Positions 1 through 35,763 of a DNA stretch of 35,763 nt are shown here, in pieces (the first letter of the stretch is position 1; each line of letters opens with the position of its first letter). The position numbers and the translations under genes are program-made. The notes under the pieces are model-generated. The model saw nothing but the letters and a program-made list of their open reading frames with translations, was not told where the DNA came from and ran no database searches. This DNA is from Lysobacterales bacterium (GTDB taxonomy: Bacteria; Pseudomonadota; Gammaproteobacteria; Xanthomonadales; Marinicellaceae), in contig JALSHI010000001.1 of NCBI GenBank assembly GCA_026982315.1, positions 1-35,763 on the forward strand, given 5' to 3'.

Positions 1-74
1 GCGGACGGGTCGTCTCGTTAACAGACCCGTCAAGGGAAATCTACCGGGTTCGAAATTCACCGGCGGGGCCACCA
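1..74 (+). other. Possible 3' part of a tRNA-like RNA, cut by window edge
   Basis: The segment contains a T-loop-like GGTTCGAAA at 47-55 and ends in GGGGCCACCA at 65-74, which resembles a tRNA acceptor end with an encoded CCA. Upstream, GACGGGTC (4-11) and GACCCGTC (24-31) form a perfect 8-bp stem. However, the bases flanking the T-loop do not form a normal 5-bp T stem; only CCGG/CCGG pairs around a 12-base loop. The 5' half lies outside the window. It may be a degenerate tRNA, an unusual structured RNA or chance. Confidence 0.2.
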
Positions 75-84
75 ATGAACGCGC

Positions 85-1137
85 TTATTGTGTTTTGCCT
101 TTCGGCCAGGCATTCAGAATGGCATTAACCAAAGTGGCCAAGGGAATGGCAAAAAACACCCCCCAAAATCCCCAAATACCACCAAAAAACAGCACGGCCA
201 GAATAATGGCTACCGGATGCAAATTATTCACCTCAGAAAAAAGAAAGGGCACCAGGACGTTGCCGTCAAGCAACTGGATCAGGCCGTAAACAGCCATTAG
301 CCAGAGAAACTTGTCAGACCAGCCAAACTGAAAGAAAGCCACCACGGCGATGGGAATGGTCACCACTGCCGCACCGATATAAGGCACCAATACCGAAAAT
401 CCGGTCAGGGTTGCCAGCAAAATGGCGTATTGCAAGCCAAAGGCGGCGAACACAATATAGCTGACCAGGCCAACAATGATAATCTCCAGCACCTTTCCAC
501 GAACATAATTGCCGATTTGGGTGTCGACCTCACGCCATATAGCCAGTGTCAATCGGCTGTCTTTGGGCAGAAAACGGCGTATCCAAGCAAGAATTTGCTC
601 TTTGTCCTTTAGCAGGAAGAAAACCAAAATGGGCATTAAAACGAAAAAAACCAGTATGGAAAAGATGCCTGCAAATGAGCTTAAAATGTGTTTGAGCAAA
701 TTCTGCCCCAAAGAGGTTAATTCAGTCGTCAGGCGGCTAACCAGCGTTTGTGCTTGCTCTTCATTGATGAGTTTGGGATATTTCTCGGGTAAAGCCTGAA
801 TAAACTGCAAGGATTTGTCCAGGTAGTCAGGTAATCGCTGAACCAGCTGGGTGATTTGCTGACTTAACGTCGGGACCACCAATATGAGCAGCACGGTTAG
901 TAAGCTGATAAAGCCAATAAAGACCAGTAGCACAGCCCAGATTCGCCGGATACCCATGGACTCCAGCCGTTTGACCAGGCTTTCCAGTAAGTAAGCCACG
1001 ACAATACTGGCTAGAAAAGGGGCCAGTGGTTTGCCAAAGAAAATAATGATGGCAAACAGGCCGGCCAGCAACCCCGTCAGAATGACAATTTCCGGGTTGG
1101 AAAAGGTTCGTTTAAACCAGCGTGAAAGAACGTTCAT
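85..1137 (-). CDS. AI-2E family transporter / PerM-like permease
   Basis: Integral inner-membrane protein of 350 residues, the normal length for the PerM/AI-2E exporter family. An N-terminal hydrophobic pair (about residues 15-50), a third segment near 65-90, a soluble amphipathic stretch (about 95-145) and a C-terminal cluster of membrane segments give the family layout. Family signatures near the C-terminus are visible: a VPYIGA-type motif, then NNLHPVAIILAVLFFGGIWG and a final FAIPLATL. Some family members export autoinducer-2 or act as Na+/H+ antiporters; the substrate here cannot be told. The gene lies 85 bp downstream of the next minus-strand gene, so co-transcription is possible. No good Shine-Dalgarno precedes the ATG. 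Confidence 0.85.
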   Translation of the reverse strand: MNVLSRWFKRTFSNPEIVILTGLLAGLFAIIIFFGKPLAPFLASIVVAYLLESLVKRLESMGIRRIWAVLLVFIGFISLLTVLLILVVPTLSQQITQLVQRLPDYLDKSLQFIQALPEKYPKLINEEQAQTLVSRLTTELTSLGQNLLKHILSSFAGIFSILVFFVLMPILVFFLLKDKEQILAWIRRFLPKDSRLTLAIWREVDTQIGNYVRGKVLEIIIVGLVSYIVFAAFGLQYAILLATLTGFSVLVPYIGAAVVTIPIAVVAFFQFGWSDKFLWLMAVYGLIQLLDGNVLVPFLFSEVNNLHPVAIILAVLFFGGIWGFWGVFFAIPLATLVNAILNAWPKGKTQ

Positions 1138-1222
1138 GGGGGCATTTTACCCAATGCCGGGGCGGAAAGGGTGGCATTGTTACGACCGTATGGAGAAAAA
1201 GCTCATCCGGAGTGCTGCAGGT

Positions 1223-2467
1223 TTAGAAAGAGCGCGTCCAGAGAATGACGCCTTCAGTATGCCGGTTGAAGTTGCGATTAAGCTGCCCCAATTCGGTGCG
1301 GCCGAATACCAGTGGTTTGGGCGCATAACTGGCATAAAACTTCAGTTGGCCGCCATATAGCCGGGTGTTAATGCTGAAACGCAGGTTCCGGTTGGCCGAT
1401 GCCTGATCGAGGACCAGCGCCAGAATGTCGGAAGTGGGTTCGGGTTGTTGTCGGCTGGTCACTTCCATACTGATTTGCGTGTTCGGGCTCAGTTGATGCT
1501 CATAGCCGATGGTATAAACGGTCAAATCGCGCCAGGCAAACTCAGGGGATGTGCCGTCCTGTAGTAAGCTGAGAAACCGCTCCGGCAGGGCCTTGGTGGG
1601 AAAAGCATTGATGCGGCTGTAGAAAGTTTGTTCGGCTTTCATGCGGATGGCGCCACCGGCAAAGGTATTGATGGCGATGTCCATTCCGACGACTGCAGGA
1701 ATGTCAAAGTCCCCGGGCTCCGAATAGACGCCATGAATGCGGCCAAACTCGTCCATATTGATACGGCTTTGAAAATGCGTGCGGATATGCAGGCGGCGAC
1801 CAAGCTGGTTATTGTAAGCCAGGCGTACACCGACGCCACGGCTGGTTTCGATGGCTGGTGATACATACTCCAGTGTGTGTTCATCAGGCTGGAGCAAAGC
1901 ACCCAGGCTCAAATCGGCGTAGCTTTGAAAGGCAAAAACAGCCGAGACATCCATGGACGAATGATCCGAGACCTGGTGGCTAAAGCCCGGCACCACCAGT
2001 TGTTGCTGCACAAGCTGGTTATTGACAAGCCCCAGCGAGGTCTCATCCAGTGTTGCTGTATGGAACAGGGATGGCTCAAAAATGCCCTGGTGTTGTTCGA
2101 AAGTAAAATGAGTTTTATGACTCAAAGTGAACGCAAAGTGCTCGTCCGGCTCCATAAAGACAGGAATGGCACGCTGGACCTCGCGTTGTTCCTGTTGGTC
2201 ATCGGTGCTTTTGTCAAGGCTAAAGTAAAATCGGGGAAAAATCTGCCGGGCTATGGCTTGTTTCCAGTAGCCTAACCGGGTTTTTTCATGGCCTGATGAT
2301 GTTGTCCCGAGGATGGACAAGACCATTGGTGATGATAGACTTTCAGCCCCAAGTGCTTTCGCCATGTGTGACTGGGCACTCCAGCTCGCAATGGATAAGG
2401 CCAGAGCCACTGCACTTTGGCGAGCTGTGCGCGTTAATGTGCCGCTTGTCGTTACGGGGCGTTTCAC
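1223..2467 (-). CDS. Predicted outer-membrane beta-barrel protein, function unknown
   Basis: A 414-residue protein not recognised as a named family. The N-terminus has basic residues and an alanine/serine-rich hydrophobic stretch (about residues 16-40), consistent with a Sec signal peptide. The body has many short alternating polar/hydrophobic segments rich in Tyr, Phe, Thr and Gln. The last residue is Phe after an aromatic/Arg strand (WTRSF), the classic terminal signature for Bam-dependent insertion into the outer membrane. A porin or FadL/OmpP1-like transporter is possible, but no diagnostic motif was seen. It is divergent from thiD across a 139-bp gap. Confident as a gene; outer-membrane location is inference. 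Confidence 0.65.
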   Translation of the reverse strand: MKRPVTTSGTLTRTARQSAVALALSIASWSAQSHMAKALGAESLSSPMVLSILGTTSSGHEKTRLGYWKQAIARQIFPRFYFSLDKSTDDQQEQREVQRAIPVFMEPDEHFAFTLSHKTHFTFEQHQGIFEPSLFHTATLDETSLGLVNNQLVQQQLVVPGFSHQVSDHSSMDVSAVFAFQSYADLSLGALLQPDEHTLEYVSPAIETSRGVGVRLAYNNQLGRRLHIRTHFQSRINMDEFGRIHGVYSEPGDFDIPAVVGMDIAINTFAGGAIRMKAEQTFYSRINAFPTKALPERFLSLLQDGTSPEFAWRDLTVYTIGYEHQLSPNTQISMEVTSRQQPEPTSDILALVLDQASANRNLRFSINTRLYGGQLKFYASYAPKPLVFGRTELGQLNRNFNRHTEGVILWTRSF

Positions 2468-2606
2468 ACTGTTAGCCGTGGGTTACCGGTTACCTAGATT
2501 GGATTAGGGAATGTTGGCAAAAAAACAACACCGTGTCAACCGTCTGGCCTATGTGTAGACTGTTTTGGTGAAATAATTGTGAATCAGGTCATTTCAGGAG
2601 CCAAAA
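2468..2606. promoter_or_regulatory. Divergent intergenic region between the barrel gene and thiD
   Basis: These 139 bp must hold the promoters for both diverging genes, but no convincing paired -35/-10 boxes were found. A strong Shine-Dalgarno (AGGAG at 2596-2600) sits six bases before the GTG at 2607 and decides the thiD start. No conserved TPP-riboswitch core was recognised. Confidence 0.4.
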
Positions 2607-3416
2607 GTGGTAAAAAAACAACATTCTGAGACTGGTAAAAAGGATCGGGAGGCACTTGGGTGGCACAGGCCGGTCATGCTTGCGGTTGGTGGTTCAGACA
2701 GCTGCGCGGGTGCTGGCATCCAGGCGGACTTGTTAACAGCGCATGCCTTGGGCGTGCGTTGCTTAACGGCCATCGCCTGTTTAACCAGCCAAACTGACAA
2801 CGCATTTTTCGCCCTGATGTCGGTGCCAGCGGGGCACATCCGGCGGCAGATACAGGACATGATTGCACACTATCCTGTCAAAATGGTCAAAGTGGGTGCG
2901 CTGGGCACGGCAAAAACGGTCAAAGCGGTGGCGGAATCGTTGGCGGGCAAGAGTGTTCCAATTGTGGTGGATCCTGTATTGGGGAGTAGTGCGGCTGGCA
3001 GTTTTTCTGGTCAGGGGCTGGTGGATGCTTATCACGAACACTTGTTAAACCAAACTTGGTTGTTAACGCCTAATGAGGCAGAGTTGGCCCGGCTGGGCGG
3101 CTTGGATGCCATTTTTTCTGCCGGAACCCGTTATGTACTGGTCACAGGCGGAGACACTCAACAGCCTGTGGAGCGGCTCTATTCCCCGCAGGGGATGATT
3201 AAGGCGTTTCCCCATGAAAAGATTCCCAAAACACTGCACGGTACCGGCTGCCGTTTTGCGACGGCGGTGACGGCTTACCTGATGCGCGGGGAAAATATGC
3301 CAAATGCAATTGATAAGGCCATTGCCTTTGTGCAAAAGGAAATCCGGCGTCAGGGGGTTGAGGATGAAAAGCTTTTGGCGGCCGTGGCAGACACCAAAAA
3401 AGATAGCAGTGGATAA
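2607..3416 (+). CDS. thiD: Hydroxymethylpyrimidine/phosphomethylpyrimidine kinase
   Basis: Phosphorylates 4-amino-5-hydroxymethyl-2-methylpyrimidine (HMP) and then HMP-phosphate to HMP-diphosphate, the pyrimidine half of thiamine, in the cytoplasm. The 269-residue protein shows the ribokinase-fold ThiD signature GGSDSCAGAGIQADL (about 28-42), VDPVLGSS (121-128), LTPNEAEL (153-160) and the catalytic-loop HGTGC with Cys215. The GTG start at 2607 is supported by AGGAG six bases upstream. This gives about 20 extra N-terminal residues relative to typical ThiD; an internal ATG near 2676 would remove them but lacks such a site. It appears monocistronic. thiC lies elsewhere in the window (24228-26105), so the pathway genes are scattered. 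Confidence 0.93.
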   Translation: MVKKQHSETGKKDREALGWHRPVMLAVGGSDSCAGAGIQADLLTAHALGVRCLTAIACLTSQTDNAFFALMSVPAGHIRRQIQDMIAHYPVKMVKVGALGTAKTVKAVAESLAGKSVPIVVDPVLGSSAAGSFSGQGLVDAYHEHLLNQTWLLTPNEAELARLGGLDAIFSAGTRYVLVTGGDTQQPVERLYSPQGMIKAFPHEKIPKTLHGTGCRFATAVTAYLMRGENMPNAIDKAIAFVQKEIRRQGVEDEKLLAAVADTKKDSSG

Positions 3417-3439
3417 CTGCGCTTTAACAGTTTAGTGGT

Positions 3440-3445
3440 TATAAT
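3440..3445 (+). promoter_or_regulatory. Candidate -10 box for the secreted protease operon
   Basis: A perfect TATAAT lies in the 116-bp gap between thiD and the gene at 3533. No good -35 element is found at 16-18 bp, so the promoter is a candidate only. Its position about 90 bp before the start codon suits an operon promoter. Confidence 0.4.
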
Positions 3446-3532
3446 CAAGGGTTCGAACAATTATGGCCGCGAGCGCTCGTATTTGCGTCTTATGCCATTC
3501 ACATTAACGCGGACACAAAGGACACCTGACAG

Positions 3533-3856
3533 ATGAACACAGTGATTACCTTTTCGCCAACGCCTGCCAAACGGCTTTTCATGGTCGTGGGCCTTTCTTG
3601 CTTTTTGCTTTCCACTACGGCTTGGGCCGAAGGCCGGCGCCTGGCTGTGAAAACTGTTCCCTTGGTGAGCGCACAAAAAGCCAGCGCACAGCCGGATATT
3701 GTTAATGGCTATTCCCTGAAAGCGCCCAAGATGACCCAAAGCATGGCGCGGGTGATGGCAGACGGGAAAGTCAGCCGGATCTGCCGGGACGTCGGCGTGG
3801 CCACGAAAAGCCTGCTGGTTGATGATGAGCGCAAGGGCAAGGAGCTGTTGAAATGA
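3533..3856 (+). CDS. Small secreted protein coupled to zinc protease, function unknown
   Basis: A 107-residue protein with a clear Sec signal peptide: hydrophobic core about residues 15-28 and a likely cleavage after AWA (near residue 32). The mature part is only about 75 residues, basic and mostly polar, with one Cys near residue 83 and no recognised domain. Its stop codon overlaps the ATG of the protease gene (ATGA at 3853-3856), so the two are translationally coupled. That suggests a joint role, for example as propeptide, inhibitor, chaperone or substrate, but this is inference only. An internal Met17 could be an alternative start that still leaves the hydrophobic core intact. Confidence 0.65.
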   Translation: MNTVITFSPTPAKRLFMVVGLSCFLLSTTAWAEGRRLAVKTVPLVSAQKASAQPDIVNGYSLKAPKMTQSMARVMADGKVSRICRDVGVATKSLLVDDERKGKELLK

Positions 3857-6135
3857 AGGGTGGGAAAAAAGCACTCACATCTTCAGTTTTTGTGGCTTTG
3901 ATTGCCGGGGTTATGGTGATTTTCACAGCCACAACCCAGGCTGCGGGCATTGAAAACAATGAAACAGTCACCATCAGCCTGCCGGCTCAGTCGCTCACCA
4001 CCGACTTGTGGGTGGATGTGTCAGCCGGCAGCAAAGCCCTGAATCTGGAAATGAGTAATGCCTCGCCCACGAATGTGGACGTAGATCTCTTCGTGCGTTA
4101 TGGCCAGCCATTTACCGGGACTACGGCGGCAGAACTTAGCAATCAGGCTGATTATCACTCGATTGCGGCCGACTCTGCTGAATGGCTGCACTTGACAGAA
4201 GCCATGGCTCCGCCGGTCAAAGGCGGACGCTGGTATATTGCTTTGGTGAACTATGCGCAAGTGACGGCCAGTGTAGATCTGACCGTGAGCCATAATGCTA
4301 ATCCAGTACCCAAGGCGCAAATCATCTTCCAGTTTGACAATACCGCCAACGGTTGCAAGGTGGATGGCTGGAATGACACCACGCCGTTTACGCCGGTGGC
4401 CGGAAACAATGCAACAACAGTGGGTCAGGCGCGCCGCAATGCGGCCATGAAAGCCGCGGAGTTGTTGGCTGAATCACTCACCAGCAGTGTGCCCATAGTG
4501 ATCCAGGGATGCTGGCCTGATGATCTGGAAACCTCCCAGAATTCGGCGGTGCTGGCCAATGCCGGCCCTAACCGGATTGGCTTGAACTATCCCGGATTGC
4601 CGTTGAGCGGTGTGTGGTACGGGCAGCCGGTGATGGAGCGCCTGGCGGGCACGGAATACTGCCGCATTGTGGGCGGGCTGGATTGTAATATCCCCACAAT
4701 TACCGCCAACTTTAACCCCAAAATTGACACCGATGAAGGCTTGGGCAGCACGCGCTGGTATTATGGTCTCGATTCTGCGGCCGCAGGCCGGAACGTTGAT
4801 TTTATTTCCACCGCCATGCACGAGATTACCCATGGGCTGGGATTTATCAGCCTGGTTTGGGTGGGTGATGACAAGGAATTCCAGTGTTTCAGCGGCCAGC
4901 CAGCCATTATGCACACTGCAGGCAGCAAATTCTGTGGTCTGGATGACGTTTTCTCGCTGGAACTAGTGGATTACAACGGCGGAGATATCCGGCCATTTAT
5001 GGAGCTGGATGACAGCCAGCGGCTGGATGCCATGCAGTCGGGTAACGAGCTGCAATGGGCCGGTGAAGCGGCTTCGCAGTCAGAGCGCAATATATTCCGG
5101 GAAAACAATGCCGGTTATGTATTGATGTATGCGCCCAATCCCCTGGAGCCTGGTTCCAGTGTGTCTCATCTGTTTCAAAGCGGCAATCCTTATGGCACCT
5201 CTTATCACGAGCTGATGACGCCCATGCAGCGGGATAATCTGCGAGAGCTGGGGTTGGCAGAGTACATGCTGTGGTCTGTGGGCTGGAATCCACAGCCGCT
5301 GAATAATGTTACCATCCAGCCTGGCATGTGGTATGACCGTGCCCATGATGGCCACGGCATGGTGATTGAGCCAATCAGAGACAACTTGTACTATGTGTTG
5401 TTTTACACCTACGACGATGAAGGCAATCCCGAGTGGATGGCTTCAGCCGCCACGGTGGAAAACGGGGTGTTCAATATTACCCAGGGTGACGGTAGCCTGA
5501 TTCGCTTTCTGTATGACTATGACATTGGCCCCAACCCGGACATACAGGCACATAGCCCGGATCCGGCTGTCAGCGCCAGCTTGAAGATTGACTTTAATGC
5601 CTCAGCAGCCAATGAATCTGCTTGCCTGGAAGGCGCAGATCGCAGTGGCGCCAGTCATTTGGCGGTGGTTAGCTGGCAGGTGAATGATTCCAGTGGAAGC
5701 TGGTGCCTGGAGCCGATAATTTCTATTGACCGCTATCCGCATCCCAATCTGGGTGCCAGTTGGTGGGCGGGCAGATCCGACCAGGGCTGGGGATTATCAC
5801 TGGTGTTTTTTGATAGCTCCATCGCTGTTGTCCTGTATTACTATGATGCCAGCGGCCAGCCACGCTGGGCCATTGGCACCCAAAGCGACTTTGTTATCGG
5901 TGAGGAAATTACGGTTCCCCTTAAGGAAAAACATGGCTATGCCAGAACAGCCACCCCGGTGGCGCTCACAGAAACCGATGCTGGAAGCATTACCTTGCGG
6001 CTGAACAGCGCCACCAATACTTTGGGGGCAGATGGCGAAGTCGTCAACCTGGATGTGACCTATCACGGACCAGAAGGCGGTAGCTGGCAACGCAGTGGAT
6101 TACCCATTACTAACTTGACGAAAGCAGCGGAATAA
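3853..6135 (+). CDS. Secreted leishmanolysin-like zinc metalloprotease with C-terminal repeat modules
   Basis: A 760-residue exported protein. Residues 1-31 form a signal peptide ending TTQAAG. About 35-140 resembles a bacterial pre-peptidase C-terminal (PPC) beta-sandwich, here at the N-terminal side (DVDLFVRYG, GGRWYIALVNY). The catalytic domain has the zincin motif HEITHGLGF (His323, Glu324, His327). A far-downstream SSVSHL gives a likely third zinc ligand at His439, and ELMTPM supplies a Met-turn at Met455. The long gap between second and third ligands resembles M8/leishmanolysin-type gluzincin-fold relatives rather than astacins. The C-terminal third carries two copies of a W-rich module (about 490-560 and 633-700) that also occurs in the protein at 10457. 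The protein ends without any PEP-CTERM/IPTL-CTERM tail. The substrate is unknown. Confidence 0.8.
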   Translation: MKGGKKALTSSVFVALIAGVMVIFTATTQAAGIENNETVTISLPAQSLTTDLWVDVSAGSKALNLEMSNASPTNVDVDLFVRYGQPFTGTTAAELSNQADYHSIAADSAEWLHLTEAMAPPVKGGRWYIALVNYAQVTASVDLTVSHNANPVPKAQIIFQFDNTANGCKVDGWNDTTPFTPVAGNNATTVGQARRNAAMKAAELLAESLTSSVPIVIQGCWPDDLETSQNSAVLANAGPNRIGLNYPGLPLSGVWYGQPVMERLAGTEYCRIVGGLDCNIPTITANFNPKIDTDEGLGSTRWYYGLDSAAAGRNVDFISTAMHEITHGLGFISLVWVGDDKEFQCFSGQPAIMHTAGSKFCGLDDVFSLELVDYNGGDIRPFMELDDSQRLDAMQSGNELQWAGEAASQSERNIFRENNAGYVLMYAPNPLEPGSSVSHLFQSGNPYGTSYHELMTPMQRDNLRELGLAEYMLWSVGWNPQPLNNVTIQPGMWYDRAHDGHGMVIEPIRDNLYYVLFYTYDDEGNPEWMASAATVENGVFNITQGDGSLIRFLYDYDIGPNPDIQAHSPDPAVSASLKIDFNASAANESACLEGADRSGASHLAVVSWQVNDSSGSWCLEPIISIDRYPHPNLGASWWAGRSDQGWGLSLVFFDSSIAVVLYYYDASGQPRWAIGTQSDFVIGEEITVPLKEKHGYARTATPVALTETDAGSITLRLNSATNTLGADGEVVNLDVTYHGPEGGSWQRSGLPITNLTKAAE

Positions 6136-6160
6136 AACGTAATACTTCCTGCCGCCACAT

Positions 6161-6188
6161 TAAAAACCCCGCTCCAGCGGGGTTTTTA
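6161..6188. terminator. Bidirectional intrinsic terminator after the protease gene
   Basis: AAAAACCCCGC (6162-6172) pairs perfectly with GCGGGGTTTTT (6177-6187) around a TCCA loop. The stem has a GC core with A and T runs on both sides, so it can work in either direction. It lies 26 bp after the protease stop codon. Confidence 0.88.
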
Positions 6189-6241
6189 ATGTCTGCGAGA
6201 CAGGTAGAGGGAAAACAGCTGACAGGGTGTGAATGACACCA

Positions 6242-6330
6242 GACGCTCTATCACTGCCCGGGCAAACTGACCGTGAGCCTGTAAATGACGTTGTATCATT
6301 ACCATCGCCCAAATCTGGTGTCAGCCTGTC
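6242..6330 (-). pseudogene. Decayed remnant of an isocitrate dehydrogenase 3' end
   Basis: On the minus strand, DRLTPDLG (6308-6330) matches the same peptide near the C-terminus of the intact enzyme at 7021-8028. Further on, in another frame, HGQFARAVIERL (about 6241-6275) matches its TDEFAQAVVERL. The DNA at 6241-6267 agrees with that at 7028-7054 in about 22 of 27 positions. The two matching parts are offset by a frameshift and an insertion of about 19 bases. Nothing upstream of the DRLTPDLG match looks homologous, so only the last 30 or so codons remain. A remnant of a paralogue or of an old tandem duplication is the likely explanation. Confidence 0.65.
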
Positions 6331-6493
6331 GCCAATTCCACTGGCATCTATTTCACTGTTTTCGGCAAAATGACCCAACGGAGAACCCACCTCCCATGCG
6401 CGGGTTTATTCGCATCATTCGCGCCAATGTGTTGAAGGTTTCGCACAGTTAACATGTGTTATGCCTTTTCCCGTACCCGGTGGCCTTTTCTCC

Positions 6494-6600
6494 GTCATTC
6501 CGGGTGTCCACTTTCGATATTCCGGGCGATTTTTCCTGCTTCGTTTCTCCAGGTAAGCCTCCACCCCGTCATTCCGGGCGAGCGTAGCGAGACCCGGAAT
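6494..6600. repeat. Degenerate 27-bp units plus dispersed 30-bp palindrome
   Basis: Units resembling GTCATTCCGGG start at 6494, 6516, 6543 and 6568 (spacing 22-27 bp). The last runs into a palindrome with arms ATTCCGGG (6571-6578) and CCCGGAAT (6593-6600) around a GAGCG.AGCGAG core. The 30-bp core recurs at 32981-33010 with a single base difference, so it is a dispersed element rather than a local hairpin. Confidence 0.8.
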
Positions 6601-6673
6601 CCATGTTCCGGTGTGCCGGAAACACACGCCATGGCCCGGTATTTTTGAGGCATATGGCCAGCCTGTGGCATGG

Positions 6674-6693
6674 ATTCCCGCTTGTGCGGGAAT
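6674..6693. repeat. dRS3-like inverted repeat
   Basis: ATTCCCGC and GCGGGAAT flank a TTGT loop, giving the 20-bp pattern ATTCCC-N8-GGGAAT. This is the pattern known as dRS3 in Neisseria and common as a dispersed repeat in other proteobacteria. It is followed by GACG and degenerate copies of GGGAATGA.GAGGA. Confidence 0.8.
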
Positions 6694-6809
6694 GACGAGG
6701 AAGTTAGGAATAATGGGGGATCTGGGAATGATGAGGAGTAGGCAAGAGTGACGGATAGGATGCGTGAATAGCAGGGCATACCGAATGGCGGGGTGACTGG
6801 CGAATATGG

Positions 6810-6829
6810 ATTCCCGCGTTCGCGGGAAT
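6810..6829. repeat. Second dRS3-like inverted repeat
   Basis: ATTCCCGCG and CGCGGGAAT flank a two-base TT loop and again fit ATTCCC-N8-GGGAAT. A further half-copy (GCGGGAATGAC) follows at about 6842-6852. Confidence 0.8.
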
Positions 6830-6921
6830 GACGATGAGGGGGCGGGAATGACTGTGGGGGCAGGTGGCTTCCGGTTGTGGAGACAGTAAGGCGGTGTTGG
6901 TTGTTGCTGTGTTCAGGCACG

Positions 6922-6957
6922 AAAAGCCCCTACATTCGTACCGGATACAGGGGCTTT
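6922..6957. terminator. Intrinsic terminator downstream of isocitrate dehydrogenase
   Basis: AAAGCCCCT (6923-6931) pairs with AGGGGCTTT (6949-6957) around a 17-base loop. Read on the minus strand it ends in a T stretch (AAAA at 6922-6925 on the plus strand). It lies 64 bp after the stop codon of the minus-strand isocitrate dehydrogenase gene. Confidence 0.75.
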
Positions 6958-7020
6958 GTTTGACGCTTGGCGCAGGTTTACGCTCACATGGCATCTGTCT
7001 ATACGAGCATTGATGCGGTA

Positions 7021-8028
7021 TTAGCTTAAACGCTCCACCACTGCCTGGGCGAACTCATCGGTGTGACTGGAACCACCTAAGTCGGGTGTCAGCCGGTCCT
7101 TACTGGCCAGGACGTCGCGAATGGCCTGGCGAATGGCGGTGGCTTTTTCACCTATATCCAGGTGTTCCAGCATCAAGGCGGCGGCCAGAATCAGAGCGGT
7201 GGGGTTGGCGATTTTTTTGCCGGCGATATTTGGCGCGGAACCGTGCACCGCTTCGAAAATCGCCTTGTCTTTGCCGATGTTGGCGCCTGGAGCCATGCCC
7301 AGCCCACCGACCAAACCGGCACATAAATCGGAAATGATATCGCCAAACAGGTTGGTGGTGACAATCATGTCGAAACGTTCCGGGTTCATGACCAACTGCA
7401 TGCAGGTGTTGTCCACAATCAGTGAATCAAACTCAATATCCGGATAATCTTTGGCAACCTCCTGGCAAACTTCCAGAAACAGGCCCGAGACATTTTTCAT
7501 AATATTGGCTTTGTGGACAGCGGTAACTTTTTTGCGGTTGTCACGGCGGGCGGTCTCAAAGGCAAAACGGGCAATACGCTCGGAACCTTTACGAGTGACA
7601 ATGATTTTGGTTTCGGCATAGGTGCGGTCATCATTGATCATGGAGCCCTCGCCCATGTAAGCGCCTTCGGTATTTTCCCGTACCGTGATAATGTCCACAT
7701 TGTCGTATTTTGACCGGGTGCCGGGAAAAGTGATGGCAGGGCGTAAATTGGCATATAAATCAAAGTGTTTGCGCAAGGCCACATTGATGGAGCTGAACCC
7801 CTTGCCGACGGGAGTGGTCAGGGGGCTTTTCAGGCATACGCCGTTTTTGGCGATGGTATCCAGCGTGGTTTGTGGCAAAAGTTCGCCGGCTTTTTCCAGT
7901 GCCGCCAGGCCGGCATCAACAAATTCGTAGTCCAGATCAGCGCCGGTTGCATCCAGAACTTGCAACGTGGCGTCCATGATTTCAGGGCCGATGCCGTCCC
8001 CTTTAATCACTGTAATGGTTTTGCTCAT
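7021..8028 (-). CDS. Isocitrate dehydrogenase, NAD-type
   Basis: Oxidative decarboxylation of isocitrate to 2-oxoglutarate in the TCA cycle. The 335-residue protein belongs to the isocitrate/isopropylmalate dehydrogenase family: KGDGIGPEI (9-17), substrate-binding SSINVALRK (79-87) with Ser80, NLRP (94-97), RENTEG (118-123), VHKANI with Lys173 and NLFGDIISD with Asp230 and Asp234. The cofactor loop reads HGSAPNIAG (262-270). NADP enzymes carry Lys-Tyr at the N-I position, so NAD use is predicted. The start at 8028 gives the normal family N-terminus; upstream in-frame starts would add an unlikely extension. A TATAAT on the minus strand at 8065-8070 is well placed as its -10. A decayed copy of its 3' end lies downstream at 6242-6330. 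Confidence 0.9.
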   Translation of the reverse strand: MSKTITVIKGDGIGPEIMDATLQVLDATGADLDYEFVDAGLAALEKAGELLPQTTLDTIAKNGVCLKSPLTTPVGKGFSSINVALRKHFDLYANLRPAITFPGTRSKYDNVDIITVRENTEGAYMGEGSMINDDRTYAETKIIVTRKGSERIARFAFETARRDNRKKVTAVHKANIMKNVSGLFLEVCQEVAKDYPDIEFDSLIVDNTCMQLVMNPERFDMIVTTNLFGDIISDLCAGLVGGLGMAPGANIGKDKAIFEAVHGSAPNIAGKKIANPTALILAAALMLEHLDIGEKATAIRQAIRDVLASKDRLTPDLGGSSHTDEFAQAVVERLS

Positions 8029-8064
8029 ATCGTTTTCCATGGTGATTGTGCGAAAATGGGCGCC

Positions 8065-8070
8065 ATTATA
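8065..8070 (-). promoter_or_regulatory. Candidate -10 box of the isocitrate dehydrogenase gene
   Basis: A perfect TATAAT on the minus strand, 37 bp before the ATG at 8028, in the 73-bp gap shared with the divergent epimerase gene. No strong -35 is seen at normal spacing. Confidence 0.5.
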
Positions 8071-8101
8071 ACAAAGTCGCTCAAACAAGCGTTCGAAAAT
8101 C

Positions 8102-9244
8102 ATGCCCAGAATCGTTGCTGTGACCACCTCGCGCGCCGACTATAGCCATTTGTACTGGCCCATGCGCTTTTTGCAAGCGCATTCGGCAATAACATTGACC
8201 GTGATTGCGACGGCCGCGCATGCGGCCGCTGAATTTGGCCATACCGCTGATATCGTGCGTGAGGATGGCTTTGATGTGGAAGTGATTGAAACACTGGTGG
8301 ATTCGGACACGGATATCGGTGCGGCCAAAACCATTGGCTTGAGTACCCTGGCGTTGAGCGATGCCCTGGCGCGGCTCAAGCCGGATGTGCTGCTGTTAAT
8401 TGCCGACCGTTACGAAATGCTGGCTCCGGCCAGTGTGGCGCTGGCCTTGCGGATCCCCATGGCCCATATTGAAGGTGGTGATATCAGTGAAGGCGCCATT
8501 GATAATGCTGTACGTAACGCCCTGACAAAAATGGCGCATTTGCACTTTACACCCACGCAGGCGGCGGCCAAACGGGTGATCGCCATGGGGGAGGAACCCT
8601 GGCGGGTCTTTTGGACGGGCGCACCGTCGCTGGACCACTTGCGCCATTCGGCATTGGCTGATGCCAGGGAAATTGATCGCAAGCTGGGTTTGTCCCCCCA
8701 CAAGCCAGTGACGGTGGTGGCGCACCATCCACTGACTTTGGCCGCGGATACCACCGCCGAGCTGGATGCGGTATTGGACGCACTGGAAAAGTGGCCGCAA
8801 CAGCTGGTGTTTTGTTATCCCAATGCCGATATGGGCTCGCGCCATATGGCCGCCCGTATCCGGGAATTTTGCGCTCGCAGGGCCGATGCCAGAATTGTCA
8901 CCAACTTGCCTGCGCCGGATTACTTTGGTTTGCTCAAACGCGCCAGCTTAATGGTGGGTAATTCCTCCAGCGGCATTATGGAAACGCCTTCCCTTGGGTT
9001 GCCGTGTGTCAATATTGGCCAACGCCAGCAGGGCCGTCAACAAGCCGCCAATACCCTCCAGGCACCGGCTGTGGCGGAAACGATTCTGGACTGTATGCAC
9101 CAGGCGGTGACGCCGGACTTTGTGTCGGCGTGCCAGAAAGTAGAAAACCCCTATGGCGATGGTCAGGCCGCGCAACGTATTGTCCGGGTTCTTGCTGACT
9201 TGCCGGAGCGCTTTGTGTTGCTTAACAAGAGGGAATGGCTGTGA
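8102..9244 (+). CDS. UDP-N-acetylglucosamine 2-epimerase, NeuC/LegG hydrolysing type
   Basis: A 380-residue cytoplasmic enzyme of the UDP-GlcNAc 2-epimerase family. The N-terminal Rossmann-like half begins RIVAVTTSRADYSHL. The signature EGGDISEGAIDNAVRNALTK and MAHLHF (about 125-150) and the nucleotide-binding GNSSSGIMETPSLGLPCVNIG (about 286-306) are typical of the hydrolysing NeuC/LegG subfamily, which releases UDP and forms ManNAc or a 2,4-diacetamido hexose for nonulosonic acid synthesis. No nonulosonate synthase or CMP-transferase gene is in the window, so the final sugar is unknown. It heads a plus-strand unit with the aminotransferase 37 bp downstream, suggesting a role in surface-glycan precursor supply. 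Confidence 0.87.
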   Translation: MPRIVAVTTSRADYSHLYWPMRFLQAHSAITLTVIATAAHAAAEFGHTADIVREDGFDVEVIETLVDSDTDIGAAKTIGLSTLALSDALARLKPDVLLLIADRYEMLAPASVALALRIPMAHIEGGDISEGAIDNAVRNALTKMAHLHFTPTQAAAKRVIAMGEEPWRVFWTGAPSLDHLRHSALADAREIDRKLGLSPHKPVTVVAHHPLTLAADTTAELDAVLDALEKWPQQLVFCYPNADMGSRHMAARIREFCARRADARIVTNLPAPDYFGLLKRASLMVGNSSSGIMETPSLGLPCVNIGQRQQGRQQAANTLQAPAVAETILDCMHQAVTPDFVSACQKVENPYGDGQAAQRIVRVLADLPERFVLLNKREWL

Positions 9245-9281
9245 TTCATGCACCTTTGGTTATTCTTCCGGTGGCGATGAT

Positions 9282-10466
9282 ATGAAATGTGACCCACCGA
9301 TACCTTTGGCCCGGCCGGATATTGGCCAACGGGAAAAGCAGCTTATCACCCAGGTGCTTGACAGTGGCCAGTTATCGCGTGGGCATTATTTGGCACGCTT
9401 CGAAGAAGCCGCAGCCCACACATTAAATACCGCTTATGCCGTGGCCTGTTCATCGGGGACGGCCGGGTTGATTCTGGCGCTGAAATCACTGGGGGTGGCC
9501 GCGGGTGACAAGGTCATCACGGTCAGCTATACGGTGCCTGCCACAGTGAATGCCGTCGTCGCGGTGGGTGCGCGACCAATCCTGATAGATATTGACCCGG
9601 CCACGCGGGGTATGAGCCTGTCTGCGCTGGAAATCGCTTTGCACCATCACTGCCAGGTGGCAGCCGTAATCGTGGTTCATGCTTTTGGTCAGGCGCCGGA
9701 TATGCACCGGATTCAGCGTTTGTGTGATGATGCAGGAATACCGCTTATTGAGGATGCCTGCGAGGCTTTTGGCAACTATTATGATGGTAAGGCGCTGGGA
9801 ACCTGGGGTGTATGTGGTGTTTTTGGTTTTTATCCCAACAAGCAGATGACCACCGGCGAAGGTGGCCTGCTGGTGACCAATGATCCGGCCGTGGCCAATC
9901 AGGCGCGCCAACTCTTGAATAACGGCCGGGTAATGGATGGTGATTGGCTGGATCAGAAGCAGTTTGGCTGGAATTTCCGGCTGGATGAAATGAGCGCGGC
10001 GCTGGGCTTGGGGCAAGTTGCGCGTGTGCAAGAGATGCTGGATAAGCGCCGGACCATCACCCGGTATTATGACGCCGCCATGAGCCGGCATGTGCCGGAT
10101 TGGCAACGGCCGGCTTTCTCTGTCAGGGAGGCAGGCAATGCCTGGTTTGCCTATGTGGTTCACTGGCCGCTGGCGTATTTTCCGGGTGGTGCGGCGCCAT
10201 CCCCTGATTCATTTGACAGTGCCAGCCGGTACTCCCAGCGGATATTGGAAGAGATGCAATCCCGCGGCATTCAGTGCGGTCGTTATTTTGCGCCGGTGCA
10301 TAAACAGCCGGCTTTTGTGCGTGAGTACGGGGATATCAGCTTGCCTGTGACCGAGCATTTGGCCGTGACCGGCCTGGCCCTGCCATTTTACAACCAGCTA
10401 ACATCACAGCACATAGAATGCGTGGTTTCCGCCTTGCGGCAGGTCATGGAGCATTTATGCGATTAA
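9282..10466 (+). CDS. DegT/DnrJ/EryC1/StrS-family PLP aminotransferase
   Basis: A 394-residue sugar aminotransferase, probably acting on a keto-sugar nucleotide in the cytoplasm. Visible features are the ACSSGTAGL cofactor-phosphate loop (about 55-63), IEDACEAFG with Asp158 contacting the pyridine nitrogen, and GFYPNKQMTTGEGG, where Lys187 is the PLP Schiff-base lysine. The chosen ATG at 9282 gives the usual start (P-L-A-R-P-D-I-G); an in-frame upstream start would run back into the epimerase gene. The gene overlaps the next one by 10 bp (10457-10466), so translation is coupled. With the epimerase it suggests synthesis of an amino sugar for a surface glycan; the exact substrate is not deducible. 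Confidence 0.9.
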   Translation: MKCDPPIPLARPDIGQREKQLITQVLDSGQLSRGHYLARFEEAAAHTLNTAYAVACSSGTAGLILALKSLGVAAGDKVITVSYTVPATVNAVVAVGARPILIDIDPATRGMSLSALEIALHHHCQVAAVIVVHAFGQAPDMHRIQRLCDDAGIPLIEDACEAFGNYYDGKALGTWGVCGVFGFYPNKQMTTGEGGLLVTNDPAVANQARQLLNNGRVMDGDWLDQKQFGWNFRLDEMSAALGLGQVARVQEMLDKRRTITRYYDAAMSRHVPDWQRPAFSVREAGNAWFAYVVHWPLAYFPGGAAPSPDSFDSASRYSQRILEEMQSRGIQCGRYFAPVHKQPAFVREYGDISLPVTEHLAVTGLALPFYNQLTSQHIECVVSALRQVMEHLCD

Positions 10467-11623
10467 GAGTCTTGGTAAACCGGGTTTTTCGTTATCGACG
10501 GGGGATGATTACGGCACTGGCTGCGGGATGGTTGTGGGTCGCCAACGTGGCCACTGCGATTCAGATTCGTGTTTATCCGCCGGTTCCACAGCCAGGTTCG
10601 GTGGTGCGGCTGGAAGTCACGGGGCAGTGGCCCAATACCTGTGTGCCGAAATTGAGTCATGCTTCACTGGCAGATGGCCGTTTCAAAGTCCACGCCACCG
10701 TTAATGGAATTGATTGCCAGGATGAGCCGACATCATTTCGTCTGGATACCGTGCTGGGTTATTGGAACTACACGCTCATGGCCGCCAGCGGGTTTTATCC
10801 TGTTGAGTTTTATGTGCAGACCCGGCCTGATTTGCCACCGCATCTTTACGCGTTTAATGTCATTCGCGCGGATCGCACCCCCACTGTTCGGCTATTGCCG
10901 GAAAATGGTTTCTGGTGGGTGGATGAGGCTGGACTTTATGGTCAGGCCGGGCATGGCAGCGGGCTTACCATTGACCGGCAGGGCAACCAAATGATTGTCA
11001 CAATTCAGTCCTATACCGCCGATGGGCAGCCGGTGTGGTATTTTGCCGAGGGGCAGTTGGTCAATGGCGTGTTTCAGGCAGATTATCACCAGATAGTCGG
11101 TGGCGCGCCTTTATACACGGCGGGCAATCGCCCCCGGGAGGTTCATAAAATGGGCCGCCTGATTTTGACATTTGACAATCAGCAACATGGCACCTTATGG
11201 TTGTTACCCGAGTTTACCCATTTGCCCGAACAAGGGATTGCAGTTTTTCCGGTTTCTATCCGGCGATATTTGAGCAGCGCCACGGCCACCGAAGATTTTC
11301 TTCAGGGGCAGTGGGTGCTTGTGGGCGCTGCGCCTGGAACGAAGTCGGTGATTCAGGCGGGAGGAGGCGGTGATTCGCTGTTTTTGCACAAAGGGCGTTA
11401 TCTCAACACAGAAGAAAACAAGAAAAGCAGGGTGCTGGATTTTACGGCCAGCGACCAGCGTGCTCTGCGCTGTTACTTGGATACAGACAGCCATATTCAC
11501 CAGTGTTTTCTGCTGTCTCCAGAGGGGCGGAAACTGGCGGTGTTTGATGATGTGGGTGTGATGCGCTTGCGCGGACGCTGGCAAACATCCGGGGACGCTG
11601 TCAGCTTGGTGCGGGAGGAGTAG
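10457..11623 (+). CDS. Secreted protein with a W-rich repeat module, function unknown
   Basis: A 388-residue exported protein. The ATG at 10457 has GGAG at 10448-10451 and overlaps the end of the aminotransferase gene. A basic N-terminus is followed by a hydrophobic core (MITALAAGWLWV) and a likely cleavage after VATA (residue 34). Residues about 35-140 look like a beta-rich domain. Residues about 149-225 contain a module (GFWWVDEAG, GHGSGLTID, YTADGQPVWYF) that matches two modules in the metalloprotease at 3853-6135. The rest is not recognised. There is no C-terminal sorting tail. Its 3' end overlaps the convergent histidine kinase gene by 23 bp. Coupling to sugar genes hints at a surface or glycan role, which is inference. 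Confidence 0.7.
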   Translation: MRLRVLVNRVFRYRRGMITALAAGWLWVANVATAIQIRVYPPVPQPGSVVRLEVTGQWPNTCVPKLSHASLADGRFKVHATVNGIDCQDEPTSFRLDTVLGYWNYTLMAASGFYPVEFYVQTRPDLPPHLYAFNVIRADRTPTVRLLPENGFWWVDEAGLYGQAGHGSGLTIDRQGNQMIVTIQSYTADGQPVWYFAEGQLVNGVFQADYHQIVGGAPLYTAGNRPREVHKMGRLILTFDNQQHGTLWLLPEFTHLPEQGIAVFPVSIRRYLSSATATEDFLQGQWVLVGAAPGTKSVIQAGGGGDSLFLHKGRYLNTEENKKSRVLDFTASDQRALRCYLDTDSHIHQCFLLSPEGRKLAVFDDVGVMRLRGRWQTSGDAVSLVREE

Positions 11624-13031
11624 TCTCGGCGGATGTGGCCCCGGCCAGTGTGCTGTTCTGGTGAAAAAGCGGGGCTTGAGGCCGTTTTTCCGGGGAGTCT
11701 GATGGGCTGACAGACTTTTTTCTGGGCTTTCTGGCAGGCATAAAAATCAATTCGGCGCGTAAACCACCTTGTTCATTTTGCGCAATGCGAATCTCCCAGC
11801 CATAGAGGTCGCACAGTCGTTTGACAATCGCCAAGCCCAATCCGGTGCCTTCATTGTTGACATGTTTGCCTCGATAGTGCCGATTGAACAAGTTGGGAAT
11901 CTCTTCGGCTTTGACCCCCGGGCCCTCATCGCTGACAATAATGCGATCCTTGTCAATAACGATGCGAATGGTGCCTTCAGGTGTGTACTTGATGGCATTG
12001 CCAATCAGGTTTCCCAGTGCCACGGACAGCACGGCTTCCGGCGCGTCCACCTGTAACCAGTCTTTTTCCGTGATCTCAATGGAAACCGGTTTCAGCCGAA
12101 TTTGCGGTTCAAAATCCTCCACCAGAGCGCGTACCACCTTGCCCGCCTGGGATTTGTCCAGACTCCGGTGGTTCTTTTGCTCCTTGCGCGCCAGTAACAA
12201 CAAGGTTTCAATCAGTTCTCCGGATTGTCTGACCGCCCGCTCAATGCGTTGAAGCCGTTCCCGCGTGCGTTGGTCGAGGTTGTCTTGCGCCAGCAGCAAT
12301 TCGGTGGTGCTGGCGATAATGGCCAGGGGCGTGCGCAGCTCGTGACTGACATCGGCATTGAATTCCTTGTCACTGATGACCATGTCGGTGAGTTTTTGGG
12401 CATAGTCGTCCAGCGCTGCGGCCAGCTTGCCCACTTCATCGTCGGCAAAATATGGCGCCAAAGGCTCAGGATGAATGACCTGGCCCATTTTCGAGATACG
12501 GTTGGCCAATCGCCGCAAAGGGGTCAAAATGCGGCGGGAAAGCCATAAGGCGACAACAAAGGCAATGAGCAAAAACAGCACAAAAGCGCCGGTGAGCCAG
12601 ACATACAGCAAACTGTCCTGACGCTTGTCCGGCGTGCCGTCATAAACCACATAACCCCAGTAGGGCTTGCCATCGATGCTGTGTTGTTTGTTGACGGCGA
12701 TAATCAGATTTTTGCCGTCTTTGTGAATGCGGTGGATGCCATCAGGTAGCTCGGCAAATTCCAGAGGCAGTTGCAGGACGAGTTTTTCAGGTCGGGTGAT
12801 AAGGGCGGAAATGACACGCGAGGACACAGGCTGTTCAGAAACATTGAGCGGGTCTTTGGCCCAGCTTTCCATATAGCGGTCAAGATCCTGTTTTATCGTC
12901 TGGCCGATGAGGTTGTTTTCGAGATTGCGCTGAATATACAGCGAGGTCAAGGTAAACAAGACCCCCAGCACCGTGCTGAAGGCCAGAAAGGCAATAATGA
13001 TACGGGTTTTAAGCCGATTGCGAAATTTCAT
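11601..13031 (-). CDS. Membrane sensor histidine kinase (EnvZ/PhoQ-like architecture)
   Basis: A 476-residue sensor that autophosphorylates and passes phosphate to the adjacent response regulator. Layout: TM1 about 11-32, a periplasmic sensor of about 105 residues, TM2 about 141-164, HAMP about 165-217, HisKA with FNADVSHELRTP and phospho-acceptor His230, then the ATPase domain with NLIGNAIKYT (N box), SDEGPGV (G1) and GTGLGLAIV (G2). A Pro/Ser/Lys-rich tail of about 45 residues follows the catalytic domain and is unusual. The start at 13031 overlaps the regulator gene by 23 bp; an in-frame ATG at 13055 is an alternative. The stimulus is not evident from the periplasmic domain. Confidence 0.93.
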   Translation of the reverse strand: MKFRNRLKTRIIIAFLAFSTVLGVLFTLTSLYIQRNLENNLIGQTIKQDLDRYMESWAKDPLNVSEQPVSSRVISALITRPEKLVLQLPLEFAELPDGIHRIHKDGKNLIIAVNKQHSIDGKPYWGYVVYDGTPDKRQDSLLYVWLTGAFVLFLLIAFVVALWLSRRILTPLRRLANRISKMGQVIHPEPLAPYFADDEVGKLAAALDDYAQKLTDMVISDKEFNADVSHELRTPLAIIASTTELLLAQDNLDQRTRERLQRIERAVRQSGELIETLLLLARKEQKNHRSLDKSQAGKVVRALVEDFEPQIRLKPVSIEITEKDWLQVDAPEAVLSVALGNLIGNAIKYTPEGTIRIVIDKDRIIVSDEGPGVKAEEIPNLFNRHYRGKHVNNEGTGLGLAIVKRLCDLYGWEIRIAQNEQGGLRAELIFMPARKPRKKSVSPSDSPEKRPQAPLFHQNSTLAGATSAETTPPAPS

Positions 13032-13701
13032 CCGGGTCTGCGATGCGGTAGCCAATACCGTGACGGGTATGAATCAACGGTTTGTCAAAGGGCTTGTCTA
13101 TGATAGCACGCAGGGAATGAATGTGAACGCGGAGGCTGTCGCTGTCTGGCATCTCCTCGCCCCACACGCGCAACTCCAGCTCTTGCCGCGGCACCACCCA
13201 GGGGGAGGACTCCATTAACCGTTGTAACAACTTCAGTCCGGTGGGGTTCATGTTGAGTGACTGGCCGGCTCGCGTGACTTCCAGTGTGTCCAGATTAAAT
13301 TCGAGATCCGCCACCTTAAGGATACGTTGCATCTGGTTATTGCGGCGATTCCCCAGGGCATTGACGCGTGCATCCAGCTCTCGCAGGGCAAAGGGTTTGA
13401 CCAGATAATCATCGGCGCCATGCTCGAAACCGGCCAGCTTCTGCTCCAGGGAGTCGCGCGCGGTGAGCATCAGCACGGGCGTGTGCTTGTGGGCTTCGGT
13501 ACGCAATTTTTTGCACAGTTCCAATCCATCCATGCCTGGTAGCATCAGGTCCAGAATAATGACATCAAAGTCTTCCACCACCGCCAGATGCAGGCCGGTC
13601 ACGCCATCACCGGCGTAATCCACAATGTGGCCTTTGTCTTCCAGAAAATCCACGATATTGGCGGCTATGTCGGTGTTGTCTTCAATAACCAGAATTCGCA
13701 T
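13009..13701 (-). CDS. OmpR-family response regulator
   Basis: A 230-residue DNA-binding regulator. The receiver domain (about 1-115) has the acidic pair Glu7/Asp8, phospho-acceptor Asp51 (VIILDLMLPGMDG), Thr80 (MLTARD) and Lys102 (YLVKPF). The C-terminal winged-helix domain (about 130-222) ends in the typical RVHIHSLRAIID...HTRHGIGYRI. GGAG lies about nine bases before the ATG. It is the first gene of a two-gene operon with the kinase. Upstream lie a leftward terminator hairpin (13756-13790) and tandem 11-bp repeats (13930-13951) whose spacing suits an OmpR-type dimer, so autoregulation is plausible. Divergent to exosortase H. Confidence 0.95.
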   Translation of the reverse strand: MRILVIEDNTDIAANIVDFLEDKGHIVDYAGDGVTGLHLAVVEDFDVIILDLMLPGMDGLELCKKLRTEAHKHTPVLMLTARDSLEQKLAGFEHGADDYLVKPFALRELDARVNALGNRRNNQMQRILKVADLEFNLDTLEVTRAGQSLNMNPTGLKLLQRLMESSPWVVPRQELELRVWGEEMPDSDSLRVHIHSLRAIIDKPFDKPLIHTRHGIGYRIADPDEISQSA

Positions 13702-13755
13702 GTTCTGATAACTCCAGTGTTAAAATACAAGTGCTATTGGTCTGTGAGGTGTCCC

Positions 13756-13790
13756 AAAAAAAACCCAAGGCAACGGCTGTTGCCCTGGGT
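13756..13790 (-). terminator. Leftward intrinsic terminator or attenuator in the regulator leader
   Basis: On the plus strand eight A residues (13756-13763) precede CCCAAGGCAAC (13764-13774), a GGCT loop and GTTGCCCTGGG (13779-13789). The stem pairs 10 of 11 positions. Read leftward it is a GC-rich hairpin followed by eight T residues, a textbook intrinsic terminator. It ends 55 bp before the regulator start codon. No gene lies immediately to its right on that strand, so it is either an attenuator in the regulator mRNA leader or the end of a small RNA. Confidence 0.8.
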
Positions 13791-13929
13791 AATCGGGATG
13801 CCTTCTGTGTCGTAATCCTATGGGCACCGGTTTATTTCTGCGCTATTGCTGTTTGGCTGGTCAGCATGAAGCATGTTCAATTTGGTTTTGAATATGCTTC
13901 TAACGTGTGGCCAGTTTACTAACATTCAA

Positions 13930-13951
13930 GTTAAAAAACCGTTAAAAAACC
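13930..13951. promoter_or_regulatory. Tandem 11-bp direct repeat, candidate response-regulator operator
   Basis: GTTAAAAAACC occurs twice in direct tandem. On the minus strand it reads GGTTTTTTAAC twice, close to the PhoP-box pattern GGTTTA-N5-GGTTTA, and 11 bp is the spacing used by OmpR-family dimers. It lies between the divergent regulator and xrtH genes. Binding is inference. Confidence 0.45.
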
Positions 13952-14063
13952 CGGAAACTATCGTTTAACTCCTTGGTTTGGCAACAAAATATCCAATTTG
14001 GACTGCTGGCTGCCATTGTCGGTCAGGCATGATTCAGTGCTTAAAAATAAACAGGTGTTACAG

Positions 14064-14069
14064 TATAAT
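14064..14069 (+). promoter_or_regulatory. Candidate -10 box of xrtH
   Basis: A perfect TATAAT lies 45 bp before the xrtH start codon. The sequence 17 bp upstream (TTAAAA) is a poor -35, so an activator may be needed. Confidence 0.4.
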
Positions 14070-14114
14070 ATCCCTTTGCGCTCTCCAGTGCATGCCATTG
14101 ATGATGGAGCTTTC

Positions 14115-14663
14115 ATGCTAAGGTTTCTGGTGTTGTTTTTTGTTTTGGTGGTCGGGCTGTTTTCTCTGGAAATTTATCAGCCGGTGCGCGAGGCTGTCAT
14201 TTTGCCCTTTACGTCCTTTTTGGCCACAGTCAGCGCCAAGATCATGCAGTTTTTTGACCCGGATGTGGTTGCGCACGGGGATGTAATTAGCAGCTTGAGT
14301 CAGGCCGCGGCTGTCCGGATCGCGCCAGGGTGCAATGGCGTGGAGGCGGTTATTATTCTGTTTGCTGCCATTTTTGCTTTTCCGGCACCCTGGAAACACA
14401 AGATTTTGGGGTTCGTGCTGGGCTTTCTGGCCATTCAATCGTTGAATCTGGTGCGCATTATCTCGCTGTTTTATTTGCTTCAGTGGGATAAAAACTGGTT
14501 CGACTGGTTTCACCTGTATTTATGGCAGGCGTTAATCATTCTGGATGCGTTGGTGGTCTGGCTGATCTGGTTGCGGTATTTGCCGGCTTCGCAGCGTTCA
14601 CGTGACCAGGCGGATGGACAGAATGGTCAGGAAAAACAGCCGCCACAACCACAGTCGGCTTGA
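14115..14663 (+). CDS. xrtH: Exosortase H
   Basis: A 182-residue integral-membrane transpeptidase-like enzyme that processes proteins with a C-terminal sorting tail (IPTL-CTERM type in the known XrtH system). The exosortase triad is visible: Cys73 in APGCNGVEA, Arg114 in NLVRIISLFY and His133 in WFHLYLWQ. Several hydrophobic segments span residues 1-155, and a short Gln/Pro-rich cytoplasmic tail follows. The length matches the compact XrtH subfamily rather than the roughly 300-residue XrtA-type. The ATG at 14115 has GGAG five bases upstream; a longer in-frame start at 13998 would add a poor extension. No protein in the window ends in a recognisable sorting signal, so its substrates lie elsewhere. 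Confidence 0.88.
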   Translation: MLRFLVLFFVLVVGLFSLEIYQPVREAVILPFTSFLATVSAKIMQFFDPDVVAHGDVISSLSQAAAVRIAPGCNGVEAVIILFAAIFAFPAPWKHKILGFVLGFLAIQSLNLVRIISLFYLLQWDKNWFDWFHLYLWQALIILDALVVWLIWLRYLPASQRSRDQADGQNGQEKQPPQPQSA

Positions 14664-14704
14664 CAGGCTGGCACGTAACGCGCTGTTTCGTTCTGGAAAA
14701 GACC

Positions 14705-15310
14705 ATGAGCCATTCTTACGATACTCCCCCTTGGCCACCAGCCGTGAAAGATCAGGCGTTGCGATGGCTTGAAGAGGCCCAGGCCAGTGAGCCGTCCTAT
14801 CCCAATGCCGCCACGTTGGCCACGTGCAACGGACAGGGACGGGTTTCTGCCCGGGTTATGCTGGTCAAAGCGATTGATGAACGGGGACTGGTTTTTTTTA
14901 CTAACTCCCTTAGCCGCAAGGGACGGGATTTGGCCGTCAATCCGCAAGCGGCCTTGAGTTTTTACTGGAAAAGTCTGGCGCGGCAGTTGCGAACAGAAGG
15001 GCGGATTGAACGAATAGCGGATAGCGAATCCGATGCCTATTTCGCCACGCGACCCCGGACCAGTCAACTGGGTGCCTGGGCCTCAATGCAATCCCAGGCC
15101 ATGCCTGCTGATAATGCTTTGCAGGCGCGGCTGAAAATGATGGAAGACCGATTTGGCGATCAGCCGGTGCCACGTCCCCCGCACTGGTGTGGTTATCGTC
15201 TGGTACCTGATTACGTGGAGTTTTGGCAGGAAGGCGAGTTTCGCCTGCATGAGCGCGATGTATGGCGAGTGGAAGAAGGGCGCTGGATTCAGGAAAAACG
15301 TTTTCCCTGA
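14705..15310 (+). CDS. pdxH: Pyridoxamine 5'-phosphate oxidase
   Basis: FMN-dependent oxidation of pyridoxine or pyridoxamine 5'-phosphate to pyridoxal 5'-phosphate. The 201-residue protein has the family pattern: SARVMLVKAID and GLVFFTNSLSRKG for FMN phosphate binding, ALSFYWKSLARQLRTEG, the SESDAYFATRPRTSQLGAWAS motif region, and the C-terminal FWQEGEFRLHER. The ATG at 14705 gives the normal N-terminus; an in-frame start at 14660 overlaps xrtH and is less likely. It is 41 bp after xrtH and may be co-transcribed, although no functional link is known. It would supply cofactor for PLP enzymes such as the aminotransferase at 9282. Confidence 0.95.
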   Translation: MSHSYDTPPWPPAVKDQALRWLEEAQASEPSYPNAATLATCNGQGRVSARVMLVKAIDERGLVFFTNSLSRKGRDLAVNPQAALSFYWKSLARQLRTEGRIERIADSESDAYFATRPRTSQLGAWASMQSQAMPADNALQARLKMMEDRFGDQPVPRPPHWCGYRLVPDYVEFWQEGEFRLHERDVWRVEEGRWIQEKRFP

Positions 15311-15435
15311 GCACAACACTTTTTTGTGAAATCACTGCTTTTCATTAAAGCCTGTTGGAAAGCCAGTGGATCGACTATCTTGACCAGAGTCACTTTCTGG
15401 CCTTTGCCGCATGACAGCGCTTTGAGGAAATTTTT

Positions 15436-16584
15436 ATGTCTACCAAGTTCAGTTTTTCAGCCAGTCATGACGCAGTCGGATTTTTGACCAGCAATTGTCT
15501 CTCGGCTCCCGTACGGCTGGCTTTTGTCCTTTTTTCGGCTGTGGTTTTGACCGCCTGTGGCGGTTCAGAGCAAACCGCTGATGAAGCAACATCCGCCCCG
15601 CGGCTGGTGCGGGCCATTCATCCTCTGCCGGTGAGTGAGGCTGACCGCTGGCATCTGGTGGCTGATGTGGTACCGGAGAAATTATCGGCGTTGAGCTTCC
15701 TGATTGCCGGTCGCGTGCAAGAAAGGCGCGTGGATCCGGGGGATACGGTCGCAAAAGACGACGTGTTGATGGTATTGGATGACACGGATGTTCGCCTGAA
15801 ATTGAAAGCGCTGGAGGCGCAGCTCAAGGCGGCTGAATCGGACTTGGTGCTGGCGCGCAAGGAGTGGCAGCGGATTCAGAAACTGTTTGCCCGCAAACTG
15901 GTGTCCCAGGATGTGGTAGACAATGCCCGGAATCGCCTGAACAACGTGGTTTCGCGGGTGGAAGCGCTGCGCTGGCAATTGAAAGAATTGCAACGGCAGC
16001 TGGATTATACCCGCCTGAAAGCGCCTGCGGATGGCGTTATTATCTCCGTATTGGCGGAAAAGGGCAGTGTGGTGGCTCCGGGCCACCCGGTTCTTCAGAT
16101 GCAACTGGGATCGGCTGTGGAGTTTGCTGTGGGCATTCCTGCCGCGCGTTTGCAGCAACTGCCAAAAACGGCCACCGCCGAGGTGAATGGCAAACAAATT
16201 CCTGTGCGCCAGCGTTATTTGTCACCACAGGCCGACCCGGTGACCCGAACCTGGCCTGCGCGGTACCAGGTGTCTGACCCCGGCGCGCTTGCCACTCGGT
16301 TGGTGCCTGGGGATTTCGCCAAAATCTGGTTTAGCCAGCCGGTGGCGGAGCCTTTGCTCAAGCTGCCGGTTTCGGCTGTGTTTGCCGAGAACAGTCAGCA
16401 CTATGTGTGGCGTATTGATGCCCGTGAAAATCCCCCCAGGGTTCGCCGGGTAGCCGTGATAATCGTCAAAAATTTTCCAGCGTATGTGTGGGTGCGCGCA
16501 CCTTTGACAATTAAGGATCAGGTGGTGGCCATGGGTGTCCATTTGCTGAGCGAAAACGAACCGGTGCGGATTATTCAGCCATGA
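15436..16584 (+). CDS. RND efflux periplasmic adaptor (membrane fusion protein), lipoprotein
   Basis: A 382-residue HlyD/AcrA-type adaptor that bridges an inner-membrane RND pump to an outer-membrane channel. A lipobox VVLTAC in the first 45 residues indicates lipidation and anchoring to the periplasmic side. A biotinyl-lipoyl-like half (GRVQERRVDPGDTVAKDD) precedes an alpha-helical hairpin (about 110-190), then LKAPADGVIISV completes the lipoyl domain, followed by beta-barrel and membrane-proximal domains. GAGGA lies seven to eight bases before the ATG. Its stop overlaps the start of the RND pump (ATGA), so the two form one translational unit. The outer-membrane channel is not encoded nearby. 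Confidence 0.92.
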   Translation: MSTKFSFSASHDAVGFLTSNCLSAPVRLAFVLFSAVVLTACGGSEQTADEATSAPRLVRAIHPLPVSEADRWHLVADVVPEKLSALSFLIAGRVQERRVDPGDTVAKDDVLMVLDDTDVRLKLKALEAQLKAAESDLVLARKEWQRIQKLFARKLVSQDVVDNARNRLNNVVSRVEALRWQLKELQRQLDYTRLKAPADGVIISVLAEKGSVVAPGHPVLQMQLGSAVEFAVGIPAARLQQLPKTATAEVNGKQIPVRQRYLSPQADPVTRTWPARYQVSDPGALATRLVPGDFAKIWFSQPVAEPLLKLPVSAVFAENSQHYVWRIDARENPPRVRRVAVIIVKNFPAYVWVRAPLTIKDQVVAMGVHLLSENEPVRIIQP

Positions 16585-19500
16585 GCCGCTTTAATCTGTC
16601 ATCCTGGGCCATTCGTGAGCGGGCCATTACCACTTATCTGGTGATCGTGGTTTTGCTTGCCGGTATTTACTCTTTTCTGAACAATGGTCGCGCCGAGGAC
16701 CCGCCATTCAGTGTCAATATGATGGTGGTGACCACCTTATGGCCCGGCGCCACGGTTGAGGAAATAGAAAACCAGGTGGCCGATCCACTGGAAAAACGCC
16801 TGGAGGAAATCCAGTATTTTGATTATGTGCAGTCCAAGGTGCAGCCTGGCCGCGTGGACATGCTGGTGAGCTTTGCGGATTCGACCCCCAATGGTATCTC
16901 TGAAGACTTGTTTTACCAGGTGCGCAAACGCCTGGGTGATGAAGCCAGCCGGTTGCCCCAGGGTGTCATTGGGCCATTTTTTCGTGATGACTTCAAGGAT
17001 GTTTACTTCACCCTGTACGCCCTGACAGGCGATCAGGTGCCGCAGAATCAACTGGTGGATCTGGCCGAAGACCTGCGCAAGCAACTTCGCCGGTTGCCCG
17101 GGGTGAAAAAGGTCAACCTGATCGGTGAAAGACAGCCGGTGATTTATATGGATTTCGACCAGGAAAAAATGACGGCCCTGGGGTTTAATCAGCAACAGGT
17201 TCAACAAGCAATTCTGGCCAATACCCAGGTTACAGCCGGCGGATTTTTTGAAACGGAGGGGCCGCGGTTATATCTGCGGGGACAGCAGCCGCCATCTGCT
17301 GATATGGTCGAACGGTTACGGCAGCTGCCATTGTTTGCCGCTGGCAAGGCGGTCAAACTGGGAGAACTGGCGGATATTTATCGCGGCTTTCAGGATCCGC
17401 CGGACTATCTTGTTCATGACCGAGGTCGTGAGGCCGTTTTGTTGGGTGTTGTCATGGCCGGTGGTGCCAATGGCCTGAAGCTGGAAGAAGTGCTGTCCGC
17501 GTTTGAAAATCGCATTAAGGCTCATTTGCCAGCCGGTATCGAAATGGACAAAATCACCAATCAGGCGGATGCCATTCACCAGGCAGTGGACACTTTTCAG
17601 ATCAAGTTTTTTGCCGCTTTGCTGGTGGTGATGATTGTTTCTTTTATCTCCCTGGGCCTGCGTGCCGGCATTATTGTGGCGCTGGCTGTGCCCTTGACGC
17701 TCTCTTTGACATTCGCCCTGATGAAGCTGTGGAGCATTAATTTTGACCGCATTTCATTGGGTGCGCTGATTATTTCTTTGGGCCTGTTGGTGGATGACGC
17801 CATTATTTCCATTGAGATGATGCTGGTAAAAATGGCCGAAGGCCTGGATAAAATTCGCGCTGCGGCCTATGCCTGGACGTTAACCGCGGCCCCCATGCTG
17901 GTGGGCACACTGGTGACGGCTGTGGGCTTCTTGCCCATTGGTCTGGCTCAATCCCGCGTGGGCGAGTACGCTGGCAATATTTTCTGGGTGGTGGGCATCG
18001 CCCTGATCGCTTCCTGGCTGGTGGCAGTGATTTTTACGCCATTTCTCGGGGTGGTACTGCTGCCGGACAAGCTCCCCCCGAAAATGCTCAAAAACCATTT
18101 TGAGAATCCTTTTTACCAAGCCATTGGCCGTGCGGTGGCCTGGTGTATTCGCCACAAGTGGCTGGTTATCGGTGTCACGATGGGGGTCTTTCTTCTGGCG
18201 GTTGCGGGCATGAATACGCTGGTCCAGAAGCAGTTTTTCCCCAATTCCGACCGCCCCGAGTTGCTCATTGACATTAACCTGCCCCATGGCAGCTCCATTC
18301 AGGCCACCGAAAAGCTGGTGTCCCGTATCGAGACAGAGCTATTGGCGGAAAAAGAAGTGCGCTCCCTTTCTGCCTATGTTGGCCGCGGCGCTCCCCGTTT
18401 CTTTCTGGCCTTGAATCCGGAACTGAATAACCCCGCCTACGGCAATATTGTGGTGGTGGCCAATGACTGGAAAGCGCGCGACCGGCTGCGGGAGAAAATG
18501 CTAAAACGCGTCGCCGCCGGTGAATACGCCCAGGCCAGGGTGCGGGTATATCCCCTGTTGTTTGGCCCGCCTGTGCCCTGGCCGGTCTCTTTCCGGGTGA
18601 TTGGTAAGGACGCTGAAACCTTGATCCACATTGCCCGGCAAATCAAGCAACGCATGATGCAGATGCCGTTTTTGCTGGATCCGAACCTGTCCTGGGAGTA
18701 TCAGGTTGAGAATCTGAACCTGCAATGGGATCTGGAACAATTGGCGAAGCAGGGCTTGACCCGGAAAACTGTTCTGGATCAGCTTCATGCCTGGCTGAAT
18801 GGCGCGGTCAACGCCCAGTTGGGAGAAAACCTGCGTACGGTCAATGCGATGATTCGGGGTGAAAACAGCACGCGAAGGAATGTGCATCTGCTGGAGTCAG
18901 TCCCCATCAAACTGGCCAATGGCCAAAGCGTGCCGCTGGGACGTTTGGCCCACATTGTGACAGGTACCGAATATCCGTATCTGGAACGCCGCAATCGTGA
19001 GCGCTATGTGTCAGTCAATGCTGAAATCAGGGGGCATTTGCAGCCGCCTGATGCCACCTTGAAGGTCTGGAACCAGATTCAGGATATTGTCAAAAGCTTG
19101 CCTGAAGGGTATCGCATAGAAATTGCCGGCTCGGTGGAAAAATCCAGCCAGGCGCAGGATTCACTGAAAGCCAATGTACCCTTGATGATACTGCTCATGA
19201 CGGCGCTTATCATGTTTTATGTGCGTTCATTCACCAGCCTGTTCATGGTTTTGATGACCGCGCCACTTGGGCTTATCGGTGCGGTGTTTGCATTGGTGGT
19301 GTTTAATCAGCCCTTTGGTTTTGTCGCCAACCTTGGTCTGATTGCATTGGGTGGAATACTCATGCGCAATACCCTGATACTGATTGCCCAGATTGACGAA
19401 AACATTCATGTCAAGCAAATGCCGGTGGGGCGCGCGGTGCTGGAGGCCACTGTGCATCGGGCCCGGCCAGTGATTTTGACGGCACTGGCGGCCATATTTG

Positions 19501-19655
19501 CATTTATGCCGTTGACCGAATCGACTTTCTGGGGACCGATGGCTTTTGTGTTGATTGGTGGTGTGGCGGTGGGCACTTTTCTGACCATTTTTTTCCTGCC
19601 GGCCCTGTATGCTGCCTGGTACCGGGTTTCCCTGGAAACCGATGCGGTGGTCTGA
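16581..19655 (+). CDS. RND-family efflux transporter (AcrB-like inner-membrane pump)
   Basis: A 1024-residue proton-driven pump. It shows the duplicated RND layout: TM1 near residues 15-34, a large periplasmic loop, TM2-6 from about 340 to 490, TM7 near 530, a second periplasmic loop and TM8-12 from about 855 to the C-terminus. The proton-relay pair Asp405-Asp406 is present in GLLVDDAIISIEMM. The first periplasmic loop begins with the family-typical TLWPGATVEEIENQV. Length is normal and intact. The adaptor gene precedes it with a 4-bp overlap. The sequence falls in the broad multidrug (HAE1/HAE3-like) group; substrates cannot be predicted. Confidence 0.95.
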   Translation: MSRFNLSSWAIRERAITTYLVIVVLLAGIYSFLNNGRAEDPPFSVNMMVVTTLWPGATVEEIENQVADPLEKRLEEIQYFDYVQSKVQPGRVDMLVSFADSTPNGISEDLFYQVRKRLGDEASRLPQGVIGPFFRDDFKDVYFTLYALTGDQVPQNQLVDLAEDLRKQLRRLPGVKKVNLIGERQPVIYMDFDQEKMTALGFNQQQVQQAILANTQVTAGGFFETEGPRLYLRGQQPPSADMVERLRQLPLFAAGKAVKLGELADIYRGFQDPPDYLVHDRGREAVLLGVVMAGGANGLKLEEVLSAFENRIKAHLPAGIEMDKITNQADAIHQAVDTFQIKFFAALLVVMIVSFISLGLRAGIIVALAVPLTLSLTFALMKLWSINFDRISLGALIISLGLLVDDAIISIEMMLVKMAEGLDKIRAAAYAWTLTAAPMLVGTLVTAVGFLPIGLAQSRVGEYAGNIFWVVGIALIASWLVAVIFTPFLGVVLLPDKLPPKMLKNHFENPFYQAIGRAVAWCIRHKWLVIGVTMGVFLLAVAGMNTLVQKQFFPNSDRPELLIDINLPHGSSIQATEKLVSRIETELLAEKEVRSLSAYVGRGAPRFFLALNPELNNPAYGNIVVVANDWKARDRLREKMLKRVAAGEYAQARVRVYPLLFGPPVPWPVSFRVIGKDAETLIHIARQIKQRMMQMPFLLDPNLSWEYQVENLNLQWDLEQLAKQGLTRKTVLDQLHAWLNGAVNAQLGENLRTVNAMIRGENSTRRNVHLLESVPIKLANGQSVPLGRLAHIVTGTEYPYLERRNRERYVSVNAEIRGHLQPPDATLKVWNQIQDIVKSLPEGYRIEIAGSVEKSSQAQDSLKANVPLMILLMTALIMFYVRSFTSLFMVLMTAPLGLIGAVFALVVFNQPFGFVANLGLIALGGILMRNTLILIAQIDENIHVKQMPVGRAVLEATVHRARPVILTALAAIFAFMPLTESTFWGPMAFVLIGGVAVGTFLTIFFLPALYAAWYRVSLETDAVV

Positions 19656-19688
19656 ATAGACAGAGTAAGACAAAACCGGAGAACGTCC

Positions 19689-20096
19689 ATGTTCCGCACA
19701 GAAATTACGGTTTCCACTTCAGGACGAGGCTTTTATTCACTGGATGAAGCACTGAATGCAGCAATTTCCCAAAGCGGGATCAGTGAAGGCCTGTGTCATG
19801 TGTTTTTGCGACATACATCGGCCTCACTGGTGGTGACGGAAAACGCCGACCCGGACGTGCGGTTGGATTTGGCGCACTTTATGAGCCGGCTGGTCCCTGA
19901 TGGTGAGCGGCATTACCGTCATCACATGGAAGGCCCCGATGATATGCCAGCGCATATCCGTAGTGTGTTGACGCAAGCAGAAACCACAGTGCCAGTGCAG
20001 TCGGGCGTGTTGGGGTTGGGCACCTGGCAAAGCGTTTTTTTATGGGAGCACCGCCTGCACAGCCACCAGCGGCGGTTGCTGGTGACGGTTTTCTAG
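19689..20096 (+). CDS. yjbQ: YjbQ/UPF0047 family protein (secondary thiamine-phosphate synthase)
   Basis: A 135-residue protein of the compact YjbQ family. Conserved elements are CHVFLRHTSASLVVTENADP, the VPDGERHYRHHMEGPDDMPAHI His/Asp-rich active-site stretch and GTWQSVFLWEHR near the C-terminus. Family members have weak thiamine-phosphate synthase activity and can rescue thiE mutants when overexpressed; the natural role is uncertain. It follows the RND pump by 33 bp and may be read from the same transcript. It is convergent with the small membrane protein gene at 20118, with only 21 bp between them. Confidence 0.9.
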   Translation: MFRTEITVSTSGRGFYSLDEALNAAISQSGISEGLCHVFLRHTSASLVVTENADPDVRLDLAHFMSRLVPDGERHYRHHMEGPDDMPAHIRSVLTQAETTVPVQSGVLGLGTWQSVFLWEHRLHSHQRRLLVTVF

Positions 20097-20117
20097 CAGA
20101 CAAGGTATGAAAGCGGG

Positions 20118-20357
20118 CTATCGTTTTCGAAAGTAGGACGTGATGCGCTGCCAGGTGTCCCGTCCCAGCAAAGCGATGGCGCCGAGAAAAGCGGCTTCGG
20201 CGGCAATAATCAGCCCCGTGGCAATCAGCGTTTTATGTTGGGTAGGCACCGGAAGCCACGGGATCAGCAAAAAGCTTGTCCAGCCGCTGATGGCAATGGC
20301 CAATAGAGTGTAGCCTGCCAATGGCCCATATTTTGTCTGCCAGCCCGTTTTTGTCAT
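20118..20357 (-). CDS. Small two-helix membrane protein (transporter-suffix-like)
   Basis: A 79-residue protein with two predicted membrane helices (about 13-33 and 43-65) and a basic C-terminus (WQRITSYFRKR). The pattern, with ALLGRDTW after the second helix, resembles the small proteins annotated as transporter suffix domain proteins, whose role is unknown. Its start codon overlaps the Hpt gene's stop (ATGA on the minus strand at 20354-20357), so it is the last gene of a coupled operon with the Hpt and OmpA-like genes. Confidence 0.65.
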   Translation of the reverse strand: MTKTGWQTKYGPLAGYTLLAIAISGWTSFLLIPWLPVPTQHKTLIATGLIIAAEAAFLGAIALLGRDTWQRITSYFRKR

Positions 20358-20692
20358 GGTACCTTGCCATGTTGATCGAGATGCTGCTGGTAAATCGCCT
20401 GCATCAGTTCCAGCAATTCCTCAAGCATGCTTTTGGCTCTGACCAGGCTTTCTTTGGCGCAAATGATTTCTTCTTCCAGCGCCAGGCAGCGCCGGCTAAG
20501 TTCCGGAAAGCCATAACTGCCACTAGACCCGGCCAATTGATGTAACAGTGCGATGACTGTGTCACAATCCTCTCGCGCCCGTGCAGCGCGCAAGGTGGCC
20601 ATTTTTTCCGGGAATGAATCCAGGTATTTACGCTGCAAGGCCAAAAAACCCGGGCTGGGCGGTAGCCGTTCCTTTTCATCATCCCGGCCCAT
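20354..20692 (-). CDS. Stand-alone Hpt phosphotransfer-domain protein
   Basis: A 112-residue all-helical protein whose core LLHQLAGSSGSYGF matches the histidine phosphotransfer consensus; His51 is the predicted phospho-acceptor. The remainder is helical (about 12-110), as expected for a four-helix Hpt bundle with no other domain. Such proteins relay phosphate between a hybrid kinase and a response regulator. The only kinase in this window (11601-13031) is not a hybrid and would not need it, so its partner lies elsewhere. The gene starts six bases after the stop of the OmpA-like gene. GGGGA abuts the ATG and is too close to be ideal, so coupling from the upstream gene is likely. Confidence 0.82.
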   Translation of the reverse strand: MGRDDEKERLPPSPGFLALQRKYLDSFPEKMATLRAARAREDCDTVIALLHQLAGSSGSYGFPELSRRCLALEEEIICAKESLVRAKSMLEELLELMQAIYQQHLDQHGKVP

Positions 20693-20698
20693 TCCCCG

Positions 20699-22744
20699 TT
20701 AATCCCGCAGACAGACCGCCACTGTGGCGGTGGAAGTGGCGCCGAACGGGTCGGTAATGGTGTAGGTGAACGATTCGTCCAGCATGTAGACGCCTCTGGG
20801 GGGTGTATAGGTTAGTGTGCCATCGGCGTTGATGGCAACAGTGCCTTGCAAGCCCGTGGTGTCCACAGAAAGGATACTTATCGCATCACCGTCGGGGTCG
20901 TTATCATTCCCAAGCACATCCAGAACATGCGGGGCATTGGTCATGAGGATAAAAGGACCGTCATCCACGGCGACCGGCGCCTCGTTGGTGACATTTACCG
21001 TAACAGATGCTGTAGCCTGTCCCCCATGGCCGTCGTCCACGGTGTAAGTGAAGGTATCAGTGCCCACAAAGCCGGGATTGGGCGTGTAGGTGAGGCTGTC
21101 TCCGTTATTGACCACATGGCCGTTGGCCGGCTGTTCGATATTGACAATGCTCAGGCTGTCACTTTCAGGATCAGTATCATTATTCAAGACCGGAATCACG
21201 ATAGAGCCCTGGCTGTGGTTGACATTGATGGTGTCATTAGTCGCTTGTGGGGCCTCATTCAAGACCACCACTTCTCCCAATGTGGTTTTAACCTCGGTTT
21301 TTTTGAAACGGAAGGTATCCACATTGCGTTTGTGTTTGATGGGATTGCGCAAGGCGCGATCAATCCACGCAGGTGGCGCCGCAACAGGTTTTTTGACCCA
21401 TTTAACCGGTATTTCATCAGCGGGAATCTCCGCCTCTTGCACCTGTTTTTCCACAGTCAGGAAGCTGATTTCCACACGGCGGTTCTTCCGCCGGTGGGCT
21501 TCGTCAATGTTGGGTTCCAGTGGCTCGGCTTCGCCTTTGCCGTATGTGACAATGCGTTCGGCGGGAATGCCCTGGGCAATCAGATAATCCCGGGCCGCGG
21601 CCGCCCGTCGTTTTGACAGGCCCAGATTATACGTTTCGGTGCCCAAATCGCAGGTATGTCCCACAACGCTGATTTTGCTGGCCAGGTCAAGTTTTTTGAT
21701 CTTCTCGGCCAGTTCGCTAAGCAACTGTTTGGATTCGGGTTTCAGAACCGCCGAATCCAGATCAAAGAAAGTTCGGCTGGACAGATTGACCTGATTCTGT
21801 ATCACCTGGCGACGTTTTTCCTTAAGCGCACCCAGGGCTTGTTGGTCGATGACCTTGAACTGTTTAACGGGCTGGACTGGTCGGTAGGTGGTGCCAAAGT
21901 CGTAGCGATACATAAGCACTGCCCGGGTGTCATCGCTACTGGCCTGAAAATCGCCGGTTTTGTGCAATTGCTCCACGGATAAAGCCAGACTGTGACCGGT
22001 GTTGCGGAAATATTTTTCCAGGTTCAGGCTGGCCGTCCACTGTTCGCTGTTATAGTCGCCTGTTTCGAAGTCCACACCACCGGATACGCGCACCAGTGAC
22101 TGTTCAAAAAACCGGCCAATGCGGCCGCCTATGCCCAGGTTGTAGGCCTGTTCATACCACAAGGTCGTGGTTTCAATGGTTTGGAGCTGCTCGGTGGGGT
22201 GGTTCCCCATGGCTCCATTGATGATGCTGGTCTGGATATCGGTGAGACGGTCCGTTAGTCGCTCATTGGTGAGTCCCTTGCTCAGGGAAAGGGACCAGAA
22301 ACGATTATTGCGCTCAGCACCGGCGCCGAGGGTCAGTTTGCGGTCATCAAAGCTGTTTTGATCCACTGCGGCGAAGATCTTCCAGATTGATAATTTATCG
22401 GCATGGTCAATCAGGTCCTTTTCGTCTTTGGCGCCGCGAATCCAGTGATAATTGAGTTTTAGCCCACCTGCGCCATCGGCATACCAGGCTTCGCCCAGCC
22501 AGTTGCTGCGCCAGTTGCTGCCAAAGGACTTGAGCAATTCCGCGGCCACATCGCCATTGTCGGTGATGCCGATGCCCAGGCGTGTTTGGTCGCCGGCAAA
22601 GGTCATCTGCACGCTGTCGGTGGCGGTGCCTTCGTCGTTTGGTGGGTTTTCAGAGGTGCGGGTTGTATCGGCAATCACGGGGAAACTGATGGCAAGCCCC
22701 AGTGAAAGCCGGACCCAGCGCGTGTGCAAGCTGTTCAAAAGCAT
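20699..22744 (-). CDS. OmpA-like outer-membrane protein with two C-terminal cadherin-like repeats
   Basis: A 681-residue envelope protein. Residues 1-25 are a signal peptide (cleavage near PVIA). About 40-290 alternates strands and aromatic residues and looks like an outer-membrane barrel or beta-rich domain. Residues about 325-430 are an OmpA/MotB peptidoglycan-binding domain (FFDLDSAVLKPES, GHTCDLGTETYNLGLSKRRA with Asp366, HRRKNRRVEI). After a Pro/Lys-rich linker come two repeats of about 90 residues (498-586 and 588-676) with NNDTDPESD, GNDNDPDGD and FTYTVDDGHGG motifs, typical of calcium-binding tandem-95/cadherin-like domains. This order is unusual, since such repeats are normally extracellular. 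No strong ribosome site precedes the ATG at 22744. First gene of an operon with Hpt. Confidence 0.85.
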   Translation of the reverse strand: MLLNSLHTRWVRLSLGLAISFPVIADTTRTSENPPNDEGTATDSVQMTFAGDQTRLGIGITDNGDVAAELLKSFGSNWRSNWLGEAWYADGAGGLKLNYHWIRGAKDEKDLIDHADKLSIWKIFAAVDQNSFDDRKLTLGAGAERNNRFWSLSLSKGLTNERLTDRLTDIQTSIINGAMGNHPTEQLQTIETTTLWYEQAYNLGIGGRIGRFFEQSLVRVSGGVDFETGDYNSEQWTASLNLEKYFRNTGHSLALSVEQLHKTGDFQASSDDTRAVLMYRYDFGTTYRPVQPVKQFKVIDQQALGALKEKRRQVIQNQVNLSSRTFFDLDSAVLKPESKQLLSELAEKIKKLDLASKISVVGHTCDLGTETYNLGLSKRRAAAARDYLIAQGIPAERIVTYGKGEAEPLEPNIDEAHRRKNRRVEISFLTVEKQVQEAEIPADEIPVKWVKKPVAAPPAWIDRALRNPIKHKRNVDTFRFKKTEVKTTLGEVVVLNEAPQATNDTINVNHSQGSIVIPVLNNDTDPESDSLSIVNIEQPANGHVVNNGDSLTYTPNPGFVGTDTFTYTVDDGHGGQATASVTVNVTNEAPVAVDDGPFILMTNAPHVLDVLGNDNDPDGDAISILSVDTTGLQGTVAINADGTLTYTPPRGVYMLDESFTYTITDPFGATSTATVAVCLRD

Positions 22745-22791
22745 AGGAGATAATCTGCATGGAATTACGTAATATTAACAATATGCGAACG

Positions 22792-22809
22792 CAAAAACCA
22801 TGGTTTTTG
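22792..22809. repeat. Perfect 18-bp palindrome upstream of the OmpA-like gene
   Basis: CAAAAACCATGGTTTTTG reads the same on both strands and lies 48 bp before the OmpA-like start codon. It could be a regulator-binding operator or a weak AT-rich terminator for the DUF3379 transcript; the low GC content makes a terminator less convincing. Confidence 0.5.
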
Positions 22810-22867
22810 TGGAGAAAGGCCGGTGAAGTCAATGGCGCGCAGGCGTGACAACCGCATTGGTGGTTGT

Positions 22868-23623
22868 TTAGAGAGGCTGGTGCTTTGCCGGCTTGCTGGC
22901 TTGGTCGGGTTGTGTGGTGGACGGAGCGGGCTGTTTCATGGGTTTCAGTCGGCGGATCCAGCCGTTTTCCACCTGGGCGATTTGCCGGTTGCTATTGCCG
23001 ATAATGGCGGCAGCGCCTTCTTCCAGCGCCACAATAGCGCCTTTCATGTCTTTCACCTCAAATTCGATGCGTTTGGACAACTGGGCCTTAGGCATATAGA
23101 GAATGGTCACCGGCCCGGAGTCTGTCATCAAAACCATGCGCGCACCGGTGCCACCAGGTGTCGGGCAGGTTTTCATAAAGCGCACATGCCCTAAGTTGCC
23201 TTCTATGCGGGTGTTCAGGCTGGCCAGAAGCTGTTCTACTTTTTCTTTGGGCAGCTCTGATTCGGTCATGAATTCAGACGGCTCCATCATTAAAGCTTCC
23301 AGCACAAACTGCTCAATGGGGCCAGGGTGGTTTTTCCACCACCAGGAAGTACCCACGGCGGTGACCAGAACCAGGGATGCGGCAATGGCCAGCCAGCGCC
23401 GGTGAATGAGGCGGTAGGCATGACCGGCCTGATAAAAAGTAATGCGGCTTTTCAAATCATCAGGAACCGGTACTTGCAGGGCCTTGGCCAGGCTGGCTTC
23501 AAACTGCATGGCTTCATGCCATGCACGGCGCAGTTTCGGGTCTTTTTCCCGTGCGGCGATGAACTCCGGATCCAGGCTGTGGGGATCGGTTTCAATCTGT
23601 GTTTGGAAGTCAGTGCTGTTCAT
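22868..23623 (-). CDS. DUF3379 family protein, probable anti-sigma partner
   Basis: A 251-residue protein with a soluble N-terminus (1-75), one membrane helix (about 77-96, LAIAASLVLVTAVGTSWWW) and a periplasmic C-terminal domain of about 150 residues. The conserved EFMTESELP region and KTCPTPGGTGARMVLMT match DUF3379, a family found next to ECF sigma factors in Gammaproteobacteria. The start at 23623 lies 11 bp after the sigma factor stop, which marks a two-gene operon. By position and topology it is a likely membrane anti-sigma factor, though it does not show a canonical zinc anti-sigma HxxxCxxC motif. The tail is Pro/Lys/Gln-rich. Confidence 0.8.
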   Translation of the reverse strand: MNSTDFQTQIETDPHSLDPEFIAAREKDPKLRRAWHEAMQFEASLAKALQVPVPDDLKSRITFYQAGHAYRLIHRRWLAIAASLVLVTAVGTSWWWKNHPGPIEQFVLEALMMEPSEFMTESELPKEKVEQLLASLNTRIEGNLGHVRFMKTCPTPGGTGARMVLMTDSGPVTILYMPKAQLSKRIEFEVKDMKGAIVALEEGAAAIIGNSNRQIAQVENGWIRRLKPMKQPAPSTTQPDQASKPAKHQPL

Positions 23624-23634
23624 GCGCGTGCAGA

Positions 23635-24162
23635 TTAAAAAGGCTGCTGGTTGTGACGTCGCTTGCGAGGGGTTTTGTTTAGCTGGTTTTTGATTTGTTT
23701 GCGGGCCCGAAACAATTGCGTCATAACCGCTGAAGGTGAGCTGTTCAGCAGTCGGGCGATTTCCTCGCAGGTGAACCCGCCGAGCACTTGCAAAAGCAGG
23801 GGCTCCCGGTATTTGGGTTCCAGGTTCCACATGGCTTGCCGGATAATGTCTATTTCATGTTTGCGTTCCGGGCCGTGTATATGCTGGTCTTCAATATCAA
23901 AGGGAATGTCTTCAAGGCTGGACGTGGGCAGGGTTTTCCGTTCTAAAGTCCGCAAGAACTCACGCCGGACGATGGTATACAACCAGCTTTTAGCAGCTTT
24001 GGTTTCTTTTAGGGAGTCCAGCCCGCGCCAGGCCCGCAACCAGGTTTCCTGGGTGATGTCGTCAGCCACGCTATGGCTTTTGCTCAGCCACAGCGCATAC
24101 CGGTAGAGATCATCGGCAAATTGGGAAACCAGTGCGTCAAACCGCCGTTGTTTCAGTTTCAT
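23635..24162 (-). CDS. ECF RNA polymerase sigma factor
   Basis: A 175-residue sigma-70 family factor of extracytoplasmic type. Region 2 (about 8-75) has ALWLSKSHSVADDITQETWL and the DITQETWLRAW core-binding/-10 recognition stretch. Region 4 (about 115-165) has EPLLLQVLGGFTCEEIARLL and the recognition helix SSPSAVMTQLFRARKQI. Sigma-1 and region 3 are absent, as expected. Paired with a DUF3379 membrane protein that probably controls it. Target promoters cannot be deduced here; neither its own upstream region nor those of neighbours show an obvious shared ECF motif. Confidence 0.92.
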   Translation of the reverse strand: MKLKQRRFDALVSQFADDLYRYALWLSKSHSVADDITQETWLRAWRGLDSLKETKAAKSWLYTIVRREFLRTLERKTLPTSSLEDIPFDIEDQHIHGPERKHEIDIIRQAMWNLEPKYREPLLLQVLGGFTCEEIARLLNSSPSAVMTQLFRARKQIKNQLNKTPRKRRHNQQPF

Positions 24163-24227
24163 ACTGTATGAGACCCCATCTGTGGCAGTTTATTGCATGA
24201 TTGATGCGTTTGAACAGCCTTGGGTCA

Positions 24228-26150
<1,923 letters not shown>

Positions 26151-26187
26151 TTACAATCCTTCATCCATGTGAACACAGAGCGCCAGC

Positions 26188-28431
26188 ATGACAATATCCC
26201 CTGTGCGATGCACCCTGAAAATGGTTGTGAAATCCAGTGTGATGGCTTGTGGTTTTATGGTCATCGCCGGTTGCCACAACCTGGCTATATCCTCATATTC
26301 CGACAAGGAGACCGTCGTGACAACAGACAAGACTGTTTCTGCACCGCCAAAAGCCAAAAAGGTGCCCCATGTATTCACCGAGCATGGTCACCGTCGCATT
26401 GACAATTATCACTGGTTGCGTGATGACAGCCGCTCAGATCCCCAGGTACTGGATTACCTGAAGGCGGAAAACGCCTACTACGAAGCCAATATGGCCACTA
26501 CCGGGGATTTGCGACAGCGGCTTTATGATGAAATGGTGTCGCGCATCAGCCAGGAAGATCAATCCGTTCCCTACAAACTGGGCGAATACTATTACTACCG
26601 ACGTTATAACACCGGCCAGGAATATCCGGTATATGCACGCAAACACGGCTCTCTGGATGCGCCAGAGGAACTGCTGGTGGACATGAACCAGCGGGCCACC
26701 GGGCATGACTATTTTCATTCCAACAATCAATCCATCAGCCACGACCATCACATTCTGGCTTTTTCCGAGGACACCGTTGGTCGGCGTCAGTATGCCATTC
26801 GTTTCAAGGACCTGCGCACTGGTGAACTGTTGCCGGATGTGATTGAGAACACCACCGGCGCCCTGGAGTGGGCCAAGGATAACCAAACGGTCTTCTATGT
26901 GCGCAAGCATCCGGTGACCTTGTTGCCTTACCAGGTTTACCGGCACAAGCTGGGCACTTCCAGTGATGAAGACAAGCTGGTCTACGAGGAGAAGGACAAC
27001 ACCTTTTACACCTCATTGGGCAGCACCCGTTCGCGGGATTACATTGTGATTCACCTGGGCAGCACCACAAAATCTGAAGTGCGTTTGCTGGACGCGGACA
27101 ACCCTGAAGGCGAGTTCCGGGTGTTTCTGCCCCGGGAAGACAATCACGAATATGATATCGAGCAGCTTGGGGACGATTTTTATGTGCTGACCAACTGGCA
27201 GGCAAAGAATTTTCGGGTGATGAAAACCGATCTTGCCCATGCCGGTGACAAATCGGCCTGGCAGGAGGTGGTTCCCCATAGCGAAGACACCCTGATTTAC
27301 GACATTCAGGCCAACAAGGACTTTTTGGCCATCGAACAACGCGAAAATGGCATTCGCGGCATCAGTCTGCTGGACTGGAAAACCGGCAAGCGCATCGACC
27401 TGCCCAGTGATGAAGGCGCTTATACCATGCACCTGGGTTATAACCCGGACCAGCTCAGCGAGCTTGTGCGTTATCGCTATTCTTCCCTGACCACGCCAGC
27501 CACTGTGTTTGATTACAACGTAAAAAACGGGGAACGCACCCTGTTAAAACAAGACAAGGTGCTGGGTGATTTTTCCCCGTCTGACTACGTGTCCCGCCGT
27601 TTGTTTGTCAAAGTGCGTGATGGTGAGCTGGTGCCGGTGTCACTGGTGTTTCGTAAAGGCCCCCAGCCGCTGAATCAGCGCCCCTTGCTGGTTTATGGTT
27701 ATGGCTCTTACGGACACTCGGTGGATCCGGTTTTTTCCAGCGCCCGGTTGTCCTTGCTGGACAGAGACTTTGTCTATGCCATTGCCCATGTTCGCGGCTC
27801 CCAGGCCAAGGGACGGCGCTGGTACGAGGATGGCAAACTGCTGAAAAAGAAAAACACCTTTAACGACTTTGTGGATGTGACCCAGGGTCTGGTCAAGGCC
27901 GGTCTGGGTGATGCCAAGCGGGTTTATGCCTCCGGCGGCAGTGCCGGTGGCCTGCTGATGGGCGCGGTGGTGAATCAGGCGCCATCGCTTTATCATGGAG
28001 TGATTGCGGATGTGCCGTTTGTCGATGTGGTGACCACCATGCTGGACGAAGACATTCCCCTGACTACCGGCGAGTTCGACGAATGGGGCAACCCAAAGGA
28101 CAAGGTTTACTATGACTACATGCTGTCCTATTCGCCCTATGACCAGGTCAAGGCTCAGGACTACCCCAATATGCTGGTGACCACCGGCTTGCACGATTCT
28201 CAGGTTCAATACTGGGAGCCGGCCAAATGGGTGGCCAAGCTGCGGGATATGAAAACAGACGATAATTTGCTTTTACTGCGCACCAATATGCATGCAGGTC
28301 ATGGTGGCGCCTCGGGCCGGTTCCAGCACTACAAGGAAACCGCTGATGCCTATGCCTTTTTGTTGAAACTGGCGCAGCCTGAAGCGGCAGCGCGCCAGGC
28401 TGACAAGAGCGGCCATAGCGCAGAAAAATGA
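26188..28431 (+). CDS. Oligopeptidase B-like serine peptidase (S9A) with lipoprotein signal
   Basis: A 747-residue prolyl-oligopeptidase-family enzyme. The N-terminal beta-propeller half spans about 45-460. The alpha/beta-hydrolase half carries the catalytic triad Ser585 (ASGGSAGGLL), Asp670 (TTGLHDSQV) and His705 (AGHGGASGRF). DVPFVDVVTTMLDEDIPLTT and GEFDEWGNP are close to the oligopeptidase B consensus, implying cleavage after basic residues in short peptides. Unlike the cytoplasmic E. coli enzyme, the N-terminus has a hydrophobic stretch ending VIAGC, a lipobox, so the protein is probably membrane-anchored in the periplasm. ATG codons at 26188 and 26221 both keep the lipobox. Divergent from thiC; convergent with the dciA-like gene. 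Confidence 0.9.
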   Translation: MTISPVRCTLKMVVKSSVMACGFMVIAGCHNLAISSYSDKETVVTTDKTVSAPPKAKKVPHVFTEHGHRRIDNYHWLRDDSRSDPQVLDYLKAENAYYEANMATTGDLRQRLYDEMVSRISQEDQSVPYKLGEYYYYRRYNTGQEYPVYARKHGSLDAPEELLVDMNQRATGHDYFHSNNQSISHDHHILAFSEDTVGRRQYAIRFKDLRTGELLPDVIENTTGALEWAKDNQTVFYVRKHPVTLLPYQVYRHKLGTSSDEDKLVYEEKDNTFYTSLGSTRSRDYIVIHLGSTTKSEVRLLDADNPEGEFRVFLPREDNHEYDIEQLGDDFYVLTNWQAKNFRVMKTDLAHAGDKSAWQEVVPHSEDTLIYDIQANKDFLAIEQRENGIRGISLLDWKTGKRIDLPSDEGAYTMHLGYNPDQLSELVRYRYSSLTTPATVFDYNVKNGERTLLKQDKVLGDFSPSDYVSRRLFVKVRDGELVPVSLVFRKGPQPLNQRPLLVYGYGSYGHSVDPVFSSARLSLLDRDFVYAIAHVRGSQAKGRRWYEDGKLLKKKNTFNDFVDVTQGLVKAGLGDAKRVYASGGSAGGLLMGAVVNQAPSLYHGVIADVPFVDVVTTMLDEDIPLTTGEFDEWGNPKDKVYYDYMLSYSPYDQVKAQDYPNMLVTTGLHDSQVQYWEPAKWVAKLRDMKTDDNLLLLRTNMHAGHGGASGRFQHYKETADAYAFLLKLAQPEAAARQADKSGHSAEK

Positions 28432-28457
28432 GCCATCAAAGCCGTCGTGGGCCGGTT

Positions 28458-28787
28458 TTATGTCTGTGGGCCGGAGAAACGCCTTCGAGCGACGCTAATT
28501 CGCAGTTTTTTGGCCGGAATTTTGAAATCGTCCTGAATAATCTGTAGAATCTGGCGGCTAAACATGCGAACCTTGCTGGCTTCGATTTGTGACTGGCAGA
28601 TAAGGACCACCGTTTCTTTCCGGACATTGGCCAGTGTGAACAAGCCGCGGAGTGTGCCCGGCAGCGCCAGTTGCAGTCTCCGGTCCAGTTCGGCCAGTGC
28701 TTTTGCGCGCTGCACCAGCTTGCCCAGGCCAGGCTGATCCGCAAGGATTTCGGGCAGCTTCTTCAGATTGGATGCGCCATGTTTCAT
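28458..28787 (-). CDS. DUF721/DciA-like protein
   Basis: A 109-residue protein resembling the N-terminal DUF721 domain of DciA, the helicase-loading factor of bacteria without DnaC. LLKKLPEI-type N-terminus, ALAELDRRLQLALPG and LRGLFTLANVRKETVVLICQS correspond to the conserved helix and strands. Position immediately upstream of, and divergent from, the M23 peptidase and secA is the usual gammaproteobacterial context. The start is uncertain: ATG codons at 28787 and 28796 are both possible and neither has a good ribosome site. Short DUF721 proteins in this place are not proven helicase loaders, so the function is family-level only. Confidence 0.75.
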   Translation of the reverse strand: MKHGASNLKKLPEILADQPGLGKLVQRAKALAELDRRLQLALPGTLRGLFTLANVRKETVVLICQSQIEASKVRMFSRQILQIIQDDFKIPAKKLRISVARRRFSGPQT

Positions 28788-28844
28788 GTCTGGCATTTTT
28801 ACCGTAAATGCGGGGAACCGCAAGACGAGACCAAATTATATTTT

Positions 28845-29780
28845 ATGAAAAATCTGATTCTTCTGCGCCAGTCTATTGATGGCACCCAGTCCTATAATCT
28901 GGCCGAACCACATATCCGCACCCGTTTGCTCATGGCTGTGAGTGCGCTGGTTATCCTGCTGATGGCAGCAGGCGGGGTGATAGGCTATTGGTTGGGTGGA
29001 GGCAGTCAAAAGGCTGAGTCTGTGCGTTTGGCGGCATTGAAAATGCGTGTCGAGCAACAGGAAAACGAATTACAGGCACTTAAGCAACACATGCAGCATG
29101 GCATTGATGCCATGGCCCTGCAGATTGGCAAATTGTATGCCCAGGCCCTGAAACTGAACTCGCTGGGGGGGCAACTGACCAAGGTGGCCAAACTGGATGA
29201 CGGTGAGTTTGACTTTAGCGTACCCCCTGGCATTGGCGGCGCCGAGCCGGTGTTGCTAAATGAAGAAAATACCATTTCAACGGTATTTGCGGACTTTCTC
29301 TCCATCCAGAAAACCCTGGAAGAACAGCAACAGCAATTTGCCTTGCTCTCTGACTTGATGAATGAGCAGCAAATGGATAAACAGCTCAAACCCACGGGAA
29401 AGCCTGTGGAAAGCGGCTGGATTTCCTCCTCTTTCGGAAAACGAATCGATCCTTTCACCGGCAAACCAGCCTTTCATAGTGGAATCGATTTTTCCAGCCA
29501 CGAAGGCACAGGTATCAAAGCCGTTGCTGACGGCGTGGTGGTGTGGGCCGGCAAAAACGGGGGATATGGCAACCTGGTGGAAATTGACCATGGCAATGGC
29601 TACGTCACCCGCTACGCGCACAACAGCCAGATTCTGGTTAAGGTGGGGGACAAGGTCACCGCCGGTCAGCTGATTTCCAAAATGGGGAAAACCGGCCGAG
29701 CCACAGCCTCGCATCTGCATTTTGAGGTGCTTAAAAATGGCCGGAAAATCAACCCCTGGCCCTTTATTCACCGCGCTTGA
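28845..29780 (+). CDS. Membrane-anchored M23 family murein endopeptidase
   Basis: A 311-residue inner-membrane protein with a periplasmic LytM/M23 domain. A single membrane helix (about 27-49) follows a short cytoplasmic N-terminus. A coiled-coil-like, Gln/Glu-rich stretch spans about 55-110 and another 150-180. The C-terminal M23 domain (about 188-305) keeps the zinc ligands His211 and Asp215 (FHSGIDF) and His292 in HLHFEV, with catalytic His290 (or His259 in RYAHNS), so it should be active on peptidoglycan cross-links. The gene order before secA is conserved in Gammaproteobacteria. The ATG at 28845 lacks a clear Shine-Dalgarno; the upstream in-frame extension would overlap the dciA-like gene and is rejected. 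Confidence 0.9.
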   Translation: MKNLILLRQSIDGTQSYNLAEPHIRTRLLMAVSALVILLMAAGGVIGYWLGGGSQKAESVRLAALKMRVEQQENELQALKQHMQHGIDAMALQIGKLYAQALKLNSLGGQLTKVAKLDDGEFDFSVPPGIGGAEPVLLNEENTISTVFADFLSIQKTLEEQQQQFALLSDLMNEQQMDKQLKPTGKPVESGWISSSFGKRIDPFTGKPAFHSGIDFSSHEGTGIKAVADGVVVWAGKNGGYGNLVEIDHGNGYVTRYAHNSQILVKVGDKVTAGQLISKMGKTGRATASHLHFEVLKNGRKINPWPFIHRA

Positions 29781-29801
29781 CCCCGGTGCTTCACAGGTTT
29801 T

Positions 29802-29873
29802 ATGGACCCACAGCCTTTTATCCTTTTCCACAGGCGATCGGGTGCTTTCAATATGCGGCCGCTTGTCAGATAA
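29802..29873 (+). CDS. Possible 23-codon leader ORF before secA
   Basis: An ATG at 29802 preceded by a weak ACAGG opens a 23-codon frame ending in TAA at 29871-29873, 26 bp before the secA start. The stop lies in a hairpin (CGCTT 29860-29864 with AAGCG 29872-29876). In other bacteria secA is regulated by upstream arrest peptides such as SecM. This peptide has no signal sequence and no known arrest motif, so it may be chance. Confidence 0.2.
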   Translation: MDPQPFILFHRRSGAFNMRPLVR

Positions 29874-29899
29874 GCGACCTTACGATGAGTGATTGATTC

Positions 29900-32626
29900 A
29901 TGGCTTTAAGCAAGATTTTTACCAAGATTTTCGGCAGTCGCAATGACCGCCTGATCCGGTCTATGCAAAAAACCGTCGACCAGATTAATGGTCTGGAAGA
30001 ACAGATGCAGGCACTCAGTGATGAGCAACTGCAAGCCAAAACAGAGGAATTCAAACAGCGTCTGCAAGCCGGCGAAAGCCTGGATGCGCTCTTGCCAGAG
30101 GCTTTTGCGGTGGTGCGGGAAGCGGCAGTCAGAACCCTGGGCATGCGTCATTACGACGTCCAGATGATTGGCGGCATGGTGTTGCATGACGGCAAAATCG
30201 CCGAAATGCGCACAGGCGAAGGGAAAACCCTGGTAGCCACCTTGCCGGCCTATCTGAATGCCCTCACTGGCAAGGGCGTCCACATTGTGACAGTTAATGA
30301 CTACCTGGCCCGCCGGGACGCCGAATGGATGCAGCCGGTTTATGAGTTTTTGGGCATGAAGGTGGGCGTGGTGGTGCCTGATATGGACCACGCCGCCAAA
30401 CGCGCCGCCTATGCGGCGGACATTACCTATGGCACCAATAATGAGTTCGGCTTTGACTACCTGCGCGACAACATGGCGTTTAGTCTGGAAGACCGTGTTC
30501 AGCGCGAATTGCATTATGCCATCGTTGACGAGGTGGATTCCATCCTGATTGATGAGGCGCGGACGCCACTGATTATTTCCGGTCCCGCTGATGATTCCCC
30601 CGAGCTGTATCACCGGGTCAACCGCCTGGTGCCCGCGCTGGAAAAAGGCGAGTCCTTTGAAGACCCTAACAAACCACCCACCGGCGACTTTACCGTGGAT
30701 GAGAAAACCAAGCAGGTTTATCTCACCGAACAGGGCATGGAAAAAATTGAACAAATCTGTGAAAAGGAAGGGCTGATTCAGCCGGGCGAGTCATTGTACG
30801 ACCCGCAACATCTTTCGCTCATGCACCACATTAATGCGGCTTTGCGCGCCCATCACCTGTACCAGAAGGACGTAGACTACATTGTTCAGGACGGCGAAGT
30901 GGTGATTGTTGACGAGTTCACCGGGCGCACGCTGGCTGGTCGCCGCTGGTCCGATGGCCTGCATCAGGCCGTGGAGGCCAAGGAAGGCGTGGCGGTGCAA
31001 AAAGAGAACCAGACCCTGGCGTCGGTCACCTTCCAGAACTATTTCCGTTTGTATGAAAAGCTGGCGGGCATGACAGGTACGGCCGATACTGAAGCCTATG
31101 AATTTCATACCATTTACGGCCTTGAAGTGGTGGTGATTCCCACCCATAAACCCGCACAACGCAAGGATGAAGGGGATCTGGTTTACCTGACCCAGGCGGC
31201 CAAATACAAAGCCATTCTGGATGATATCCGCGACGCCCACGAGCGTGGTCAGCCGGTGCTGGTGGGTACGGCCTCCATTGATGTTTCCGAGTTGCTGTCC
31301 GATGCGCTCAAAAAGGCCAAGATTCCGCATAATGTCCTCAATGCCAAGCAGCATGAACGCGAAGCGCAAATTATCGCCGAAGCGGGCAAGCCCGGGGCGG
31401 TGACCATTGCCACCAATATGGCTGGACGGGGCACCGATATCGTGCTCGGTGGCAACCTCAAGGTTGAACTTGAAGCCTTGGGCGAAAACGCGAGCCCGGA
31501 GGCCATCGAAAAACTCAAGGCCGACTGGCAAAAGCGGCATGATGCCGTCTTGGCCGCCGGTGGTTTACGCATTATCGGCACCGAGCGGCACGAATCCCGC
31601 CGTATCGACAACCAGCTTCGGGGGCGTTCCGGCCGCCAGGGCGATCCGGGTTCCTCGCGCTTTTATGTGTCGCTGGAAGACAACCTTATGCGGATCTTTG
31701 GCCAGGATCGCATTGCCAACACCATGCGGCGCATGGGCATGCAGGAAGACGAGGCCGTTGAACACCCGCTGATTTCCCGCAGTATCGAAAGTGCCCAGCG
31801 CAAGGTGGAAGGGCACAACTTCGATATCCGCAAAAACCTGCTGGAATACGATGATGTGGCCAACGACCAGCGACTGGTTATCTATCAACAGCGCGCCGAC
31901 TTGCTGGCTGCTGACGATATCAAGGAATTTATTGACGAAATTCGCCAGGAGGTGTTTGACAACCTGGTCAGGCAGTATATTCCCGAAGACAGCATTGACG
32001 AGCAATGGGATATCGCCGGTCTGGAACGTACCCTGGCCGGTGAGTTCGGTATTGAGCTGAATATCCAGCGCTGGGTGGAAAACGATGAAGAGCTGGACGA
32101 CCGGTTGCTGAGAGAAAAGGTCCTGGAAAATGTAAACCGCTTCTATCGTGAAAAAGAAGCCATGACCGGTTCGGAGGTCATGCGCCATTTTGAAAAAGCG
32201 GTGTATCTGAACGTGCTTGACCAGCTCTGGAAAGAGCATCTGGCCAATATGGACTACTTGCGACAGGGCATTGGCTTGCGTGGCTATGCCCAAAAACAAC
32301 CGGTGCAGGAATACAAGCGAGAAGCCTTCGAGATGTTTCGTGACTTGCTGGACCGCATCAAGCTGGAGGTCATGAAAATTATCGCCCAGGTCAAGGTGCG
32401 TGAAGAAGAAGACGTGGAAACCATGGAGCGCCAGCGGGAAGCCCAGCGCCAGCAGCACGCCATGGAATTTCAGCATCAACGCAGCGAGTCGGCCATCGCC
32501 GGCCAGCCCGCAGCGGCCGAAAAACCGGAAACCTTTGTGCGTCAAGGCAAAAAAATTGGCCGTAATGAACCTTGTCCCTGTGGTTCAGGCAAGAAATACA
32601 AACAATGCCACGGCCGCTTACAGTAA
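29900..32626 (+). CDS. secA: Preprotein translocase ATPase subunit SecA
   Basis: Motor ATPase that drives unfolded preproteins through SecYEG. The 908-residue protein is full length. Walker A MRTGEGKT (103-110, Lys109) and the DEAD-like [20 protein letters not shown] are present, along with the second nucleotide-binding domain ([13 protein letters not shown]) and [27 protein letters not shown]-type motif VI. The C-terminal zinc-binding tail has Cys892, Cys894, Cys903 and His904 ([13 protein letters not shown]), which binds SecB and phospholipids. It lies 119 bp after the M23 gene. Two tandem stop codons (TAATAA) end the gene. It serves all the Sec-dependent secreted proteins predicted in this window. 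Confidence 0.98.
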
Positions 32627-32627
32627 T

Positions 32628-32644
32628 AAGGCTTTGGCCTTTTT
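32628..32644 (+). terminator. Weak terminator candidate after secA
   Basis: AAGGC and GCCTT form a five-bp stem around TTTG, followed by TTT. It is directly after the secA stop but short, so read-through toward the repeat island is likely. Confidence 0.35.
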
Positions 32645-32746
32645 GAACAGGCTTGTGCGGGAAGGGTGACCCACTCCTTTCCGCGGTTTTTATGATTTTA
32701 GCTGCGCGCCCTTTTCCGACATGGCGATGGCTTGACCAGGGCATGG

Positions 32747-32766
32747 ATTCCCGCTTCCGCGGGAAT
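32747..32766. repeat. dRS3-like inverted repeat
   Basis: ATTCCCGC and GCGGGAAT flank TTCC, giving ATTCCC-N8-GGGAAT as at 6674 and 6810. A half-copy starting ATTCCCG is at 33041-33055. Confidence 0.8.
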
Positions 32767-32816
32767 GACGGGGAGTCGTCGGGAATGACGGGGAGTCGGT
32801 GGGGATGACGGGGTAG
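32761..32816. repeat. 20-bp tandem array, three units
   Basis: Units of GGGAATGACGGGGAGTCG-type start at 32761, 32781 and 32801 (period 20 bp). They extend the right arm of the dRS3-like repeat, and the third carries a few changes. Confidence 0.85.
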
Positions 32817-32818
32817 GC

Positions 32819-33010
32819 GTTATTCCGGGTGGCTTCCTTCTGCGTCATTCTGGATGGTTTTCCTTACCCATCATCCCGGGCGAGCTTCCCTCCTTCGTCA
32901 TTCCGGGTGAGCTTTCTTTTTTCGTCATTCCGGGTGAGCTTCCCACCTTCGTCATCCCGGACGAGCTTCTCACCTTCGTCATTCCGGGCGAGCGGAGCGA
33001 GACCCGGAAT
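32819..33010. repeat. 27-bp tandem array ending in dispersed palindrome
   Basis: Seven units resembling GTCATTCCGGGTGAGCTTCC start at 32819, 32844, 32870, 32897, 32924, 32951 and 32978, so the last five steps are 26-27 bp. Each unit equals the left half of the 30-bp palindrome at 32981-33010 (ATTCCGGG and CCCGGAAT arms) plus a CT-rich spacer (such as TTCCCACCTTC). Units vary at several positions. The right half is present only in the last unit. Confidence 0.88.
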
Positions 33011-33067
33011 CCATGGTCTCAGACGGCACAGGGTGCGTGGATTCCCGTTCCCGCGTTTGACTTACGC

Positions 33068-33073
33068 TATAAT
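33068..33073 (+). promoter_or_regulatory. Candidate -10 box of the Nudix gene at repeat edge
   Basis: A perfect TATAAT lies 13 bp after the end of the repeat island and 74 bp before the Nudix start codon. The -35 position falls inside the truncated repeat half (CCGTTC), which is a poor match. Confidence 0.4.
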
Positions 33074-33141
33074 CGCCCGCTCATTATTTGTCCTGTACCA
33101 TTTTGGGGCGTTTGGGCAAAGAGAGACAATGGGTGGAGAAG

Positions 33142-34212
33142 ATGGCGACAGTGTGTCAGGAAAATATTGTGCCTGTGGTGGCTTTGGCGCTTTTTGATGA
33201 GCAGGGTCGGGTGCTGGTGCAGCAGAGAAGCCAGCACAAGCACCAAGGTGGCTTGTGGGAGTTTCCTGGCGGAAAGGTGGAAGCCGGGGAAAGCGCACAG
33301 GCGGCCTTGCGGCGGGAAATTATCGAGGAATTGGGTGTGGATATCACGATGGCGGCGGACAAGCCCCGGCGTTTGATTCGGCTTCGCCATGATTATCCCG
33401 ACAAGACAGTTGATCTGGATGTGTGGCTGGTGACCGATGGTGGCCTGGCTGCGGCCGTGCGCGCCAGGGAGGCTCAGCCACTGTGCTGGTTGAAACCGGA
33501 TCATCTGCTGGAATTGCCCATGCCTGCAGCGGATCGCCCTGTGGTCAATGCCTTGCGGTTACCGCATTATTACTGGATTACACCGGCATTGGCGGCCAGC
33601 GCCGTTTCAATACACAAAAACTCTCCCCAGGCGATTAGCCAATGGCTGGCTGCAGTTCGCCAGCGGCTGGATACCGGTGTGCCGATGATCCAGTTTCGCA
33701 GCGCCACGGTGCCAAAGGCCAGCCGGGCCGGAGTGCTTAAAGTCTTGCGGGGCTGGTGTCGCGAGCGCCGTGTTCCGCTGGTTTACAATGGGGATTTAGG
33801 CGAGGCCCGGGCCATGCTGGAGTATGGAATTATTGACGGGGTTCATCTGAACAGTCGCCAGCTTATGGACTTGTCTGAGCGGCCGGTGAGCCCATCGGTG
33901 TGGCTTTCCGCCTCAACACATAATGCTGATGAGTTGCATCAGGCCAAGGTGGTGGGTGTGGATTTTGCCAGTGTGTCGCCGGTCAAACCGACAACTTCCC
34001 ATCCAGAGTCCCCGCCACTGGGCTGGACGGGCTTTGCCCGGCTGGCGGCAGAGGTGAGTATGCCGGTTTATGCCCTGGGCGGCATGAGCCTGGCAGATGT
34101 GCCGCAAGCGCAGCGATGGGGCGGCCAGGGCGTGGCAGGTATCACCTTGCCGTTAGCCAGCCACCACCGTGCGGACGCTGATATGCCCCAGGAAGAACAG
34201 GGGCAGTTCTGA
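33142..34212 (+). CDS. Nudix hydrolase (MutT-like) fused to ThiE-like domain
   Basis: A 356-residue two-domain protein. Residues about 8-130 are a MutT-type Nudix domain with a complete Nudix box (Gly44, Glu50, Arg58-Glu59, Glu62-Glu63, Gly65), expected to hydrolyse 8-oxo-dGTP or a related nucleotide. Residues about 145-340 resemble thiamine-phosphate synthase (ThiE), with DGVHLNSRQL, SASTHN and VYALGGM in order. However, the ThiE motif QLRxK reads QFRSA and the ND of the substrate site reads NG, so synthase activity is doubtful. This fusion after secA is common in Gammaproteobacteria. GGAG sits three to four bases from the ATG at 33142, slightly close. Convergent with cytochrome b561 (5 bp apart). 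Confidence 0.88.
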   Translation: MATVCQENIVPVVALALFDEQGRVLVQQRSQHKHQGGLWEFPGGKVEAGESAQAALRREIIEELGVDITMAADKPRRLIRLRHDYPDKTVDLDVWLVTDGGLAAAVRAREAQPLCWLKPDHLLELPMPAADRPVVNALRLPHYYWITPALAASAVSIHKNSPQAISQWLAAVRQRLDTGVPMIQFRSATVPKASRAGVLKVLRGWCRERRVPLVYNGDLGEARAMLEYGIIDGVHLNSRQLMDLSERPVSPSVWLSASTHNADELHQAKVVGVDFASVSPVKPTTSHPESPPLGWTGFARLAAEVSMPVYALGGMSLADVPQAQRWGGQGVAGITLPLASHHRADADMPQEEQGQF

Positions 34213-34217
34213 TCCTT

Positions 34218-34754
34218 TTAGCCCTTGAGCATACGGATCAGTGTGCGGTCTTTGTCAATAAAGTGGTGTTTCAGGGCGGCTCCGGCGTGGAGCAGAATCA
34301 AAATGGCCAAAACAATCCAGCCTAATTCGTGAACTTCTTCGGCGATTTCGGCCAGCTCCTCATTTTTGCTGACCAGCGTAGGGAGGTTAAACCAGCCAAA
34401 AACGCTGACTCCGTAGCCATGGGCCTGGGACATGATAACGCCGGAAAGCGCTTGCAGGGCGATCAGGCCATACAAAGCCCAATGCACCAGCCGGGCCATG
34501 CGTTTCTGGAGTGGGTTGTTGGCGATAATCTCCGGTTGGGGATTGGTGATTCGCCATAGCAAACGGATTATCAGCAAAATCAGAACAATGGCGCCGATGG
34601 CCTTGTGGGTGGCGTAAATCTGGCTTTTCAGATCCCCTTTGGGCAAGTCGGTCATAATTAGGCCGACAATAATCAGGGCGATAATCAATAGCGCCATCAG
34701 CCAATGCAAGATACGGGCCACCAGGCCATAACTGTCAGCGGTGTTTTTCAGCAT
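34218..34754 (-). CDS. Cytochrome b561 family protein
   Basis: A 178-residue di-heme inner-membrane protein with four membrane helices (about 13-34, 47-68, 88-108 and 142-165). Candidate heme ligands are the histidines at LHWLMALL, ATHKAIGAI, LVHWALYG and LHAGAALKHHF, matching the bacterial cytochrome b561 (CybB) pattern. Members carry electrons from quinol; E. coli CybB is a superoxide:ubiquinone oxidoreductase. The tail HHFIDKDRTLIRML is typical. The gene is 37 bp after mazG on the same strand, so read-through is possible, although no functional link is known. Confidence 0.92.
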   Translation of the reverse strand: MLKNTADSYGLVARILHWLMALLIIALIIVGLIMTDLPKGDLKSQIYATHKAIGAIVLILLIIRLLWRITNPQPEIIANNPLQKRMARLVHWALYGLIALQALSGVIMSQAHGYGVSVFGWFNLPTLVSKNEELAEIAEEVHELGWIVLAILILLHAGAALKHHFIDKDRTLIRMLKG

Positions 34755-34791
34755 GTTTCTTCCCCTATGGTTGTGGTGTAAATTCGATTAA

Positions 34792-35598
34792 TCAGTTTCC
34801 GGGTTCATTATCTTTAACTTTTTCCCAGAGTTTGTCCAGCTCTTCCAGTGAATAAGGCGGTGGGTTCGGGCTGTGGCGGCGGGCCTGTTCCTCAACCTGC
34901 CGAAACCGCTGCTCAAACTTCTGATTGGCTTGCCGCAATGCCAGGTCGGGGTCGATTTTTAGATGGCGCGCCAAATTGGTCAGCACAAACAGCACATCGC
35001 CAAGTTCATCGGTCACCCTGGTTTTATCGCCGCTGGCCATGGCTTCCTTGAGTTCCGCCACTTCCTCGTCCAGTTTATCGAACACCGGGGCAATATCCGG
35101 CCAGTCAAAACCGATGCCAGCGGCGCGTTTTTGCAACTTCACGGCGCGTGACAGGGAAGGCAGGTTAGTGGGAATATCATCCAGAACGCTGGTTTTGTCC
35201 GCGTGTTTTCTGGCTTCCCACTGGCGTGATTGCGCCTCGGCGCTAAGCGGCTCGTGCCCGGTGGTAAATACATGCGGGTGCCGCTGGATCATTTTGTTAT
35301 TCAGCGCGGTGACCACATCGTGAAAATCGAAATGGTTGTTTTCTTCGGCCATGCGGGCGTGAAACACCACCTGGAAAAGCAAATCGCCCAGTTCCTCCTT
35401 GAGATGCGCCATGTCGCCGGCGGCAATAGCATCGGCCACCTCATAGGCTTCTTCCACGGTATAGGGTGCAATGCTGGCAAAGTCTTGCTGCCGGTCCCAC
35501 GGGCAACCGTGTTCAGGATCCCGCAGGCGGGCCATGATGGCCAGCAGTTCATCCACACTGGAGGTGTGTTTTTTGTTGTCAGAGTCTGATTTTTTCAT
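34792..35598 (-). CDS. mazG: Nucleoside triphosphate pyrophosphohydrolase MazG
   Basis: Hydrolyses (d)NTPs to monophosphate and pyrophosphate. The 268-residue protein has two tandem MazG domains, as in E. coli. The first has GCPWDRQQDFASIAPYTVEEAYEV and LKEELGDLLFQVVFHA; the second has EEVAELKEAM and VTDELGDVLFVLTNLARHL. Both keep the ExxE...ExxD metal-binding pattern. The start is the ATG at 35598 after the preceding bases lacking a clear Shine-Dalgarno. Family members act in housekeeping of nucleotide pools and lower ppGpp during starvation. Confidence 0.95.
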   Translation of the reverse strand: MKKSDSDNKKHTSSVDELLAIMARLRDPEHGCPWDRQQDFASIAPYTVEEAYEVADAIAAGDMAHLKEELGDLLFQVVFHARMAEENNHFDFHDVVTALNNKMIQRHPHVFTTGHEPLSAEAQSRQWEARKHADKTSVLDDIPTNLPSLSRAVKLQKRAAGIGFDWPDIAPVFDKLDEEVAELKEAMASGDKTRVTDELGDVLFVLTNLARHLKIDPDLALRQANQKFEQRFRQVEEQARRHSPNPPPYSLEELDKLWEKVKDNEPGN

Positions 35599-35763
35599 GA
35601 GGCTATTCTAGCGGCTATTGGTGCTGGTGCGCCAGTAACAAGAGCAGCATGTTATTGGTAGGAACAAATATGCAATCTAAAATATCCATATAAAATACAT
35701 AATAGCGACAAAAGACACTATTGTGCTTGACAGCAAGTGGGGGGGGTAGAATTTTGCGTGCTG
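35599..35763. promoter_or_regulatory. Upstream region of mazG with rightward -35-like box
   Basis: The region is AT-rich around 35665-35705. TTGACA at 35727-35732 is followed after only 14 bp by TAGAAT (35747-35752), with a run of eight G between. The spacing is short for sigma-70, so a promoter for a gene just beyond the window is possible but unproved. Confidence 0.3.

Follow-up and report, generated by a model that had tools for sequence, protein, structure and literature searches.

A 27-bp tandem repeat that copies one half of a palindrome, and that ends in an intact copy of the palindrome itself, raises the question of how one side of a symmetric element comes to be amplified. This repeat lies in a 35,763-nucleotide (nt) stretch (the window), which corresponds to contig 1 in the draft genome of a Lysobacterales bacterium (the source genome; 2.24 Mb in 70 contigs, 99% complete). 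It forms part of an island of ~310 bp, flanked by secA (29900 to 32626) on one side and by a Nudix/ThiE gene (33088 to 34212) on the other, as identified with Pfam. The island contains the following features:

32744 to 32769, minus strand: hairpin B, in the opposite orientation to A (from sequence and DNA fold)
32770 to 32813, minus strand: two B-type half-units of 20 bp each, on the tag side of hairpin B
32819 to 32977, plus strand: array of six A half-units of 25 to 27 bp, on the tag side of hairpin A
32978 to 33013, plus strand: hairpin A, a complete CGTC-tagged REP (from sequence and DNA fold)
33038 to 33055, minus strand: remnant of a B hairpin, with 3' arm and loop and without the tag arm

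Half-palindromes in the window

Each A half-unit consists of the left arm, GTCATTCCGGG(CGAGC), and a pyrimidine-rich spacer. The units start at 32819, 32844, 32870, 32897, 32924, and 32951, with spacings of 25, 26, 27, 27, 27, and 27 bp, and Tandem Repeats Finder reports periods of 27 and 54 bp (scores of 162 and 175). The consensus unit shares 16 nt with hairpin A, as far as the inner loop. The first-pass annotation of this DNA had described a left arm and CT-rich spacer repeated, with the full palindrome last, which is the arrangement present at 32819 to 33013; of the seven units that it counted, six are half-units and the seventh is the complete palindrome (32978 to 33013). A second type of palindrome, B, which it had overlooked, occurs in both islands of the window with half-units of its own of ~20 bp, and the tags of A and B in the focal island point inwards.

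The second island (6494 to 6852) was also correctly read as degenerate units followed by a palindrome, but there are three units rather than four:

6494 to 6567, plus strand: three degenerate A half-units before hairpin A, starting at 6494, 6516, and about 6543
6568 to 6603, plus strand: second hairpin A (from sequence and DNA fold)
6671 to 6732, minus strand: hairpin B (6671 to 6696) with degenerate tag-side unit(s)
6807 to 6852, minus strand: hairpin B (6807 to 6832) with one 20-bp tag-side half-unit

The window contains 30 matches to GTCATTCCGGG at two mismatches or fewer, whereas shuffled windows average 12.3 (standard deviation, 3.8), and none of 100 shuffles attained 30. Over the 2.24 Mb of the source genome there are 49 exact copies of GTCATTCCGGG and none of the reversed control, upholding the initial view that the left half is amplified. 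Shuffles, reversed controls, and genome-wide counts all reject a chance origin of the arrays. Predicted DNA folds are clearly better than those of shuffled sequences only for hairpin B (32741 to 32770, -8.8 kcal/mol, z = -3.1); that of hairpin A (32978 to 33015) has -7.8 kcal/mol and z = -1.5, and the other A copy has z = -2.0. The whole window gave no Rfam match at gathering thresholds, and a reading as an RNA family was therefore dropped. Elsewhere in the window, a 760-amino-acid open frame (3853 to 6135) has no Pfam match at an E value of 0.001.

Assignment to the CGTC-tagged REPs

The palindromes of the window are CGTC-tagged REPs. According to the main text of PMC3733652, this superfamily is marked by an unpaired CGTC (or TGTC/CCTC) tag, a stem of 8 to 9 bp that starts with AT, a loop of 4 to 5 nt, a tail that is mostly CCA, and a predominance of head-to-head dimers, with other loop lengths in some members. 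Both window hairpins read CGTC, and the base preceding GTC is C in 77% of 66 source-genome hairpins, GTC itself being part of the search pattern. Hairpin A is composed of the tag GTC, an 8-bp stem (ATTCCGGG/CCCGGAAT), an inner loop (GCGAGC..GCGAG), and the tail CCA; hairpin B reads GTCATTCCCGC-GGAA-GCGGGAATCCA on the minus strand and also has an 8-bp stem starting with AT (ATTCCCGC), and the folds agree with both stems. The correspondence with the described superfamily covers the unpaired end tag, the stem, the 4-nt loop of B, the unpaired CCA tail, the uneven spread among species, and the head-to-head dimers of unlike partners with a spacer, a form seen in eleven picked A-core-B copies and in the islands (PMC3733652). 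It does not cover the interior of A, which is longer and has a small inner pairing, or the A-B core of ~125 bp, as opposed to 20 to 100 bp in most dimers (PMC3733652).

When the superfamily was reported in 2013, it was without a dedicated transposase (Di Nocera, De Gregorio and Rocco, PMC3733652), and we found no agent named for it since. In the main text of that report we found no description of tag-side arrays of 5' halves, nor did we find half-arrays described in the open-access literature. REPINs and their RAYT systems are similar in having short tagged hairpins, inverted doublets, and a tag 5' of the hairpin that may guide cleavage (PMC3116915, PMC8266576). Unlike in those systems, the tag here is CGTC and GTAG is absent, the 99%-complete source genome has no Y1 match, and the arrays consist of halves, the tandem arrays described for GTAG REPs being made of whole REPs (PMC3116915).

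Among the Neisseria dRS3/NIME mosaics, dRS3 corresponds to CGTC-1 (PMC3733652). A half-unit precedes a dRS3-type hairpin in two Neisseria gonorrhoeae strains, where 100 kb per strain yielded units at 2 hairpins out of 19 and at 1 out of 12, far fewer than here. CRISPR arrays likewise alternate short repeats with evenly sized spacers and carry a special sequence at one end; in the present arrays, however, the repeat is half a hairpin, spacers of the same array resemble one another, and an intact hairpin terminates the array.

Copies in the source genome and its relatives

The pattern GTCATTCC-N6-30-GGAATCCA occurs 69 times in the source genome and its control not at all, so that the element exists in dozens of copies and not in the window's two alone. 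The 34 stretches examined around matches to tag-arm seeds (100 of 104 places listed), together with the window, contain 34 hairpins of type A and 42 of type B, or 76 different ones in all (one mismatch allowed in the ends); this seeding under-samples hairpins whose tag is damaged. Eleven hand-picked A-core-B copies align over 186 columns, in which the hairpins are nearly invariant and the ~125-bp core is much more diverged. Matches between islands are mostly 67 to 85% identical (60 longest of 108), and the choice of islands by exact seeds favors conserved ends.

Among 370 genomes of the class, 133 contain the hairpin pattern (control total, 5 matches). Two genomes of the same genus (87% and 90% complete) contain no match, and in both the island between the secA and Nudix blocks is absent, the gap being 185 and 191 bp versus 557 bp here (BLAST coordinates). 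Same-genus SecA is 93% identical, yet those genomes have no hairpin matches against 69 here, where copies of the element are strongly diverged.

One-sidedness of the arrays

Half-palindrome arrays reach far beyond the two loci of the window, and they stand on the tag side of the hairpin. In the source genome, an extra half-arm is present on the tag side of 37 of the 76 hairpins and on the tail side of none (at most 2 mismatches of 10); allowing 3 mismatches of 10, at which chance matches enter, gives 43 and 10. In 43 hairpin-rich genomes, an extra exact tag 4 to 16 nt upstream occurs at 87 places, some of them nested, which belong to 16 of the genomes, and both the mirror, tail-side pattern and the reversed-pattern controls occur at none. 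Genome G089 has the highest tag-side count in this exact-tag search (20 places). With a wider gap, run on the tag side only, there are 169 places in 24 of the 43 genomes, including whole head-to-tail REPs that come chiefly from G089.

Two origins from whole elements were considered and rejected. Decayed head-to-tail dimers of whole REPs do exist (many of the 55 places in G089), but half-units without a 3' arm predominate. Had one REP inserted into an older REP, a 3' half should remain beyond the tail, and none was seen there.

A scan of public sequences for three tags, whose pattern restricted seeding units to 16 to 22 bp, yielded at least 111 loci; a hairpin closes 107 of the 116 distinct arrays, and 4 arrays lie so close to a sequence end that they cannot be judged in full. 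The 80 titles among the matches listed include Proteobacteria, Binatia, Chloroflexota, Pirellulales, Campylobacteraceae, Clostridia, and others, and the carriers include cultured environmental bacteria such as Halopseudomonas pelagia and Methylophaga lonarensis. As 71 of these 80 titles denote metagenome-assembled sequences and certain genomes contribute several loci, binning errors and non-independence are possible. At 127 public hairpins outside the locus seeding, an extra half-arm occurs 51 times on the tag side and once on the tail side (at most 1 mismatch of 9), or 57 and 6 times with 2 mismatches of 9. On plasmid pGJ3-1 of Photobacterium sp. GJ3 (L287, L292), hairpins follow one half-unit, with several copies 336 bp apart, and over 50 kb of this strain a tag-side unit is present at 5 of 12 hairpins and a tail-side unit at none.

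This asymmetry bears on slippage, which had been suggested as one possible amplifier. Slippage at the hairpin through microhomology could produce the first duplication and unequal exchange could expand it, with no activity that reads the tag; the one-sidedness would then come from local composition, the tag side being pyrimidine-rich and G-poor. The pyrimidine fraction of the 8 nt before the tag is indeed raised even at hairpins without units (0.74 in the source genome and 0.71 in the public set, against 0.64 and 0.46 on the tail side), and it reaches 0.91 and 0.82, respectively, at hairpins with units. However, the two sides of source-genome hairpins that lack an array differ only modestly in composition, and the symmetric stem should give a mirror product at a comparable rate on the other strand; mirror arrays were found at 0 of 76 source-genome hairpins, were absent from all 43 genomes, and occurred at 1 of 127 public hairpins. 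The one-sidedness casts doubt on simple slippage, and we consider this explanation as a whole unlikely. The near absence of mirror products suggests that the tag is read, either directly or via selection, and a half-array before a CGTC REP hints at a process in which one end of the palindrome is recognized.

Breakpoints, spacers, and growth in place

The unit consists of the tag, the 5' arm of the hairpin, and a spacer, and units follow head to tail with one intact hairpin at the end. Breakpoints cluster at the top of the hairpin: the length shared by unit and hairpin peaks at 11 nt, corresponding to the tag GTC and the 8-bp stem (33 of 109 and 27 of 107 arrays), and the spacer measures 5 to 14 nt in 90 of 109 and 87 of 107 arrays. 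One-sided growth from the tag with a break at the hairpin top constitutes a strand-specific signature of the fate of CGTC REPs.

In the public set, adjacent spacers match at 6.6 of 8 bases within arrays versus 2.9 of 8 between arrays, and 106 of 238 adjacent pairs are identical. The outer flank also resembles the spacer, at 4.23 of 8 bases in 107 public arrays (shuffled mean, 2.62; maximum, 3.07) and at 4.25 of 8 in 73 arrays of other genomes (2.96 shuffled; maximum, 3.47), 19 of these 73 being copies from genome G356 that are not independent. For the 34 arrays of the source genome the value is within chance (3.26 of 8, with 2.86 shuffled and a maximum of 3.56), which is compatible with old arrays but gives no support. 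Because each locus has spacers of its own, which agree within an array and in a minority of arrays copy the DNA immediately 5' of the tag, many arrays are built in place.

Perfect duplications of flank plus arm occur in 8 of the 107 public arrays (shuffled mean, 0.1; maximum, 2), and at locus L121 each tag is preceded by one and the same 12-base flank word. In 81 of the 107, unbroken identity between flank and spacer extends to 3 nt at most. A flank copy (at least 7 of 8 bases) is kept in 15 of 55 homogeneous arrays versus 2 of 52 heterogeneous ones, indicating that in most arrays the derivation of the first unit from the local flank can no longer be seen, or that the unit arose otherwise. Slippage gains from the perfect duplications, whose junctions overlap by 0 to 1 nt in six cases, by 5 nt in one, and by 11 nt in one; the homogeneous arrays agree with slippage as a later step.

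If the half-unit were instead a fixed outer part of a two-hairpin mobile element, the arrays would be insertion footprints at its ends. Matches between A-core-B copies often take in a flanking unit, many G356 copies have the half-unit and the DNA beyond it in common, and head-to-head dimers predominate among CGTC REPs (PMC3733652). This account is nevertheless improbable: spacers vary by locus, agree within an array, and match the local flank beyond chance, and sister copies differ in unit number, the G356 copies with similar upstream DNA carrying 1, 2, 3, or 4 units. Variation in array length, which the first-pass annotation had proposed to compare among strains, is thereby established for these copies. 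In two N. gonorrhoeae records (100 kb each), the five hairpins matched by their right flank have equal unit numbers and are uninformative on this point, and among the matches listed in a plasmid search there was no set of strains with a common array. The N. gonorrhoeae loci L285 and L286 (2022NG-0076 and 2022NG-0032), from chromosome-sized records of 2.17 Mb that are filed as plasmids, have the left flank (nearly), the half-unit, and the hairpin in common, and their DNA differs just past the hairpin, as if exchanged at the REP.

Selection could also produce one-sidedness, if tag-side arrays were retained because they serve as binding sites or contribute to a terminator while mirror arrays were lost. 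The direct repeats would lie about two helical turns apart, and a C-rich, G-poor strand leading into a hairpin recalls Rho-dependent termination. Of the 107 public arrays, 44 have an outermost unit with a period of 21 bp, under a pattern that confined seeding units to 16 to 22 bp. In array spacers of the source genome, pyrimidines make up 91% and G 1% of the 8 nt that precede the tag (35 hairpins). On the other hand, units of the source genome decay, the period is 27 bp for A and ~20 bp for B, and periods differ by locus, and we regard selection as very improbable.

A gradient of unit decay away from the hairpin is unproven. With unit 1 excluded, 121 of 5,000 permutations matched the gradient in 29 arrays, and the subsets gave 507 of 5,000 (source genome) and 317 of 5,000 (other genomes); in the public set, from unit 3 onward, the count was 1,257 of 5,000. 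A seemingly strong gradient (0 of 5,000 permutations) was discarded as biased, unit 1 having been under a stricter threshold.

Candidate enzymes

A dedicated RAYT- or Piv-like transposase had been named as a possible agent, and the evidence does not support it. Profile searches of the source genome (99%-complete draft) found no match to Y1_Tnp (PF01797) or to the N-terminal domain of IS110/Piv (PF01548); control searches with PF01797 gave matches in 5 of 14 genomes. Over the class, PF01797 is matched in 254 of 370 genomes and in 34 of the 38 with at least 15 hairpin-pattern matches (exceptions, G000, G089, G108, and G301), a mild association that ignores genome size and kinship. A RAYT as the required agent was rejected, as three of these four hairpin-rich genomes without PF01797 bear arrays, among them G089 and the single-contig G108. 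Piv/IS110 was rejected as a general agent, being found in 5 of 16 array-bearing genomes; PF01548 is absent from G089 and has one match in G108. Because G089 bears arrays with neither Y1 nor IS110, neither family appears to be required, subject to a gene having been missed in a draft genome.

A possible route to tag-side arrays

The route that we favor, while holding it at slightly below an even chance, is that tag-side arrays on CGTC REPs are built by a tag-directed nick or stall followed by rejoining of a flap. An activity that reads the tag would nick or stall one strand ~5 to 14 nt 5' of the tag, and a polymerase would copy the flank and the 5' arm until halted by the hairpin in the template. 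The displaced 5' flap could then fold as a hairpin, be hard to trim, and be rejoined, adding one unit of flank plus arm. In eukaryotic work, folded flaps resist trimming and ligation of flaps yields tandem duplications. Slippage or unequal exchange could later expand the existing units, which would also decay; the arrays of the source genome look old, and part of them probably moved with the two-hairpin element (A, ~125-bp core, B). A tag-guided, strand-specific cut is suggested by analogy with TnpA-REP and IS200/IS605, in which cleavage of one particular strand is directed by a tetranucleotide lying 5' of the hairpin (PMC8266576, PMC6006769), and the putative excision intermediate of REPINs is a hairpin with a 5' tail (PMC3116915).

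Several results weigh against this nick-and-rejoin route. The best-fitting Y1 enzymes were not found in the source genome, G089, or G108; in the source genome the outer flank matches the spacer no better than chance, and unbroken flank-spacer identity is at most 3 nt in most public arrays. The decay gradient that repeated growth beside the hairpin predicts is weak, and inspection of the presumed cut site by eye revealed no evident consensus.

The broader proposal, that a widespread tag-reading activity across many phyla repeatedly copies the flank and 5' arm at CGTC REPs, is more tentative and may well be wrong. If true, the arrays are a fossil record of this activity and point to a missing mobilizing enzyme, which need not be a RAYT. 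The gain of one unit is a measurable event, traceable in sequencing data and assayable on a plasmid. Half-palindrome arrays also explain a class of 17- to 27-bp satellites that seem to be independent repeats.

Other repeats of the same elements

Two stretches of the source genome (L040, 915 to 1367, and L060, 921 to 1285) contain recent-looking tandem duplications of two hairpins with the intervening DNA, at 96% and 93% identity, respectively. At a contig end (L054, 1144 to 1183), a run of the 9-mer GTCATCCCC repeats the same tag at a much shorter period.
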